Assembly: GCA_029252405.1 (NCBI GenBank)
Contig: JAQXBM010000064.1
Location: 62,001 to 126,000, forward strand
Reading direction: 5' to 3'
Length of the DNA stretch: 64,000 bases
From: Crocinitomicaceae bacterium
Lineage (GTDB): Bacteria; Bacteroidota; Bacteroidia; Flavobacteriales_D; Crocinitomicaceae
Shown here: positions 1-64,000 of the stretch, piece by piece
Layout of the letters: each line of letters starts with the position of its first letter
How positions within the stretch are numbered: the first letter of the stretch is position 1
Notes under the pieces: model-generated
What the model was told of the DNA's origin: nothing
Database searches by the model: none
Seen by the model: only the letters and a program-made list of their open reading frames with translations
Translations under genes and position numbers: made by a program

Positions 1-384
1 CTCCATTGCAGAGATGATGATTTCGTCTCCTTCGGAGAACATCTCTCCCAAACTACTTGCCACTAAATTGATAGAATCAGTTGTGCCTTTTGTGAATAGC
101 ACTTCTTCTGATAGCGGAGCATTAATGTATTGCTGAATGATTTTTCGAGCGTCTTCGTACTGCGTCGTTGCCAGTTGACTCAAATAGTGCACGCCTCGGT
201 GAATGTTGGCGTTATTATCCGTGTAATATTCGGAAATCGCGTCAATAACGACTTGTGGTTTTTGAGAAGTCGCGCCATTATCGAAGTAGACTAAATCCTT
301 GCCATTCACCTGTCGATGAAGCGTTGGGAACTCTTTTCGAATGCGACTAACGTCAAAAGGAATCGTAATACCGTCTGTTATCAT
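1..384 (-). CDS. sufS: Cysteine desulfurase SufS-type, N-terminal part (runs off window)
   Basis: The first 128 residues of a fold-type I PLP enzyme are visible. By family knowledge it removes sulfur from cysteine for Fe-S cluster assembly in the cytoplasm. The conserved SufS stretch YFDNGATSQKP lies at about residues 28-38, followed by NANIHRGVHYLS and FTKGTTDSINLVA, all typical of the SufS/CsdA group rather than IscS. The catalytic lysine and cysteine lie beyond the left edge. The start at 384 is chosen because a TATCTTTG promoter box ends 4 nt upstream. A kynureninase-like class V aminotransferase is a less likely alternative. Confidence 0.9.
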   Translation of the reverse strand, partial: MITDGITIPFDVSRIRKEFPTLHRQVNGKDLVYFDNGATSQKPQVVIDAISEYYTDNNANIHRGVHYLSQLATTQYEDARKIIQQYINAPLSEEVLFTKGTTDSINLVASSLGEMFSEGDEIIISAME

Positions 385-388
385 AGTG

Positions 389-396
389 CAAAGATA
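389..396 (-). promoter_or_regulatory. -7 box TATCTTTG of sufS
   Basis: On the minus strand TATCTTTG matches the Bacteroidota TAnnTTTG box exactly and stands 4 nt before the sufS ATG. Transcription would begin at or next to the start codon, giving a leaderless mRNA. I see no good TTG box at the expected 19-nt distance. Confidence 0.65.
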
Positions 397-490
397 CGCA
401 AAACCTTTATTTAGAACGATTCTATGTTGGTAATTTGAGTTACATAGTTATCGAAAATTAACAGATGTTCGATTGAGGATATTTGGAATC

Positions 491-522
491 AAAAAAAGGC
501 GCTCAATTTCTTGGCACCTTTT
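491..522 (-). terminator. Rho-independent terminator of the EF-hand gene
   Basis: Read on the minus strand, arms AAAAGGTGC and GCGCCTTTT pair over 9 bp with one G-U pair around an 11-nt loop, followed by a T run. It lies about 25 nt after the stop codon of the EF-hand gene. Confidence 0.75.
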
Positions 523-546
523 CTTTGTTATTGCTGTTAAAACGGA

Positions 547-1137
547 TTATTTCACAGCTTTCCCATTTTTATTTTCGCGCTTTTCTTGTTTGCGTTGCTT
601 GGCGTTTTCGAATTCAGTTTTATCAATAAAACCGTCTTCGTTTTCATCAAGCTTAGAGAATTTCTTGTCTAGATCCATTGGTTTACGGTTCTCTGCTTTC
701 TCTTTGCGCTTCGCTTCCATGTCTTCTTTGTGAGCGGTAAATTCTTCCTTGGTAATGATTCCGTCTGAATCGCCGTCCATTTTTTCAAAGTGCTTCTTGC
801 CGTTTTTCTCGCGATGTTCTGCAGCTTTTTCTGCTTTCTTTTCACGTGCTTGATCAAATTCTGCTTGGTCAATTTTACCATCAGCGTTCGCATCGAGTTT
901 TGAAAATTTCTTGTCCGCGTCCATCGGCTTTCGGTTTTCGTGCTTCTCTTTGCGCTTAGCTTGAGCGGCTTCTATTCCAGTAACGAATTCGTCTTTGCTG
1001 ATTTTTCCGTCAGTGTTAGCGTCCAATTTTTCAAATTTCTTTTCTCCGTTATGACGGTCTTCTTTCTGGTCTTGTGCACTCGCCATTGTTGTTGCTAGCA
1101 ATCCTAATGCAACGAGTCCGATTTGTAAACTTTTCAT
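547..1137 (-). CDS. Secreted EF-hand protein with four calcium-binding loops
   Basis: This 196-residue protein has a signal peptide (about residues 1-21, cut after ASA) and four EF-hand loops: DANTDGKISKDE, DANADGKIDQAE, DGDSDGIITKEE and DENEDGFIDKTE. All keep Asp/Asn at positions 1, 3 and 5, Gly at 6 and Glu at 12, so calcium binding is likely. The loops are separated by very charged Lys/Glu-rich helices. The stretch ENRKPMDxDKKFSKLD occurs twice, so the protein looks like a duplicated two-hand unit. It is expected in the periplasm or outside the cell. It stands alone, with its own terminator. Its role is unknown; calcium buffering or signalling is inference. Confidence 0.88.
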   Translation of the reverse strand: MKSLQIGLVALGLLATTMASAQDQKEDRHNGEKKFEKLDANTDGKISKDEFVTGIEAAQAKRKEKHENRKPMDADKKFSKLDANADGKIDQAEFDQAREKKAEKAAEHREKNGKKHFEKMDGDSDGIITKEEFTAHKEDMEAKRKEKAENRKPMDLDKKFSKLDENEDGFIDKTEFENAKQRKQEKRENKNGKAVK

Positions 1138-1202
1138 GGTTTTAATTTTCTTGTTAATTGTTTCTTACTCTCTTAGATGTGTAGGATCACAAAAGGTTTA
1201 AT

Positions 1203-1943
1203 TCAGACTTCGGTTTTTTTGAAATAAATCAAGAACTCCTTGTTTCCGTCACCTCCAAGTATCGGAGAATCAGTAAGATCAATAAATGTTAAATTGTTCA
1301 ACTTTCCCAGTTGTTTAATGTTCTCAATCACCTTTGGGTAGAGTTTTTTGTCTTTGACGATACCTCCTTTGCCAATATTTTTCTTGCCAACTTCAAATTG
1401 TGGCTTCACAAGTGCGATCACAAATGCACCTGGTTTTAGAAATGAATGGATGAAGGGGAATATTTTCTCCAAAGAGATAAATGACACATCGATTACACAG
1501 CCATCATTCATCTCGGTAATGAGTTTTGGCGTCAATTCACGAACGTGCGTTTTCTCAAGATTGATTGTGCGTTCATCTGAATCTATTCGTTCGTGCAGCT
1601 GTCCAGTTCCCACATCAACACAAAAAACCTTGGAAGCTTCTTTCGATAAAAGGACTTCGGTAAAGCCTCCAGTTGAGGCACCGATATCCATGAAAGTTCC
1701 ACCTTTTATGGTCGGATTCCATTTGTCAAGCGCAGCTAACAATTTAATCGCCCCTCGAGAAACCCAAGGAATTTCCTCTGCCAGCATTTCTATTTCACAG
1801 TCTATCGGAAATCGTTTTCCTGTTTTGGTCACGAGTTTGCCATTCACTAAAACACCTGTTTCACGAATGATCTTTTCCGCTCGAACTCGCGTTGTCACAA
1901 GTTTTCGTTGAATTAGAATTTTATCCAGTCGTTCTTCTTCCAT
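1203..1943 (-). CDS. tlyA: TlyA-family rRNA methyltransferase / hemolysin A homolog
   Basis: An N-terminal S4 RNA-binding domain (LDKILIQRKLVTTRVRAEKI, about residues 5-24) is followed by an FtsJ-like methyltransferase domain with the SAM motif FMDIGASTGGFTEVLL. TlyA members methylate ribose 2'-OH groups of 16S and 23S rRNA; some are called hemolysins. The 246-residue length from position 1943 fits the family. I prefer this ATG to one at 2024 because a TATCTTTG box stands 4 nt before it and the extra 27 residues are not family-like. No operon partner is evident; queD diverges from it. Confidence 0.9.
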   Translation of the reverse strand: MEEERLDKILIQRKLVTTRVRAEKIIRETGVLVNGKLVTKTGKRFPIDCEIEMLAEEIPWVSRGAIKLLAALDKWNPTIKGGTFMDIGASTGGFTEVLLSKEASKVFCVDVGTGQLHERIDSDERTINLEKTHVRELTPKLITEMNDGCVIDVSFISLEKIFPFIHSFLKPGAFVIALVKPQFEVGKKNIGKGGIVKDKKLYPKVIENIKQLGKLNNLTFIDLTDSPILGGDGNKEFLIYFKKTEV

Positions 1944-1947
1944 CCGC

Positions 1948-1955
1948 CAAAGATA
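1948..1955 (-). promoter_or_regulatory. -7 box TATCTTTG of tlyA
   Basis: TATCTTTG on the minus strand stands 4 nt before the tlyA ATG. A TTG lies 21 nt further upstream. This implies a leaderless transcript and argues for the start at 1943. Confidence 0.6.
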
Positions 1956-2079
1956 GAAAGACCTCTCTAAAAGCTCCAACTCATCGTTGTCACAAAAAAA
2001 ATAGCCCGTTTTAAGGTCTTTCAATCTTTAATTGTTCTCCGCCAAAGGCAGCAGCGAAGCTAATCTTTCAATTCAAGGC

Positions 2080-2107
2080 GTCATCTGATGACTAACAACT
2101 ATATTTG
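2080..2107 (+). promoter_or_regulatory. queD promoter with overlapping 13-bp dyad
   Basis: A -7 box TATATTTG occupies 2100-2107. Just upstream, 2080-2092 is a perfect dyad, GTCATC-T-GATGAC, placed between the expected -33 and -7 elements where a repressor could bind. Regulation is inferred from position only. Confidence 0.45.
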
Positions 2108-2125
2108 CATTTTATTTTTGAGATT

Positions 2126-2557
2126 GTGAAGACAGTTTATATAACAAGGAGAGAGACATTTAACGCCGCGCACAAGCTGTGGCGGGAGGATTGGTCTGAA
2201 GAAAAGAATCAGGAAGTTTTTGGAAAATGCAGTAATCATAACTGGCATGGACATAATTTCACAATTTATGTTACAGTTAAGGGAATTCCCAATCCTGATA
2301 CAGGTTTTGTAATAAATTTGAAAGATCTCAGTCAAATAATAAAGAACGAGGTTATCGAACCGCTCGATCATAGAAATTTGAACTTGGATGTTCCATTCTT
2401 AAGAGGAGTGTTAGCATCAACGGAAAACGTGGTCATTGCTGTTTGGGATCGAATGAAAGAACCAATTGCGAAAGCGGGCGGTGAACTGTGTAAGATCAAA
2501 TTGGTCGAAACGGAAAATAATTACGTTGAGTACTTCGGAGATAACGAGCCGTTTTAA
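2126..2557 (+). CDS. queD: 6-pyruvoyl-tetrahydropterin synthase / 6-carboxytetrahydropterin synthase family
   Basis: The protein converts 7,8-dihydroneopterin triphosphate, the product of the next gene folE. The product is either 6-carboxy-tetrahydropterin for queuosine (QueD) or 6-pyruvoyl-tetrahydropterin. Visible family features are the zinc ligands in FNAAHKL and HGHNF, the catalytic Cys in GKCSNHNWHGHNF, and the tail LVETENNYVEY. Length is 143 residues, as usual. The start is set to GTG at 2126, because an upstream TTG in the same frame lies inside the -7 box. The Cys-x5-HGH spacing resembles the eukaryotic-type synthase more than E. coli QueD, so the exact product is uncertain. Confidence 0.88.
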   Translation: MKTVYITRRETFNAAHKLWREDWSEEKNQEVFGKCSNHNWHGHNFTIYVTVKGIPNPDTGFVINLKDLSQIIKNEVIEPLDHRNLNLDVPFLRGVLASTENVVIAVWDRMKEPIAKAGGELCKIKLVETENNYVEYFGDNEPF

Positions 2558-2585
2558 TTCGAATCTCAACGGTTAAGGGTCAACT

Positions 2586-3179
2586 ATGGCGAAAGAATTT
2601 AAATACAATGATCAACTTACGGATAGCTTGAAAGGGCATTACGAAGAAGTGATCAAGGGAATTGGTGAAGATCCAAATCGTGAAGGCTTGCTCAAAACCC
2701 CTGAGCGTGTGGCTAAGGCGATGCAGTTTTTGACGAAAGGATACGATCAAGATCCCGATGAAATAGTGCAACAAGCAATCTTCCATGAGGAATATTCTGA
2801 AATGGTGATTGTGAAAGACATTGAATTGTATTCTTTGTGCGAGCACCACATGTTGCCATTTTTTGGGAAAGCGCACGTCGCGTATATTCCAAATGGAAAA
2901 ATTGTTGGGTTGAGTAAAATTCCACGTGTTGTGGATGCTTACGCACGCAGACTACAAGTTCAAGAGCGTCTTACGATTGAGGTACGTGATTGTATCCAAC
3001 GAACGCTTAACCCGAAAGGTGTAGCTGTTGTGATCGAAGCTGAGCACATGTGCATGCAAATGCGTGGAGTTCAGAAACAAAATTCATCAACGACCTCAAG
3101 TGCGTTTACAGGATTGTTCATGACGAACGATTCGACGCGAAAAGAATTTATTAACTTAGTACAAGCAAAATTACATTAG
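2586..3179 (+). CDS. folE: GTP cyclohydrolase I
   Basis: It converts GTP to 7,8-dihydroneopterin triphosphate, the entry step to folate, biopterin and queuosine. The 197-residue protein carries the zinc and active-site motifs [29 protein letters not shown] and [14 protein letters not shown] with the expected Cys and His residues. It follows queD by 28 nt and precedes the Bax-inhibitor gene by 1 nt, so the three probably form one transcript. Coupling to queD puts substrate supply beside the next enzyme. Confidence 0.96.
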
Positions 3180-3180
3180 G

Positions 3181-3897
3181 ATGAATCAAATTATAGATCA
3201 AGATCAAAGCTTTTCTCAAGAATTGAGTAGAGACTTTTTTAAGAGCGTTTACGGATACATGTTTGGTGCTCTGGCCGTTTCTGGAATTATTGCATATTTG
3301 GCGGGAACTGAGGAGTTTGTATTTAAATATTTTTACACTCTTACCGAAAGAGGAGCGACTGTAAATATGTTGTTTTACGTGGTGATGTTTGCACCAGTTG
3401 GCTTGGCTCTGTTGATTCAAATGGGCTACAGAAGACTTTCCATGGGCGTGTTGCTGTTGGCGTTTTTGGCCTATTCAGTTCTAATTGGACTTACCTTTAG
3501 TGTTATTTTATTGCATTATTCTGGACAATCAATTGCAGTCACATTTTTCATCACTGCTGGAGCTTTTGGAGCGATGGCTGTTCTTGGATATACTACTAAA
3601 ACAGACCTCACGAAAATGGGAAGCCTGCTTTACATGGTCTTCATTGGGATGTTCATTGCGAGCATCGCGAACTTTTTTATTGGAAGCGGACCACTTGATT
3701 ACGTGATTTCAATATTAGGAGTCTTCGTTTTTACAGGATTGACGGCGTATTATATGCAGCGATTGAAAAGCCAATCACAGGATGTGTCACTTTCTGGGGT
3801 TGAAAGAAGTAAATTAGCCTTAGTTGGAGGATTACTTCTTTATATCATGTTTGTAAACTTGTTCTTATCACTTCTTCGATTATTAGGAAACGACTAA
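3181..3897 (+). CDS. Bax inhibitor-1 / YccA family membrane protein
   Basis: This 238-residue inner-membrane protein has seven predicted helices, at about residues 22-42, 61-83, 88-111, 117-137, 149-168, 174-193 and 212-236. That matches the BI-1/YbhL/YccA family, whose members act as pH-sensitive calcium leaks or as FtsH modulators. It begins 1 nt after folE and is followed by a strong terminator, so it is last in the operon. No functional link to pterin synthesis is known to me. Confidence 0.9.
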   Translation: MNQIIDQDQSFSQELSRDFFKSVYGYMFGALAVSGIIAYLAGTEEFVFKYFYTLTERGATVNMLFYVVMFAPVGLALLIQMGYRRLSMGVLLLAFLAYSVLIGLTFSVILLHYSGQSIAVTFFITAGAFGAMAVLGYTTKTDLTKMGSLLYMVFIGMFIASIANFFIGSGPLDYVISILGVFVFTGLTAYYMQRLKSQSQDVSLSGVERSKLALVGGLLLYIMFVNLFLSLLRLLGND

Positions 3898-3916
3898 GAA
3901 AACAGCAAAATATATT

Positions 3917-3949
3917 AAAATGCAGGTCAGTTTGATCTGCATTTTTTTT
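3917..3949 (+). terminator. Rho-independent terminator of the queD-folE-BI-1 operon
   Basis: Arms AAAATGCAG and CTGCATTTT (9 bp) enclose an 11-nt loop and run into a tract of eight T, 20 nt after the stop codon. Confidence 0.9.
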
Positions 3950-4069
3950 GTTTTCAATAGCGAGTTACTACTTGAAATCAACCTAACATTTTTTAACATA
4001 GCGGATAAAATTCCTCGTGAATTATTGATTAACTTTTAGCTGAATCAAACTAGAAAAGAAGAAATATAT

Positions 4070-4774
4070 ATGAGTTATTTACCATTGATGATAGCCGGGT
4101 TAGTGTTTATGCTAATCGGCTGGTTGGTCAGTTCAAAGTTGAAGCGAACCTTTGCGAAATACAGCAAGATTCCATCTCAGCGCGGACTCACTGGCAAAGA
4201 AATCGCCGAGCAAATGTTGAAGCATTATGGAATCTACGATGTAAAGGTGATTTCAGTGAAAGGTCAACTGACCGATCATTACAATCCAATAAATAAAACA
4301 GTTAATTTATCTGAATCCGTTTACAATCAGCGTAATGCCTCTGCAGCTGCAGTTGCTGCTCACGAGTGTGGACATGCTGTTCAGCACGACACGGCTTACC
4401 GTTGGTTGGGAATCAGATCGAAGTTAGTTCCCGTTCAAAACATCTCAGCACGAGTTCTCCAAATTCTGATGATTGCTCTGATGTTCGGAGGAGCAACACT
4501 ATATGCCGTTTTCCCTGTGGAGCTAGTCTTGTGGATTATGGTAGCGGGATACGGAGCAATGGCATTATTCGCTGTTGTGACCTTGCCTGTAGAATTTGAT
4601 GCTTCCAAAAGGGCGCTCGCGTGGATCAAAGACAGTGGAACAGCAACCGTTGGAGAATATGAAATGTCAAAGGATGCACTGAAATGGGCAGCCATGACTT
4701 ACGTCGTTGCAGCATTAGCGGCTATTACGTCATTAGTTCTTGTGTTAATGCAATTGCTAGCAAGGAGAGACTAG
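4070..4774 (+). CDS. Membrane zinc metallopeptidase (Zn_peptidase_2, YugP-like)
   Basis: The protein has 234 residues with an N-terminal helix (about 4-21) and the zinc motif AAHECGHAVQH near residues 96-106. The HExxH glutamate and histidines are intact. Two or three more helices follow (about 125-165 and 205-230). The segment LPVEFDASKRAL supplies the likely third zinc ligand region (EFDAS). It matches the YugP-like integral-membrane peptidases of unknown substrate. It has its own upstream region of about 120 nt and ends 1 nt before the convergent GH3 gene. Confidence 0.88.
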   Translation: MSYLPLMIAGLVFMLIGWLVSSKLKRTFAKYSKIPSQRGLTGKEIAEQMLKHYGIYDVKVISVKGQLTDHYNPINKTVNLSESVYNQRNASAAAVAAHECGHAVQHDTAYRWLGIRSKLVPVQNISARVLQILMIALMFGGATLYAVFPVELVLWIMVAGYGAMALFAVVTLPVEFDASKRALAWIKDSGTATVGEYEMSKDALKWAAMTYVVAALAAITSLVLVLMQLLARRD

Positions 4775-4775
4775 A

Positions 4776-6290
4776 TTAGTCTTCCTCCAAATGCTGCTGC
4801 CATAGGTTGTTCTGCTCTTTCGTGAGCACGTGTGGGAACTTATTTTGACTTCCGATTTTACCGCATTTATGAAGAAATTCGTAGAAGGACTTCGTTGGAA
4901 GTACGCGAATTTTAGGTGACTTTAAAAGATGATCGCGAACAGTTTCATAGTCATCGTTGAGTTGCATCAATATGTCATCGAGTTCAGCGGCTCCTTTTGC
5001 TTCGTCGAATAGGGTGTTTGCTCCAATGTACCAGTTGTGACGTTTGTTCTCTTTGTCAGAAAAGACCGTAAATTCCTCAATCGAGACGTTCATTTGATTC
5101 GACAACAATTCCATTGTATTGATCAGGTTCGAGTCGGAAAGATGCTCTCCATATGTATTCAAATGGAAGGAAATTCTACCCGTTACTCGGATGGTTCTGG
5201 ATCGAACATCACAGAATTCGATGGTATCACCAAGTGAGTATCGCCATAGTCCAGCGCAAGTTGAGATAACCATGGCGTAGGTCGTCCATTCTTTGACTTG
5301 ATCGATAGTGAGTGTTGGAATTGGTAAGTGCTCGTCCGAGTCTAATAATGGAAAATGTTTCTCTTCTACGAATTCAAAGAATACTCCATTCGAAAGCATC
5401 AGCTGCATTCCACTTTTCAAAAAATCGCGCTGATATGCAAAATACCCTTCGCTTGCCAGATAAGTGTTCTGATACACCATGGATTTTCCAAAGAGCGTTT
5501 CGAATTTATCTTGATATGGCTTGAGAAAAATCCCTCCATGTATGTACAACTTCAGATCTGGCCAGATATCATGAATGGTTTCTAGTTTGTAGTGATCGAT
5601 GATGCGCTCAAGAAGTTGTGAAACCCAAGATGGCACTCCTGCAATTGCTCCAATATTCCAGTTAGGCGCATCGGCAACTATTGCTGCCACTTTTTCATCC
5701 CAATTTTTGATTTTCGCGATGCGTTTCGACGGTTTGATAAATGGAGATAGGATAAAGGATTTGTTCTTGGCTAAAATTCCACTTAGATCACCATTAAAGG
5801 ATTTGTTGACCTTCTTCAAATCAGTTGAACCGCCAACAATTAGTAAGTTCGATTTGTAAAAGGAAGGAGGTAGCTGTAAGTCGTATATGCCGTTTAATTG
5901 CTGAATGGTCGCTTTCTGGAATTTCTTAATCATCTTCTCGGATACAGGTATTTTTTTACTTGATCCTGCTGTTGTACCTGAAGAAAGCGCGAAATAGTGT
6001 GGTTTTCCAGTCCATGTGACATTCTTTTCTCCATTAATCGAACGGTGTAACCACTTTTCGTGATACCGTTCGTAATTTGTAATCGGTACGATGTCTTTAA
6101 AACGATCAGTAAAATCAACGTCATGCATGATCTGCGCAAAATTGTGCGCTTCTCCAAAAGCTGTGCTGCGCGCTTTCTTGATCAATTTGTAAAGAGTCCT
6201 CTTTTGTGTATTTTCAGGATCCACTTTGCTCGGAGCGCTTGGAGATCCAATGCGCGTGCTTTCTTTCAATATGTTTCCTATCAATTCCAT
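4776..6290 (-). CDS. GH3 auxin-responsive promoter family protein (acyl-adenylate ligase), copy 1
   Basis: This is a member of the GH3 branch of the adenylate-forming (ANL-like) superfamily, which in plants joins amino acids to carboxylic acids; bacterial substrates are unknown. Family features are the ATP-binding motif ALSSGTTAGSSKKIPV, then GVPSWVSQLLERI, TYLASEGYFAYQ and the hinge region VTGRISFHLNTYGEHLSD. From position 6290 the length is 504 residues. A start at 6326 is possible but lies upstream of the nearest promoter-like TACTTTCG. It is the divergent paralog of the gene at 6656, so the locus looks like an old duplication. Confidence 0.88.
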   Translation of the reverse strand: MELIGNILKESTRIGSPSAPSKVDPENTQKRTLYKLIKKARSTAFGEAHNFAQIMHDVDFTDRFKDIVPITNYERYHEKWLHRSINGEKNVTWTGKPHYFALSSGTTAGSSKKIPVSEKMIKKFQKATIQQLNGIYDLQLPPSFYKSNLLIVGGSTDLKKVNKSFNGDLSGILAKNKSFILSPFIKPSKRIAKIKNWDEKVAAIVADAPNWNIGAIAGVPSWVSQLLERIIDHYKLETIHDIWPDLKLYIHGGIFLKPYQDKFETLFGKSMVYQNTYLASEGYFAYQRDFLKSGMQLMLSNGVFFEFVEEKHFPLLDSDEHLPIPTLTIDQVKEWTTYAMVISTCAGLWRYSLGDTIEFCDVRSRTIRVTGRISFHLNTYGEHLSDSNLINTMELLSNQMNVSIEEFTVFSDKENKRHNWYIGANTLFDEAKGAAELDDILMQLNDDYETVRDHLLKSPKIRVLPTKSFYEFLHKCGKIGSQNKFPHVLTKEQNNLWQQHLEED

Positions 6291-6424
6291 GTGGTTTCGT
6301 TTTACATAACGAAAGTACTTGAACACTATGGCTTGAATCGTAATTTGAGGTTATTCAACTGTTGTTTTTGGGTTAAGCGAAAGTGAAAATCGATAAGAAT
6401 TTCTTCATGCAGATTTTTTGTTCA

Positions 6425-6459
6425 TTTGAAGACCTACCAAAATATTTTTTCTACCTTTG
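6425..6459 (+). promoter_or_regulatory. Promoter of the 32-residue membrane protein gene
   Basis: TTTG at 6425-6428 and TACCTTTG at 6452-6459 are separated by 23 nt, at the upper end of Bacteroidota spacing. The start codon follows 16 nt after the -7 box. Confidence 0.6.
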
Positions 6460-6475
6460 AAAAAAACAAAAGATC

Positions 6476-6574
6476 ATGTCGGATAATTTTTTTGAAAGTT
6501 CAACAGCAGCAGTAGGAACGATTGTAACAATTGTATTGTTAGCAGTAGTATTTGGAATCGTTTTCTTCGGATAG
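6476..6574 (+). CDS. Single-helix small membrane protein, 32 residues
   Basis: I read a 33-codon gene starting MSDNFFESSTAAV, followed by one hydrophobic helix of about 18 residues and ending FFG. An acidic, polar N-terminus before the helix is consistent with a bitopic small protein. It has its own Bacteroidota-type promoter 16 nt upstream and a strong hairpin terminator 22 nt downstream, which argues strongly for a real monocistronic gene. It lies between two divergent GH3 paralogs. I do not recognise it; it may regulate or anchor a partner in the inner membrane, which is inference. Confidence 0.65.
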   Translation: MSDNFFESSTAAVGTIVTIVLLAVVFGIVFFG

Positions 6575-6596
6575 AATTTCATCTTTTTAAGATATT

Positions 6597-6634
6597 ATCC
6601 TGTCATTCCCTTCGGGAAGATGGGATTTTTTTTT
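6597..6634 (+). terminator. Strong UUCG-loop terminator after the small membrane protein
   Basis: TTCCC-TTCG-GGGAA forms a perfect inner stem with an ultra-stable UUCG loop. It is extended by eight more pairs (two G-U) after one bulged A, and followed by nine T. Confidence 0.88.
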
Positions 6635-6655
6635 GCCTAATTTCAAAACAAATCA

Positions 6656-8188
6656 ATGCCTTTTAATTCCATTTTTGCCTGGATGATGAAGAAGCGAATC
6701 CATCAGATTGATTTGTTTCGAAAATACCCTTTGGAGGTTCAGGAAGAACTCTTAGGTCGTTTGATGATCGCAGGGAGTAAGTCCGTTTATGGAGCAGTCC
6801 ACGATTTTTCCATGATTAAAACCTACGATCAATTCAGGTCGAAGGTGCCACTCCAAGAATACGAAGATGTCAAGCCATGGATTGATCGTTTGATGGCTGG
6901 CGAGCAAAATCTACTCTGGAATACAGAAACGAAATGGTTCGCAAAATCTTCTGGAACGATGGGCGCAAGGAGTAAGTTCATTCCGGTTACTAAAGAGTCG
7001 CTTGAAGGTTGTCATTACAAAGGAGGAAAAGATCTCCTGGCCATGTATTACGACAATCATCCTAAGAGAAAACTATATAAAGGAAAACACTTGATTATTG
7101 GCGGAAGTGCTGAAATCAATCATTTGAGTGCCGATTCCTATTTTGGAGATTTGTCGGCGATAATTGTGAAGAATTTGCCATGGTGGTGTGAAATCCGACG
7201 AACACCTGCAAAGGAAATCGCGTTGATGACCGAATGGACGGAGAAGATTGAAAAAATGGCGCATTCGACCATTAATGAAGATGTTTACATCATTGCTGGA
7301 GTTCCAAGTTGGACAATGGTGCTTGCTAATCGCGTATTGGAAATCACGGGGAAATCGAACTTAAAAGAAGTTTGGCCGAACCTGGAATTATTCATGCACG
7401 GTGGAGTTAGCTTCGAACCGTATCGCGATCACTTCAAAAAATTGATTCCAGATCCTTCGATGAATTATGTGGAAACATACAATGCTTCGGAAGGGTTTTT
7501 CGGGATTCAGGATCAGGTCAATTCTGATGAAATGCTCCTTATGTTGGATTATGGGATATTCTTTGAGTTTATTCCAATGAGCGACTTCAAAGGAACGGAA
7601 TCGACCAATGTGATTTCTATTTCCGAAGCTGAACTGGATATAAATTATGCGATTGTCGTTTCAACAAATGCGGGATTATGGCGTTATATCCTAGGAGATA
7701 CGATCAAGTTTACGTCTTTGCATCCATTCAGATTTAAGATTACAGGTCGCACAAAGAGTTACATTAACACCTTTGGTGAGGAAGTAATTGAAGAGAACGC
7801 GACTGCTGCAATTGCCGAAGCGAGTAGAAGAACGAACGCTGTCGTGCGTGAGTTCACGGCTTGTCCTGTTTACATGAATGATGCAGAGCAGGGAGCGCAC
7901 GAGTGGTGCATTGAATTTGTCAAGTTTCCAGATGAAATGGAACGTTTTGTCGTGATTTTAGACGAGAAGTTGCGCGCTATTAATTCTGATTATGATGCCA
8001 AGCGATACAACAACTTGGTCTTGTTAGAGCCGAAGATCCATGCCGTGGTCAAGGGGACTTTTGATCGCTGGTTGGAATCCATTGGAAAACTAGGAGGTCA
8101 GAACAAAGTACCGAGATTGTCAAATAACCGTGTTATCTTGGAACAGATATTGCATTTGACAGAACAGAACGATTCAGTGAAATCGTAG
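6656..8188 (+). CDS. GH3 auxin-responsive promoter family protein (acyl-adenylate ligase), copy 2
   Basis: This 510-residue paralog of the gene at 4776-6290 shares the same order of motifs: AKSSGTMGARSKFIPV (ATP-binding), AGVPSWTMVLANRVLE, YNASEGFFGIQ and ITGRTKSYINTFGEEV. Both copies keep the motifs, so both probably adenylate a carboxylic acid and transfer it to an amine or thiol. The substrate cannot be told from sequence. It starts 21 nt after the terminator of the small gene and is followed 11 nt later by a secreted protein that may be co-transcribed. Confidence 0.88.
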   Translation: MPFNSIFAWMMKKRIHQIDLFRKYPLEVQEELLGRLMIAGSKSVYGAVHDFSMIKTYDQFRSKVPLQEYEDVKPWIDRLMAGEQNLLWNTETKWFAKSSGTMGARSKFIPVTKESLEGCHYKGGKDLLAMYYDNHPKRKLYKGKHLIIGGSAEINHLSADSYFGDLSAIIVKNLPWWCEIRRTPAKEIALMTEWTEKIEKMAHSTINEDVYIIAGVPSWTMVLANRVLEITGKSNLKEVWPNLELFMHGGVSFEPYRDHFKKLIPDPSMNYVETYNASEGFFGIQDQVNSDEMLLMLDYGIFFEFIPMSDFKGTESTNVISISEAELDINYAIVVSTNAGLWRYILGDTIKFTSLHPFRFKITGRTKSYINTFGEEVIEENATAAIAEASRRTNAVVREFTACPVYMNDAEQGAHEWCIEFVKFPDEMERFVVILDEKLRAINSDYDAKRYNNLVLLEPKIHAVVKGTFDRWLESIGKLGGQNKVPRLSNNRVILEQILHLTEQNDSVKS

Positions 8189-8199
8189 AATAGATTGAA

Positions 8200-9015
8200 A
8201 TGAAACATTTTTTTGGTTTAGTGATGATATTGTTTGTTTTCGGAGCGTCCGCTCAGGATTCAACAGGGATTCGTTTGATCGAAAAATCGAAAATTGAGCT
8301 CGATTCGACGGCATACTGGAACATGGACGTGATCGGAAATCACCTGGTTTCAATCAACGGTACGATTTCCAAAATCGATACTTCAGGAAAAATCAAGTAC
8401 ACGCAAAGCATCCGATCCTACGGGGAAACAGCGAGTTTGGTGAGCATTAACACCATGAAATTGGTGCATTTTTCAGAAGAGCAACAGACGCTTTGTTTTT
8501 TAGATAACACCTTGACAGCAGCGGAAGATTGCCTCGAATTGGCGGAAGAAGAAATTATCAACGCGACTTTCGTGAGTGCTTCAAGTCAGCCGGATAAAAT
8601 CTGGGTCATGGATCAGCTAAATACTACGCTGTATCAATTGCCCATCATTGGGAATGATCCAACTCGACAAGTGGGAAATCTCAGCGGATTACTCAATTTT
8701 GGTTCAGTCAAACAGATCAAAGAAGCCAACAATAAATTGTACCTATTAACATCCGAAGGGATTTTCATTTTGGATATTTACGGTTCTTTGATTGAAGTAA
8801 TTCGCAACAAAAACATTGATTACATCGATGCGAATGAATCAAAACTCTACATCTTAAGTGCAGGTAAATTGGAGATTCGCCATACTCGAACTGGGGCGTC
8901 CACTGCGATTACGGTGCCCATTTCTGACGTTTTTCAGGTGAAAATTGTGAATGGCGCCTTGTTCGCAAGAACTCCAAAAAATGTTCATAAGTTTGAGCTT
9001 CAAATGCTTGATTAG
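8200..9015 (+). CDS. Secreted protein of unknown function, possible beta-propeller
   Basis: The 271-residue product has a signal peptide (about residues 1-18, ending in GASAQ). The rest is rich in short beta-type segments such as KLYLLTSEGIFILDIYG and KLYILSAGKLEIRH, repeating at about 40-residue intervals. That pattern suits a small beta-propeller, but no catalytic motif is visible. It lies 11 nt after the second GH3 gene and is probably co-transcribed with it. Periplasmic location is inferred from the signal peptide. Confidence 0.75.
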   Translation: MKHFFGLVMILFVFGASAQDSTGIRLIEKSKIELDSTAYWNMDVIGNHLVSINGTISKIDTSGKIKYTQSIRSYGETASLVSINTMKLVHFSEEQQTLCFLDNTLTAAEDCLELAEEEIINATFVSASSQPDKIWVMDQLNTTLYQLPIIGNDPTRQVGNLSGLLNFGSVKQIKEANNKLYLLTSEGIFILDIYGSLIEVIRNKNIDYIDANESKLYILSAGKLEIRHTRTGASTAITVPISDVFQVKIVNGALFARTPKNVHKFELQMLD

Positions 9016-9114
9016 CCCTTGCCCGTTGACGCAAAGTTCTTAATTTAGTCAGTCCGTTCTGGTAGCTATCAGAAATGGATACTATTAGAATAATCAACAC
9101 AAAAAATCGCGCAT

Positions 9115-9729
9115 ATGCATGTTGCAATAGCAGGGAATATCGGAGCTGGAAAAACGACGTTAACAAAGTTACTCGCCAAACATTATGGTTGGACAACTCA
9201 CTTTGAGGATGTAGAACAGAATCCATATTTGAACGATTTCTACGAAGACATGCAGCGTTGGTCATTCAACTTGCAAATCTACTACCTCAACAGTCGATTT
9301 ACTCAAGTGCAGGAAATTCAGCAATCAGAAAAGACAGTCATCCAAGATCGAACGATTTACGAAGATGCATTCATTTTTGCGCCGAACTTGCACTCAATGG
9401 GACTGATGACAACACGTGATTTTGAGAACTATTTTTCTCTCTTCAACTTGATGGATTCGTTTGTTTCGTCTCCTGATTTGTTGATTTATTTGCGTGCAAG
9501 TGTTCCAACTTTGGTAAACCAGATTCAGCAACGTGGTCGTGATTACGAAGAAAGCATTCGCCTTGATTACTTGAAGCGATTGAATGAGCGCTACGAAGCT
9601 TGGATTTCGACTTACGACAAAGGAAAATTGTTGATCGTTGATGTTGATAACAATAACTTCATGGAGAATCAAGAAGATCTCGGGAAGATTATCAACACGA
9701 TCGACGCGGAAATCAACGGATTGTTTTAA
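9115..9729 (+). CDS. Deoxynucleoside kinase (dGK/dCK/TK2 family)
   Basis: It phosphorylates deoxynucleosides for dNTP salvage in the cytoplasm. The P-loop GNIGAGKTTL is at residues 7-16. The motif QDRTIYEDAF carries the DR(S/T) substrate-site arginine, and RGRDYEESIRLDYLKRLNERY is the usual LID arginine region. The length of 204 residues is typical for bacterial members. It precedes hldD by 18 nt. Whether it prefers purine or pyrimidine substrates cannot be decided here. Confidence 0.9.
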   Translation: MHVAIAGNIGAGKTTLTKLLAKHYGWTTHFEDVEQNPYLNDFYEDMQRWSFNLQIYYLNSRFTQVQEIQQSEKTVIQDRTIYEDAFIFAPNLHSMGLMTTRDFENYFSLFNLMDSFVSSPDLLIYLRASVPTLVNQIQQRGRDYEESIRLDYLKRLNERYEAWISTYDKGKLLIVDVDNNNFMENQEDLGKIINTIDAEINGLF

Positions 9730-9747
9730 TCCAACAAAAAGCATTTT

Positions 9748-10719
9748 ATGAAACGTATAGTTGTAACAGGGGCTGCCGGATTTATCGGAAGTTGCCTTGT
9801 CAGTCGATTGAATAAAGCTGGATATACAGATATTATCGTGGTTGACGATTTCTCAAAAACGGAAAAGGACGGAAACCTGGAGGGAAAGACGATCAACATG
9901 AAAATTGGTCGTAAAGATTTCATTTCGTGGTTGGCAGATTTCGGTGAAGAAGTGGATTTCATTTACCATATTGGAGCACGTACAGATACGACAGAATTTG
10001 ATGTTTCGATCTTTGATGAATTGAACTTGAACTATTCGAAGGATATTTGGAATCACTGCGTGAAGTTCAATATTCCATTGGTTTATGCAAGCTCTGCAGC
10101 GACCTACGGTTTAGGTGAATTCGGGTACAAAGACGATCATTCAGTGATTGATAAATTGAAGCCTCTCAACCCGTATGGCGATTCGAAGAATGATTTCGAT
10201 AAATGGGTCTTGACGCAAGCAGAGTTTCCGCCATTTTGGGCTGGATTGAAGTTCTTCAACGTTTACGGTCCAAATGAATTCCATAAGAGTCGAATGGCAT
10301 CGGTTATTTTCCATGCATTCAATCAAATTGGGAAAACAGATGGAATGAAATTGTTCCGTTCGCACAATCCGGATTACAAAAACGGCGAACAGCTGCGCGA
10401 TTTCGTTTATGTGAAAGATGTTGTGGAAGTTTGTCGCTATTTGATGGAATCATCTCCGGATGCTGGAATCTACAATTTGGGATCTGGAACAGCGCGCACG
10501 TTCCTAGATTTGACCAAGAACACCTTCAAGGCAATGGACAAGGAGGAGAACATTTCTTTTGTTGATACGCCGGAAGATATTCGCGATAAGTATCAGTATT
10601 ACACGGAGGCTGACATGTCAAAATTGGTCAACTCTGGTTACGATATTCCATTCCACACGCTTGAAGAAGGAGTGGAGGACTACGTGAAGAATTACCTAGC
10701 AACAGAAACATATTACTAG
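9748..10719 (+). CDS. hldD: ADP-L-glycero-D-manno-heptose 6-epimerase
   Basis: This extended short-chain dehydrogenase interconverts D- and L-glycero ADP-heptose for the LPS inner core. It shows the NADP-binding motif GAAGFIGS near the N-terminus, SSAATYG, the catalytic YGDSK tyrosine and lysine, and HldD-specific segments such as FKFNVYGPNEFHK-like FNVYGPNEFHKSRMAS and QLRDFVYVKDVV. Length is 323 residues, as usual. It follows the kinase by 18 nt and precedes a membrane protein by 3 nt. Confidence 0.93.
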   Translation: MKRIVVTGAAGFIGSCLVSRLNKAGYTDIIVVDDFSKTEKDGNLEGKTINMKIGRKDFISWLADFGEEVDFIYHIGARTDTTEFDVSIFDELNLNYSKDIWNHCVKFNIPLVYASSAATYGLGEFGYKDDHSVIDKLKPLNPYGDSKNDFDKWVLTQAEFPPFWAGLKFFNVYGPNEFHKSRMASVIFHAFNQIGKTDGMKLFRSHNPDYKNGEQLRDFVYVKDVVEVCRYLMESSPDAGIYNLGSGTARTFLDLTKNTFKAMDKEENISFVDTPEDIRDKYQYYTEADMSKLVNSGYDIPFHTLEEGVEDYVKNYLATETYY

Positions 10720-10722
10720 GTT

Positions 10723-11418
10723 ATGGCAGTGCAGCTAGATGCGGGGAGAATAGTTGATACCATTAAGCTGTTAAAGCTTCGGATCAATGATCGATTTCCT
10801 GATTCTGGGTTGGAGCAAGTGTGTCAACAATTCTTGGACATTGCTCGAAAGAGTAAGAAAAACGCCGAGTGGATTGCCAGACCAAACTTGGCCATTCGAA
10901 TTTCATCTTACGCGGCAATCTTAATTGCGGTTATCGGAATTATCTGGACCATCTCCTTCGTTGATTTTAGTATTCAAGACAATACGCTTGTGAATATAAT
11001 GACATTGCTCGAAGCGTTGATTAATGATGTCGTTTTACTTGGAGCGGCCATCTTTTTTCTTGTAACAATTGAGTTGAGAGTGAAACGAAAACGCGCTCTG
11101 GAACGTTTAAATGAGCTCCGAGTAATTGCCCATGTAATCGATATGCACCAGCTCACGAAGGACCCGAATGTGATTGGGAATTCTAGCATGAATACGACGC
11201 ACTCACCCAAAAGAGTTTTGACGCAATACGAATTGGAGCGCTATCTGGATTACTGTTCGGAGTTAATGTCATTGATTTCGAAAGTGGCAATCCTTTATGC
11301 GCAGAGTTTACCTGACGAGGTGATTGTTCATGCGGTGAATGAGGTCGAGGAACTAACCAGCGGGCTGAGTCGAAAGATCTATCAGAAATTGATGATTTTG
11401 GATAAGGCGAAGGGCTAG
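10723..11418 (+). CDS. Membrane protein of unknown function, two helices
   Basis: This 231-residue protein has a soluble N-terminal part (residues 1-60), two hydrophobic segments (about 62-83 and 97-117) and a long helical, charged C-terminal part rich in Leu and Glu. No enzymatic motif is visible. It begins 3 nt after hldD and so is probably co-transcribed, yet the protein itself gives no link to LPS synthesis. An AT-rich inverted repeat follows the gene. Confidence 0.7.
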   Translation: MAVQLDAGRIVDTIKLLKLRINDRFPDSGLEQVCQQFLDIARKSKKNAEWIARPNLAIRISSYAAILIAVIGIIWTISFVDFSIQDNTLVNIMTLLEALINDVVLLGAAIFFLVTIELRVKRKRALERLNELRVIAHVIDMHQLTKDPNVIGNSSMNTTHSPKRVLTQYELERYLDYCSELMSLISKVAILYAQSLPDEVIVHAVNEVEELTSGLSRKIYQKLMILDKAKG

Positions 11419-11432
11419 TTTAGCTTATTTAG

Positions 11433-11476
11433 AATATATCTATATCTATATCGCAATATCTCGATATAGATATATT
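11433..11476. repeat. AT-rich inverted repeat with two alternative stem registers
   Basis: AATATATCTATATC (11433-11446) is the exact reverse complement of GATATAGATATATT (11463-11476). In a shifted register TATATCTATATCG (11441-11453) pairs exactly with CGATATAGATATA (11462-11474) around an 8-nt loop. It lies 15 nt after a stop codon. It may be a terminator-like or mRNA-stabilising hairpin, although no T run follows directly. Confidence 0.7.
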
Positions 11477-11645
11477 GCACTATTCCGTTTTTTTGCTATT
11501 GAACACCTGATTTTTCAAAAATAGCCATTTAGCCGTGTTCCTAAATAGATACCAATAAAGCCAATGCTTTATTCACAATTCTTCAACCCAAAACAGCGCA
11601 GATCAACAATATTTGTATTTTCGCACAGTACTTAATTCACCATTC

Positions 11646-12578
11646 ATGAACTCCTATTACACTCCATCAGGAAAATTTTCACCGCTATCGTTTATTCTAT
11701 TTGCCGTGCTTGCCTTGGTCGTTTTTCCAGTTTTGGGCGGACTTTATACGTACGCAATTTGGTACATTCCTCTCATCTATATCAACTTTCTGATTACTGG
11801 GGCATTCGCGATTTTGCTCGGGATTTTAATCAAATTTTTTGTGATCCGATTTGGGAAAGTGCGCAACACTAAGCTTGGTATTGCTTTTGGCGTAATTGGT
11901 GGAACACTTGCAATTTACGCTCATTGGGTTGTTTGGGCAGACCTGATGATAAACTCAGAAGAAGTTATCGGAAATGGTCGAATGGGAGTACTTTCAAGCA
12001 GCACAAACTTCGAGGAATTGCTCATCATAGCGCAAAACCCGAAGCTTCTTTTTGAACTCATGTCGGAGGTTAGTTCTTTCGGTACTTGGAGCATATTTGG
12101 GTTTATGGTTAGCGGAGTTCTGCTTTGGATTATTTGGATCATCGAAGCGATTGTGATTTATATCGGAGCAATCATTATAGGAATTCCAGATACCAAGGTT
12201 CCTTTCTGCGAAAAGAGCAATGCTTGGTTCAAGGAAACGGAATTAACACCAATGTCATTTATCTTTTCTAAGCCTGATTTAGTGAATGAATTGGAGCTAG
12301 GACAAACGAAGATTTTATCCACCTTGACTTTGCACGATGTGGTTCGCGATAATACGAGTTATTCCCAGTTCACAATTTACAGTTCAGATCACGATGAAAA
12401 CTACCTGACGGTGGTCAACAAGAAAAAAATGATCGACTCCAAAGGAGAAGTCAATTATGAAGATGACGAAGTGATTGAATACATAGAGATTTCATCTCAA
12501 ACTTTGAAAATATTGGAGAATGTCCCGAAAAGGGAACGAAACAATACAAAGGCCGAGAAAGAAACGGCTGAAGAGTAG
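11646..12578 (+). CDS. Membrane protein of unknown function
   Basis: From the ATG at 11646 the protein has 310 residues. Hydrophobic segments lie at about 12-35, 40-60, 77-97 and 145-175. A charged cytoplasmic-type tail follows, with many Asp/Glu/Lys, ending in a Lys/Glu-rich stretch. A start at 11613 is in frame, but a TATTTTCG box upstream overlaps that extension, so I chose the inner ATG. It is followed 15 nt later by another membrane-protein gene and is probably co-transcribed with it. I do not recognise the family. Confidence 0.7.
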   Translation: MNSYYTPSGKFSPLSFILFAVLALVVFPVLGGLYTYAIWYIPLIYINFLITGAFAILLGILIKFFVIRFGKVRNTKLGIAFGVIGGTLAIYAHWVVWADLMINSEEVIGNGRMGVLSSSTNFEELLIIAQNPKLLFELMSEVSSFGTWSIFGFMVSGVLLWIIWIIEAIVIYIGAIIIGIPDTKVPFCEKSNAWFKETELTPMSFIFSKPDLVNELELGQTKILSTLTLHDVVRDNTSYSQFTIYSSDHDENYLTVVNKKKMIDSKGEVNYEDDEVIEYIEISSQTLKILENVPKRERNNTKAEKETAEE

Positions 12579-12593
12579 ATAAGCAATTGATTT

Positions 12594-13205
12594 ATGGAAG
12601 CTTTTCTTTACGGTATTACAAGCATTCTCTCATTTGAAGTCGCGCTTTATGTGATTTTTGCCTTTATCCTATTCGGTAAGTTGAGTGCTTTTTTTGGGTC
12701 GCATATCGCTAAGGTGATAATACTATCGCTTACAACGGTGTTCCTTATTTTCTCTTTTACTATTCTTAGCCCAAGTACGGTTTATGAAACCTTATCCAGT
12801 TTAGGGACGATTGTTTTGATTTTGACAATTCTGGTCTCACTTCATTTCCTAGGGGTGTTTAAAGCAATTAAATCTGTTGAATTGCGATCTCTTATTGAAG
12901 GCACATTCAATTGGTTGACACCTGTAGTTTTTGGATATTGGTTGTTTGTTCAATCTTTTGCGCGCATAGGTCCGATTATCGGCTCAATGATGTTTGGAGA
13001 GGATGGATTTACACAAAATGCTGAATTGGTTCCTTTGTTTTTTGCACTTGGGCTATCTTTGACAGTTGGAGGAGTGCTCGTTTTTTCGTGGTTCTTCCAT
13101 GATAAATTCAAGGAAATGCAATTTTGGAAGGTGATTCAAGTGATCGCTGCAATAGTCGTTTTGTTGTACTCGCTGAGATTGCTAATAATGGTGACTTTCG
13201 TTTAG
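12594..13205 (+). CDS. Polytopic membrane protein of unknown function
   Basis: The 203-residue protein is almost entirely hydrophobic, with about six helices (near residues 13-33, 40-60, 66-86, 100-125, 140-165 and 178-200). It has no recognisable transport signature and may form a two-gene unit with the membrane protein 15 nt upstream. Its last 4 nt overlap the convergent glycosyltransferase gene. Confidence 0.7.
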   Translation: MEAFLYGITSILSFEVALYVIFAFILFGKLSAFFGSHIAKVIILSLTTVFLIFSFTILSPSTVYETLSSLGTIVLILTILVSLHFLGVFKAIKSVELRSLIEGTFNWLTPVVFGYWLFVQSFARIGPIIGSMMFGEDGFTQNAELVPLFFALGLSLTVGGVLVFSWFFHDKFKEMQFWKVIQVIAAIVVLLYSLRLLIMVTFV

Positions 13206-13822
13206 CTCTTAGTTGTAAGGTGCACAAATTTCTCTGATATAGAGGAGGAAAGTAAATCTTCTTCATTGTCGAGATCGTTCAAAGTCTCAATGATTCCTAC
13301 TGAATACCCTTTCGATTTCAATTCCTCCAAAGTGACGTCCATTAACGTCTCTGTGCTCCATGGCTTATCTTCAAAAATGCAGTCAATCATGGATCCCATT
13401 CCGATTAGGTAGTAACCACCGTCTTCGGCTGGACCAAAAACAGTCTCGTTTGAATTGAGTTCACTTAATCCTTTCTCAATGATCTCAGAGCTTAAATCGG
13501 GTAAGTCCGATCCTACGCCAACAATCTTATCATAACCAAGTTCGAAACCTGTTCTGAAGGCGCCTGACATTCTTTCACCGAGGTCATTTCCTTGCTGAAC
13601 ATACTGCTCAAAACCATTCCATCGTGTAGGATCTTTCTCAGAAGAGAAGTAAATATGCACATCGCAATTTTGCACGCCGGCAGTCGCTTCTTCCGTGATT
13701 TCCATCAGATGTTTGTAGACCTCGAATGCGGCTTCTTGTCCAATCGTTTTCGCTAATCGAGTTTTTGCCGTTCCGAGGATGGCATTCTTGACGAATACAA
13801 CCAATAGTCTTTTGTCTGACAT
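13202..13822 (-). CDS. TIGR04282-family glycosyltransferase (DUF2064)
   Basis: The 206-residue protein has the GT-A-like start LLVVFVKNAILGTAKTRLA, then GVGSDLPDLS (metal-binding Asp pair) and GPAEDGGYYLIGM, the hallmark of this family. Homologs are annotated as arsenosugar-biosynthesis glycosyltransferases or as molybdenum-cofactor-like nucleotidyltransferases; the true donor and acceptor are unproven. The gene starts 1 nt after the rhodanese gene, a neighbour often seen with this family. No arsenosugar radical-SAM gene is present in the window. Confidence 0.85.
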   Translation of the reverse strand: MSDKRLLVVFVKNAILGTAKTRLAKTIGQEAAFEVYKHLMEITEEATAGVQNCDVHIYFSSEKDPTRWNGFEQYVQQGNDLGERMSGAFRTGFELGYDKIVGVGSDLPDLSSEIIEKGLSELNSNETVFGPAEDGGYYLIGMGSMIDCIFEDKPWSTETLMDVTLEELKSKGYSVGIIETLNDLDNEEDLLSSSISEKFVHLTTKS

Positions 13823-13823
13823 G

Positions 13824-14309
13824 CTAGTAAACGATTTTGCCTTTTGTGATCCACTTCCCCCAGTCTTTCGAGTAGCCGTGGATGCGATCGGTTTTGTTTC
13901 CGTGTGAGTCCACTTTTTTCAGGCCTGAGTTGTTCCAAAGGAAAAAGCCACCATATAGGTTTTTGACATTTTTGTATCCAGCTTTCTTTAATTTTTCGCC
14001 TATGTCTTGACTTCGAGCACCAATGCTACAATACACAATAATTTCAGCATTTTTTGGAATAAGTCTCACGGAATGCATGGAAAATTCATCATATCCGACA
14101 CAAGTCGCTCCGCGAATATGACTGATGTTGAATTCTTCTTCCTCGCGTGTATCCAAAAATAAGATGCTTGGATTTCCTATTTTTTTAGATGCTTCGGTGC
14201 AGGTAATCGTGGGAAAACCATTGTAGTGGCTCTTTACCATCTTAAGAAATTCAATCGATTGACCTGAAGCGTTGAATCCAATTAATAGAAAGAATAAAAT
14301 AAATCGCAT
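13824..14309 (-). CDS. Periplasmic rhodanese-domain protein
   Basis: The 161-residue product starts with a signal peptide (about residues 1-17, ending NASGQ) and then one rhodanese domain. It contains FLDTREEEEFNISHIRGA and the active-site loop VYCSIGARSQD, whose Cys is the sulfur carrier. It would handle sulfur or another thiol chemistry in the periplasm. I chose the ATG at 14309 because it begins the signal peptide; an earlier ATG at 14351 overlaps the upstream gene. It is co-directional with the glycosyltransferase, 1 nt apart. Confidence 0.87.
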   Translation of the reverse strand: MRFILFFLLIGFNASGQSIEFLKMVKSHYNGFPTITCTEASKKIGNPSILFLDTREEEEFNISHIRGATCVGYDEFSMHSVRLIPKNAEIIVYCSIGARSQDIGEKLKKAGYKNVKNLYGGFFLWNNSGLKKVDSHGNKTDRIHGYSKDWGKWITKGKIVY

Positions 14310-14338
14310 GTCCGTTTGACGTTTTCTGTTGTTGTTTC

Positions 14339-15295
14339 TTACTCGTAACACGCTAAGGTATCAAAACTCGGAGAATATCCTGCCCAAACACCCAACGCTC
14401 CTCCTTCAATATTGTTTGGAATATTTGTAGGTGTAGCGAATGGATTTCCTGCTGTTGCCAATTGCGTGTACTTCTTTTCTAAGAACTCATACACATTTCG
14501 ATCCATTTTTGACAATTTGATCACAACCGAATCTCCTTCAGGATACAAAAAGCGAAAATCTTCTGGTACACTTGGTCCAATTGCATGCGGATTTTCATAT
14601 GCAAAATCGAAGGTTAAGCCATCAAAAAATTCATCGTTAAATACGGGGTTGAATGTTGGTGTATAGCCTGCGTCGACGGTTGTTCCATCTGGATTCGTAT
14701 TGATTCGCTTGATTTCCCATCTGTAGCCGTCGAATTGGTTGGCAGGATCGGATAAAGTCACCCACGAAAAACCATGATTTGGTGTGTCAGGTTCTGGTTT
14801 CCAGTATAAATTATCGAAAGTCGTCGGTTGAACAATACTTGTTTCTGCGGTGTATGTTTGTCCTTCAAAAGTCACGTTCAACGTGTATGTTTTTCCAACT
14901 TGTCCCCAGATGGCTGTGTTGAATGAGGTGTACGCGCAAATGTTGTAATTCGCTAAATCAGCAACAGAAATTCCGAACATGGCTGCAGCGATTTCTTCCG
15001 ATCCCGGAGGAAGGTTGTCTGAGCACAATTCATCCAATTGAACAGTAGTTGTTCCATCTGAAACTGTAACCACCGCGCCTGTGATAAATCCATTGAGAAA
15101 TGCGTCCAAGTCTGTTGGAGCGTATACTTCTTTTGATTTTGAAAGCATCACAAATGGGGGTTGGTCAGTTTCAATTTGCCCGTCGATCACCAATTTCTCC
15201 TCATATCCAGGAATGTCAATGGTGACTTCCTTCGTGCATCCGTTCAGCAACAGCAGCATTGCCAATAGCGGAAATAAAATAGTTTGTTTTTTCAT
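14339..15295 (-). CDS. DUF4249-family outer-membrane lipoprotein
   Basis: A lipoprotein signal peptide with lipobox LLLNGC leads a 318-residue protein that begins, after the Cys, with VTIDIPGYEEKLVIDGQI, characteristic of DUF4249. The rest is beta-rich, with an immunoglobulin-like appearance. DUF4249 proteins are regularly coded next to TonB-dependent receptors, as here (3 nt apart), and probably act as surface-exposed substrate-binding or capping partners, analogous to SusD. The substrate is unknown. Confidence 0.85.
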   Translation of the reverse strand: MKKQTILFPLLAMLLLLNGCTKEVTIDIPGYEEKLVIDGQIETDQPPFVMLSKSKEVYAPTDLDAFLNGFITGAVVTVSDGTTTVQLDELCSDNLPPGSEEIAAAMFGISVADLANYNICAYTSFNTAIWGQVGKTYTLNVTFEGQTYTAETSIVQPTTFDNLYWKPEPDTPNHGFSWVTLSDPANQFDGYRWEIKRINTNPDGTTVDAGYTPTFNPVFNDEFFDGLTFDFAYENPHAIGPSVPEDFRFLYPEGDSVVIKLSKMDRNVYEFLEKKYTQLATAGNPFATPTNIPNNIEGGALGVWAGYSPSFDTLACYE

Positions 15296-15298
15296 CTT

Positions 15299-17695
15299 CT
15301 AAAATTCAAAATTCCATGTTACACTCGGGATGATCGGGAACAAGGTTACTTGTTGTACCGAAATCTCAAAATCCCCTTGAAGGAAATCCCCATCATTATC
15401 TACGTATAGAAAATAAGGATTCGCCCTGTTGTATACGTTGTAGACTGAAAATGCCCAATTGCTTTTAAAGCGTTTCTTCACTTGGATGACTTTTCCAGTT
15501 GTTGGGTCTTCTTTTTCTTTGTAAGCTTTCGAGTACCAAATTGCGGAAATGTCCAATCGGTGATAAGGCGCCATTCTTGTTGAATTTCGTTGACCATAAT
15601 CGAATAGCAAATCTTGTCCTTGAACATACCACGCTGTTGGAAGTGTGAGCGTGTTTCCTGTCGCATAAATAAAGGAACTCGAGAAGGTCCAGCGATCGTT
15701 CAATTCATAGCTGGCGACAATCGAAAGGTCATGTCGACGATCGTATTTGGCAGCGAATTTCTCTCCGTTGTTTAGATCATCAAATACGCGCTCTGTTTTA
15801 CTCCAAGTATAGCCAATCCATCCTGTTAGTTTCCCGAGTGCTTTTTTTAGGAAGAATTCAGCCCCATAACTCCATCCTCGACCAAAAGTGAGCAGGTTAT
15901 CCGTATTGTCGTTTACGTTGTCTGACGGCAATGCACCTTCTTTGTACTCGATCAAGTTGCGCATGTCTTTGTAGTAAACTTCGACCGATGTTTCGTACTT
16001 GTTTTCTTTGAAATTTCTGAAATATCCCACTGAACCTTGCCAGCCGATCTGTGGCTTAGCGATATTGGTTGTTGGGAACCAAATGTCCGTTGGAAGCGAC
16101 ACTGCTGAGAGCGAAGTCAAGTGAACATATTGATAATTGTATGAATAACCTGCTTTGATGGAACTGTTGTCCGGCAGCAAGTAACGCATAGAAACGCGAG
16201 GTTCCAATCCGTGGTAAAACTGAATGAGATCGCCTTTTTCATATACAATGGTAGTATCAGGTGAGCTGATGTCTCCTTTAATATATCTGGTAAATGGTCC
16301 AACGTGAGAAAATGTGCTGTATCTCAATCCAACATTGAATTTCCACTGCTCGTTCAGATCAAATTCATCCAGAACGTAGGCTGCGGTTTCATGACTTTTC
16401 AATTCTTGTGCAAGTCCTGTATCAAACTCGATGTCTTCTTGCGAAGCGGAAACACTGGTTGGTGTGAAAGTATGATGTGTATAATGCGCGCCAAGCTTTA
16501 TTTTGTTCCGAGGGTTCGGGAAATAAGTAAAGTCAACCTTTCCACCGATATCGCGAATTCCTGATTTCAACCTAAAGCTGAATTCGTCCTGTTCCGATCC
16601 AAAACTAAAAAGGTAATCAGTGAACGTACCGGTAACATTCATGAATAGTTTGCTCGAAAAAAGGTGATTCCAACGTAAGGATGCTATTCCATTTCCCCAA
16701 GGCATATTTGCATTGAAATCTCCATCTGGATCGTTAAAAGTGAACTCATCTTTACCGTAATATCCGCTCAGGAAAATACGGTCTTTCTTTCCAAGTTTAT
16801 AGTTGAGCTTAAGGTTCAAATCGTAAAAGAAATAGCTCGATCCTGCAAAAGGTGAAGTGTCGTTAATAAAAGCCTTCATCAACACATCGATGTAGGTTCT
16901 TCGACCTGAAACCATGAAAGAACCCTTGTCTTTTTTCAATGGACCTTCAACAGTGATTCGAGAAGAAATAACTCCTAAACCACCTTTTACACTGAGTCGT
17001 TTGTAGTTCCCTTCGTTCATGTTGACTTCCAAAACAGAAGACATTCGACCTCCAAAATTGGCGGGCATTCCACCTTTGATGAGGTTCACGCTTTTTACTG
17101 CATCAGAATTAAAAACGGAGAAGAATCCAAATAGGTGTGAGGCGTTGTAAACAACCGCTTCATCCAAGAGAACCAAGTTTTGATCCGGTCCACCACCTCG
17201 AACGTAAAAACCTTGTCCTCCTTCTGCAGCCGAGGAGACCCCAGGGAGTAATTGAATCGTTTTTACCACATCTACCTCACCCAAAAAGGCTGGGAGCTTC
17301 TTGATTTCATCAATATCTAGTTCTATTTGACCGATGTTTGTGCTATTCGTATTATCGGATGCGTTTGCATTGACAATTACTTCGTCGACTTCTTGAAAAT
17401 CTGAACCTGCTTCAAAATCAAATTGAATATCACCATCCAATACAATTTCCTTTGTCTCGGTGTCCATGCCTCCAATCCTAAATTCCACTTGGTAAGTGTC
17501 GCAAGGAACGGTAAGAGAATAAAATCCGTAGGTATTGGTCAGAACGCCTTTGGAAATGCTTGGGATAAACACTTTCGCATCAATGATCGTTTCTCCGTCT
17601 TTTGCGTTGGTGATATAACCACTTAAGGTACATGTCTCTTGAGAAAATGAACTAAAGGAAAGAAGTGCGAATGCACAAATAATCAAACGAAGCAT
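15299..17695 (-). CDS. TonB-dependent receptor with carboxypeptidase-like N-domain
   Basis: This outer-membrane receptor of 798 residues starts at ATG 17695, which begins a clear signal peptide (LRLIICAFALLSFSSFSQ). An N-terminal carboxypeptidase-regulatory-like domain (about residues 22-105) is followed by the plug domain, with FYVRGGGPDQNLVLLDEAVV near residue 160, and a large beta-barrel ending in an aromatic residue (NFEF). It imports an unknown ligand using energy from TonB. It is first in a unit with the DUF4249 lipoprotein, 3 nt downstream. An ATG at 17731 is possible but would hide the signal peptide. Confidence 0.92.
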   Translation of the reverse strand: MLRLIICAFALLSFSSFSQETCTLSGYITNAKDGETIIDAKVFIPSISKGVLTNTYGFYSLTVPCDTYQVEFRIGGMDTETKEIVLDGDIQFDFEAGSDFQEVDEVIVNANASDNTNSTNIGQIELDIDEIKKLPAFLGEVDVVKTIQLLPGVSSAAEGGQGFYVRGGGPDQNLVLLDEAVVYNASHLFGFFSVFNSDAVKSVNLIKGGMPANFGGRMSSVLEVNMNEGNYKRLSVKGGLGVISSRITVEGPLKKDKGSFMVSGRRTYIDVLMKAFINDTSPFAGSSYFFYDLNLKLNYKLGKKDRIFLSGYYGKDEFTFNDPDGDFNANMPWGNGIASLRWNHLFSSKLFMNVTGTFTDYLFSFGSEQDEFSFRLKSGIRDIGGKVDFTYFPNPRNKIKLGAHYTHHTFTPTSVSASQEDIEFDTGLAQELKSHETAAYVLDEFDLNEQWKFNVGLRYSTFSHVGPFTRYIKGDISSPDTTIVYEKGDLIQFYHGLEPRVSMRYLLPDNSSIKAGYSYNYQYVHLTSLSAVSLPTDIWFPTTNIAKPQIGWQGSVGYFRNFKENKYETSVEVYYKDMRNLIEYKEGALPSDNVNDNTDNLLTFGRGWSYGAEFFLKKALGKLTGWIGYTWSKTERVFDDLNNGEKFAAKYDRRHDLSIVASYELNDRWTFSSSFIYATGNTLTLPTAWYVQGQDLLFDYGQRNSTRMAPYHRLDISAIWYSKAYKEKEDPTTGKVIQVKKRFKSNWAFSVYNVYNRANPYFLYVDNDGDFLQGDFEISVQQVTLFPIIPSVTWNFEF

Positions 17696-17773
17696 TGAAA
17701 AGTCTTTGCGTAAAGATCGTGATTCTATCATTTTAGAGCAACCTAAACAGCGGATTTAACAAATCACATTGAT

Positions 17774-17995
17774 ATGGACTTTTTAATCAACGCTTGGTCG
17801 ATTCTTTTTGCGCTCCTTATCGTCTTTACTGTGCTCACATTGCTATTTCTAAATCGGCAAATCTATGCCCTGATTTTCAGCACTGACAAGGCTAAAATGA
17901 ACTGCTCCGCAGGCCTTGCATTTATGAAAACCAAGTCAATTGATCGGCCTAAAAATAAGCACTATGAACGCAGTAAAGACAGATTTCAGAAATGA
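17774..17995 (+). CDS. Small membrane protein, 73 residues (tentative)
   Basis: The reading frame encodes one long hydrophobic helix (about residues 3-35) followed by a basic tail (KNKHYERSKDRFQK), a plausible bitopic protein with a cytoplasmic C-terminus. It lies in an otherwise unexplained stretch between the divergent TonB receptor and pheT. Its end overlaps the next small frame by 32 nt, which weakens the case for both being genes. No family is recognised. Confidence 0.4.
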   Translation: MDFLINAWSILFALLIVFTVLTLLFLNRQIYALIFSTDKAKMNCSAGLAFMKTKSIDRPKNKHYERSKDRFQK

Positions 17996-18155
17996 GCAAG
18001 AGATGATGAAGCATTTGTTTCAAGCGTTATTTCAAATTCAAATTCGATTGGAAAAACACCAGGATCCTCGATTTCACTATTATGATCAGATCAAAGAGAT
18101 TATTGACCTCACCGATGCGTTGATGCAAGTTTTGATGGACCTGTTCGATTCATGA
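17964..18155 (+). CDS. Small helical protein, 63 residues (tentative)
   Basis: From ATG 17964 the product begins MNAVKTDFRNEQEMMKH and is predicted to be nearly all helical, with heptad-like Leu/Ile/Met spacing, an acidic end and no membrane segment. It overlaps the preceding small frame by 32 nt. Real-protein composition supports it, but there is no clear promoter or ribosome-binding site. Confidence 0.4.
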   Translation: MNAVKTDFRNEQEMMKHLFQALFQIQIRLEKHQDPRFHYYDQIKEIIDLTDALMQVLMDLFDS

Positions 18156-18246
18156 GAAATTGAAATCATTCCTAAAAGGAAAACGGGCATGACTTCATTG
18201 TTCGTTTTTCTTTCAGTTTTTGCGCTAAAATCCGAGCATCTTCTCC

Positions 18247-18276
18247 TTGTAAATGGGCTTTTTTCCCGTAAATTTG
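18247..18276 (+). promoter_or_regulatory. pheT promoter
   Basis: TTG at 18247-18249, a 19-nt spacer and TAAATTTG at 18269-18276 form a textbook Bacteroidota promoter. The pheT ATG follows 24 nt after the -7 box. Confidence 0.8.
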
Positions 18277-18300
18277 ACCTTCTTAAAAAGAATTGCACGC

Positions 18301-20733
18301 ATGAAGGTTTCTTACAATTGGTTAAAGCAATATGTCGATACGGATTTGTCACCCGAAGAAATGGGTAAAATACTTACCGATACTGGACTTGAAGTAGAGG
18401 GGATTGCCAAAATTGAAGCCGTAAAAGGCGGTTTGGAGGGTGTTTTTATTGGCGAGGTATTGACATGCGAAAAGCATCCAGATGCTGATCGATTGAAAGT
18501 TACGACTGTTTCTATTGGTAACGAGCCATTGCAAATCGTGTGTGGAGCACCAAATGTTGAGGCGGGAAAGAAAGTAATTGTAGCAACAGTTGGCTGCAAA
18601 TTGCATCCTTCGCCAGAAGAGGAATTCAAAATCAAGAAATCGAAAATCCGCGGAGTGGAGTCTATGGGGATGCTGTGTGCAGAAGACGAGTTAGGTCTTG
18701 GAGAGTCGCATGATGGAATTTTATTGCTTGAGGATGATGCAAAGGTTGGCTCGGCGGCTTCTGCTTATTTTGGATTGGAAGACGATTACGAAATCGAAAT
18801 TGGATTAACACCAAACCGCTCTGATGCCATGGGGCATATTGGTGTCGCTCGTGATGTGGTAGCTTATTTGAATGTTCATAACAATGCTGGATTGGAACTC
18901 AAGTTTCCTGATGTCAGTGCATTCAAAGTTGAAAATAATGACCTCCCAATTTCTGTGGAGGTAGAAAATAATGATTTGTGCCCTCGATACATCGGTACGA
19001 CGATCAAAGGTGTGAAAGTGGAAGCTTCGCCAGCTTGGTTGCAGAAGCGATTGCGGTCAATTGGTTTGTCTCCAATCAACAATGTGGTTGATGTTACGAA
19101 TTTCGTGATGCATGAATTGGGAACACCTCTTCATGGCTTCGATGCAGCAAGGTTGAATGGAAAAATCGTCGTAAAAACGGCTAACGAGCGCGATGTATTT
19201 ACAACGCTCGACGAAGTAGAACGCACGCTGGGTGGAGATCAATTAATGATCACCAATGGAACAGATCATCTGTGTATTGCAGGTGTATTTGGAGGTGATA
19301 CTTCTGGAATTTCAGATTCGACCACAGATGTTTTCCTTGAATCGGCGTATTTCGATGCTGTCTCGGTTCGTACAACGGCCAAGGCTCACGGTTTGAATAC
19401 GGACTCTTCTTTCCGCTATGAGCGTGGGGTTGATCCAAATATGACTGAATATGCACTGAAAAGAGCAGCTTTGTTGATTCAAGAGGTGGCAGGTGGAACA
19501 ATCTCGATGGATATTGTAGATACCAACTCAAAGCCGGTTGAAAATGTGACGGTCGAGTTTTCATACGATCGTTGCAACCGATTGATTGGAACAGAGGTTC
19601 CAGTTGAAATGGCGAAAGTGATTTTTAAAGAATTGGATATCGCAGTTTTAAGCGAGTCAAACAGTGTTGCTCAATTGGAAATCCCTGCATACCGCGTTGA
19701 TGTTACGCGAGAAGCAGATGTCGTTGAAGAAGTACTTCGAATTTTTGGATTCAATAATGTTCCAATTCCAGAGAAACTGAATACCTCACTTCCTCTTTTC
19801 ACGAAACCGGATGTTGAGAAATTACAAACGACCATTTCTGAAATGCTAGTGGGAATGGGATGCATTGAAACGATGAACAATTCCCTAACGAAGGCTGAAT
19901 ACGCTGAGAAGTTGGGAGGAGAAGTCGTGAAATCGATCAGAAATGTGGAGATGTTGAATCCATTGAGCTTGGATTTGAACGTGATGCGCCAGTCGCTTGT
20001 TTACAATGCATTGGAGACGATTCAGCACAATCAAAATAGACAGAATCCCGATTTGAAATTATTCGAATTCGGAAAAGTATACCACAAATTCGACGATGGT
20101 TATTCGGAAAATCGACGCTTGATTATCGCATTGAGCGGAAAACGCGAAGCAGAAAACTGGAATTCGAACAACGACATTACATCTTACTTTACCATCAAAG
20201 GAACAACACGCGCTTTGTTCGAGCGAATTGGGCTGGCGGGAATGTTGAAGGAATCATCTTTCAAAAATTCGTTGCTTCAAGATGGTGTGCAATTATCGAT
20301 CTTAAAACACAGAGTAGGTGAGATTGGATGGATTACTCCTCAATTGAAAAAGCACTTCGGAATCAAACAGGATGTATTTATTGCAGATCTTGATTGGGAT
20401 GTAATCATCGATAGTTTGAAATTCGTAAAAGTGAAATACACAGAATTGCCAAAAACATTTGCTGTTCGCCGTGATTTCTCATTGTTGTTGGATAACAAAA
20501 TCACGTTCTCAGAAATTGAACAAATTGCTAAGGCAAGTGACAAGAAGATTTTGAAAGAGGTCGGGTTGTTCGATGTGTACGAAGGAAAGAACCTCGAAGA
20601 AGGGAAGAAGTCCTATGCTGTTTCATTCAAATTTCAGGATCCGGAAAAGACACTCAAAGACAAGCAAGTTGACGCAGTGATGGATAAAATCCGTGGGCAA
20701 CTGGAGTCTAAGTTGGGTGCTCAATTGAGATAG
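18301..20733 (+). CDS. pheT: Phenylalanine--tRNA ligase beta subunit
   Basis: The 810-residue subunit pairs with PheS to charge tRNA-Phe. It begins with the family-typical MKVSYNWLKQYVDTDLSPE. An OB-fold tRNA-binding domain follows (about residues 40-150, with HPDADRLKV and CGAPNVEAG). The B3/B4 editing region comes next (NNVVDVTNFVMHELGTPLHG, then FRYERGVDP). The B5 domain follows, with the C-terminal ferredoxin-like anticodon-binding domain (about 715-810) last. An ATG at 18253 is in frame but overlaps the promoter. pheS is not in the window. The helicase gene begins 1 nt later. Confidence 0.96.
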   Translation: MKVSYNWLKQYVDTDLSPEEMGKILTDTGLEVEGIAKIEAVKGGLEGVFIGEVLTCEKHPDADRLKVTTVSIGNEPLQIVCGAPNVEAGKKVIVATVGCKLHPSPEEEFKIKKSKIRGVESMGMLCAEDELGLGESHDGILLLEDDAKVGSAASAYFGLEDDYEIEIGLTPNRSDAMGHIGVARDVVAYLNVHNNAGLELKFPDVSAFKVENNDLPISVEVENNDLCPRYIGTTIKGVKVEASPAWLQKRLRSIGLSPINNVVDVTNFVMHELGTPLHGFDAARLNGKIVVKTANERDVFTTLDEVERTLGGDQLMITNGTDHLCIAGVFGGDTSGISDSTTDVFLESAYFDAVSVRTTAKAHGLNTDSSFRYERGVDPNMTEYALKRAALLIQEVAGGTISMDIVDTNSKPVENVTVEFSYDRCNRLIGTEVPVEMAKVIFKELDIAVLSESNSVAQLEIPAYRVDVTREADVVEEVLRIFGFNNVPIPEKLNTSLPLFTKPDVEKLQTTISEMLVGMGCIETMNNSLTKAEYAEKLGGEVVKSIRNVEMLNPLSLDLNVMRQSLVYNALETIQHNQNRQNPDLKLFEFGKVYHKFDDGYSENRRLIIALSGKREAENWNSNNDITSYFTIKGTTRALFERIGLAGMLKESSFKNSLLQDGVQLSILKHRVGEIGWITPQLKKHFGIKQDVFIADLDWDVIIDSLKFVKVKYTELPKTFAVRRDFSLLLDNKITFSEIEQIAKASDKKILKEVGLFDVYEGKNLEEGKKSYAVSFKFQDPEKTLKDKQVDAVMDKIRGQLESKLGAQLR

Positions 20734-20734
20734 G

Positions 20735-23437
20735 ATGCATTTCTCACCAGCATCAATTTTTCGTTATCTGCGAGAGTGTTATGAATTGGACACTAAAACG
20801 ATCAACGTAACGAATTTTTTTGCCAAGAAAGTAGAGGACAGAATTTGGGTTGAGGGCAAGGATGAAACACTCAATGGCGAGCTGCCATACCTGCCACTTC
20901 TAGATGAACAAGCAGAAAAAATAGAGGAGAACCTCTCGTTCTATTCGAAGGAGAAATCGCTGTATGCTTTTGCCCATTTCATTGTGGGTCGAGCGAATGG
21001 CTTCAGGTTGTGCGCCCCCTTGATTTTCATTCCTGCGGAGATATACAGAAAGGATGGATTTCCATATTTGCGCTTAAAGCAAAATCAAAAATTCCTCAAT
21101 TATAATTTTTTAAATACGATCAAAAAGGAGGGGACTCCACCTCTCGATGAATTGTTTGATTTTTTGTTGAAGAGCCCCATAATTGATTTCAATATCTCCA
21201 TGAAGATCGCTTCCGTTTTGGAAGAAAATTTTGATGGGGTCGATGCTAAAGGGGTGAGGGACTTTCCAGAATTGATTACTGAGAAAAAGATCAAGTCACG
21301 GCGTCCAAAAGACAAACTTGAGGTTTACTCTGGAATGGGAGTTGGATTGGTGAAATATTCAAGCAAAACACTCGGTATCATTTCTGAGCTGACGGAGATG
21401 TCCGAGGATATGGATTATTCAGGGGCCTTGAAATCTATATTGATGAATACCTCCGAGGTGGCAGAGGAGTCTGACCAAGAAAGTCGCGTTCCGTCTATTC
21501 TGAGTGAAGGACAATTGAATGTACTCGAGAATTCGTTGAAGTACTCTAAATCCATTGTCATAGGACCTCCTGGCACTGGGAAATCATTTACTATTGCCAA
21601 TGTTGCAATCGATCATGTCCTCCGGGAGAAGTCGGTTTTAGTTGTATCCAAAACTGACGAAGCGGTCGATGTCGTTCTCGAGAAGCTGACCGAATTGGGA
21701 TTAGAGACAGCAGCGATGAGGCCTGGAAAGAGCAGTTATGCCCGACAAATCCGAAAAAGGATCAAGCTTTTGCTAATGAAATCCTACAAAGAGGGATTAG
21801 AGCAAAGGACAAAAATGGTTCATTACGAATCGTACAACATAAAAAAGGAAATCAAGGCGTTGGAGGATGAATTCAATCTCATTATAGAAAATGAGATGAA
21901 GTGGGGGAATCTTCTTTTTGAGAACAGAAATAAAAAAGGAATTCTTCCCAAGTTGAGGAAACAATACGTCAAGTGGAAAACGAAATTTGCGACACCGCAT
22001 TGGGAAATTTCAGAAGATTATTATTCCAATAAGGAAAGCCTGTTGAGTAAGCATAAAAAGTTGGCGCTATTCAGTTACGATGAGCAATTGAATCGATTTC
22101 TTCGCACGCATCGTAATCATTTGAGTGGATTCCTTAAGGCAATTAATGCATACAGCTTGAGTAAGCAAGAAACACTGTTTGATGAGCTTGATTTCTCCCA
22201 GTTGCTTCGGACATTTCCGATTTGGATGTGCAAGCTGTCAGATTTGTATGAGGCGCTTCCTCTTGAGCAAGATTTATTTGATTTGCTAATCATCGATGAG
22301 GCGAGTCAATGTGATTTGGCTTCAATTATGCCTGCTTTACAACGTGCAAAAAAAGTACTCGTAGTAGGTGATCCTCATCAATTAAGACATTTCTCTTTTG
22401 TGGCAAGAAGTCAACAGGATTTAATCAAGCGTAAATTTGGTTTGGAGGGATTTAGTTCAGAATTGCTGGACTACCGTGATTCGAGTATCTTGGATATCTG
22501 CTTTGAGCAATCGAAGAGCAATGATGAAGTTGTTTTTCTCGACGAACATTTTAGAGGGAATGAGGAATTGTTGGCGTTCAGTAATAGGAATTTCTACGGA
22601 GATCAACTTAAGGTGATGAAGTCGCTGCCAGTTCATAAATATCAATCGCTGTGGATAGAAAATTGTGATGGGGTAAGATCCGACAAAGGCGTAAATGATG
22701 TGGAGGTAGATCGAATTATCAAACACATTATTGAGATTGACTCAATGGATGCGATCACCTTTTCCAATACTACAATAGGTATACTGTCGCCATTCAGGAA
22801 CCAATGTGAGCATATCATTGAGCGAATCAGCAAAGAGATTGATAGCAACATTCGAAAAAGACATCGAATTATGGTTGGAACTCCATATGCTTTTCAAGGA
22901 AATGAGCGTGATGTGATGATCATCTCTTGGTGTGTCGATGAACAAACGCACCCTTCAGCCCTTCGCTATTTGGACAATCCACGCATTTTCAATGTAGCTG
23001 TCACAAGAGCAAAGAGAAAAGTGATCAATTTAATCTCATTTGATCCGAACTTTTTGAAGTCTGATTTGCTCTTGAAAGAATACTTGTATAAGAAAAACGA
23101 GCTGGGAATTAACCGAATTGAAGCTCAAGAAATGCACGATCAGTTCTTAAAGGAAGTGAGTGATTGGTTAACTGAATTGGGCTGTGAGTTCATTTGTGAT
23201 TATGAAGTCGCTTCAATTCCAGTCGATATATTAATCACCTCGAATAAAAAGTCAAAAGTGATCGACTTAATTGGCTATCCTGGAGATTTTGTCGAGTCGA
23301 TCGATTTGAACCAATACATGCTTCTTCAGCGAGCGGGTGTCTCCGTTTTTCCTTTGCCTTATTCTTATTGGCATTTGCATAAGGAATACGCGCAGAAAGA
23401 ATTTATTGATTTTTTACACGGAAGAGAACATAGTTAA
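20735..23437 (+). CDS. Superfamily 1 (Upf1-like) helicase with C-terminal nuclease-like domain
   Basis: The 900-residue protein has an N-terminal region of about 260 residues without known motifs. Walker A GPPGTGKS is near residue 278, Walker B LLIIDEASQ near 518 and GDPHQLRHFS near 548. Motif V-type TPYAFQGNERDVMI lies near 715 and motif VI VAVTRAKRKV near 753. A predicted coiled, charged insertion separates motifs Ia and II. The last 110 residues (WLTELGCEFICDY, then VPVDILIT-like PVDILITSNKKSKVIDLIG) resemble the Vsr/PD-(D/E)xK fold found behind similar helicases, though the catalytic acids are uncertain. Such proteins occur in DNA repair and phage defence. It lies between pheT and bioD with 1-nt gaps. 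Confidence 0.85.
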   Translation: MHFSPASIFRYLRECYELDTKTINVTNFFAKKVEDRIWVEGKDETLNGELPYLPLLDEQAEKIEENLSFYSKEKSLYAFAHFIVGRANGFRLCAPLIFIPAEIYRKDGFPYLRLKQNQKFLNYNFLNTIKKEGTPPLDELFDFLLKSPIIDFNISMKIASVLEENFDGVDAKGVRDFPELITEKKIKSRRPKDKLEVYSGMGVGLVKYSSKTLGIISELTEMSEDMDYSGALKSILMNTSEVAEESDQESRVPSILSEGQLNVLENSLKYSKSIVIGPPGTGKSFTIANVAIDHVLREKSVLVVSKTDEAVDVVLEKLTELGLETAAMRPGKSSYARQIRKRIKLLLMKSYKEGLEQRTKMVHYESYNIKKEIKALEDEFNLIIENEMKWGNLLFENRNKKGILPKLRKQYVKWKTKFATPHWEISEDYYSNKESLLSKHKKLALFSYDEQLNRFLRTHRNHLSGFLKAINAYSLSKQETLFDELDFSQLLRTFPIWMCKLSDLYEALPLEQDLFDLLIIDEASQCDLASIMPALQRAKKVLVVGDPHQLRHFSFVARSQQDLIKRKFGLEGFSSELLDYRDSSILDICFEQSKSNDEVVFLDEHFRGNEELLAFSNRNFYGDQLKVMKSLPVHKYQSLWIENCDGVRSDKGVNDVEVDRIIKHIIEIDSMDAITFSNTTIGILSPFRNQCEHIIERISKEIDSNIRKRHRIMVGTPYAFQGNERDVMIISWCVDEQTHPSALRYLDNPRIFNVAVTRAKRKVINLISFDPNFLKSDLLLKEYLYKKNELGINRIEAQEMHDQFLKEVSDWLTELGCEFICDYEVASIPVDILITSNKKSKVIDLIGYPGDFVESIDLNQYMLLQRAGVSVFPLPYSYWHLHKEYAQKEFIDFLHGREHS

Positions 23438-23438
23438 A

Positions 23439-24050
23439 ATGAAACAATACATCATAACCGGAATAGGAACCGACGTTGGAAAAACGGTCGTTAGTGCAAT
23501 TGTTTCAGAAGCGTTGAAAGCAACCTACTGGAAACCTGTCCAGGCAGGAGATTTGGACAATTCTGATTCAATCAAAATTGGACAACTGACTAAAAATGTC
23601 TCAATTCTTCCCGAAGCGTTCCAATTGACCGAACCCATGTCACCGCATGCTGCAGCAGATATCGATGGAGTGGAAATTTCACCTGAAGACTTGAGTTTGC
23701 CGGAGGTAGAAGGAAACTTCGTGGTGGAAGGCGCAGGAGGATTACTGGTTCCGATCAATTCGAAAGGTTTTCTCTATGCGGATGCATTTGAAAATTGGAA
23801 GCTACCTACAATTGTGGTATCTCGACATTACTTGGGGAGCATCAATCATACTTTAATGACGATTGAAATCTTGAAAAATCGAGGAGTGGAAATCGAAGGA
23901 ATCATTTTCGTTGGAAATGCGCATCCCACTACCGAAAAAATCATTTTAGATACAACCGAATGCCGATTTATTGCGAGAATTCCATTGACAAGTGAGGTGA
24001 ATCAAGATTTTGTTTTGACTCATGCAGAGAAAATTAAATACGTGATATAG
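23439..24050 (+). CDS. bioD: Dethiobiotin synthetase
   Basis: It closes the ureido ring of 7,8-diaminopelargonate using CO2 and ATP, the penultimate step of biotin synthesis. The 203-residue protein begins KQYIITGIGTDVGKTVV, the BioD P-loop, and has the WKPVQAGDLDNSD, PMSPHAAA and VVEGAGGLLVPI motifs. I chose ATG 23439, 1 nt after the helicase stop, because the frame open upstream of it lies inside the helicase gene. bioA starts immediately after the stop. Confidence 0.94.
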   Translation: MKQYIITGIGTDVGKTVVSAIVSEALKATYWKPVQAGDLDNSDSIKIGQLTKNVSILPEAFQLTEPMSPHAAADIDGVEISPEDLSLPEVEGNFVVEGAGGLLVPINSKGFLYADAFENWKLPTIVVSRHYLGSINHTLMTIEILKNRGVEIEGIIFVGNAHPTTEKIILDTTECRFIARIPLTSEVNQDFVLTHAEKIKYVI

Positions 24051-25328
24051 ATGAGTTTAATTGAACGAGATAAGGAATTTGTTTGGCACCCGTTTACTCA
24101 GCACAAAACTGCCGGCGACCATTTGGAAATTGTCAAAGCTTCGGGTGTAACATTGTTTGATGCAGAGGGCAAGGAATACATCGATGCAAATTCTTCGTGG
24201 TGGGTGAATGTTCACGGTCACGCACATCCACATATCGGAAAAGCAATCTCGGATCAATTTAATGCCATCGACCACGTTGTTTTTGCCGGGGTAACGCATC
24301 CTAAGGCTGTTGAATTGGCGGAAAGAATTGTTGGAAAGTGCCCTGAGAATCTAAAAAAGGTATTCTTTTCGGATAACGGTTCTACTGCGATTGAAGTCGG
24401 ACTGAAAATGGCATTTCAATATTTCCACAACCTTGAAAAACCAAGACGAAAAGTAGTGGCGTTGAATGGTGCGTATCATGGCGACACCTTCGGTGCAATG
24501 TCTGTTGGTCAACGCGGATATTTCAATGCTCCTTTCGAGCCATTTTTCTTTGATGTTGATTATTTGGAATTCCCTACTGCTGATAATCAAGAAGCGATTT
24601 TAGCCAAGGCAAGGGAGCTTTTTGCGACGCAAGAAGTAGCGGTATTGATTCTTGAGCCGCTCGTTCAAGGAGCTGCTGGAATGAGAATGTATTCACCCGA
24701 AATGTTGGATCAACTCACGGCCATTGTGCATCAATATGGTTCTCTGGTAATTTTTGATGAGGTGATGACAGGATTCGGAAGGACGGGGAAACTATTCTCC
24801 ATGGATCATTGTCAGAACAAACCTGATATTGTCGCATTTTCGAAAGGACTCACTGCTGGAGTAATGGCGCTTGGCTTAACAGTCGCTTCGCAAGAAATAT
24901 TTGATGCTTTCCTGTCGGAGGAGAAAACCAAAGCCTTTTTGCACGGACATTCATTCACAGCAAATCCCATCGCCTGCGCAGTCGCTTGTGCAAATTTGGA
25001 TCTCTTCGAGGAACCAGCTACCATCGAAAACATGGAGGCTTTGGTGAATTGGGGAACAGAGTTTAAGAAAGAGCTGGCATCTTTGAAAAACGTTCGAAAT
25101 ACACGTCAAACTGGAACGATCGTCGCGTTTGATATTGATACTGGAGAAGGAGATACGTATTTCTCGGATATTCGAGAACGCGCGTATTCCTATTTCCTCG
25201 AAAATGGAGTGCTGCTTCGTCCTCTTGGGAACACGCTTTTTGTGAATCCGCCGTATTCAATTTCTAGGGCTGAATACTCCAAAATTACTGATGCAATTCT
25301 TGGTTTTCTTCGATCTGTTGAAGCTTGA
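24051..25328 (+). CDS. bioA: Adenosylmethionine--8-amino-7-oxononanoate aminotransferase
   Basis: This PLP enzyme makes 7,8-diaminopelargonate from KAPA with SAM as amino donor, the step before BioD. The 425-residue protein starts with the BioA signature VWHPFTQHKTAG. It contains NSSWWVNVHGHAHP, SDNGSTAIEVGLKMA, GAYHGDTFGAMSVG, LIFDEVMTG-like VIFDEVMTGFGRTG and the PLP lysine in FSKGLTAG. It abuts bioD with no gap. bioB and bioF are not in the window. Confidence 0.95.
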   Translation: MSLIERDKEFVWHPFTQHKTAGDHLEIVKASGVTLFDAEGKEYIDANSSWWVNVHGHAHPHIGKAISDQFNAIDHVVFAGVTHPKAVELAERIVGKCPENLKKVFFSDNGSTAIEVGLKMAFQYFHNLEKPRRKVVALNGAYHGDTFGAMSVGQRGYFNAPFEPFFFDVDYLEFPTADNQEAILAKARELFATQEVAVLILEPLVQGAAGMRMYSPEMLDQLTAIVHQYGSLVIFDEVMTGFGRTGKLFSMDHCQNKPDIVAFSKGLTAGVMALGLTVASQEIFDAFLSEEKTKAFLHGHSFTANPIACAVACANLDLFEEPATIENMEALVNWGTEFKKELASLKNVRNTRQTGTIVAFDIDTGEGDTYFSDIRERAYSYFLENGVLLRPLGNTLFVNPPYSISRAEYSKITDAILGFLRSVEA

Positions 25329-25472
25329 TTGAAAGTGCTCAGATGCGATAAAGAACGTTAGGGTTCACATGGAAATTGAAAGCTGTGATGGAATCATCTT
25401 CTACAACATAACTCGACCTATTTGAATTTCACGTCATCAGTTTTTCTATCTTAGGATAAATTCTACACCACG

Positions 25473-27455
25473 ATGAAAACTGCTAAAAGATTACTAACCT
25501 CACTAATTCTGTGCGCCTCGTTCTTTGCGTACTCACAAGACTCTGATTACAAGTATAATAAACAGCCGACTTATTTAGATGCGCTGCGTTTAGAGCAAAT
25601 TATCGAAGAAAATGCCACTGCCGATCATGACGAGAGCCTTGAGCTAAATCAGGAATTCTATGGAATCCTTAATCGATATGGAATGGACTCATCTTCGATC
25701 AAAGGGAATCCGTTTCTCATGAATTACAAGATCAATGTCCGAGCAAGGGATACTTCAGGGCCTGAAATTCTAACATCAACCATCCCAGGATTGGCAGATA
25801 TTACTGAGAAGCCAGCGGATAAAATTGTTCCGAGTAGTTCTGTTCCAATGAATTGGGAAGCCGCGGCGATCAATGGAATAGCAACGTTCATGGGCGGAAG
25901 ATTCAAGCAGGAAGTACTACACATGGGAATCCACCAAATGTTCAAGCGAATTACGGAACGCGATTCGACATTACTCGCTGACTTGTTTCCGAAAACCTTT
26001 GCTCAAATTATTGCCCTTCGATCGCAGGGAACGGATGCCTATTACACTGCGGATCTGCTCTATTTGAGAGAGTTGGTCAATATCGACATGGAGAATATCC
26101 CAACAAATTTGGTGATCAATATTGACGATATTTTCCCGAAAATCAAACTAAAACCAGACATGAAGGATGGTTTGCTTCTTACTTCTGACCTGTTAAAGTA
26201 TGCTGAAATGGGAGTCCCAGTGGATCAATTGTTGAACTATGCATCAAGCGCTCCGTACTCCTCGGATTCATCGTTGGTTGCGCAGTTGGTCAATATTTCA
26301 GATTTGCTATCCCAAGCTTTCAAAGACACAGAAGCGTCGGGAAGAATTTGGGTTAATCCATTGGTTACCTTGCCACATACTGGAGACCCGCGAAGCAAGG
26401 ATATTTCCAAGATATTTTATGGATTGCTGTATTCTCAATTGTTGGATCTCAAGCAATTTCAAGATGCCTTTGATAAAATTACGGGTGAAAATAACATTGA
26501 AGAGGCGCACCAAAAAATTTCGAAGATCATTCAGAGCATTTCAATGATGGTTAACAAAATGGAGATGCTTGCAAATTTGATCAAGCAAAACAACTATGAA
26601 ATCACGAATGTTTCACAAGCAATGAGTGTTATAGATGAGTTGATTGATGTAGTTCAAAGTACTTCTTCAACGCTGAATTTATTGGACGTGAACACGACGA
26701 AATTTGATTCTGTTGTAGCGCTTTCTCACGATTTCATCTCCTTTTCCGAAAGTCTTATCGCGAAGAATTACCGATCGGCGATTCCGAAATTAGTACTGAT
26801 TTTAGGCACCTTCCCTGATGACCATGTGGAAATGTCGAGAATTCTTGGTTTCATTGGAGGACTCGGTGAAATCAACAATGATGAGGACATGGAGAAGTTA
26901 CTTCAGGCTTATTCATTGCCAATTGGTAGCGCTTCAATAAAACGAAGCAGTTCTTTTAATCTATCAGTGAATAGTTATGTTGGATTTACGGGAGGAATTG
27001 AGCGAGCGTTTGCAATTAACTCGAATTATCAAGACAAGGGGAATGTTGGATTGTCAGCTCCAATTGGAATTTCGATGACCTTCGCCAATGGGCACTTAAC
27101 TTTGTTTGCAAGCGTAATCGATTTGGGGTCGATCGTGAATCAGCGATTGAACAACGATACAACTTCGTATGTCGATCTTCGCTTCGAGCATTTTTTCACT
27201 CCAGGCGCATCACTTCTGTATAACTTCAAGAATACGCCAATTAGCTTGGGGGCAGGAGTGTCCTACATTCCAAACCTTAGAACGATTAAGTATTCTGATG
27301 GAAATGCTGTTGTGGGTGAAAGTGGATTGAACGTCCTCAGAATAAATGCATCATTACTGATCGATATTCCATTCTTCACGATTTACAATCGTCCGCTCAG
27401 ATCCGAATGGGCGAAGAATGAGAGAAAGGAGGATCGAAGGGAGAGACGAGACTAA
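25473..27455 (+). CDS. Large secreted protein with C-terminal barrel-like region, unknown function
   Basis: The 660-residue product has a signal peptide (about residues 1-22, ending FFAYSQ). A mainly helical middle part (about 40-480) follows. The C-terminal 150 residues are of alternating beta type (for example SFNLSVNSYVGFTGGIE, ASLLYNFKNTPISLGAGVSYIP), like an outer-membrane barrel. It ends in a strongly charged tail RKEDRRERRD, odd for a barrel protein. No known family is recognised. It stands 144 nt after bioA and ends at a strong bidirectional terminator. Confidence 0.75.
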   Translation: MKTAKRLLTSLILCASFFAYSQDSDYKYNKQPTYLDALRLEQIIEENATADHDESLELNQEFYGILNRYGMDSSSIKGNPFLMNYKINVRARDTSGPEILTSTIPGLADITEKPADKIVPSSSVPMNWEAAAINGIATFMGGRFKQEVLHMGIHQMFKRITERDSTLLADLFPKTFAQIIALRSQGTDAYYTADLLYLRELVNIDMENIPTNLVINIDDIFPKIKLKPDMKDGLLLTSDLLKYAEMGVPVDQLLNYASSAPYSSDSSLVAQLVNISDLLSQAFKDTEASGRIWVNPLVTLPHTGDPRSKDISKIFYGLLYSQLLDLKQFQDAFDKITGENNIEEAHQKISKIIQSISMMVNKMEMLANLIKQNNYEITNVSQAMSVIDELIDVVQSTSSTLNLLDVNTTKFDSVVALSHDFISFSESLIAKNYRSAIPKLVLILGTFPDDHVEMSRILGFIGGLGEINNDEDMEKLLQAYSLPIGSASIKRSSSFNLSVNSYVGFTGGIERAFAINSNYQDKGNVGLSAPIGISMTFANGHLTLFASVIDLGSIVNQRLNNDTTSYVDLRFEHFFTPGASLLYNFKNTPISLGAGVSYIPNLRTIKYSDGNAVVGESGLNVLRINASLLIDIPFFTIYNRPLRSEWAKNERKEDRRERRD

Positions 27456-27474
27456 TTGAAATTCTTCAGATAAT

Positions 27475-27510
27475 AAAAAGCGACCTAACCCAAGAATTAG
27501 GTCGCTTTTT
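27475..27510. terminator. Bidirectional Rho-independent terminator
   Basis: AAAAAGCGACCTAA and TTAGGTCGCTTTTT form a perfect 14-bp stem with an 8-nt loop. A-run and T-run flank it, so it can serve both the plus-strand gene ending at 27455 and the minus-strand gene ending at 27515. Confidence 0.92.
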
Positions 27511-27514
27511 AGTT

Positions 27515-28528
27515 TTAATGTCCAATGGCATATTGTACACCAATAGTTCCCATTGGTCCATTTTTCATCTGAATACCATTTACGTTTTGATAAACAGGCA
27601 GCTTAACTTCTGCTCCAATTCGTAGATTTTTTAACTTGCCAGAATCCACAAGGAAGTTTGTTCCAATTCCCAAGTCTAGTTGACTTCTACCTGAATTCAT
27701 TGTGCTGAACAGAGGCATCATCATTGGGTTCAAATCTGGATCTGCACCGGAAATTTTCGCAGTATTCCAATATGTCGCACTCACTGAGAAACTTAAAGCG
27801 TCAGTAGCTTTGAAAGCTACCCAAGCGGAAGCATTTAGCTTGTTCCCAAATGTATATGTTTCTGAATTTTCAGCAAGTCTCATTTTGTACATTGATTGTG
27901 CTCCCCAAGATAGAAAGTCAGATTGTCCAAAGTAAGTAAGACCGAGATATGGGTCAAATGTCCCGCTTCCAAGCTGCATAGGATAGGCTAACTGAGCATT
28001 CATCATCATTGGAGTATCATCGCGTTGGTCGATATTCCCTGTAGGTATTGAAATACCAATATTCGCATGTAAGGCATTCTTATTCTGATTCAGAATTTTA
28101 ATCAATCCGCCAAAATTTGCGTCACCGAAACCGGCTGATGCCGTAGAGAATTCCATACCCATTCCAGTTTCAAGGTCCATTGCATTGGTTAGGTAGTTCC
28201 CCATGACCATTAAGGTTATGTAATCTGTTGGAGCATACATCACACCGATCATAGACATTGTCATTTGCATATCTTGAGGTGCAGCCATGAAGTCGTCATA
28301 AATGCGGTCGTTGTTAATGTCACCTGTTCCTGACAAACATCCTGACATGGTCATAGGCATGAAGCGCGCCGAAACCATCCATTCGCCTTTGTGGTGCATG
28401 TGATCACCCATTACACTAATTGGTGCGTGTCCATCAGGACGTGTAGCGCTCCATTGATTCTCTTGGGCTAAACTCAAATTTGAGCATAGCAAAATTGTCC
28501 CCAGTACTGGGAAAATAAAACTTTTCAT
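27515..28528 (-). CDS. Met/His-rich outer-membrane transporter-like protein, probably metal-related
   Basis: The 337-residue protein has a signal peptide (ending NLSLAQ), then HAPISVMGDHMHHKGEWM and MPMTMSGCLSG, unusually rich in Met and His. A beta-barrel-like series of strands follows (for example LGLTYFGQSDFLSWGAQ) ending GTIGVQYAIGH. It resembles the family near Phenol_MetA_deg that is often coded beside copper-efflux genes, so copper or silver handling is likely but inferred. A 16-bp palindrome and a Cys-rich secreted protein lie just upstream. Confidence 0.78.
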   Translation of the reverse strand: MKSFIFPVLGTILLCSNLSLAQENQWSATRPDGHAPISVMGDHMHHKGEWMVSARFMPMTMSGCLSGTGDINNDRIYDDFMAAPQDMQMTMSMIGVMYAPTDYITLMVMGNYLTNAMDLETGMGMEFSTASAGFGDANFGGLIKILNQNKNALHANIGISIPTGNIDQRDDTPMMMNAQLAYPMQLGSGTFDPYLGLTYFGQSDFLSWGAQSMYKMRLAENSETYTFGNKLNASAWVAFKATDALSFSVSATYWNTAKISGADPDLNPMMMPLFSTMNSGRSQLDLGIGTNFLVDSGKLKNLRIGAEVKLPVYQNVNGIQMKNGPMGTIGVQYAIGH

Positions 28529-28560
28529 TGTCGATTTAATTGAATTTGATAAATAAGTAA

Positions 28561-28576
28561 TTACTCGTTCGAGTAA
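28561..28576. promoter_or_regulatory. 16-bp palindrome TTACTCG-TT-CGAGTAA
   Basis: The arms TTACTCG and CGAGTAA match perfectly around two bases, in the 62-nt spacer before the Met-rich protein gene. It could be an operator (for example for a metal-responsive regulator) or an mRNA hairpin. No T run follows, so a terminator is unlikely. Confidence 0.5.
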
Positions 28577-28590
28577 GTCGGGTCATTCAA

Positions 28591-28989
28591 TTAGGATCGG
28601 GGAGGTGGTGTCGGAGTGTTTAGAAAGATGTCATCGAAATATGCATCGTTTCTTATGATTGGTACGTTTCGTTCATCTTGAATTTCAAAAAAGGATAATT
28701 TCTCTGAAGCAAATATGAGCATTGGAGTTTTCTCCCATTCAATTTTCGGAGCTCTGCGCTCAGAGGAAGAATCTTCTTCTGGTGCAACGGCTTTGGCTAG
28801 CTGGTTATTTAAATAGCACTTTCCTTTACAGCAGGATTCTACAAGGTCCTTCTCAATACAAAGCTCCGTTGAAATGTATTCGTAGTTGATGGCGTAATCT
28901 GCTAAGTGGAAAAGTGGTCTGAACTCAGAAGCTGAGAACACCACAAGAATCAATATGACGAGTATTCGTTGCACTAAAAGGTTCCACAA
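28591..28989 (-). CDS. Secreted Cys-rich protein with CxGKCxL motif
   Basis: The 132-residue product has an N-terminal hydrophobic segment (about residues 5-22). Then comes LCIEKDLVESCCKGKCYLNNQL, with four cysteines near residues 44-58, and an acidic tail ending in TPPPRS. The Cys-x-GKC-x-L pattern is one I recognise from small Bacteroidota proteins beside copper-related TonB receptors. A soft-metal-binding role is inferred. It starts 2 nt after the aminotransferase and precedes the Met-rich barrel. Confidence 0.72.
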   Translation of the reverse strand: MWNLLVQRILVILILVVFSASEFRPLFHLADYAINYEYISTELCIEKDLVESCCKGKCYLNNQLAKAVAPEEDSSSERRAPKIEWEKTPMLIFASEKLSFFEIQDERNVPIIRNDAYFDDIFLNTPTPPPRS

Positions 28990-28991
28990 AT

Positions 28992-30194
28992 TTACTCAGA
29001 AATCAAGGAAGTTTCTTCAATTGACTCCAAAATAATTCTTCCTGCTTGGCGAATTTCATCTTCTGAAATCGTGAGCGGAGGAGATAATCTGAAGCTATAT
29101 GGATGAGATAAGAACCAAAAGCTGATGAGTCCTTTTTCGAGGCATTTATGAACCACTTTTTCAACGCGTTCAAAGGATTCCATGTCGAACGCGAACATCA
29201 TTCCGCTTCTGCGAATTTCTTTGATTTCTGGGTTCGATTGTACAATTGACTCCAGTAATTGTCCGAGTCTTTCGACTTCGGTATAATCAATTTCAGATGT
29301 CATTACATCCAAACATGCATCTGCCGCTGCGCAAATAACAGGATGTCCACCAAATGTTGTAATGTGCCCAAGCATTGGGTTATTCGTGAAGGTTGACAAG
29401 TGTTCTTTTGAAGAAACGAGTGCTCCAATCGGCATTCCTCCGCCCAAAGCTTTTCCTAATGTGAGAATATCTGGTACGATATCAAATTGCTCGAAAGCGA
29501 ACAAACTTCCCGCACGACCAATTCCGCATTGGATTTCATCAAAAATGAGAAGGGCACCAACTTCCTTACAGCGCTTGCGCAAAGCGATTAAAAACTCCTT
29601 GCTCGGAACACGCACTCCAGCATCACCCTGAATTGTTTCTATGATGACGCCAGCCGTTTTTTCGGTGATTTGGTCTAGCTCAGCAATAGCGTTGAATGTC
29701 AAAAATCGGACATCTGGTACGAGTGGGCGGAAGGCTTCTTTTTTCGTTTCATTTCCTGAAACACTCAATGATCCATGCGTACTTCCATGATATGATCGGC
29801 GAAAGGAAACAAGTTCAGTTCTTCCTGTTACGCGTTTCGCTAATTTCAATGCTGCCTCGTTGGCCTCTGTTCCTGAGTTCACTGTGTAAACGCAATCGAG
29901 GTTTTCAGGCAGCAGATTGGATAATTTCTTGGCGAAGTTCAGTTGACTATCCTGAATGAATTCACCGTAAACCATGACGTGCAGGTGTCGATCAATTTGG
30001 GCTTTGAGTGCTTGAACGACTTTAGGATGATTGTGCCCAATGTTGTTTACTGCGACACCAGCAATCATGTCCATATAGCGCTTGCCGTTTTTATCGTAAA
30101 TAAAAATCCCTTCCGCTCGATCTACATCGATGAGGTAGGGACTCTCGTTCGTTTGACCTTGAAATTCAAGGAAATCACTAGCGTTAGATGACAT
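28992..30194 (-). CDS. Class III aminotransferase (acetylornithine/4-aminobutyrate type)
   Basis: This 400-residue PLP enzyme shows NIGHNHPKVV, YTVNSGTEANEAALKLAKR, FRRSYHGSTHGSLS, LIFDEIQCGIGRAG and the PLP lysine in LGKALGGGMPIGAL. It probably transfers an omega or gamma amino group, such as that of ornithine or GABA, but no biosynthetic neighbours narrow the substrate. It follows the Spy-like gene by 8 nt in a compact minus-strand array. Confidence 0.9.
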   Translation of the reverse strand: MSSNASDFLEFQGQTNESPYLIDVDRAEGIFIYDKNGKRYMDMIAGVAVNNIGHNHPKVVQALKAQIDRHLHVMVYGEFIQDSQLNFAKKLSNLLPENLDCVYTVNSGTEANEAALKLAKRVTGRTELVSFRRSYHGSTHGSLSVSGNETKKEAFRPLVPDVRFLTFNAIAELDQITEKTAGVIIETIQGDAGVRVPSKEFLIALRKRCKEVGALLIFDEIQCGIGRAGSLFAFEQFDIVPDILTLGKALGGGMPIGALVSSKEHLSTFTNNPMLGHITTFGGHPVICAAADACLDVMTSEIDYTEVERLGQLLESIVQSNPEIKEIRRSGMMFAFDMESFERVEKVVHKCLEKGLISFWFLSHPYSFRLSPPLTISEDEIRQAGRIILESIEETSLISE

Positions 30195-30202
30195 ATTGAT
30201 GC

Positions 30203-30736
30203 CTAGTTTACTCTGTTTGGACGATTCGGTCCTCCTTGTCCACGGCGACCGCCTTGTCCTTGCCTAGGTCCTTGTCTCTGCCCTTCATTCAATCGATTTA
30301 AGAGCTCTTTTTTGAATTGTTTTTCAACGCGCAGAAGCTGAACCATCTTCTTGTATCCAATCACTTTTGCGATTTTTTCCGTGTGGTCTTTTTTCAGTTT
30401 TGCTTCGGCAATTTCACTGTCGAGAATGGCAATCGTTTTCTCTTCGATTTCCTTTTCCGTGAGCGTTTCAAAATTCTTTTTCAATTCCTGACTTTTCGTG
30501 CGACGTGTTTTCTTCTCTTCTTTGAGCGCATCATTCATGTCGTTGTAAACTGGCCAGAACTTTTCGGCTTCTTCAGTCGATAAATCCAACTCTTTCGTGA
30601 TATAGGCAATTTTGAGCTGCTCAATCTTATCTTGTTTTGTCTGCCTTGGTTTTCCATCTTGGCTCAAACCGTAGAATGAGAACAACGCAATAGCGAATGT
30701 TAAAACCGATTTTTGGAGGATATTTGTTGCTTGCAT
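30203..30736 (-). CDS. Spy/CpxP-like periplasmic protein (sensor of ECF sigma type)
   Basis: The 177-residue product has a signal peptide (about residues 1-25, ending YGLSQ). A helical domain with ELDLSTEEAEKFWPVYNDM follows, the LTxxQ-like hook of the Spy/CpxP-like Bacteroidota family. The C-terminal tail is Gly/Arg/Gln/Pro-rich (from about residue 155), of low complexity. By position it is the third member of a sigma, anti-sigma, sensor set. A chaperone or signal-sensing role in the periplasm is inferred. Confidence 0.82.
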   Translation of the reverse strand: MQATNILQKSVLTFAIALFSFYGLSQDGKPRQTKQDKIEQLKIAYITKELDLSTEEAEKFWPVYNDMNDALKEEKKTRRTKSQELKKNFETLTEKEIEEKTIAILDSEIAEAKLKKDHTEKIAKVIGYKKMVQLLRVEKQFKKELLNRLNEGQRQGPRQGQGGRRGQGGPNRPNRVN

Positions 30737-30745
30737 AATTTCCTA

Positions 30746-31282
30746 TTAAATAAATGAATCATCTTCGAAATCTTCCGAATCGATTCCTTCTTCGTTAAAA
30801 TAATCTAGTATATCGTCAGAATCTATCTGGTCAAAAGACACGGGTTCTGAAGTAATAATTTTTGTTTCTTCTGGCGCTGATTCTGTCGTTTCAGGTTCAA
30901 CGAAAGACATTTCATTTACTGTTGATTCGTTCAAAGCTTCAACGATTAAATCTGTTTCAAAATCTTCAATATTTTCGTCGATATATTCGTAAACGTCGTT
31001 CGAAGAGACATCATTTAGAGCCAAAAGTGGATCAGAATCAATTTCGGTAGTTTCATTAAAATTGATAATCAGAATTCCTGCGATAAATACTGCGGCTACT
31101 GCTCCAATCCATAAAGATGGGCGTTTGTAAAGCGGGATAATCTTAGTCTCTTTAGGCGCTGCGGGCGCTTTTTCCTTCTGCGATTCAATAACGGAATTCG
31201 CCAATGCTTCGAAGTATGAAGCGTCGGGAATTGGAGTTTTCCTCGGTTTCAGGTGATCAAATATGTCGTTTTTTTCTTCCAT
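30746..31282 (-). CDS. Probable membrane anti-sigma factor
   Basis: The 178-residue protein has a cytoplasmic-type N-terminus with KPRKTPIPDASYFEALAN, seen in Bacteroidota anti-sigma-like proteins. One membrane helix follows (about residues 55-73), and then a very acidic periplasmic part (many Asp/Glu, ending DSEDFEDDSFI). It lies 25 nt after the ECF sigma gene and 9 nt before the Spy-like gene, the usual regulator order. No zinc-binding ZAS motif is visible, so the assignment rests on topology and context. Confidence 0.72.
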   Translation of the reverse strand: MEEKNDIFDHLKPRKTPIPDASYFEALANSVIESQKEKAPAAPKETKIIPLYKRPSLWIGAVAAVFIAGILIINFNETTEIDSDPLLALNDVSSNDVYEYIDENIEDFETDLIVEALNESTVNEMSFVEPETTESAPEETKIITSEPVSFDQIDSDDILDYFNEEGIDSEDFEDDSFI

Positions 31283-31307
31283 TACAGTTCTTAGACAGCC
31301 GAAGTTG

Positions 31308-31871
31308 TCATTGGTTTAATGTGTTTAAAATAAAACCTTGAATTTTTTGTTTCGCGTGATGAAAATTCGCTTTTAATGCACCCTCACTAGTCGTCAATTT
31401 CTTCGAAATTTCAGAGTAGGGCATTTCATCAAAATAGCGCAATTGAAAAACCAGCGCCTGCTTTTCGGGCAAGGATTCAATGGCACGATTCAACAGTTCA
31501 GAAATCTTTTCAGAATCCAAGGTGTCCAAAGATTGATTCCCGGCGATAACTTCCAACATAGGCGGATCAATGTCCACACCTGTGCGTCGATTTTCTTTTT
31601 CTAGAAAGTTGAGTGCTTCATTCCGACAAATACGATACATCCACGTATAAAGAGATGAGTTTCGCTTGAAATTTGGCAGGTTCTGATAGATTTTAATCAG
31701 GACATTCTGAAGAACATCATTCGTTTGTTCGTGATTGCGCGTAATCCTCCGAATTTGAGAATACAGTATTTCCCCGTAGGTTTTTACGAGCAATTGAAAT
31801 GCCTGATCAACGGAAGATCCTCCTTGATCGAATAAATCTAGAATTTGTTGATCTTCCTTTGGAAATTGCAT
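31308..31871 (-). CDS. ECF-type RNA polymerase sigma factor
   Basis: The 187-residue protein contains sigma-70 region 2 (NDVLQNVLIKIYQNLPNFKR, then LYTWMYRICRNEALNFLEKE, about residues 48-95). Region 4 follows (SLPEKQALVFQLRYFDEMPYSE, then IS-KKLTTSEGALKANFHHA, about 130-180). It abuts the transketolase C-subunit stop with no gap, so it is probably transcribed with the transketolase genes. Its regulon is unknown; the next gene is its likely anti-sigma partner. Confidence 0.92.
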   Translation of the reverse strand: MQFPKEDQQILDLFDQGGSSVDQAFQLLVKTYGEILYSQIRRITRNHEQTNDVLQNVLIKIYQNLPNFKRNSSLYTWMYRICRNEALNFLEKENRRTGVDIDPPMLEVIAGNQSLDTLDSEKISELLNRAIESLPEKQALVFQLRYFDEMPYSEISKKLTTSEGALKANFHHAKQKIQGFILNTLNQ

Positions 31872-32837
31872 TTATTTCTTTCTCTGGATAGCCTTGTGCG
31901 CTGCCTCAACAATGTTTGGCGTATCGATGTTGTATTTCGTCAACAACTCCTCTGGTTTACCGCTTTCTCCGAATGAATCATCAACCCCAACGAACTCTTG
32001 TGGGACTGGATCGTTTTGAATGATAACTTGAGCAACCGAATCACCCAAACCACCATTGATCATGTGTTCTTCGGCGGTTACAACGCATCCTGTTTTCGCC
32101 GTAGATTCGATAATCGCTCGAGCGTCCAAAGGTTTGATTGTATGCATGTTGATGACTTCAGCAGAGATTCCTTTTTCCGCCAAAATTTCGGCCGCTTCGA
32201 TTGCTTTCCAAACAAGGTGTCCACAAGCGATGATAGTAACATCCGATCCTTCCATCAATAAATCAGCTTTACCGATTACGAAATCAGCATCTGGTTTCAC
32301 GAAAATTGGAACTTTTGGTCGGCCAAATCGCAAGTATACTGGTCCATCATGCTCAGCGATTGCCATTGTTGCTTGTTTCGTTTGATTGAAATCGCAAGGA
32401 ACAATTACCGTCATGTTTGGTAACATTTTCATCATTCCGATATCTTCCAAAATTTGGTGAGTTGCACCATCTTCTCCGAGCGTCAACCCTGCGTGCGAAG
32501 CACAAATCTTAACGTTCTTTTGGGAGTACGCAATCGATTGACGAATTTGATCATAAACTCGACCAGTCGAGAAATTGGCGAAGGTTCCGGTGTAGGGAAT
32601 TTTTCCTCCAACGGTCATTCCTGACGCCATTCCCATCATGTTAGCTTCTGCAATTCCAACTTGGAAAAAACGCTCAGGAAATTCATCTTGAAAAGCGTTC
32701 ATTTTTAGCGATCCTGTTAGATCGGCACACAGTGCTACAACATCTTTATTCTTTTTACCAATTTCGAGTAGTCCTTCTCCGAATCCAGATCGGGTGTCTT
32801 TCGTACCAAGTACTTCGAATGTTGTTGTCGTTGTCAT
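31872..32837 (-). CDS. Transketolase, C-terminal subunit (PP-Pyr plus C domain)
   Basis: This is the pyrimidine-binding half of a split transketolase of the pentose phosphate pathway, 321 residues long. It shows [27 protein letters not shown] with the catalytic glutamate, and [19 protein letters not shown]. Its partner at 34187-35029 carries the diphosphate-binding half. Between them lies a von Willebrand A gene, whose end overlaps this start by 4 nt (ATGA). Related C-subunits serve DXP-synthase-like enzymes, but the paired N-subunit favours transketolase. Confidence 0.92.
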
Positions 32838-34186
32838 AACTTAAGCGTTGTTGTTGAGTTGGAATTTATTCTAAAATCGTTTATCATAGTGTACGTCGAG
32901 GATTTTAAGTCGACCTGACGGTATACCATTCTGTATGCTCCTGGCTGCAATTGAATGCGACCATTTCTGCTGTTTTCTTCGAGGTTTGTCACCCATTCCC
33001 AAGTGCCATTGTCATTCTTCATGAAGACTTGGCCGGTAATTTTGTTGATTCCAGTATAACTAAAGAATCCAGGTGCTTTAATGTTGATATCGATGGTTGC
33101 GCTTTGCTCTACGTTCACAGTTGCGTAGATCCGAGGGAGCGTCAATATTTCAATTTGGTAGGTTCCGACAATGTATTTGTCCTTACTGCCAATTTTCTGC
33201 GTATTCAAGGTAGCGTGGCTTCCATCCTGCATAATTCTCGCATCAATTTGATACGGTTTTGCTGCATTGAGGAAGCGCAAACGAATATTTCCCTGTGGCG
33301 CATCCACTTCAATTGTGTTGTGAATATTTCGTTGAATCTCGATGTTCTTTTTCTCCACTCTAGGAGTCGTATTCACAATTAAATCATACTTCAGCGCTGG
33401 ATCCATGATTAAGGTGTCAGGATTCCCGTGGCGATTGATCGTATGTGTGTATGTATACCTGAGATTCGTCGTTCCAGCCTCGTAAAGGAACATCGTAACA
33501 TCCGTCTCAGTTGGTGCTCCTGAAATATCATTCAAGTTGATTTGAACCGTTGTATTTAACAGTGCTTTCTGAACAACATTTTGAAGTACTTTCTCAAACG
33601 ACTCACGTGTTTCGGCATCTTCATAAGAACCAATACACTTAAACTTCTCCAAGTAAGACAAGTCCATTCCCAGTCCAATTACGAATGGTGTGACATTGAC
33701 TCCTTTGTCCTTTAGTTTTTTTGCAATCACGCATGGATCGTTGTCGCATGCTTCGAGTCCGTCGGTGATCAAAATAATTACATTTCGCGATGTGTTGTCA
33801 GGGAAATCACCAGCTGCCGCTTCCAGCGATCGAGCAATTGGTGTTGTTCCTTTTGCCTGAATCGATTTCACACGGCTTTTGACACGTGAGAAGTTGTTCT
33901 CACCAAATGGGACTTCTAATTTTGTATCGTTACAATCTTGGAATGTCGCAGTAATTGGTGATTGATGTCCGTAGACGCGAAGTCCGATTTCTAGATTGGG
34001 AACATCTTGTAAATCATCAACGGTTTTGGCGAGTAGTTCTTTGGCAGCGTCAATACGCGTTTGAACTCCCCATCGGGCATTCATGCTGTTTGAAGCATCT
34101 AAAATGAAAAGTATACGCGTTAATTCCTCCTGTCCAAAAGAAAATGAACTTAAAAATAAGAGTAATATCGCGAGCGCTTTTTTCAT
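32834..34186 (-). CDS. Secreted von Willebrand factor A domain protein
   Basis: The 450-residue product has a signal peptide (about residues 1-18, ending SFSFGQ) and a VWA domain with an intact MIDAS. Evidence for the MIDAS is [12 protein letters not shown] (DxSxS), [11 protein letters not shown] (Thr) and [13 protein letters not shown] (Asp). Its Cys pairs may form disulfides. The C-terminal half (about 220-450) is beta-rich, like stacked carboxypeptidase-type sandwiches. It abuts the transketolase N-subunit upstream and overlaps the C-subunit downstream by 4 nt, an odd place for a secreted protein. Ligand or partner unknown. Confidence 0.87.
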
Positions 34187-35029
34187 TTAGTAATCTCCTA
34201 AGGTTTCTTCCAGTTGGTTCAAAGCTGATTCTAATTGTTCAGCATTTGGAGCATTTCCATGCCATTTGTGCGTCCCCATCATATAATCAACACCTTGTCC
34301 CATTTCAGTTGTCATTATGATAACGATTGGTTTTCCGTTACCAACGAATGAATGTGCTTTGGCGATTGTTTTCTTCATATCGTCGAAGTCGTGACCATTC
34401 ATTTCAAGTACTTCCCATCCAAAAGCCTGCCACTTTTGAGAAAGGTTCCCCAAAGAAAGCACGTCATCAACATCCCCGTCAATCTGACGACCATTGTAAT
34501 CGATCGTTGCAATTAGGTTGTCAACTTTGTTTGCAGCACCATAAATGGCTGCTTCCCAAATTTGTCCTTCCTGCAATTCCCCATCTCCGTGTAATGTGTA
34601 CACCAATGAAGCGTCTCCGTTCAATTTTTTTGTAACTGCTGTTCCGAGCGCACATGATAATCCTTGTCCAAGTGATCCAGAAGCCATTCTTACTCCAGGG
34701 ATGTTTTTGTCCGTTGAAGGATGACCTTGAAGTCGTGTTGAAAGCTTACGGAAGGTCCCGAGTTCATTTACTGGGAAATACCCTGATCGAGCCAAAACGC
34801 TGTACCAAACAGGTGAAATATGTCCATTCGACAGATAAAAGATGTCTTCATCAATGCCGTCCATACTAAAGTTCGATGGGTCGTGTTTTAACACCTCAAA
34901 ATAAAGCAAGGTCAAAAAATCTGCGCAGCCCAAAGAACCGCCTGGATGACCTGAACTTGCTCCGGAAACCATTCGTACTATGTCTCTTCTAACTTGTGAT
35001 GAAATATTGTTAAGTTCTTGCGTCTCCAT
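34187..35029 (-). CDS. Transketolase, N-terminal subunit (thiamine diphosphate-binding half)
   Basis: The 280-residue protein contains MVSGASSGHPGGSLGCADF, LSNGHISPVWYSVLAR and the thiamine diphosphate motif HGDGELQEGQIWEAA, then YNGRQIDG. It forms the enzyme together with the C-subunit coded 1.3 kb downstream. It is the first gene of a minus-strand array in which the following gene starts with no gap. A 396-nt upstream region holds the divergent promoter space and two imperfect repeats. Confidence 0.92.
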   Translation of the reverse strand: METQELNNISSQVRRDIVRMVSGASSGHPGGSLGCADFLTLLYFEVLKHDPSNFSMDGIDEDIFYLSNGHISPVWYSVLARSGYFPVNELGTFRKLSTRLQGHPSTDKNIPGVRMASGSLGQGLSCALGTAVTKKLNGDASLVYTLHGDGELQEGQIWEAAIYGAANKVDNLIATIDYNGRQIDGDVDDVLSLGNLSQKWQAFGWEVLEMNGHDFDDMKKTIAKAHSFVGNGKPIVIIMTTEMGQGVDYMMGTHKWHGNAPNAEQLESALNQLEETLGDY

Positions 35030-35054
35030 GTTTTGACTATACTTTATAAGATTT

Positions 35055-35154
35055 ACCCCCTGTTTTGGTTACAAAACTAACCTTTAATTCCCGAATTCAG
35101 CTCGCTTAAAATTGGAACTTATCAAGGAAATAGATCATTTATACACAGAGTTTG
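35055..35154 (+). repeat. Imperfect 100-bp direct repeat, copy A, with dyad
   Basis: The block starts ACCCCC-TGTTT, contains a dyad GGTTA-CAAAAC-TAACC (35067-35082), then TTTAATTC, AAATTGGAA, TCAAG, and ends in an ACA...GTTTG block. The same order of blocks recurs at 35299. It lies between the divergent transketolase gene and a T9SS surface-protein pair. Shared words in the same order indicate a tandem duplication, now diverged. Confidence 0.65.
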
Positions 35155-35298
35155 ACGAACAGTCTTTTGTAGCCTCTTGAAAATGATATTCTCTTCTATT
35201 TAGAGATTTTTTTTGATTTAAATACGATGTTGAAATTGCGGATTGTAAAGAATAGTTAAATGCAAAAAGTTCCATTACTTGTTTAAGATCACAAGAAT

Positions 35299-35399
35299 AC
35301 CCCCCTGTTTGTGTTAGATTTCTAACGTTTAATTCGTAAATTCGTGGTGCATCAAATTGGAAATGTTCAAGCGATGCAACTATTTTGACACAAAGTTTG
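35299..35399 (+). repeat. Imperfect 100-bp direct repeat, copy B, with dyad
   Basis: The second copy holds the blocks ACCCCCCTGTTT, GTTAGA-TT-TCTAAC (35313-35326, perfect 6-bp arms), TTTAATTC, AAATTGGAAA, TTCAAG and ACACAAAGTTTG. It ends 27 nt before the gene at 35426 and so probably holds that gene's promoter and operator. The spacer between copies (35155-35298) holds no gene I can support. Confidence 0.65.
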
Positions 35400-35425
35400 T
35401 CTAAACTATAAAACACCTTATTTCT

Positions 35426-35791
35426 ATGAAGATAGCTAGCCTTTTATGCTTCATTTTTATTTCCGTAGGGAGCATTTTTGCTCAGGAAATTGATGATCGA
35501 CTTCTCTCCAAATATTCTCAGGAAGAATTACAAACAATGATCGATACTGACGTAGATCAGTACCATATGCTTGCATACGCGCTAGATAATGCGCTTTACC
35601 TTGCGAATTACGACAGCTCAAAAGGAGGAAGTTTTGAGACGATTTCTGTTGATTTGAATGCCCTGCCATCTTTCATTGAATTGGGTATTGAGGTTACAGA
35701 TCGCAATCAGTACTTCAAAATTGAAGGAGAAGAGAAATTGTTAGTAGTTAAATCTGCTATAGTCCTTAAATACGAAATGAAGAAAAAATGA
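35426..35791 (+). CDS. Small secreted protein preceding the T9SS surface protein
   Basis: The 121-residue protein has a signal peptide (about residues 1-19, ending SIFAQ). The remaining compact domain contains EELQTMIDTDVDQYHMLAYALDNALYLANY. I do not recognise a family. Its stop overlaps the ATG of the giant gliding-type protein by 4 nt (ATGA), implying translational coupling. A periplasmic partner or chaperone of that protein is an inference from coupling. Confidence 0.75.
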   Translation: MKIASLLCFIFISVGSIFAQEIDDRLLSKYSQEELQTMIDTDVDQYHMLAYALDNALYLANYDSSKGGSFETISVDLNALPSFIELGIEVTDRNQYFKIEGEEKLLVVKSAIVLKYEMKKK

Positions 35792-38259
35792 AATTACTAA
35801 CTATGAATAAGATGAAAGGATTTTCATTGGCTCTTTTAACGGCCTTGTCTTCATTTGCTTTTGGGCAAACAGTAATCATGGGAGATGCGGGGTATGATGA
35901 AGCGAACCCTGCAGATTGTAGCACTTTTGGTGTGGCTGGAGTAAACTTCTTTGATGATGGAGCAGCGGGGAATTATTCTCCTAACTTTAACGATACGACC
36001 GTTTTTTGTCCGGACTTAACGCTTGGGACAAAAATGACGATAACTTTTGCAATCAACGCTGGATATACGTTTAATGTAGATGCCACAGATTGGATTTATG
36101 TTTATGACGGGCCTTCAACGGCATCCCCACTATTGGGACAACATAACTCAATCTCGGATCCAACTGGGTTCGCATATACTGCATCTTGGAACAACCCAAG
36201 CGGGTGTTTAACAGTGGTATTCATTTCTGACGGGATGAATGAAGGCTCCGGTTGGGCTGCAAACGTTCAATGTGGTAACCAAAACCAACCTTTCGATCCG
36301 CATATCGAAGCTTTTGTTAACGGACAAGGGGCAAATGCTCTTAATCCAATAGATACAGGTTTTGTAGATGTTTGTTTTGGTGATAGTATTCTATTCGTAG
36401 CTAAGCCAATTTTCCCTTATTCTCAGGAAACTACAGGATATGGTTATTCTCAAACGGTGAACAACGTAGCTTTTGATTGGAACATTTCTGATGGAGGAAC
36501 ATACCCGAACAATGACTCAATTTGGTTCACACCTCCTTCTCGAAACGGATTTTTAGTTGATCTGAAAATTACAGATCAGTTCCCTCAAATCGAACGATTA
36601 CTATGTAAAGTGAGAGTTTCTCAATTACCAAGTTTTGCGGGGACAGGACCTCTTGAAGATACGGTCTGCTTAGGTCAGAATACTTCACTTGTTGGTGGAG
36701 CGACACTTACAGATACGGTAGGAGTTGATATTCCAGCTGGGCAATTCCAACTAGGAGGTTCATTCGCTGGGTTGACTTATTTACCTGATGGTTCTGGTCA
36801 GCAGTATCAAGCTCCAATTGATATTTCAGGATTCCCTTCAGGTGCTACTATCGCAAATGCACAAGATTTGAATCAAGTATGTATCACCATGGAACACTCT
36901 TATTTGGGTGACTTAGAGATCCTTTTAGAATGTCCAAATGGTACGCAGGTTCCTTTGATGGATACTTACCCTGGAGGAATTATACCTGGAGGTACTAGTG
37001 GAGGTGGAACCTATCTTGGACATCCGTTTGATGACCCAGGTGGGGGAGGAGCAGGTATTGGATGGGAATACTGTTTTAGTTCCGTGTTTAACACTATAGG
37101 TGGATCGATTTCAGGAAACCTAGGAAACACAGTCGCAGTTCCTTTCATAGCAGCGAATCCACCAACACAAATGACAGATCTTTCTGCTGGAAATTCAATT
37201 GATCCAGCTGTTGTCTACGAACCTGAAGCTAGTTTTACTGGATTTGCAGGGTGTCCAATTAATGGGCAGTGGACCATTATCGTACAGGATAATTTGGGAA
37301 CTGATGATGGTTGGATTTTCGAATGGGGATTGTTCTTTGATCCGTCATTCTTCCCTGGTTCAACGTCTTACCAAAATACCATTGCATCCGAAGAGTGGTT
37401 GAGTGATCCAACAATTATTTCTGGTCAAAATGACACATTACTTGTCGTTCAGCCTAATACTCCTGGGAACTACAATTATACGTACCAAATTACTGACGAT
37501 TTCGGATGTAATTATGATACAGTTGTAACTTTATACGTATTGCCGCAACCAACAATCTTTAACGATACTTTGGCGTGTAACTATGCGTTCTATGTAGAAA
37601 ATACAGTTTCATACCAAGGAGGTGTCTGGTCATCAGCTGATACAGCAATTACTTTCTCTGATGTGAATTTAGAAAACCCATTGGTCACTACTTCAACTCC
37701 TGGAACCTATACGCTCTCCTATACGGATAATGCATGTAATACGACTGTAACCTCAGACATAGAGTTCCCACCTTATGTTTTCGTTGCACTTCCTGATACA
37801 ACGGTGTGTATCGGTACAACAATTGACCTATTAGCGTTCGAAAACGGAGCGGGAACCGATTTCGTTTGGGATACTGGAGAAACTGGACTAACGATTACGA
37901 TTTCTGAGCCAGGCACATATAGTATCACTGGCTCGAATATTTGTCACTCTTGGACGGCAACTTCCACCTTAGACAATAAGCTCTGTGATATTGATGTCCC
38001 AAATATTATTTCACTTTCTTCTCAAATTGGAAACAACACGTGGTTTGTGCAGCAAGAAGGAATATCGGAGTTCAATTGCGTCATCACGAACAGGTGGGGG
38101 AATGTAGTTTACGAATCAAATGATCCTGCTGGACAATGGGACGGAAATACTCAAAACGGAACGCTTGTTGAAGAAGGTACATACTTCTATATCATCAATG
38201 CCGTTTTGGATAATGGTGAACCGTTGGTAAAACAAGGATTTGTACAAGTAGTTCACTAG
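35788..38259 (+). CDS. Large surface protein with T9SS type B sorting domain
   Basis: The 823-residue product has a signal peptide (about residues 6-27, ending SSFAFGQ) and a CUB-like domain (about 30-165, with WIYVYDGPSTASPLLGQH). A proprotein-convertase P-domain-like region follows (about 320-500, with NQVCITMEHSYLGDLEILLECP and DNLGTDDGWIFEW). The C-terminal gliding-motility-associated domain (CHU_C type, about 740-823) contains CVITNRWGNVVYES and GTYFYIINAVLDNG. The type IX system would export it and attach it to the surface. The start could also be ATG 35803. A strong terminator follows. Confidence 0.88.
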   Translation: MKLLTMNKMKGFSLALLTALSSFAFGQTVIMGDAGYDEANPADCSTFGVAGVNFFDDGAAGNYSPNFNDTTVFCPDLTLGTKMTITFAINAGYTFNVDATDWIYVYDGPSTASPLLGQHNSISDPTGFAYTASWNNPSGCLTVVFISDGMNEGSGWAANVQCGNQNQPFDPHIEAFVNGQGANALNPIDTGFVDVCFGDSILFVAKPIFPYSQETTGYGYSQTVNNVAFDWNISDGGTYPNNDSIWFTPPSRNGFLVDLKITDQFPQIERLLCKVRVSQLPSFAGTGPLEDTVCLGQNTSLVGGATLTDTVGVDIPAGQFQLGGSFAGLTYLPDGSGQQYQAPIDISGFPSGATIANAQDLNQVCITMEHSYLGDLEILLECPNGTQVPLMDTYPGGIIPGGTSGGGTYLGHPFDDPGGGGAGIGWEYCFSSVFNTIGGSISGNLGNTVAVPFIAANPPTQMTDLSAGNSIDPAVVYEPEASFTGFAGCPINGQWTIIVQDNLGTDDGWIFEWGLFFDPSFFPGSTSYQNTIASEEWLSDPTIISGQNDTLLVVQPNTPGNYNYTYQITDDFGCNYDTVVTLYVLPQPTIFNDTLACNYAFYVENTVSYQGGVWSSADTAITFSDVNLENPLVTTSTPGTYTLSYTDNACNTTVTSDIEFPPYVFVALPDTTVCIGTTIDLLAFENGAGTDFVWDTGETGLTITISEPGTYSITGSNICHSWTATSTLDNKLCDIDVPNIISLSSQIGNNTWFVQQEGISEFNCVITNRWGNVVYESNDPAGQWDGNTQNGTLVEEGTYFYIINAVLDNGEPLVKQGFVQVVH

Positions 38260-38281
38260 AGCTCAAATAGATACTTTTCTG

Positions 38282-38318
38282 AAGCTTCTCCCATTCATTT
38301 GGGAGAAGCTTTTTTTGT
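38282..38318 (+). terminator. Rho-independent terminator of the surface-protein operon
   Basis: AAGCTTCTCCCA and TGGGAGAAGCTT form a perfect 12-bp stem with a 6-nt loop, followed by a run of T. Confidence 0.92.
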
Positions 38319-38379
38319 GATTTCAGGTTTCGATCTGCAAATTAGATTTACCTTTAGGAAGTAATAAATAGCAGAAAAT

Positions 38380-39369
38380 ATGAAGGTTATTGGAGTGAAT
38401 GGTTTTGGTCGCATTGGTAGGTATTTCACACGAATGTCACTTGAAAATTCATCAGTGGATGTTGCCGTAGTGAATGACTTGGCCGATATCAACACCTTGG
38501 CACATTTGTTTAAATATGACAGTGTCCATGGTCGTTTGAAACATGCCTTTACTGTTGAGGGGGATAAGCTTGTGTTTGAAAACGGAAAGACGATTCAATT
38601 CATTTCTGAGCGAGATCCAGAAAAAATTCAGTGGGCGAATCACGGGGTTGAAATTGTTCTGGAATCAACAGGGATCTTTCGAACGGAAGAACTAGCGAGC
38701 AAGCACCTTGTTGGTGGAGCGAAGAAAGTAGTGCTCTCGGCACCACCAAAAGGTGGAGATGTCAGAACGCTTGTGTTAGGTGTGAATGGTGAGTTGCTAC
38801 AAGATACTGACCTCGTAGTTTCCAATGCATCCTGCACGACCAACTCAGCAGCACCAATGCTGAAAGTGATGATGGAAATCTGTGAAATTGAAAGCGCCTT
38901 CATTACAACTGTGCATAGTTACACTTCAGATCAACGTTTGCATGATGCGCCACACCAAGATTTGCGAAGAGCTCGCGCGGCAGGTGAGTCAATTGTCCCA
39001 ACTACGACCGGAGCGGCAAAAGCATTGGCGAAAATATTTCCTGAGTTAGAAGGAAAAATCGGTGGATGTGGAATCCGAGTGCCCGTTCCAGATGGCTCAC
39101 TTACAGATCTTACCTTGATTGTAAACAATCCGCCAAGCGAAGAAAAAATTAAAGAAGCGATGGAAAAAGCGGCATTGGGAGAATTAAAAGGTATATTAGA
39201 GTATACGAACGACCCAATTGTTTCCGTTGATATAGTAGGGAATCCTCACAGCTGCGTTTTTGATGCGCAATTAACGAGTGTTATTGGGAACATGGTGAAA
39301 ATCATGGGTTGGTACGACAACGAGGCTGGATACTCGAATCGATTAGTAGATCTAATCATAAAACTATAA
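38380..39369 (+). CDS. gap: Glyceraldehyde-3-phosphate dehydrogenase, type I
   Basis: The 329-residue enzyme oxidises glyceraldehyde-3-phosphate with NAD(P) and phosphate. The Rossmann start VNGFGRIGRYFTRM, the catalytic SNASCTTNSAAP (Cys near residue 151) and the end WYDNEAGYSNRLVDL are all intact. The segment DVAVVNDLAD has Asn-Asp where NAD-specific enzymes usually have an Asp, so coenzyme preference is not certain. A TACCTTTA box upstream is a weak promoter. The next gene starts 6 nt after its stop. Confidence 0.95.
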   Translation: MKVIGVNGFGRIGRYFTRMSLENSSVDVAVVNDLADINTLAHLFKYDSVHGRLKHAFTVEGDKLVFENGKTIQFISERDPEKIQWANHGVEIVLESTGIFRTEELASKHLVGGAKKVVLSAPPKGGDVRTLVLGVNGELLQDTDLVVSNASCTTNSAAPMLKVMMEICEIESAFITTVHSYTSDQRLHDAPHQDLRRARAAGESIVPTTTGAAKALAKIFPELEGKIGGCGIRVPVPDGSLTDLTLIVNNPPSEEKIKEAMEKAALGELKGILEYTNDPIVSVDIVGNPHSCVFDAQLTSVIGNMVKIMGWYDNEAGYSNRLVDLIIKL

Positions 39370-39375
39370 ACGTAT

Positions 39376-40860
39376 TTGATAAAGTTCATCGCCTGCATAG
39401 CGTTCTTGGGAAGTCTATCTTCTGTTTTTGGTCAAAATGCCTTTGGAACGCTGCATGGAAATTATACTCCTACGAATTCGGTGTATGTCAACCCCTCCAG
39501 CATGTTAGATGCAAAGGTTTGGCTGGATATCAATATCGTCGGTGCCGGTTCGTATACCAATAACAACTTAGTTTATTTAGAAGACCAATCGTGGTTTTCG
39601 CTCTTACGTGATCTCAACCAGGTGCGAAAAGGAGAGTTGACTGAAGATCGATTGCCAAATGAAAATGACATCGGTTTCAATCAAAATCGCCGTTTTTACC
39701 ACATGTATAATCGCAATTTTGTGACTGGACCAAGCGCCGTTTGGAGTCAAGGTGATCACGCCGCAGGTCTCGCTTTTGGGGTGCGAAGTTATACTTCCGT
39801 TCGAAGGGTTCCGAGTTACGTTGGACAGTTTATCGAGAATGGAGTTCCCGATTTCACCCAACAGCACGATGTGGACTATTCATTGAATAATTTAAGAGTC
39901 GCTTCCTTGCAATTTGGCGAAATCAAAGGTTCGTATGCTTACACATTTTTGAAGCGTCGTCGAGATATGTTTATGGGTGGAATTTCCATCTCGAAGTTTA
40001 TTTCGGTTGCTGGCGCAGCTGCGACTGTTTCTCAGCTTGATTTCAACGTTGACAATGATTCTCTTGCACTACTGTATGATGTTCAGGCTGATGGAATGTA
40101 CACACCAAATCCACGAATGAATTGGAAAGGTGGGATGGGGCTCGACTTAGGATTCACCTATCAAAAAATGCTCAATGAAGCGGGTTCTTATTACCCCAAC
40201 TCGCCTAAACTTGGATGTCGAGATGTGCCTTACCTCTACAAACTCGGCCTGTCAATAATTGACATTGGTTCGATCAAATTTGATGAAGAGGACATTCAAT
40301 ACGCGGGATACGATTTTGATAATTATTCCTGGGAAGACTATCCAACGGAGCAAGTGGATGAAGACAACCCGTTGAATATTTTCCAAGCGCAAGAAGCGAA
40401 TATCAACGAAGGTCAAATCCGAAAGCCCAACAAAATTCGATTACCGACTTTCATTTCAGCTCAGTTCGATTACAATGTGTGGGCTTCACGATTTTATGTG
40501 AACGCTACGTTAATTCAAGGGCTTCCCATTGGGAAGCGCAAGTTTGGGATCCGCCATGCGAATTCATTGAGTGTGACTCCACGATTTGAAACATATTGGT
40601 TTGAAGCCTCACTTCCAATTAGCCTATACGAATATCAATATCCTCAATTAGGGTTGAGTTTGCGATTGGGACCACTTTCAATTGGAACCGATAAACTGGG
40701 ACATTGGATCAAGCGGTCGAATTTGTATGGAGCTGATATCTATTTCCATTTGAAGATTCCACTTCGCTACCATCCAAAGTGCCGAGGTCGTGTAAAAGGA
40801 ATCAAAAGTAAAAATGGACAACGTCACAAGAAGTATGTTCCGTGTGACGCGTATGGGTAG
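39376..40860 (+). CDS. DUF5723-like outer-membrane protein, TTG start
   Basis: The 494-residue product has a signal peptide (about residues 2-20, ending SSVFGQ). NAFGTLHGNYTPTNSVYVNPS follows, then many alternating strands up to the C-terminus, as in Bacteroidota DUF5723 barrels. The only usable start is TTG at 39376, 6 nt after gap; no ATG or GTG fits the signal peptide. Co-transcription with gap is likely. Its function is unknown; outer-membrane location is inferred. Confidence 0.78.
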   Translation: MIKFIACIAFLGSLSSVFGQNAFGTLHGNYTPTNSVYVNPSSMLDAKVWLDINIVGAGSYTNNNLVYLEDQSWFSLLRDLNQVRKGELTEDRLPNENDIGFNQNRRFYHMYNRNFVTGPSAVWSQGDHAAGLAFGVRSYTSVRRVPSYVGQFIENGVPDFTQQHDVDYSLNNLRVASLQFGEIKGSYAYTFLKRRRDMFMGGISISKFISVAGAAATVSQLDFNVDNDSLALLYDVQADGMYTPNPRMNWKGGMGLDLGFTYQKMLNEAGSYYPNSPKLGCRDVPYLYKLGLSIIDIGSIKFDEEDIQYAGYDFDNYSWEDYPTEQVDEDNPLNIFQAQEANINEGQIRKPNKIRLPTFISAQFDYNVWASRFYVNATLIQGLPIGKRKFGIRHANSLSVTPRFETYWFEASLPISLYEYQYPQLGLSLRLGPLSIGTDKLGHWIKRSNLYGADIYFHLKIPLRYHPKCRGRVKGIKSKNGQRHKKYVPCDAYG

Positions 40861-40866
40861 CGAGTG

Positions 40867-41311
40867 TCAATAATTCTTCCAATCGGCTGTTAACTTTGAG
40901 TTGTTGGATTTGATGATGGTAAAAAGCTCATCGGCAATCTTAGACTTGGTTTTATAGTCCATATTTCCATCGTTCAAACTACGAGGATAGCCTTTGCCTG
41001 ATTTCAAATCAAACATAGCGTGTACATCGTTCGGATCGTCGTATGTTAAATACACTATGTTATCAAAGGAGAATACTTTAAATGCCGTTATATCGTCAAG
41101 GTAATCGTAAGCGCCGAACAGAAACGTTTTGGGGGAAATCACTTCACCCTTTTTGGAAACTATTTCAAAGTAAACGGCCGATACAACGTCAATTTCGTTG
41201 TCCTGTGTGATGTGAAAGAAGGTGTCTTCTTGACGATGAATTTCGACAAGACCTATGTCCCGCGTATCAGAACAGGAGGAAAGCGCAAGAGTAAAAATGT
41301 GATTTTCTCAT
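40867..41311 (-). pseudogene. Probable lipoprotein gene with a one-base frameshift near the start
   Basis: An open frame runs from a stop at 40867 up to about 41307. It begins NHIFTLALSSCSDTRDIG, a short lipoprotein signal with a lipobox before Cys, but this frame has no start codon. An ATG at 41311 is in another frame; removing one A from the AAAA at 41303-41306 would join it as MRNHIFTLALSSC. The rest (TFFHITQDNEIDVVSAVYFE, FLFGAYDYLDDITAF) looks like a real globular protein of about 148 residues. An in-frame GTG at 41142 would give only the last 91 residues. Sequencing error, decay or slippage are all possible. Confidence 0.6.
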
Positions 41312-41333
41312 AGTCACTCTGACTTACGAAATC

Positions 41334-42818
41334 TTATCGCTTATAGTAAATCCAAGCACCTGGAGCCATACTTTGAAGTTTGGATAATTCAGCATTTGCC
41401 GCTTCAGAAGTAGGGTACGATTGCATACTCACCGCGTGTAATTCACCTTTCATAAACACCTCGGAATTCATCCCTTTCGATTTGAATTCAGCAGCCAATC
41501 TCTTAGCATTCGCCTCCGACGAAAATGCTCCGGCAATTACTTTATACGGTCCGCCCGAACTTGATGAAACAGTTACGGGAGCAGGTTTTTTCACTTCAGG
41601 CTTGATTACTTCAGGCTTTGGCTCAGGTTCGAAATCTATCGTTTGACTTGATCCTTCATCGTTACCGTCTCCTTCATCCATGAATCCTTCTTCTCCAGTG
41701 TCAGAGCTTCCTTCGTATTTACTTTCGCCGTCGGACTCTACACCGTACTTGTCTTCTTTTATTTCATTCGAAATTTCATCTTTCAACGAATTCTTTTCCG
41801 CTTCTTCGTCATTACCCGCAAAGTATTGCTTTATGTCGTTGAAATTTCGACCAACATATGCTCCACCTGCAATAATTCCTAGCGCCACAATGATAATCGT
41901 GATCCAAAATCCGGCACCAGCTTTTTTCTTTTCTTCTTCTTCTCCTGATTCTTCATCAGAATTAACTTCATCTGTTGAGTCAATTTCAGGATCAAGCGCT
42001 ACGGCTGAAGTTGGAGCAATATCGTCCAATAAGGGAGAAGGTTCCAGCGTTGTTTTCTCTGGAATAAATTCCTCTACGACTTCTGCGGCGTTGAACGTTT
42101 CAGTGATTGTTTCTCGAATTTCAGTCTCTTTTTCTGAAACGTCAATAGGTTCAGGAGCAACAGGTGGTTCTGGCTTAACAACGGGCTCTGGCTCTGCAAT
42201 TGGCTCTGGTTCGATTGCTGCTTCAGGTTCAACTGCCGGTTCAGGTTCCGAGATTGCCTCAGGTTCACTCTCAGCGACTGGTTCTGGTTCCACAACTGGC
42301 TCGGGCACAACTTCTGGCTCCGGTTCAACGTTGGGTACAGGTTCTGAAATAGCTTCAGGCTCAACTTCGGGCTCAGGTTCAGCAATCGGCTCTGGCTCAA
42401 CTTCAGGAGCTTCATCAACGATTGGTTCATCCTCAACGACAGGTTCTGCTTCAACAATCGGTGCAGCTACTGGAGCGGTAACTTCTTCGTTCTTTTCAGT
42501 AGCGTTTTTCCAATTTTCAAATTCGACATCTCCGTCATCTTTCTTCTTGAAAGTTCCCAATTCGAACATCGAGTAGGATTCGCCTTTGTCCAATTCCGCC
42601 TTGATTTCACGGACGTACTTTGCAACCATGTTTTTAGCATCGGCTTCGTCAATACCGTCATTCTCAGCGATGAAAGCTGCCAATTTACCGTCGTCATGCT
42701 GTAAATACGGCATAAACATCGTTTCTCCAGTTGCTTTGTTGGTGATTGTCAATGCACCCAATCCAGGGATAATGATTGTATTGCTTTCTTTGAGAATCTC
42801 GAGTAAATACTTGTCCAT
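41334..42818 (-). CDS. SPOR-domain protein with HU/CCDC81-like N-domain and Pro-Glu linker
   Basis: The 494-residue protein starts with a CCDC81-like prokaryotic HU domain (about residues 1-110, [20 protein letters not shown]). A 165-residue linker of Glu-Pro repeats follows (about 110-275), then one membrane helix (about 300-323, [20 protein letters not shown]). An acidic stretch leads to a C-terminal SPOR domain (about 420-494, [20 protein letters not shown]). SPOR domains bind denuded peptidoglycan at division sites, so the C-terminus is periplasmic. This layout is common in Bacteroidota. It stands alone. Confidence 0.9.
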
Positions 42819-42854
42819 AGTTGATCTTTAGCGAATGAAAATAAGTATAAAAAT

Positions 42855-43709
42855 TTAGAATAAGTCCTTAAATCTGAAGGTGTCTTTGAGTCGGACGCCC
42901 TTTTCCGTATGTTGAAGCGTCGCGCACTCATTGGCAATATCGTGTTCCAAAAACAGAATCATCTCCTTGTCAACCGCCTTTGTCAAGAACTGACCTTTTT
43001 CTTCAAGCGTGATTAACGGGCGCGTATCGTATCCCATAACGTACGGCAGTGGAATGTGACCAACACTTGGTAGCAAATCGGCCATGAAAACAAGCGTTTT
43101 TCCTTTGTAATGGATGTGTGGAATCATCATACTGTCCGTGTGCCCATCTACAAAAAGTACATCGAAGTTGTTGAATACATTTTGCGTGAAATCACCATTT
43201 CTTTCTACGAACTTTAACTGTCCGCTCTCTTGAATAGGCATGATGTTTTCCTTTAAGAAGGATGCTTTTTCTCGATTGTTGGGTTCCGTAGCCCATTTCC
43301 AGTGCTGCTCCGTGCTCCAATAGTGTGCATTTTTGAAAGCAGGTTCAAATCCCGTGCGATCTTTGTTCCACTTGATGGCTCCGCCACAATGATCAAAATG
43401 CAAGTGCGTTAAGAATACATCTGTGATGTCATCTGCCGAAAACCCAAGTGCATTCAAGTTCGGCTCAAGACTATTTTCATCCGATAAAAAGTAATGAGAA
43501 AAGAATTTTTCAGTTTGTTTATCTCCAATTCCAGTATCGATCAAAATCAATCTGTCTCCATCTTCGATAAGCATGCAACGCATCGTCCAATCGCACATGT
43601 TGTTGTCATCTGCTGGGTTCGTTCGTTGCCACAATATCTTCGGAACAACTCCGAACATTGCACCGCCATCCAATTTAAAATTTCCTGAGCTTAGTGGGTA
43701 TATCTTCAT
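42855..43709 (-). CDS. Metallo-beta-lactamase-fold hydrolase (lactonase/AttM-like)
   Basis: The 284-residue protein shows the metal motif LTHLHFDHCGGA and LIDTGIGD, with further ligands in LFVDGHTDSMM and EHDIA. It is close in layout to the AttM/AiiA quorum-quenching lactonase group, though the substrate is not proven. I chose ATG 43709 because the frame open upstream (to 43781) lacks family-like sequence. The SPOR-protein gene ends its upstream space at 42818; no operon is evident. Confidence 0.88.
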   Translation of the reverse strand: MKIYPLSSGNFKLDGGAMFGVVPKILWQRTNPADDNNMCDWTMRCMLIEDGDRLILIDTGIGDKQTEKFFSHYFLSDENSLEPNLNALGFSADDITDVFLTHLHFDHCGGAIKWNKDRTGFEPAFKNAHYWSTEQHWKWATEPNNREKASFLKENIMPIQESGQLKFVERNGDFTQNVFNNFDVLFVDGHTDSMMIPHIHYKGKTLVFMADLLPSVGHIPLPYVMGYDTRPLITLEEKGQFLTKAVDKEMILFLEHDIANECATLQHTEKGVRLKDTFRFKDLF

Positions 43710-43847
43710 GTGTTTAAAATTTTTCTGTGGACGAAAATGCAGAAAAAATTCTGCACCCATGGAACCGCTTCGCTCTCTCATGATATTTTTTAATCATGTC
43801 TTGGTTTTATATTATGATTAATAAAAATCATGCTCGTTTCATGCTGT

Positions 43848-44714
43848 CTAATTGGCTATGTAAAGTACGCAAATTGCAAGAATCGCTGAAATTAATCCAA
43901 TGATTTTCTGTGTTGTTGTAGCTTCTTTGAAAGCTGCAAATCCGATAATAGCGGAGAGCAGTACAACTGACACATTGGTGATTGCCAGTACGGTGGAGTC
44001 ATTCCAGCCTGTTGTTTCATAAGATCGAAGTAAGAGATAAATCGAGAAGTAGTTGGGAACTCCGAGAATGATTCCAGCTATTACGTTTTTAAATTGAAAT
44101 TTCGCTTTTCCTTGAATGTATCGAACGATTAGAATGAGTAAACCAATTGTTCCTGCAATTCCCAATCCAATAGCCGAGAAAAGGGAATCTTGCAGTAATT
44201 CGAGGTGGGTGTTTTGAACGTAGTTCAGAATAAAATCAAGCGCTCCTCCACCAAAGAAAAGTGCAATTAACATCCACAGCGCTGAGTTTCCTCCGTCGTT
44301 TGATTTAGAGGGTTTCGAAACCAAGTAAACGCCAACGAAAGCCAGTAAAATCCCTAAAATTTTCAACAATGTAATGGATTCTCCATATCCAACAATCATA
44401 AAAATGAGGGAGATTGCCATGCTCATTTTTATAGCGATCGAAGTCGATGCTACTCCGTTCACCTGAGCGCTTTTTCCCATCAACAAGAATAATCCGATGA
44501 AGAGCAGTGCGCAAACAAAGGCATAATACATCCAGTCGCTCTGTTCGAGACATTCTGGGTTCCAGGTATTTCCGTAGAGAATAAAACCAATGGCAAATGC
44601 AGTGAAATAGTTGACAACGATTGCTTGAAACGTGTCGATTCCATATTTTTTGAAGAGCTTGAAAATTACAAAAATCGAACTAGAGCTCAATACGGAAAGT
44701 AGCAATGGAATCAT
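43848..44714 (-). CDS. EamA/DMT-family membrane transporter
   Basis: The 288-residue protein begins MIPLLLSVLSSSSIFVIFK and has about ten helices, with the DMT end AAFKEATTTQKIIGLISAIL, where the duplicated EamA domain ends. It probably exports or imports a small metabolite. Its ATG overlaps the ribD stop by 4 nt (ATGA), so the two are translationally coupled. A TATCTTCG box 6 nt before the ATG also gives it a possible own promoter. Riboflavin export is only a guess from linkage. Confidence 0.87.
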   Translation of the reverse strand: MIPLLLSVLSSSSIFVIFKLFKKYGIDTFQAIVVNYFTAFAIGFILYGNTWNPECLEQSDWMYYAFVCALLFIGLFLLMGKSAQVNGVASTSIAIKMSMAISLIFMIVGYGESITLLKILGILLAFVGVYLVSKPSKSNDGGNSALWMLIALFFGGGALDFILNYVQNTHLELLQDSLFSAIGLGIAGTIGLLILIVRYIQGKAKFQFKNVIAGIILGVPNYFSIYLLLRSYETTGWNDSTVLAITNVSVVLLSAIIGFAAFKEATTTQKIIGLISAILAICVLYIAN

Positions 44715-45742
44715 AGGGGGCGAAGATAGGAAATGTGATCGCCAAAAAAGACTTCTTCCTTGATCTTTTGTCCATTGATTTGTGGAGCCGCCGTTCCAGA
44801 TTTGAAAGCAGTGTTGCCGGTTATGATTCGTGCTTCGTCCCACAAGTTGGCATCAATAAATGATTGCAACACACGTTGACCGCCTTCAATTAAAACAGAT
44901 TGGATATTTCTTTCGTAAAGCGATTCCAAGATCAATTGGGGAGAAAGTTCTTTCAGTTGTATGTATAATACGTCTTTCTCGATTCCATCTTTTTCAACAT
45001 TGAAAATAATCGTTTCGACTTCGGAGTTTTTTACCGTCGCTGTAGATGGGATTTCATTTCTGCTGTCCAAAACAATTCGCGTTGGATTCGTTCCAGCAAC
45101 TGCTCTAATGGTCAAAGAAGGATTGTCATTGATTACCGTGTTTTTTCCAACCATGATAGCTTGAAGTTCGCTTCTCCAACGGTGCACGATTACTTGAGTC
45201 TCTGGCTTTGAAATCCATGAAACTTCTCCTTGTTTTCCTTCGGAATTATCCAATAAGCGATTTTTTGTTTGAGCCCATTTTAGAAGAACAAACGGTCGCT
45301 TCTTCTCATGGAAAGTAAAGAAAGCTCGATTCACGTCCAAGCACTCTTTTTCACACACACCAACGGTAACATCAATTCCGTGATCTTCCAATCGCTTGAT
45401 TCCTTTTTTGAAAACCTTTGCGTGAGCATCGAGTGTTCCAACCACAACGCGTTTGAAGTTTTTCTCTACTAAAAGATCTGCGCACGGAGGGGTCTTTCCA
45501 AAGTGGGAACAAGGTTCAAGCGTAACGTAAATAGTACTTTCAGAAAACACACTATGATCCTTAACTGAATTCACAGCATTGACTTCCGCATGCGGCCCGC
45601 CAAATTCTTGGTGGTAACCTTCGCCAATAATTTTTCCATTGTGAACAATCACTGCGCCAACCATTGGATTTGGGGCGACTTTTCCCATTCCCAAGGCAGC
45701 CAGTTGCAGGCAGCGATGCATCATTTGTTCATCAAAAGTCAT
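44711..45742 (-). CDS. ribD: Bifunctional riboflavin biosynthesis deaminase/reductase RibD
   Basis: It performs the second and third steps from GTP to riboflavin. The deaminase domain (about residues 1-145) has HAEVNAV and PCSHFGKTPPC zinc and catalytic residues; the reductase domain (about 146-343) has KWAQTKNR and LIEGGQRVLQSF. Length is 343 residues from ATG 45742, chosen because a TATCTTCG box stands 4 nt before it. It overlaps the EamA transporter gene by 4 nt. Confidence 0.94.
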   Translation of the reverse strand: MTFDEQMMHRCLQLAALGMGKVAPNPMVGAVIVHNGKIIGEGYHQEFGGPHAEVNAVNSVKDHSVFSESTIYVTLEPCSHFGKTPPCADLLVEKNFKRVVVGTLDAHAKVFKKGIKRLEDHGIDVTVGVCEKECLDVNRAFFTFHEKKRPFVLLKWAQTKNRLLDNSEGKQGEVSWISKPETQVIVHRWRSELQAIMVGKNTVINDNPSLTIRAVAGTNPTRIVLDSRNEIPSTATVKNSEVETIIFNVEKDGIEKDVLYIQLKELSPQLILESLYERNIQSVLIEGGQRVLQSFIDANLWDEARIITGNTAFKSGTAAPQINGQKIKEEVFFGDHISYLRPL

Positions 45743-45775
45743 GCGACGAAGATACACAAAAGATCACGTTAGAAA

Positions 45776-47545
45776 TTATGGATTTGTGAGTTGAACAACG
45801 GTAAAGTTTTCAAGTATTCCGCTGAATTCAAATTCAGAATCGACGTAGAATTTTGCAGTTGTACCTTTCTTCTGTTTCGGCACTTTATAGAAGAATTCAT
45901 AGGAATTTGATTTTCCTTCAGTGCAATAGACATTGAACAAGCGAATCCGTCGTTTTTTAAGTTGTTTCCCTTTGCCACTTCGGCACGCCAGATAACTCGT
46001 TTGAAATCCATTTTCTGCTTTAATCGTGGCGCTAATTTTTAGCCAAGCGTCATCGGAGGCATTAACATCAAGATTTAAAAATGAGGTTTTACCTATTTGG
46101 ATGGGTTCATTGGATTGATGCAGTACTTTTTTCTTGAATCCACTTTCATCGTTGAGTATCTCGTCCGTATCCAGCAGGCTCATGTCAACAGGCGTAGGGT
46201 CGCTATTGAGATAGATGTGGGCGTAGTAAAGTCGATTGTTGTCTCGAGTATGAATGATTCCGTCGTTGTATTGTCCAATTTGAAAGAGGTTGACAAAAAT
46301 TAAATAGCCTGCAACAGGAATCAAGAACCATTTCCATTTCTTTTGAAGGATGGTGTGAATAACTGCCGTCAATGGCAATGCGAAAATGGGGTAACTTTGC
46401 GTCAATGCCCGTGTGGAGTATTGTGCTCCGTATTTCCAATCGGCCCAAGAAATAATGATCCAAATATTCAGCAAGCAAAAAATAATCACGGATCTTCTGA
46501 AGGGCATGTTTTTCATGAAAAAGAAACCAGCAATAAACAAAATGGTGACGGGCGTGTAAATGAACCATCCTGTTTCCCAGCCAAAAAGCACTCGGAAAAA
46601 TGGCGTCAAAAATCGCCAGCTACTCCCAACGTCGTGGATGAAGGTTCCAGCGGTCATTTTCCAATAAATCAATTGGGGTAGAATACCAATTAAACCAAAG
46701 GCAATGGTGATGTAAATGTGCTTTTTGTGTCTTCGAACAAGTGCCCATTTTTCTTGTTTCGCCTCTTTGGATTGCGTATTCCAGAGGAGCGGAATAAACA
46801 ACATGATTGCTTCAGTAGGGCGCGAAATGGTCGCCAAACCAATGATTAATCCAATGGCAGCCGCCCAAAAGAAGGTCGGTTTTTCATGCCATTTGACCGT
46901 CGCGTAAAGAATTAGGACGTACAAAGGAAAAATGTAGACATGACTCAATCCTGCATCAACAGAAATGTATTGAATCAGGTTCGATGCCAAGAAAAGTAGA
47001 ATCAAACTAATGGAAACGGCTAGGTCGTCGTAATACCGAAGGAGAATGTTCCGAAGTAAAAACAAGGCAAGAATGCAGTACAAAACTGCTCCGTAAGCCA
47101 AGGTGTACTGATAAGGTGGTGAGAATCCATCTGCGGGATAATCAGAATTGAGCGCGATTACATGCGCAATTCCAAATAGTGGCATCTGCATGATTGATAC
47201 GCCACCCAAATATTTGTTGACGTAGTTACCATTGTCTGCTTTGTGCGCTTGGTAGAAGTTACCATCTGACAAATGGTATTTCTCGTTCATTTCTGGATAC
47301 CAATCCAATTCTGTGAAATCGTCGTAAATGAATCCTGAAGGCAGGTACATGTAATATCCCAAACCATCCCAATTGGTGAGCATCATTGGGTAGCTTCTGT
47401 CAAAGTAAGAATAGGTGTATCGCGTTTGTAACAGCGTAACTGAAACAATAATACACGCGATAAGTGAGATGATATTCTTCAAAAACTGACAAATTTTGAC
47501 CGAAGATAGGTTTTGAAAAGGAATTTTTGGCAGATGAAAAGTCAC
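45776..47545 (-). CDS. GT-C type membrane glycosyltransferase-like protein
   Basis: The 589-residue protein has an N-terminal helix (about residues 24-43) and a periplasmic loop with TNWDGLGYYMYLPSGFIYD, whose Asp is typical of GT-C enzymes. About ten further helices follow, and a soluble C-terminal part is beta-type. It likely transfers sugar from a lipid-linked donor at the periplasmic face of the inner membrane. The start is GTG 47545; an in-frame TTG at 47482 would start directly at the membrane helix after a TATCTTCG box, so the true start may lie there. Confidence 0.75.
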   Translation of the reverse strand: MTFHLPKIPFQNLSSVKICQFLKNIISLIACIIVSVTLLQTRYTYSYFDRSYPMMLTNWDGLGYYMYLPSGFIYDDFTELDWYPEMNEKYHLSDGNFYQAHKADNGNYVNKYLGGVSIMQMPLFGIAHVIALNSDYPADGFSPPYQYTLAYGAVLYCILALFLLRNILLRYYDDLAVSISLILLFLASNLIQYISVDAGLSHVYIFPLYVLILYATVKWHEKPTFFWAAAIGLIIGLATISRPTEAIMLFIPLLWNTQSKEAKQEKWALVRRHKKHIYITIAFGLIGILPQLIYWKMTAGTFIHDVGSSWRFLTPFFRVLFGWETGWFIYTPVTILFIAGFFFMKNMPFRRSVIIFCLLNIWIIISWADWKYGAQYSTRALTQSYPIFALPLTAVIHTILQKKWKWFLIPVAGYLIFVNLFQIGQYNDGIIHTRDNNRLYYAHIYLNSDPTPVDMSLLDTDEILNDESGFKKKVLHQSNEPIQIGKTSFLNLDVNASDDAWLKISATIKAENGFQTSYLACRSGKGKQLKKRRIRLFNVYCTEGKSNSYEFFYKVPKQKKGTTAKFYVDSEFEFSGILENFTVVQLTNP

Positions 47546-47606
47546 AAATCGGTTGATTTATCGAAAAAATGGAGCTATTCGTCTGATTTTTGGCAGTTTG
47601 ATCAGG

Positions 47607-47635
47607 TTTGGCACATTTTTTAGACACTATATTCT
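47607..47635 (+). promoter_or_regulatory. Candidate promoter of small RNA copy 1
   Basis: TTTGGCACATTTTTT at 47607-47621 is identical in front of both small-RNA copies and begins with a -33-like TTTG. TATATTCT at 47628-47635 is a six-of-eight match to TAnnTTTG with 17-nt spacing. Confidence 0.5.
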
Positions 47636-47636
47636 C

Positions 47637-47707
47637 GAATAGTGGTTAGGTTAGGTTAACAGAGAACGCCTGTTCTCTGGGAAAGCGGTCGCAAGGCCGC
47701 TTTTTTT
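47637..47707 (+). ncRNA. Candidate small RNA, tandem copy 1 (71 nt)
   Basis: The 71-nt element starts GAATAGTGG and then has an unpaired stretch of TTAGG-type repeats (GGTTAGGTTAGGTTAA). Hairpin 1, CAGAGAAC-GCCT-GTTCTCTG, follows (8 bp, perfect). It ends in a terminator hairpin AAAGCGGTC-GCAA-GGCCGCTTT with a GNRA loop and a run of seven T. Copy 2, 208 nt downstream, differs at one base. That base changes a U-G pair of the terminator stem into U-A, so pairing is kept. No open frame fits. It is most likely a free-standing regulatory RNA, with the unpaired repeat as possible target-binding seed (inference). Confidence 0.7.
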
Positions 47708-47815
47708 ATGCCCTAATGTGAAGATTCAGTTCGTCCATCTGAATAATTTCTCTGACCAGGTCGATTCATCGAATAAATAGGGCGTTTCAACAGTTTTTTC
47801 TATTTCACCGCAAGG

Positions 47816-47842
47816 TTTGGCACATTTTTTCGTCTAAAGTAA
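47816..47842 (+). promoter_or_regulatory. Candidate promoter of small RNA copy 2
   Basis: TTTGGCACATTTTTT at 47816-47830 is identical to that before copy 1. The -7 region (around TAAAGTAATTG) is diverged and a poor match to TAnnTTTG, so the two copies may differ in strength. Confidence 0.4.
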
Positions 47843-47844
47843 TT

Positions 47845-47915
47845 GAATAGTGGTTAGGTTAGGTTAACAGAGAACGCCTGTTCTCTGGGAAAGCGGTCGC
47901 AAGACCGCTTTTTTT
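47845..47915 (+). ncRNA. Candidate small RNA, tandem copy 2 (71 nt)
   Basis: This element is identical to copy 1 over 70 of 71 positions and has the same two hairpins and seven-T terminator. The only difference is A at 47904 where copy 1 has G at 47696; it makes the second stem AAAGCGGTC/GACCGCTTT fully Watson-Crick. The spacer between copies is not conserved beyond the upstream box, which points to selection on the RNA. It ends 93 nt before the AtoE-like gene, so a leader (riboswitch-type) role for that gene is the main alternative. Confidence 0.7.
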
Positions 47916-48008
47916 GTGCCCAAATTTTCTTGGAATTCAATTGGCGAATGATGCTTCACATTCGCTTTTTCTTATTTTCGTACGAGGAACAACTTCGAAT
48001 CAACTTCT

Positions 48009-49388
48009 ATGAAATTGCTTAACGGTATCGAGAAAGTATTTAAATCGTTTTTACCGACGCCTTTCACCATCGCTATTCTCATTACCATTGTCACTTTTCT
48101 CCTAGCGTTTTCTTTAACGGATTCTGATTTGGATTCAGGCTCGCGAGGATTGGAACTCGTTGGGTTTTGGTACAACGGCCTCTGGAAAACGACACTACTG
48201 GAATTCGCTGTGCAGATGATGTTGATGCTTGTTTTGGGACATGCTCTAGCTCTCACAAAACCTGTCGATCGATTCATGAGTTTCATGACGCGGTTCTGTA
48301 ATAATACGGCGACTTCAGCCTTCACAGTGACCCTTTTGACCATTCTTGTTTCTCTCTTCAATTGGGGCTTGGGGTTGATTTTTGGTGCCATCCTTGCGCG
48401 GAAAGTAGGGGAACAGGCAGCGATCAAAAACATCAATTTGAATTATGCACTGATTGGCGCTGCAGGATATAGCGGCTTGATGGTGTGGCACGGTGGAATT
48501 TCAGGATCGGCGCCCATTAAAGCATCTGAGCCCGGTCATGTCGCTTCATTGATGGAAGGTATTCTTAGTCCCGATGAGTTAGCGCACTTGCCGGAAAGCA
48601 TCCCAATGACTGAGACAGTATTCGGATCAATGAACTTGTTCGTGATGGTGCTGCTCATTATTTGCATTCCGCTCTTCATGTTTTGGATCGGGAAACGATC
48701 AAAGAAGTCCGACAGTTTGCCGGTGGTGAAATCTTCAACGACCGCTAACGAAGATATAGAAAGTACTAAAGTTGATAGTTCCCCCTGGTTTTCACGAACC
48801 ATTGGTTTATTGATTTGTGCATACGCGGTATATATTGCTGTTACCGCCATAATCAAGGATAAAGAATTTGTGCAGCCTAACTTTATCAATTTCACTTTGC
48901 TCGGGTTGGGTTTACTGCTACATTCGAGTGTTCATGGGTTCTTAAAAGCGATTGATCAAGCGATTCGCGGAGCAGCAGGAATTCTCATTCAATTTCCTCT
49001 GTACTTTGGAATTATGGGCTTGATGATTGGCTCGGGTTTACTCCAAGTATTCTCTGATTTCTTCGTTGATATTTCCACGGAAGTTTCATTCCCTATTTAT
49101 TCCTTCATCAGTGCTGGAGTTGTGAATGTTTTTGTGCCAAGTGGAGGAGGGCAGTGGGGTGTTCAGGGTCCAATTATTGTTCAATCTGCCCTGGAGCTAG
49201 GTGTGAGTCTTCCTAAATCGATAATGGCGCTCGCCTACGGCGATCAATTGACAAATATGCTGCAACCATTTTGGGCTTTGCCACTTTTGGGTATTACAGG
49301 ATTGAAAGCGAAAAGCATTTTGCCTTATACGCTGTTGATGATGTTGGTGGGAGCGGTAATTTACCTCGCAGCGCTACTCATATTTTGA
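48009..49388 (+). CDS. Short-chain fatty acid transporter-like protein (AtoE/TIGR00366)
   Basis: The 459-residue inner-membrane protein has about 12 helices and the family segments FNWGLGLIFGAILARKVG, YSGLMVWHGGISGSAPIKA and FVPSGGGQWGVQGPI. E. coli AtoE carries acetoacetate/short-chain fatty acids; the bacteroidal substrate is unknown. A TATTTTCG box lies upstream. It follows the two candidate small RNAs and precedes the Nramp-like gene by 3 nt, so these two transporters probably share a transcript. Confidence 0.88.
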   Translation: MKLLNGIEKVFKSFLPTPFTIAILITIVTFLLAFSLTDSDLDSGSRGLELVGFWYNGLWKTTLLEFAVQMMLMLVLGHALALTKPVDRFMSFMTRFCNNTATSAFTVTLLTILVSLFNWGLGLIFGAILARKVGEQAAIKNINLNYALIGAAGYSGLMVWHGGISGSAPIKASEPGHVASLMEGILSPDELAHLPESIPMTETVFGSMNLFVMVLLIICIPLFMFWIGKRSKKSDSLPVVKSSTTANEDIESTKVDSSPWFSRTIGLLICAYAVYIAVTAIIKDKEFVQPNFINFTLLGLGLLLHSSVHGFLKAIDQAIRGAAGILIQFPLYFGIMGLMIGSGLLQVFSDFFVDISTEVSFPIYSFISAGVVNVFVPSGGGQWGVQGPIIVQSALELGVSLPKSIMALAYGDQLTNMLQPFWALPLLGITGLKAKSILPYTLLMMLVGAVIYLAALLIF

Positions 49389-49391
49389 TTC

Positions 49392-50660
49392 ATGGCAGAA
49401 AAGAAAAGCATATCCAATTTCATTAAAACGCTCGGGCCGGGAATTTTATTTGCGAGCACAGCAATTGGTGTTTCCCACTTGGTTCAAAGTACGCGTGCTG
49501 GAGCGGAGTATGGATTTGCGTTAATCGCTTTTGTGATTGCTGCGAATGTATTCAAATACCCGTTTTTCGAATATGGAAGTCGCTATGCGAATGCCACGGG
49601 AACAACCATCATTGATGGTTACAACCGCATCGGTAAATGGATGATTTGGCTCTATTTTCTGATAACGATCGGAAGTATGTTTTTTGTGTGTGGAGCCGTT
49701 GGAGCAGTAACTTCTGGATTTTTGCAGAACCTTTTTGGTATTTCTTCGTGGGGGATTTGGGCGACCGTTTGTTTGTTCGTTTTTTGCACGAGTATATTGA
49801 TCGCAGGGAAGTACAAAATCCTCGATTCCATGACGAAGATTATTGGAGTCGTACTGCTTCTTTCGACATTGCTTGCGTTTGTATTGGCACTGATGAAAGG
49901 TGCGTCGCCGGCAAAAGCAGATTTCGTTGCACCCGAGATTTTCTCAAATGATAGCATGTTGTTCATCATTGCGCTCATGGGATGGATGCCGACTGCAGTT
50001 GATTTGAGTGCTTGGAGTAGCTTGTGGACCATTGAACGCATCAAGCAAACGGGGTACAAACCAAGCATGAAAGAAACCTTGGCGGACTTCAACTTCGGTT
50101 ACATTGTTTCCGCTGTTCTGGCTGTTTGTTTTCTCACTCTGGGTGCGTATGTTCTTTATGGAACGGGGAAGGAACTTCCAGAAGGTGCTGCAGGTTTTGC
50201 GAGCGAAATTGTCAGGTTGTTTACCACGTTTATTGGTGATTGGAGTTACATTATTATTGCCATCGCTGGATTCTCGATCATGTTTGGAACCTGCATCACC
50301 GTGTTTGATGGGTACGCTCGCAGCATTGAACGAAGTTCGATTTTGTTGTTCCAAGAAAAGGTTGAGGAAAAGTCAAGTTCGAGCAAGGTCTACATCGCCA
50401 GTTTGCTTATGGTGGCGCTTGGTTCTTTTGGAATTATTTTCTTTTTGGGTAAACAATTGAAGAGTCTCGTCGACCTGGCAACGACAATGAGTTTTATGAT
50501 TGCTCCCGTAATTGCCATTGTGAACTACAAGCTGGTTACTAGTAGTCATGTCAAGCCTGAAGATCAACCGAAATTGTGGTTGCGAATTCTCAGTTGGCTC
50601 GGAATCATCTTCTTAACTGGATTCGCGATTTACTACGTGAAAATTCGATTCTTTAGTTAG
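49392..50660 (+). CDS. Nramp-related transporter without canonical metal-site motifs
   Basis: The 422-residue protein has about 11 helices with an Nramp-like frame (ISNFIKTLGPGILFASTAIG start). In place of the TM1 metal motif DPGN it has TAIGVSHLVQSTRAG, and in place of the TM6 MPHN-type motif it has GWMPTAVDLSAWSS. The metal-binding Asp, Asn and Met are therefore missing or altered, and the substrate may not be Mn or Fe. It follows the AtoE-like gene by 3 nt and is probably co-transcribed. Confidence 0.82.
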   Translation: MAEKKSISNFIKTLGPGILFASTAIGVSHLVQSTRAGAEYGFALIAFVIAANVFKYPFFEYGSRYANATGTTIIDGYNRIGKWMIWLYFLITIGSMFFVCGAVGAVTSGFLQNLFGISSWGIWATVCLFVFCTSILIAGKYKILDSMTKIIGVVLLLSTLLAFVLALMKGASPAKADFVAPEIFSNDSMLFIIALMGWMPTAVDLSAWSSLWTIERIKQTGYKPSMKETLADFNFGYIVSAVLAVCFLTLGAYVLYGTGKELPEGAAGFASEIVRLFTTFIGDWSYIIIAIAGFSIMFGTCITVFDGYARSIERSSILLFQEKVEEKSSSSKVYIASLLMVALGSFGIIFFLGKQLKSLVDLATTMSFMIAPVIAIVNYKLVTSSHVKPEDQPKLWLRILSWLGIIFLTGFAIYYVKIRFFS

Positions 50661-50663
50661 TGT

Positions 50664-50820
50664 GAAGTTCCCGCCAGGGCGGAGGACGGCAGTCCCAGAC
50701 GGCGAACAGGGAGTGAGGCATGTTTCAACATGGCACTTGTGCCCCTGTTGGGAAATAGCAGAACCACTGGTTGTGGCTGGGCTAAAGTTCGCAGACCGTT
50801 TGGGCGGCAAAAAAATCAAG
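50664..50820. other. GC-rich structured spacer with a 17-bp interrupted stem
   Basis: This spacer is clearly richer in G and C than its AT-rich surroundings. CCGCC-AG-GGCGG lies at 50671-50682. A nested hairpin runs from 50705 to 50749: AACAGGG/CCCTGTT outside, AGTG/CACT in the middle and CATGTT/AACATG inside, with small bulges. I find no convincing gene; the frames that are open across it change composition abruptly. It could be a structured RNA, a REP-like dispersed element or a remnant of transferred DNA. The following 100 nt include CGACTCCGTTCGATG, reminiscent of bacteroidal intergenic palindromes. Confidence 0.5.
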
Positions 50821-50923
50821 ATAGAAATAGTTCAATATCGAGATATGTCGATGAACTAACTAAAAGTTCAGTTGAAAACGGTTCCCATCTCGACTCCGTT
50901 CGATGTCCGGCTCAGTCGTCGGG

Positions 50924-51274
50924 TTACAATTCATCAATCCGTTCAGTAGGTCTCCCAACTACGGCCTTTCCGTTTTTCACAATAATCGGTCGCTCAATCA
51001 ATTTCGGGTACTGAATCATTGCATCAATCCATTCTTTTTCAGAAAGATTCTTGCCTTTGAAGTTTTCCTTGAAATCTTTTTCTCCTTTTCGAATTAAGTC
51101 AGCCGCGGGCATTCCCAATTGACTCAACACTTCTTTTAAATCAGCAGCCGTCAACGGATTTTTCAAGTATTCAACTACTTCGTATTCGGCATTTTTATCA
51201 TCGAGGTGAGCGAGTGCCAAACGGCTTTTTGAGCAGCGATTGTTATGGTAGACGGTGTATGTGTTCTTTCCCAT
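50924..51274 (-). CDS. ArsC/Spx-like arsenate reductase-family protein
   Basis: The 116-residue protein has the thioredoxin-like start YTVYHNNRCSKSRLAL with the single active Cys at residue 14, and the ends KNPLTAADLKEVLSQLGM, ERPIIVKNGKAVVGRPTE. It matches the YffB/ArsC glutaredoxin-like family, often not a true arsenate reductase. The ATG at 51274 is chosen because the upstream in-frame ATG (51307) lies right after the promoter box at 51309-51316. Confidence 0.88.
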   Translation of the reverse strand: MGKNTYTVYHNNRCSKSRLALAHLDDKNAEYEVVEYLKNPLTAADLKEVLSQLGMPAADLIRKGEKDFKENFKGKNLSEKEWIDAMIQYPKLIERPIIVKNGKAVVGRPTERIDEL

Positions 51275-51308
51275 GAGACTAATTTTGTTAAAACCTTTGA
51301 AGATCACA

Positions 51309-51316
51309 CAAAAGTA
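51309..51316 (-). promoter_or_regulatory. -7 box TACTTTTG of the ArsC-like gene
   Basis: TACTTTTG on the minus strand is an exact TAnnTTTG match, 34 nt before the chosen ATG. No clear -33 TTG is present at 19 nt. Confidence 0.5.
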
Positions 51317-51364
51317 ATTTTATTGGCGTAAATTGTCTCGAACATTATTCAATAAACCCGTAGT

Positions 51365-52371
51365 ATGAAAATCATTTTCGCATTCACCGCACTGCTTATT
51401 TCGACATCAGCTTTCTGTCAAACTTACTCGTTTTCTTCATTTCCCGGGGGTATTCTGACTTAGTGGCGTCAACCTCACTCAACAATGGTCTAACATGGGA
51501 TGATCCATATTTCAATGTTCCTATAGGTTTCACTTTTGAGTATTTTGGAGAATCAACAACTACTATTGACATTAGTGATGATGGCCTCGGAGGAATCCTG
51601 AGTGTTGGAGATTGCGCAATCGACCCTACTTTTTCCTATTTGGTCGCTTACGGCACTGATATAATTGATCGCGGCTACGATGGCGCTGCTTCACTCTCGA
51701 ATATTTCATACAAAACAGAAGGTACAGCAGGATCAAGAATCTGTAAAATTGAGTGGAATAATGTCGGCTTTTATAGCGGCACCAATGACATGAATGGAGA
51801 TAGAATTGACTTTTTGAATTTTCAATTGTGGTTATATGAGACTTCAAATGCCGTTGAAATTCGCTTTGGCCCCAAGTCAATCACTGAACCCTCGATAGAT
51901 TTTGAAGGGGAAACAGGATCCTTTGTGGTTTTGGCTCATGATATTGATTGTGCGAGCAGCGATATTTTTGGACATCAACTGATGCTGTCGGGAAGTCCTG
52001 GAAATCCTGATTTTTACGACAATGTTTACAACCTGGAAGATACGCTTGTGTTCTTGGATGGTGCAATTCCGCCATTTATGGTGTACCGATTCGTCCCTGA
52101 ATCTACTGCTTCTCAAGATGAGCTAAGTGCGGTTGCTCCGTTTTCTATTGTTCCTAATCCTGCTGATTTCGAATTGAGATTACTCAAGGGTGAAGGCGCA
52201 GAAGAAGAGATTCGTAGAGCATCAATTGTTGATTTGAACGGAAAGCTGCTTGTGAACAATCTTGAGTTCAATCAGGCGATCTCTATTGCTGGTTTGCAAT
52301 CGGGTATGTATTTCGTCCAAGTGGAAATGAAATCTGGAGAGATGTATTCTGAAAAATTCACGAAGCGTTAG
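51365..52371 (+). pseudogene. T9SS type A secreted protein split by a frameshift in a G tract
   Basis: An ATG at 51365 opens a signal peptide (KIIFAFTALLISTSAFCQ) and TYSFSSFPGG, then a stop at 51461-51463. The continuing frame begins right there and encodes SDLVASTSLNNGLTWDDPYF, ending in a type A sorting domain (about the last 80 residues: PFSIVPNPADFELRL, MYFVQVEMKSGEMYSEKF). Adding one G to the CCCGGGGG tract (51443-51450) restores a single frame of 336 residues reading PGGYSDLVAS. The present sequence is therefore one G short. It could be phase variation, recent inactivation or a base-calling error. A terminator follows the stop. Confidence 0.75.
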
Positions 52372-52387
52372 GAGGATTTTCTCGAAT

Positions 52388-52437
52388 AAAAAAATCCCCT
52401 TATCCCGATAATTATCGAGACAAGGGGATCTAATTTT
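52388..52437. terminator. Bidirectional terminator between T9SS protein and peroxiredoxin
   Basis: ATCCCCTT (52394-52401) and AAGGGGAT (52422-52429) pair over 8 bp, with CGATAATTATCG forming an inner stem. A T run follows on the plus strand and an A run precedes, so both convergent genes are served. Confidence 0.85.
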
Positions 52438-52452
52438 TAGAACTACTATTTC

Positions 52453-53085
52453 TTAGTGCGAAGCCAAGTAATCAGCAACTCCGTCGAAGCTTGCTTTCAT
52501 TCCGTCGTCACCTGCTTGCCAGTTTGCTGGACAAACTTCACCGTTTTCTTCGAAGAATTGAAGAGCATCAACCATTCGTAATGCCTCATCTACGTTTCTT
52601 CCAAGTGGGAAGTTGTTCACCAATTGGTGCATAACAATTCCTTCTTTGTCAATCAAGAACAATCCACGGTATGCGATCATTGGACCTGTTGCAACCATTT
52701 CCATTTCTTCATTGTACTCATACTCACCAGCCAAAACACCGTAAGCATCAGAGATAGTCTTTGTAGTGTCAGCGATGATTGGGTAAGTGATTCCTTCGAT
52801 TCCACCTTTGTTTTTAGGTACTTGCAACCATCCCCAGTGAGACTCCTCTGTATCTGTTGAGCAAGCAACAACTTTCGCTCCTCTTTTTTCGAATTCTGCT
52901 AGTTTCGCTTGAAACGCGTGCAATTCAGAAGGACATACGAACGTGAAATCTTTCGGGTAGAAAAAGAGAACAACTGGATTTTTTCCAACGAATTGATCCA
53001 ATGAAAAATTCTCAACAATTTCTCCTCCGTTTACTACTGCTCCTGCACTGAATGAAGGCGCTTTTTTTCCTACTAATACTCCCAT
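52453..53085 (-). CDS. 2-Cys peroxiredoxin (AhpC/Prx1 type)
   Basis: It reduces hydrogen peroxide and organic peroxides in the cytoplasm. The peroxidatic Cys is C51 in FYPKDFTFVCPSE, and the resolving Cys is near residue 185 in EVCPANWQAG; length is 210 residues. Both cysteines sit at typical spacing for typical 2-Cys enzymes. A TAAATTTG promoter box lies 77 nt upstream of the ATG. It stands beside dps and a divergent oxyR, forming a peroxide-defence group. Confidence 0.95.
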   Translation of the reverse strand: MGVLVGKKAPSFSAGAVVNGGEIVENFSLDQFVGKNPVVLFFYPKDFTFVCPSELHAFQAKLAEFEKRGAKVVACSTDTEESHWGWLQVPKNKGGIEGITYPIIADTTKTISDAYGVLAGEYEYNEEMEMVATGPMIAYRGLFLIDKEGIVMHQLVNNFPLGRNVDEALRMVDALQFFEENGEVCPANWQAGDDGMKASFDGVADYLASH

Positions 53086-53161
53086 TTTGTTTATTTATTA
53101 CGTGTTATTATGTATTCTATTTCAATGTCTTTGCCTCTTCGCAAGGACGTTTATTTAGGTG

Positions 53162-53169
53162 CAAATTTA
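53162..53169 (-). promoter_or_regulatory. -7 box TAAATTTG of the peroxiredoxin gene
   Basis: TAAATTTG on the minus strand matches TAnnTTTG, giving a leader of about 70 nt before the ATG at 53085. The -33 element is weak. Confidence 0.55.
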
Positions 53170-53224
53170 CGGATAATTCCTACTAACTTGTCGTTCGTTT
53201 AGATATAAATCTGCGAAAGACGGG

Positions 53225-53671
53225 TTATCTGTTAAGCCAAGCTTTGAACATCCAATTTGTTTTTTCTTTCTCGCGAATTAGATCACTCATTAGTCCGTTT
53301 GTTCCTTCGTCATCGGCTTCCCCAGTAATTTCAAGAAGCACGCGCTCTTGCTTCAATAATTCTTCCTGAGCGGATAGAATATAGCTTACACCTGTTGCTC
53401 CATCGTGCGTCAATTTGATTTCCGAAATGGGGCTCGTCTGTAAATACCCACTAAAACTCGATAACGGAGTTTCACCAATGGATAAAATGCGTTCCGCTAA
53501 ATCATCAACAATGACAAGTGTGCGGTTGTACAATTCTTCATATTTCAAATGCAATTCGAAAAAGCCCTGACCTTTGATATTCCAATGCAATGATCGAAGG
53601 TTCTGATAGTGTATTTGGTAGCTCGCTAAAAGCTGATTTAATTCCTCTGTATATTTTGTTGTGCTTTCCAT
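53225..53671 (-). CDS. dps: Dps-family ferritin-like protein
   Basis: The 148-residue protein would form a 12-subunit cage storing iron with peroxide as oxidant. It carries the ferroxidase stretch LHWNIKGQGFFELHLKYEELY (given in two parts: LHWNIKGQGF and FELHLKYEELY), with His and Glu residues at the usual places, and LAERILSIGETPLSS. It lacks an obvious basic N-terminal DNA-binding tail. It is transcribed away from oxyR across a 70-nt spacer holding a dyad. A TATCTTTG box stands 4 nt before the ATG. Confidence 0.92.
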   Translation of the reverse strand: MESTTKYTEELNQLLASYQIHYQNLRSLHWNIKGQGFFELHLKYEELYNRTLVIVDDLAERILSIGETPLSSFSGYLQTSPISEIKLTHDGATGVSYILSAQEELLKQERVLLEITGEADDEGTNGLMSDLIREKEKTNWMFKAWLNR

Positions 53672-53675
53672 AGAT

Positions 53676-53683
53676 CAAAGATA
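53676..53683 (-). promoter_or_regulatory. -7 box TATCTTTG of dps
   Basis: TATCTTTG on the minus strand is 4 nt before the dps ATG, implying a leaderless transcript. No -33 TTG is seen, which fits a promoter that needs an activator such as OxyR. Confidence 0.6.
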
Positions 53684-53708
53684 CTGTGAGTTCATTATAA
53701 TTATTATT

Positions 53709-53736
53709 GATTATTTTTATCTCTCCATAAATAATC
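53709..53736. promoter_or_regulatory. Candidate OxyR operator between dps and oxyR
   Basis: GATTATTT (53709-53716) and AAATAATC (53729-53736) are perfect 8-bp inverted arms with a 12-bp spacer. The site lies between the divergent genes, about 26 nt upstream of the dps -7 box. LysR-type regulators bind such AT-rich dyads; assignment to OxyR is inferred from position. Confidence 0.55.
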
Positions 53737-53741
53737 ATTAT

Positions 53742-54656
53742 ATGATTTCGATCCAGCAAATGCAGTACATTTTAGTACTAAGTGAAGAACAACAATTTCA
53801 ACGCGCAAGTGAGAAATGCTTCGTAACGCAACCTACGCTGTCCATGCAACTGAAGAAGGCTGAAAACACCTTGGGGAATGCCATTTTTGATCGATCAACG
53901 ACGCCACTCGAACTGACGCCTTTTGGTGTGATGCTCCTTCCAATTGTACGCGATATTTTGTCTGAGTATGGTCGTATTTCAGACTTAACTGATAAACAAA
54001 AGGGCGAGTATCGCGAACGGGTTCGAATTGGAATTATCCCAACAATTGCTGATTACATGATTCCAGATCTCTTTAACAAATGGAAATCCGTTTTAACAGG
54101 CGTTCAGTTGACAATTGAGGAGATGAAAACGGAAGATGTGCTTGTTGCCTTGGATCAGAAGAAGATCGATGTTGGAATACTTGCTGGACCTGTAAATGAT
54201 CCCAAATTGAGAACTTCTGTGCTCTTTGATGAAGAGATTTTGGCTTTTGTTCCTGAATCGAATGCGAAGGAAGTGACTACAGAAGATTTGGAAAATCATC
54301 ATCCTTGGCTGTTGACATCAGGGAACTGCTTGCGCACACAAATGATTCACTTTTGCAGCTTGAACAAAGAAACAGATGAGTGGAATTACGAAGGTGGAAA
54401 CATGAATCTTCTAAAGCAGATGGTAGAAATGAACGGTGGCTACACGTTGATTCCAGAACGCGCAGTTCCAGAGAAAACCAAAGCATATAAGCGCATCAGA
54501 TCGGCAATTGGAGAAATTCCAGCTCGACAAATTATTGCGCTTTCACCCAATCGATCATCGAAGTGGGGGAGCATTGAGCAAATCATCAGATCTGTGCAGC
54601 ACGAATATGCAGGCAAAAAGAATGTGGAAGATTTGAAGTTGTTGAGTTGGGACTAA
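53742..54656 (+). CDS. oxyR: LysR-family peroxide regulator OxyR
   Basis: The 304-residue regulator has an N-terminal winged helix (about residues 1-60, MISIQQMQYILVLSEEQQFQ, TQPTLSMQLKKAENTLG) and a substrate-binding-like domain. C196 and C205 in NCLRTQMIHFC have the same nine-residue spacing as the redox cysteines C199 and C208 of E. coli OxyR, so peroxide sensing by a disulfide switch is likely. I chose ATG 53742 over an upstream GTG, which lies within dps. It diverges from dps. Confidence 0.93.
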   Translation: MISIQQMQYILVLSEEQQFQRASEKCFVTQPTLSMQLKKAENTLGNAIFDRSTTPLELTPFGVMLLPIVRDILSEYGRISDLTDKQKGEYRERVRIGIIPTIADYMIPDLFNKWKSVLTGVQLTIEEMKTEDVLVALDQKKIDVGILAGPVNDPKLRTSVLFDEEILAFVPESNAKEVTTEDLENHHPWLLTSGNCLRTQMIHFCSLNKETDEWNYEGGNMNLLKQMVEMNGGYTLIPERAVPEKTKAYKRIRSAIGEIPARQIIALSPNRSSKWGSIEQIIRSVQHEYAGKKNVEDLKLLSWD

Positions 54657-55069
54657 CGTTTTCGGTTCAATAGCCTCCAAAGAAATCCGCCTGCTGTTAC
54701 ATGTGTGGTTTTTCCTGCATTTTCATCGTTTCCTTCGGAATAATGACATACCAAGCATGTTTTGTAGTCCGCGTCAACTTCGAACGATGCAATAGAATAG
54801 CTGATTGTCTCAATTTCGTGACGGGTGTAAAACTTCTCTGACAAACAACGAGGACACAGAGCTGCACGATTCGGAAAAAATCCGTCTTCGCTGGAAATTT
54901 TCAGCTGTGCTTCGAACTCATCAGGATTCGGTGAAGAAATTCCGCGCTTTTCCATTTCTAGGGTGATCTTTTCTTTTGATCCCTTCATGAATTCGTTGAA
55001 GCGAAAATGGTGAAAGGCACGAAGTTCGTGATCGGATAGTTCGGTTAAGAAAGCGGCGAGTTTGCTCAT
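54653..55069 (-). CDS. Zinc-ribbon-like protein of unknown function
   Basis: The 138-residue protein has an N-terminal helical half (MSKLAAFLTELSDHELRAFH). The C-terminal half has two CxxC pairs (LCPRCLSEKF near residue 72 and CLVCHYSEG near 107), likely binding one zinc. It ends TAGGFLWRLLNRKR. Its start lies 4 nt after the kdtA stop, so the two may be co-transcribed, and its end overlaps oxyR convergently by 4 nt. No known family; the ATG at 55132 in frame overlaps kdtA and is unlikely. Confidence 0.75.
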   Translation of the reverse strand: MSKLAAFLTELSDHELRAFHHFRFNEFMKGSKEKITLEMEKRGISSPNPDEFEAQLKISSEDGFFPNRAALCPRCLSEKFYTRHEIETISYSIASFEVDADYKTCLVCHYSEGNDENAGKTTHVTAGGFLWRLLNRKR

Positions 55070-55073
55070 GGAG

Positions 55074-56288
55074 TCAAGATAAGAAAACGCTCTGAAATAT
55101 CTTCTTCGAAGCGCCCGCATTGGCTTCAACAAATGCTCGTTCTTTTGCGCTGATGGCGTTTAAATCAGAAAGAATCGTTTCAAATGAATTTTCGAATTGT
55201 GCAGTGGTTTCAATGGAAAAACCAAATCCGCCATCAATAAAAGCTTGAGCTTCTGGAAAACGGGTGTGTTTCGGTCCGAAAATCACCGGCAAACCAAATA
55301 CTGCGGGCTCCAAAATGTTGTGCAAACTTCCCGAGAAGCCACCTCCTACATATGCGAGCGTTCCATATTTGTACGAACTGGCCAAATGTCCAATCGTGTC
55401 CAAAATAAGAACATCAAAGTCCATCTCCGCTCCATCTTTTATGGTTGAATAACGCCCAACTTTTCTAGAAATTCCAGCAATGATGTGTTCGACATGTTTG
55501 TCATCAACCTGATGCGGTGCGATCAATATTTTCTTTGATGATTTATTGATCCAAGGAATAAGAATGGCTTCATCCGCTGGCCAAGAACTCCCAACAATCA
55601 GTAATTCTTCATTACCTTTAAAGGATTCAATAATTGCGTTATCCTTCGCTTTTTCGCGATTTTCAATCACGCGATCAAAACGACTGTCGCCAGTAATTGT
55701 AACGTTCGCAATATCAATCGAATTCAATAGATCCTCCGATGCTTGATTCTGAACAAAAAAGTGATCGAACTGCTTCAAAATCTTGCGGAAGAAACCACCG
55801 TGCCATTTGAAAAAACGCTGACTCGGGCGAAAAATCCCACTGACATTGTAAATTTCACTTCCGTTTTTCTTCGCACTAAGAATGTAATTCCCCCAAAATT
55901 CATATTTCACAAAGAAACTTTGTTTTGGAGCAAAATGTTGAATGAACACTCGTGCATTGTTCGGAGTATCCAAAGGCAAGTAGCATACGAAATCAGCTTG
56001 GTGATCGCGCTTTTCATAATGTTCAAACCCTGATGGAGAAAAGAAAGTAACCAACAAGAATACCTCAGGGTTCCTTGATTTTATTTCAGTCATCAACGGC
56101 AATCCTTGATCGAATTCACCTAGTGAGGCGCAATGAAACCAAATCACATCTTTGTTGTTTGTTTCGGGAAGATTGTCGGTCCAGTTTTTACGACCTACTA
56201 GCCATTTTTTTGCTTTCGGCGTGAATAATGAAGCCAAGCGTATTGCCAAGCCATAGGCGCGAACTCCAAAAGTATACAGGAATTGCAT
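55074..56288 (-). CDS. kdtA: 3-deoxy-D-manno-octulosonic-acid (Kdo) transferase
   Basis: It adds Kdo to lipid A precursor at the inner membrane. The 404-residue protein starts with a membrane anchor (MQFLYTFGVRAYGLAIRLAS) and shows the GT-B family motifs WFHCASLGEFDQGLPL (catalytic Glu), FVKYEFWGNYI, VVGSSWPADE-like LLIVGSSWPADE and YVGGGFSGSLHNILEPAV. From ATG 56288 it shares the TGATG junction with the upstream outer-membrane gene, implying coupling. An in-frame ATG at 56339 would overlap that gene more. Confidence 0.93.
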   Translation of the reverse strand: MQFLYTFGVRAYGLAIRLASLFTPKAKKWLVGRKNWTDNLPETNNKDVIWFHCASLGEFDQGLPLMTEIKSRNPEVFLLVTFFSPSGFEHYEKRDHQADFVCYLPLDTPNNARVFIQHFAPKQSFFVKYEFWGNYILSAKKNGSEIYNVSGIFRPSQRFFKWHGGFFRKILKQFDHFFVQNQASEDLLNSIDIANVTITGDSRFDRVIENREKAKDNAIIESFKGNEELLIVGSSWPADEAILIPWINKSSKKILIAPHQVDDKHVEHIIAGISRKVGRYSTIKDGAEMDFDVLILDTIGHLASSYKYGTLAYVGGGFSGSLHNILEPAVFGLPVIFGPKHTRFPEAQAFIDGGFGFSIETTAQFENSFETILSDLNAISAKERAFVEANAGASKKIFQSVFLS

Positions 56289-57055
56289 CAGTCGAAGTAA
56301 TAATCCTTTGGTTGACGCTGATAGATAGGAATCATCCAACCTACTTTAAATCCAAATTGAAGATCTAACCTTAAATCTGTCGAAACCGGGACTTCAGGAG
56401 AATCAAAATTGATCGTTCTACGGTTGTATGTGAATCCTTGCTGTGCGTAAAAACCTGCGAAGAAGTTAATCGGGCTGTCATTCGCCATCAAAGTATATCC
56501 AATAAATTGGCTCGTGTTGACGCCGGTTGTCAGGCGATCATATCCTTTACGATAGTCCAATTCAATTTGAGGTACGACGTGATCTTGTGTTTCAACGCGC
56601 AATTTGTGCAGCAAATAACCCACACCAAAATTCACGTAAATTCCTGAATTCGGATTTGGTGACAAAACTGGGATTACCTTTCCAACAGTCCCATTGGCGT
56701 AAAATCCTCGTGGCATGGTTCTCACAATGGCAATATCACCATTCTGATCAGTAATGTTTCCATTTGAATCAATCAGGTGATCAAAGACACCAGCCATTCG
56801 AACTTGCCCTCCAAACATATACGCTGCGTCCAAACCAACTACCCAGTTCTTTTGCGTTTTGTACCCTGCAAAGAGTCCAATGTGATTCATGAAACCATAG
56901 CGGTCGGCTAAATCTCCTTCTGGAACACAACCACCATATTGAACAACTAGCCAAGTGCTTGGGATGATTGAATCAGAAACGTTTCGTTGTGCATTTGAAT
57001 GTGCGGAAATCAGCGTAAAACAAGCGAAAAGTATGGAAGTAATCAATGTTTTCAT
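56288..57055 (-). CDS. Secreted beta-barrel-like outer-membrane protein, unknown function
   Basis: The 255-residue product has a signal peptide (about residues 1-24, ending SHSNAQ). Alternating strands follow (GCVPEGDLADRYGFMNHIGLF, FYANGTVGKVIPV, TLMANDSPINFFAGFYAQQG), ending LQFGFKVGWMIPIYQR. This suits an eight-stranded outer-membrane barrel of about 230 residues. It overlaps kdtA by one base and is likely co-transcribed with it. Its role is unknown. Confidence 0.78.
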   Translation of the reverse strand: MKTLITSILFACFTLISAHSNAQRNVSDSIIPSTWLVVQYGGCVPEGDLADRYGFMNHIGLFAGYKTQKNWVVGLDAAYMFGGQVRMAGVFDHLIDSNGNITDQNGDIAIVRTMPRGFYANGTVGKVIPVLSPNPNSGIYVNFGVGYLLHKLRVETQDHVVPQIELDYRKGYDRLTTGVNTSQFIGYTLMANDSPINFFAGFYAQQGFTYNRRTINFDSPEVPVSTDLRLDLQFGFKVGWMIPIYQRQPKDYYFD

Positions 57056-57171
57056 AAGCCGATGCAAGTGCATCAAGATTTTGTTAGTAATCAAGAATAA
57101 TAACGAAGGTAACTATCAAATATTGGATTTTGGAAGGTTTTACACTTTTTTATGAGCTGAAAGTACAGGTC

Positions 57172-57219
57172 AAAAAAATCCCCGATCCCGAAAGTTATCG
57201 GAATCGAGGATTATTTTTT
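57172..57219 (-). terminator. Terminator of the ompA-like gene
   Basis: On the minus strand ATCCTCGATTCCGA and TCGGGATCGGGGAT pair with one G-U pair and a few mismatches around a 6-nt loop, followed by seven T. It lies about 26 nt after the stop codon. Confidence 0.8.
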
Positions 57220-57244
57220 CGATTAAGAAGAAATCCTAATCGTA

Positions 57245-59068
57245 TTATTTTGCTTTGTACATTGTAGTTTGAACGATAACTCGACGGTTTTTCGCTCTAC
57301 CGGCAGCTGTACCGTTGTCTGCTACTGGTTGTGTTTCACCATATCCTTCAGATGCAAGATGATCAGCATCAACTCCTTTGTTGATCAAGTAATCTTTTAC
57401 AGCTTTTGCACGTGCTTTAGAAAGATTCAAGTTCATTTGATCGTTTCCTTGGCTGTCAGTGTGACCTTCGATTGACGCTTTCACTTCTGGATGCGCTTTG
57501 AAGATTTCTGCTAATTTGTTCAGATCTGGGTAAGACTCACCCTTGATAGTTGATTTTCCTGAGTTGAAGTAGATGTGCTCAGAAGCACTCTTGATTTGCG
57601 CTAGCAATTCTTCGTCCAATGCACATCCTGCCGCTGCAACTGTTCCTGCCACTGTAGGGCAATGGTCTGCCTTATCATTTACTGAATCACCGTCAGTATC
57701 TGGATTGTTTCCATCAGTTCCCAATTTCGCTTCTACTGCGTTTGTTAATCCGTCACCATCAGGATCACAATCTTTTCCAGAGGTAAATGGATCACATGCA
57801 TCTTTAGGATTTGATTTCCCTGAAGCATTCGCTGAAGTTGAAGGGCTATCTGCACCTAAGAATTCCTCACCATCGTTCAATCCGTCTCCATCTGAATCTG
57901 GGTTGTTTGGATTTGTTCCGATTTTAGCTTCCATTGCATCAGAAAGACCATCTTTATCTGAATCAGGACCTGAGTTATCAACTTTTGGACATCCTTTGTC
58001 ATCACCGGCGATAGTTGGACAAGCATCCTCACCATCGTTTACACCATCTCCATCTGAGTCAGCCATGTCTGGGCTAGTTCCAAGTTTCGATTCTTCATCG
58101 TTCGTTAAACCATCTCCATCAGCATCACAGTTTCCACCTTCAGTACTTGGATCACAATCATCCATCGGATCAGATTTGAAAGTTGCTTCGAAATCAGAAG
58201 TAGAAGAATCATCGATTCCTGTTATTTCCTCACCATCGTTGTAACCATCGTTATCTGTATCTGGGTTGTTTGGGTTTGTTCCGATTGATGCTTCCATTGC
58301 GTCAGAAAGTCCATCATTATCAGAATCTTTTTCCGGTACACCAGCTCCAACGCTTACTCCATCTACGAAGTAGTAGGCACGGATACTATTTACACCGTTT
58401 CCTCCACCAACTGCTTTTGAGCTTGCTGGTTCGTTGAAAACACCGATTGTAAGGTACTGCTCTCCGCCTTTTGCTGTGAATGTTCCTTCAATCTTTGTCC
58501 ATTTTGATTTAGAATCAACAACATTGCTCGTAACGACTTGTGGCGTCGTCATGATATATGCATTCGACTTTTGATTTACCGATTCAGAAGTAAGGCTCGC
58601 TCCAAATCCGCTAACAGCGTAACCACTGTTTTCAGCTAAACTCACGTAGTAAGTCACTTTATAAGATTGTCCAGCAGTAAGAGCCTTGTTTAATTTCGTA
58701 GTAATGTATTCAGAGTATTTTCCATAACCTTCAGTTTCTACAACTGCCATATCTTGTATAGAGAAACCCGAAGACTTGTCATTTTGATACGCGATGATTC
58801 CTGCGTATCCATCACCTTTAAATGGAGCTTGCTCTCCAAGACGATTGCTAGCAGTACCCATGTTTGAGCACTTCTTTGAATTGTTATGATAAAAATCTGT
58901 TGTTCCTCCGTTACCGTTGCTCCATCCATTAGCCAAATTAAGTTGGTTGAATGTGCGCGGTGCTTTCGTTGCATTAGAGAAATCTCCGTTGTCAACTTGA
59001 GCTGTAGCAGAACCCACTGTCAGCGCGATAGCCGCTACTGCTAGTGAGAATTGGTTGATTGTATTCAT
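57245..59068 (-). CDS. OmpA-family protein with thrombospondin type 3 repeats
   Basis: The 607-residue outer-membrane protein has a signal peptide (NTINQFSLAVAAIALTVGS), then a beta-rich domain of about 200 residues. Several Asp/Asn-rich TSP type 3 repeats follow (about 245-490), with pattern DSDxDGLSDAxExxxGTNPNNPD. A C-terminal OmpA domain (about 490-607) includes IYFNSGKSTIKGESYPDLNK and the peptidoglycan-binding NLSKARAKAVKDYL. The repeats bind calcium and the end anchors the protein to peptidoglycan. The ATG at 59068 is chosen for the signal peptide; a frame open to 59182 lacks one. A TACATTTG box lies upstream. Confidence 0.92.
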   Translation of the reverse strand: MNTINQFSLAVAAIALTVGSATAQVDNGDFSNATKAPRTFNQLNLANGWSNGNGGTTDFYHNNSKKCSNMGTASNRLGEQAPFKGDGYAGIIAYQNDKSSGFSIQDMAVVETEGYGKYSEYITTKLNKALTAGQSYKVTYYVSLAENSGYAVSGFGASLTSESVNQKSNAYIMTTPQVVTSNVVDSKSKWTKIEGTFTAKGGEQYLTIGVFNEPASSKAVGGGNGVNSIRAYYFVDGVSVGAGVPEKDSDNDGLSDAMEASIGTNPNNPDTDNDGYNDGEEITGIDDSSTSDFEATFKSDPMDDCDPSTEGGNCDADGDGLTNDEESKLGTSPDMADSDGDGVNDGEDACPTIAGDDKGCPKVDNSGPDSDKDGLSDAMEAKIGTNPNNPDSDGDGLNDGEEFLGADSPSTSANASGKSNPKDACDPFTSGKDCDPDGDGLTNAVEAKLGTDGNNPDTDGDSVNDKADHCPTVAGTVAAAGCALDEELLAQIKSASEHIYFNSGKSTIKGESYPDLNKLAEIFKAHPEVKASIEGHTDSQGNDQMNLNLSKARAKAVKDYLINKGVDADHLASEGYGETQPVADNGTAAGRAKNRRVIVQTTMYKAK

Positions 59069-59092
59069 GTGTTTTTCAATTTTTGGTTGAGG

Positions 59093-59100
59093 CAAATGTA
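59093..59100 (-). promoter_or_regulatory. -7 box TACATTTG of the ompA-like gene
   Basis: TACATTTG on the minus strand is a perfect TAnnTTTG match, 24 nt before the ATG. A TTG lies 15 nt further upstream, a little close. Confidence 0.6.
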
Positions 59101-59301
59101 TAGAGAGATGAATGACAATGTCGAGTTTAGCCTTTGGTTTTCTATGAGTTAACGGTAGAATACGATAAACCGCAGATTTCACTTCAGAAAAAGGGCTTAA
59201 TTTTGCAGAAAGCGATTTACAATTTTTCGAATTGCGAATCGTTGGAATAGCGCGTTGGTTATATTATCTTTAGCGCGCTTAAATAATAAGTTATCCCTAG
59301 C

Positions 59302-60435
59302 ATGAGAAAAATTCAAATGGTCGACTTGATCGCCCAGTATCAGAAAATTAAACCCGAGGTTGACAGTGCGATCCTGAATATCATGGAAACAGCACAGTTC
59401 ATAAATGGTCCTGAAGTAAAAGGATTTCAAAAAGAATTGGAAGAATACCTCGACGTGAAACACGTGGTTCCTTGTGCTAATGGAACAGATGCTCTACAAA
59501 TTGCGTTGATGGCAATCGGAGCAAAACCTGGTGATGAGGTGATTACGCCTTCGTTCACATACATCGCGACGACTGAGGTGATGGCTCTTTTGGGTCTTAC
59601 GCCAGTTTTCGTAGAAGTAGAAAAAGATTCATTTTGTATCGATCCTGCAGCAATCGAAGCTGCGATAACGGATAAAACAGTGGCAATTGTTCCTGTTCAC
59701 CTTTATGGTCAAGCGGCAAATATGGATGCCATAATGGACATCGCAAACCGTCACGATTTAAAAGTGATCGAAGACAATGCTCAGGCAATTGGAAGTGATT
59801 ACAAAATGGCTGACGGTTCAACCAAAAAGACAGGAGGGATTGGACACATTGGATGTACTTCTTTCTTCCCATCAAAGAATTTAGGTTGCTACGGAGATGG
59901 AGGTGCAATTTGCACTGATGATGATGAGCTTGCTGCACAAATGAGAATGATCGCTAATCACGGGCAAAGCAAACGTTACTACCACGACATCGTGGGATGT
60001 AACTCACGTTTGGATAGCATTCAAGCGGCAGTTTTGAGAATCAAGTTGAGAAGGTTGGACAATGAATACGTTGCAGCTCGACGAGCGGTAGCTGAACATT
60101 ACAACAACTTTTTTGCTCAATTCCCACAGATTAAAACTCCAGTGATGGATATTTACTCCAATCACGTTTTTCATCAGTACACAATGACCTTGGATGGAGT
60201 GGACAGAGACGGGTTGAATGCTTTCTTAGCGGAACGCGATATTCCATCGATGATTTACTACCCAGTTCCTGCTCACCGTCAGAAGATGTTTGATGCATTC
60301 AACAGCTCAGAAACAAATTTGCCGGTAACCGATTGGTTAACTGAACGTGTGATTTCACTCCCAATTCATACGGAAATGGACAAAGAACAACTCGATTACA
60401 TCTGCCAAGGAGTAGCAGATTTTCTTACGAAATAA
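59302..60435 (+). CDS. DegT/DnrJ/EryC1/StrS-family sugar aminotransferase
   Basis: This PLP enzyme of 377 residues aminates a nucleotide-linked keto sugar. It shows CANGTDALQIALMA, HLYGQAANMDAI, EDNAQAIGS and the PLP lysine in TSFFPSKNLGCYGDGG. It resembles the WbpE/WlbC group, which aminates the 3-keto form of UDP-GlcNAcA. It is first in a tight sugar-nucleotide operon that also holds a WbpD/WlbB-like acetyltransferase and a WbpB/WlbA-like oxidoreductase, supporting that role. The ATG at 59302 gives the family start MRKIQMVDLIAQY. Confidence 0.9.
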   Translation: MRKIQMVDLIAQYQKIKPEVDSAILNIMETAQFINGPEVKGFQKELEEYLDVKHVVPCANGTDALQIALMAIGAKPGDEVITPSFTYIATTEVMALLGLTPVFVEVEKDSFCIDPAAIEAAITDKTVAIVPVHLYGQAANMDAIMDIANRHDLKVIEDNAQAIGSDYKMADGSTKKTGGIGHIGCTSFFPSKNLGCYGDGGAICTDDDELAAQMRMIANHGQSKRYYHDIVGCNSRLDSIQAAVLRIKLRRLDNEYVAARRAVAEHYNNFFAQFPQIKTPVMDIYSNHVFHQYTMTLDGVDRDGLNAFLAERDIPSMIYYPVPAHRQKMFDAFNSSETNLPVTDWLTERVISLPIHTEMDKEQLDYICQGVADFLTK

Positions 60436-60440
60436 ATTAG

Positions 60441-61763
60441 ATGAAGAAGATAACAGTCGTTGGTACCGGATATGTTGGTTTGGTAACTGGAACCTGCTTT
60501 GCAGATACAGGAAATCAAGTGATTTGTGTAGACATCAACGAAGAAAAAGTCAACCAAATGCGGAACGGTAAAGTTCCGATTTACGAACCGCACCTCGATA
60601 GTGTGTTCCAGAGAAATATTGCAGCTGGAAGAATATCGTTTACTACAGACTTAAGAGAGGCAGTTGATTCTGCTGAGATTATATTTTTAGCACTTCCAAC
60701 CCCTCCAGGTGAGGATGGTTCTGCCGACTTGAGCTACATTTTAGCGGTTGCAGAGCAATTGGGAGAGATGATTACTGATTTTAAAGTCATCGTAGATAAA
60801 TCAACTGTTCCTGTTGGAACGGCTAGAAAGGTTGAAGCGAAGATTAAGGAAAAGGCCAAAGTAGAATTCGCTGTGGTGTCGAATCCTGAATTCCTTCGTG
60901 AAGGTTTTGCAGTGGATGATTTTATGAATCCTGATCGCGTCGTGATTGGAACTTCAGATCCTAGAGCTGTGAAGTCAATGGAAGAGTTGTACAAACCATT
61001 TGTGAGTAACGATAAGCCACTCATTGTAATGGACGAGGAGTCTGCAGAGCTGACAAAGTACGCTGCGAATTCATTCTTAGCGACCAAGATTACATTCATG
61101 AATGAAATTGCGAATTTCTGTGAGTTAGTTGGCGCTGATGTTGATAAAGTACGTTTGGGTGTCGGAACAGATGCTCGTATCGGTCCGCGTTTCCTTTATC
61201 CCGGAATCGGATTTGGAGGAAGCTGTTTCCCAAAAGATGTACAGGCCTTGGTAAAGAGCGGTAAAGAAAATGGATACCAATTCGAAATTATCAACAGTGT
61301 ACTCGAAGTAAATCACAGACAAAAACTGCGATTGGTTGAGAAAATTGTTGACTATTTTGGAGATGTAAAAGGAAAGAAATTAGCCCTTTGGGGATTGGCA
61401 TTTAAGCCAGATACGGATGACATTCGTGAAGCATCTGCACTTTACATGATAGAAGCGTTGACAAACCTCGGTGCCGAGATTGTAGCTTTCGATCCTGAAG
61501 CAAGTGAAAATGTGAAAGGGGTTGTGGGTGATAAAATCAGTTACGCTTCAAATCAATACGATGCTTTAGACGGTTGCGATGCGTTGATGATTGCCACAGA
61601 ATGGGGGTTATTCAGAAATCCAGATTTCGATAAGTTGAAAGAGAAATTGAATCAACCAATCATTTTTGATGGACGTAATCTCTACGAATTGGATCGAATG
61701 GCAGAAAGAGGATTCTACTACAGTTCAATTGGACGACAAACAGTAATTCCGAAATTGAGTTAA
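60441..61763 (+). CDS. ugd: UDP-glucose 6-dehydrogenase
   Basis: The 440-residue enzyme oxidises UDP-glucose to UDP-glucuronate with two NAD. Visible are the Rossmann start VVGTGYVGLVTGTCFAD, IFLALPTPPGEDGS, the lysine region ELTKYAANSFLATKI and catalytic Cys in FGGSCFPKDVQAL, and a second Rossmann-like domain with LWGLAFKPDTDDIREA. The sequence fits UDP-glucose rather than UDP-GlcNAc dehydrogenases better, and UDP-xylose synthase is the next gene. It follows the aminotransferase by 5 nt. Confidence 0.93.
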   Translation: MKKITVVGTGYVGLVTGTCFADTGNQVICVDINEEKVNQMRNGKVPIYEPHLDSVFQRNIAAGRISFTTDLREAVDSAEIIFLALPTPPGEDGSADLSYILAVAEQLGEMITDFKVIVDKSTVPVGTARKVEAKIKEKAKVEFAVVSNPEFLREGFAVDDFMNPDRVVIGTSDPRAVKSMEELYKPFVSNDKPLIVMDEESAELTKYAANSFLATKITFMNEIANFCELVGADVDKVRLGVGTDARIGPRFLYPGIGFGGSCFPKDVQALVKSGKENGYQFEIINSVLEVNHRQKLRLVEKIVDYFGDVKGKKLALWGLAFKPDTDDIREASALYMIEALTNLGAEIVAFDPEASENVKGVVGDKISYASNQYDALDGCDALMIATEWGLFRNPDFDKLKEKLNQPIIFDGRNLYELDRMAERGFYYSSIGRQTVIPKLS

Positions 61764-62759
61764 ATGGAAAGTCGAAAACGAATACTGATTACTGGGGCTG
61801 CGGGCTTTTTAGGTTCGCATCTGTGTGATTTCTTCATCGCAAAAGATTACGATGTGATCGCAATGGACAACCTTATAACTGGAAGTCTCAAGAATATTGA
61901 ACACCTTTTTCCGCTTGAAAACTTCGAATTCCATCACCACGATGTATCGAATTTCATCCATGTTTCAGGTGATTTGGATTACATTCTGCATTTCGCATCA
62001 CCAGCAAGTCCTATTGATTACTTAAAGATTCCAATTCAAACCTTGAAAGTCGGGTCTTTAGGAATACACAACTGTCTTGGACTTGCGAAACAAAAGAACG
62101 CACGCGTAATGATTGCTTCTACATCAGAGGTATACGGCGATCCTGAAGTGCATCCGCAAGTGGAAGAATATTGGGGACATGTGAATCCAGTTGGACCACG
62201 TGGTGTATATGATGAAGCAAAACGTTTTCAAGAAGCCATGACTATGGCCTATCATACATTCCACGGATTGGAGACGCGAATTGTGCGTATTTTCAATACT
62301 TACGGACCAAGAATGCGGCTGAATGACGGTCGTGTTTTGCCAGCATTTATAGGACAAGCACTACGAGGCGAAGACATCACGATTTTTGGTGACGGATCGC
62401 AGACAAGGTCTTTTTGCTACGTAAGCGATTTGGTAGAAGGAATCTACCGTTTGCTTCTCAGCGACTACACACAACCAATGAATATTGGTAATCCTTCAGA
62501 AATTTCAATCAAGGATTTCGCGGAAGAAATCATTGAACTTACAGGAACGGATCAGAAAGTTGTGTACAAAGATCTACCTGTTGACGATCCTAAACAACGT
62601 CAACCGGATATTACTAAGGCAAAGAAGATCTTGGATTGGGAACCGAAAGTGGATCGAGCGGAAGGGCTAAAAATCACTTACGAATATTTCCAGTCCTTGT
62701 CGCAAGAGGAATTGCTCAAGACGGATCATAATAACTTTGAAAAATACATCAAGCACTAA
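61764..62759 (+). CDS. UDP-glucuronate decarboxylase (UDP-xylose synthase)
   Basis: This extended SDR enzyme of 331 residues decarboxylates UDP-glucuronate to UDP-xylose. It has the NAD motif [20 protein letters not shown]-like [13 protein letters not shown], the [14 protein letters not shown] segment and the catalytic Tyr/Lys in [12 protein letters not shown]. It also has NTYGPRMR and [14 protein letters not shown]. It starts directly after the ugd stop, so product and substrate are linked. Other NAD-dependent epimerases are less likely given the SPASP and STSEVYG motifs. Confidence 0.9.
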
Positions 62760-63334
62760 TGGCATATTTTGCACACGATACAGCAGTAATTGACGAAGGA
62801 TGTGAAATCGGCGAAGGAACGAAGATTTGGCACTTTTCCCACATTATGCCCGATTGTATTATCGGAGAATCGTGCAACATCGGTCAAAACGTAGTGGTTT
62901 CTCCAGGTGTAATCTTGGGCAGAAACGTGAAAATTCAGAATAACGTTTCTATTTATACAGGCGTGATTTGTGAAGATGATGTATTTTTGGGGCCATCAAT
63001 GGTGTTTACCAATGTTACGAACCCTCGAAGTGCTGTCAATCGCAAAACAGAATATGCAAAAACGGTCGTTCGAAAAGGGGCAAGTATCGGAGCAAATGCA
63101 ACGATTGTCTGCGGATACGATATCGGTAAGTTTGCATTCATTGGCGCAGGAGCCGTTGTTACGAAACACGTGCCAGATTATGCCTTGGTTGTAGGGAATC
63201 CTGCACGGCAAATGGGCTGGATGAGTGAACACGGTGAAAGATTGAACTTTGACGCTTCGGGAAGTGCAACGTGCATTGGAAGCGGTGAAAAATACCTTTT
63301 GGAAGAAGGAAAGGTGAAAAAAGTGATAGAATGA
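62759..63334 (+). CDS. Left-handed beta-helix acetyltransferase (WbpD/WlbB-like)
   Basis: The 191-residue protein is made of hexapeptide repeats ([52 protein letters not shown]). The tail is [15 protein letters not shown], typical of WbpD/WlbB acetyltransferases that N-acetylate the 3-amino group made by the aminotransferase. The ATG overlaps the upstream stop by one base, and its own stop overlaps the next ATG by 4 nt. Confidence 0.9.
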
Positions 63335-64000
63335 GTGAGAAAAAAATACGCTTTGCAGTAATTGGAGCGGGGCACATCGGAAAACGGCATGCTGAAATGA
63401 TTCGTCGAGAAGATGAAGCGGAGTTAGTGGCCTTAGTCGATATTCGAACGAAAGAAGAGTGTTCAGCAGAACATTTCGAGGTACCATTTTTCTCGTCGGT
63501 TGAAGAATTACTCAATTCTGAGTTGGAATTTGACGTAGTGAACGTATGCACTCCAAACGGATTACACGCCTCTCAAAGTTTAGCGGCACTATCTGACGGA
63601 AAACATGTAGTGTGCGAAAAACCAATGGGACTTTCGAAAGACGAATGCGAAAAGGTGATTTTCAAATCCCTGCAGATGTCAAAAAGCGTTTTCTGTGTCA
63701 TGCAAAACCGCTACTCGCCGCCGTCGGAATGGATCAAATCAGTTATCGATCGCAAATTGTTGGGAGATATTTTCATGGTTCAACTCAACTGTTACTGGAA
63801 TCGCGATGATCGCTATTACAAAGCTGGTGGCTGGAAAGGAACACAAGATTTAGATGGAGGAACACTTTTTACTCAGTTTTCTCACTTCATTGATATTATG
63901 TACTGGCTTTTCGGAGATATTCAGAACATCAAAGGACGCTTTGCAGATTTTACGCACGCTAACTCAACGGATTTTGAAGATTCGGGATTGGTGAACTTCG
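63331..64000 (+). CDS. Gfo/Idh/MocA-family oxidoreductase (WbpB/WlbA-like), partial
   Basis: The visible 223 residues start [20 protein letters not shown], a Rossmann NAD-binding fold, with [19 protein letters not shown] and the family catalytic motif [10 protein letters not shown] (Lys). It then has [12 protein letters not shown] and [18 protein letters not shown]. WbpB/WlbA-type members oxidise C3 of UDP-GlcNAcA, feeding the aminotransferase at 59302. The start at 63331 overlaps the previous stop as ATGA. The gene continues beyond the right edge. Confidence 0.88.

Follow-up and report, generated by a model that had tools for sequence, protein, structure and literature searches.

Two tandem elements upstream of a short-chain fatty acid transporter gene

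The window analyzed here, a 64,000-nucleotide stretch of a Crocinitomicaceae genome, carries two short tandem elements between a divergently oriented membrane-protein-like gene and a gene for a short-chain fatty acid transporter. The interval and its neighbors are laid out as follows.

45776..47545, minus strand: neighboring membrane-protein-like gene, without a Pfam match
47607..47621, plus strand: upstream box of copy 1, TTTGGCACATTTTTT, of the form TGGCA-N6-TT (sigma-54 spacing, -12 half imperfect)
47637..47658, plus strand: single-stranded family module of copy 1, GAATAGTGGTTAGGTTAGGTTA (predicted fold, relatives)
47660..47679, plus strand: hairpin 1 of copy 1, CAGAGAAC-GCCT-GTTCTCTG (one compensatory pair among paralogs)
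47680..47707, plus strand: intrinsic terminator of copy 1, GCAA loop and T run (predicted fold)
47816..47830, plus strand: upstream box of copy 2, the same as the copy 1 box
47845..47866, plus strand: single-stranded family module of copy 2 (predicted fold, relatives)
47868..47887, plus strand: hairpin 1 of copy 2, GCCT loop
47888..47915, plus strand: intrinsic terminator of copy 2 (A at 47904 gives U-A in place of the U-G of copy 1)
47943..47966, plus strand: further terminator-like hairpin, downstream of copy 2 and ahead of the transporter gene
48009..49388, plus strand: neighboring short-chain fatty acid transporter gene (PF02667, by Pfam)

Alignment and folding of the two copies (47637-47707 and 47845-47915) bore out the description given in an earlier note on this DNA. 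The same base stands at 70 of 71 positions, and the only mismatch, G at 47696 in copy 1 and A at 47904 in copy 2, exchanges a U-G for a U-A in the terminator stem and so keeps the pair. The predicted fold of either copy begins with 23 unpaired nucleotides and continues with an 8-bp hairpin closed by a GCCU loop, an 11-bp terminator with a GCAA loop, and a T run. Fold energies are -27.4 kcal/mol for copy 1 and -28.0 kcal/mol for copy 2 (z scores of -3.84 and -4.22, respectively), and none of 200 shuffles was equally stable. The box TTTGGCACATTTTTT precedes both copies unchanged, at 47607-47621 and 47816-47830, while the rest of the spacer between them has diverged, another point on which the note was right. 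The additional terminator-like hairpin at 47943-47966 and a third related RNA on another contig of the same genome (G000:C90, L002) go beyond what it had recorded.

The unpaired block marks a very probable RNA family of the Crocinitomicaceae

At the conserved core of an RNA family that is widespread in the Crocinitomicaceae stands the block GAATAGTGGTTAGGTTAGGTTA. A same-genus search with a 331-nt query gave matches at E ≤ 0.001 in 25 of 34 genomes, the window's own genome counted, and the 23-nt block was exact in the short matches listed. Scanning the named genome contigs with GAATAGTGGTTAGGTTARGTTR, a pattern that allows two R positions, returned 65 stretches, whose titles mostly name Crocinitomicaceae, Fluviicola, Taishania, Flavobacteriales, or Bacteroidetes. 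Seven are titled otherwise (Chitinophaga three times, and Kuenenia, Actinomyces, Chryseobacterium, and Glaciecola once each); at least five of these odd titles (L098, L102, L114, L121, and L134) are probably wrong, the sequences appearing to belong to host-family genomes. All 14 genomes of the Fluviicola-type genus hold 1 to 7 modules of any class, compared with 0 to 2 in a reversed control (both strands summed). These amount to 58 module matches, 56 of them exact; their loci were inspected for part only.

Wider searches stayed close to the host family. An order-wide search for a 20-nt pattern with up to two mismatches hit 41 of 299 genomes; the match in the sole one outside the family (G215) is unlike an RNA of this kind. 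A sequence model, R1, had matches at E ≤ 0.01, many of them weak, in 105 of the 399 genomes searched in the order. All except two of these (103 of 105) lie, by our reading, in the host family, and the two outside, G208 and G218, matched at E values of about 0.01; among the genomes listed for genus g22, within the host family, R1 matches were weak at best. The model was built on sequence without structure because RNAalifold, run on 39 core RNAs whose terminators vary in length and register, returned a doubtful 6-pair structure with no compensatory change. Class-wide, a 16-nt module with at most one mismatch occurred in 23 of 395 genomes, 16 of which are outside the host family and have matches that look coding or random; L185, a class-wide match outside the family, passed a crude terminator test. 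No convincing member was found outside the host family in the genomes of the order and class that were searched.

The earlier note had stated that no RNA of this form was known to it, and the Rfam searches agree: the element matched nothing even at E ≤ 10, and the whole window had no match at gathering cut-offs. In eight relatives' loci the RNA matched other families only far below threshold, and the covariance model of the Flavo-1 RNA (RF01705) did not match at the element. No description of this RNA was found in the open-licence PMC literature, where a string match led solely to a dust-mite microRNA paper. Separately, Flavo-1 has a near-match at L002 171-254 (41.5 bits, with the cut-off at 42), more than 1 kb from the core sRNA on that contig. 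It is very probable that these RNAs form an unlisted multicopy sRNA family of known general design. The window pair is a derived branch of this larger family, whose conserved part is the UUAGG-repeat block and not the hairpins.

Members share the block and differ in what surrounds it

Common to the members of the family is an unpaired block in which GGUUA/UUAGG units are repeated two to four times (GUGGUUAGGUUAGGUU, or variants rich in UUAG). The terminators behind the block differ between members, and so do the promoter-like boxes, which are either TAnnTTTG (sigma-A type) or TGGCA-N6-TT (sigma-54 spacing). We sorted the members into classes A to E, a grouping of our own.

Class A, the core class, consists of a promoter box, in many members a 5' stem-loop (AAAGATT...AATCTTT), the unpaired TTCAGTGAATAGTGGTTAGGTTAGGTTA, and a terminator; it is usually single-copy and mostly convergent to its neighbor, often metH. 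When 39 of the 41 RNAs were aligned, leaving out L048 and L082 (the latter has a 3-nt insertion before the module, GTGAATAATAGTGG), 27 columns were invariant, 26 of them inside TTCAGTGAATAGTGGTTAGGTTA.GTT. TAnnTTTG lies 48 to 95 nt upstream in 42 of 65 instances (seven of the 65 are class B copies and one is viral), compared with 5.6% of shuffles. The flanking ORFs cluster into methionine synthase (26 sequences), an AcrB-type transporter (23), and RNase HI (20); the core copy of the window's own genome is not beside metH in the flank examined. By our count the next ORF is convergent in 41 of the 54 class A loci with an ORF called, so the RNA is not a leader there.

Class B comprises the window pair and its relatives in G005, G011, and G029 (four genomes of the host genus, eight copies seen) and is distinguished by an extra hairpin. 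The box TTTGGCAC stands upstream of six of the eight copies, and two have no box. The three G011 rows carry G-C in place of A-U in hairpin 1, the one compensatory change there, and all 133 counted cells pair. Covariation is nevertheless weak, because the alignment has only seven distinct rows and 438 of 500 shuffles reach as many both-side pairs; sliding the partners by -3 yields an equal both-side change count, though just 38.3% of cells then pair. Relatives of the transporter gene are found downstream of the RNA in three of the four class B loci, the flank of L004 being too short to tell, and relatives of the membrane-protein-like gene adjoin the RNA divergently in all four.

The remaining classes have only the module and a terminator in common with A and B. 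Class C, from the Fluviicola-type genus and some others, is GATTTAGGTGGTTAGGTTAGGTTGATT plus a hairpin, in many cases with a TAnnTTTG box a few nucleotides before GATTTAGGTGGTTAGGTTAGGTTGATT. Class D is AGTAGTAGTTAGGTTAGGTT plus a terminator (L071, L072, L350, and L351), and class E is AGGTTTAGTTGTAAAAGGTAGGTTAGGTTAGGTTA plus a terminator directly behind a TAnnTTTG box, an arrangement seen in all four members (L363 to L366). The number of repeat units also varies, with two in L344 to L346, L352, and the second L004 copy and more in L348.

The earlier note had read the pair as a duplicated trans-acting RNA under selection. That reading is supported as far as sequence can tell, by a single-stranded block conserved family-wide, by terminators that vary, and by the one compensatory change in hairpin 1, with its weak statistics; neither transcription nor action in trans has been shown. 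Homologues, the absence of which would have spoken against it, exist across the genus and the family and carry only that one weakly supported compensatory change. Nothing that we saw points to a transposon or other repeat, although target-site duplications and linked transposases were outside the search. Judged from the same kind of data, these are in all likelihood real trans-encoded RNAs.

Exact modules are linked to terminators and to promoter-like boxes

A terminator-like hairpin follows 62 of 71 distinct exact-module contexts but only 41 of 3000 random positions; some of the loci tested came from longer-query searches and others from the module pattern alone. Given this linkage and the recurrence of the 22-nt block in relatives, the window pair is not a chance occurrence. 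For nine exact modules no terminator was detected. Seven of these sit on viral contigs and look like chance; in the other two (L229 and L235) a hairpin is present, but its T run is poor. Visual inspection likewise showed no clear terminator for another two modules, both in L353.

Promoter-like boxes were counted in 99 non-viral contexts with module and terminator, RNAs of identical 3' context being merged. TAnnTTTG occurs within 105 nt upstream in 53 of 99, against 1010 of 20000 random windows, and TGGCA-N6-TT in 6 of 99 (one RNA counted twice), against 190 of 20000; no context has both. A sigma-54 promoter reads TGGCAC-N5-TTGC. The class B box keeps the spacing TGGCA-N6-TT in six of eight copies, but its -12 half is TTAG or TTCG, without the sigma-54 GC; this half reads TTGA in L343 and L175. 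RpoN is encoded in the genome. Assignment of the class B box to sigma-54 is thus putative and only partially supported. Occurrences of the box, copies included, numbered 10 in the window's own genome (4 for the reversed control), 13 in G005 (5), and 12 in G011 (11), and the box marks no clear wider regulon.

One recurrent detail concerns hairpin loops. In a loose set of 89 hairpins, viral loci included, a C-KCCC-G loop is frequent (ACGCCCGT 11 times, TCTCCCGA 9, ACTCCCGT 5, and TCGCCCGA 5). None of 15 other terminator-like hairpins in the window has a C-(G/U)CCC-G loop, and GCCU in hairpin 1 of the window pair (47660-47679 and 47868-47887) is a variant.

The module is also found on phage contigs

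At least three phage contigs (L152, L155, and L161) carry the module together with a terminator. Their phage identity rests on gene content: a terminase in L152, an endolysin and an exonuclease in L155, and a portal protein and a DNA methyltransferase in L161. In L154 the module lies beside a tRNA-Ser, and two proteins tested there had no PHROG match; L156, which has a DNA polymerase III alpha gene, may be a bacterial contig. The other nine of the 14 viral contigs examined look like chance or unrelated matches. A viral search with the near-variant AGTWGTTAGGTTAGGTT gave 13 contigs, but by eye a module followed by a terminator was not clear in any of them, and a viral search for the RRM protein described below confirmed none.

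The leader of an RRM gene consists of the same motif

UUAGG repeats recall the sites bound by RRM proteins of the hnRNP A1/Musashi type. One RRM_1 protein, of 109 amino acids, was found in the window's own genome.

L312 1390-1731 (G000:C89): RRM_1 gene, between a membrane-protein-like gene and an enoyl-CoA-hydratase-like gene (both named from sequence)

Its solved relatives include a P. gingivalis RNA-binding protein (7jly, E of 1e-15) and eukaryotic RRMs, some of them better-scoring. The 12 nt that separate the preceding stop codon from the RRM ATG are UAGUUAGGUUAG, the sRNA motif in the same sense, an observation from one genome. The leader reads TAA-TAGTTAGGTTAG-ATG, and TAGTTAGGTTAG is contained in the class D core. 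We inspected this leader after the idea of an RRM partner had been stated; the idea itself dates from the RRM count. In a 1.5-Mb sample, which is redundant, mostly drawn from around these RNAs, and not genome-wide, TTAGGTTAG precedes an ORF of 60 or more codons within 25 nt in 4 of 131 distinct contexts, and by eye the RRM gene looks like the only credible ORF of the four. A tblastn search across the relatives' loci found the RRM gene of the own genome only, and no relative's RRM gene was obtained. Matches in Fluviicola had been considered as RRM leaders, one of them, for example, ending in ATG; most of those inspected are further module-terminator arrangements.

Comparison with known systems

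In the CsrA/CsrB-RsmY systems, protein-binding motifs, GGA in hairpin loops, occur in both the sRNAs and the target mRNAs. Our case would follow this logic, with a motif in putative decoy RNAs and at the RRM mRNA start (one genome, without binding data), and it differs in the UUAGG motif, in the proposed RRM partner, and in RNAs far shorter than CsrB. The Qrr sRNAs of Vibrio come in several near-identical copies, have sigma-54 promoters, and act by base-pairing with the help of Hfq, whereas the sigma-54-like box seen here is imperfect and belongs to few members only.

In B. thetaiotaomicron the RRM protein RbpB binds single-stranded parts of the multicopy FopS sRNAs, its own mRNA has an RbpB binding site, and it counteracts FopS repression; FopS base-pairs near susC-type starts and has been deposited in Rfam (PMC11697453, of which a part was available). 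RbpB is reported to bind GUAGGAUA (PMC12119571, citing Adams 2021). Bacteroides generally lack Hfq, ProQ, and CsrA and encode RRM, KH, and cold-shock proteins instead, and sRNAs antagonizing Csr have been described, according to the available portion of that article (PMC12119571). In Flavobacterium psychrophilum, whose Rfp RNAs are flavobacterial sRNAs as ours are, Rfp18 pairs through its third stem-loop, and sigma-54 promoters have been described (PMC9723704, likewise a partial text). As far as these incomplete sources go, our RNAs resemble FopS in being multicopy and in combining a conserved single-stranded 5' stretch with a Rho-independent terminator, here predicted only. The FopS/RbpB system further shares sigma-A type and other promoters, a phage copy, and an RRM protein, and the site in the RbpB mRNA has its possible counterpart in the motif at the RRM start, for which there are no binding data. 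The differences from FopS are that our RNAs have no Rfam match (the presence of a FopS model in the library is unconfirmed), that their core is a short UUAGG repeat, and that a 5' stem or an additional hairpin is present in some members. Pairing near susC-type starts, as the accessible text describes it, is a feature of FopS, and our limited tests gave no such signal.

A decoy model and its alternatives

The motif has the same sense in the sRNAs and in the RRM mRNA, which rules out pairing between them through it; the natural reading is that both compete for one binder. The motif in the RRM leader suggests a Csr-like loop of decoys and autoregulation akin to RbpB/FopS in Bacteroides. We therefore favor, with a probability of roughly 0.5, the reading that the window pair represents two tandem genes for trans-encoded sRNAs of about 70 nt, from the class B branch of the family, that act as decoys for an RRM protein. 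The partner would most likely be a single-stranded-RNA-binding protein of RRM type. Such a protein could occupy its own translation start by means of the leader motif, and the sRNAs could titrate it off that mRNA and others, much as CsrB/C titrate CsrA; alternatively, the sRNAs and the RRM protein might be mutual antagonists in the manner of FopS and RbpB. Phages with a copy of the module would then pull the same lever. That the RRM protein found here is the partner of the module is nearly an even bet, with no binding data and a leader motif from one genome. We also infer, without RNA-seq data, that members of the family differ in the conditions of their transcription but share a single partner. 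The scheme in full, in which a UUAGG-binding RRM protein represses its own and other mRNAs at the start codon and is countered by decoy sRNAs of two to four repeats, under different sigma factors and exploited by phages, is offered only tentatively.

The main rival to this protein-site model is that the RNAs act by base-pairing, with the invariant G/U-rich block as a seed for AACCUAACC-type sites near several start codons, in the manner of R1 in FopS; R1 of GcvB is likewise such a pairing seed. This remains a serious possibility, if not the one that we would choose, since the block has the marks of such a seed: it is unpaired in the window folds, invariant, and terminator-linked. The class B module also has a 12-nt complement, TTAACCTAACCT, about 20 nt upstream of a recJ-like ATG in the own genome (L263, G000:C83:103413; the gene is named from sequence without a family search, and conservation of the site was outside the analysis). 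However, six of the nine occurrences of TAACCTAACC in the genome are inside the three RNAs, and no target common to the four genomes is visible among the contexts shown. Duplexes of the module with 56 start regions in the window reached -15.2 at best, no better than the mean best of -17.2 for 50 shuffled modules, and copies with two, three, or four repeats and UAG-rich variants are explained at least equally well by a protein site in repeated form. Searching the own genome for the complement gave 19 matches and the reversed control 112; as the control is made of different words, we do not claim depletion of the complement.

Two other explanations carry less weight. The co-orientation of the transporter gene downstream in three of four class B loci, with the fourth too short to tell, would suit a cis-acting leader or tandem attenuator of that gene, but we think this improbable: core members have the same module, yet in 41 of 54 loci the next ORF is convergent to them, a further terminator-like hairpin intervenes between copy 2 and the transporter gene, and 5' parts and contexts differ in the other classes. 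The transporter gene (PF02667) is not thought to belong to the RNA. Even less likely is a mobile or selfish repeat, such as a transposon end or a REP-like element, that includes terminators incidentally. The family is indeed multicopy, tandem in places, and present on phage contigs; yet it is the short module alone that is common, whereas terminators, 5' parts, and promoters vary by class, and the core member keeps its neighbors across many genomes.

A conserved multicopy sRNA family, in part phage-borne, whose simple repeat motif also stands before the start codon of the only RRM gene detected, would open a partnership between an RRM protein and sRNAs outside the gut Bacteroidales to direct testing. 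Some 100 candidates for RNA genes (99 contexts) in environmental genomes gain a family identity.
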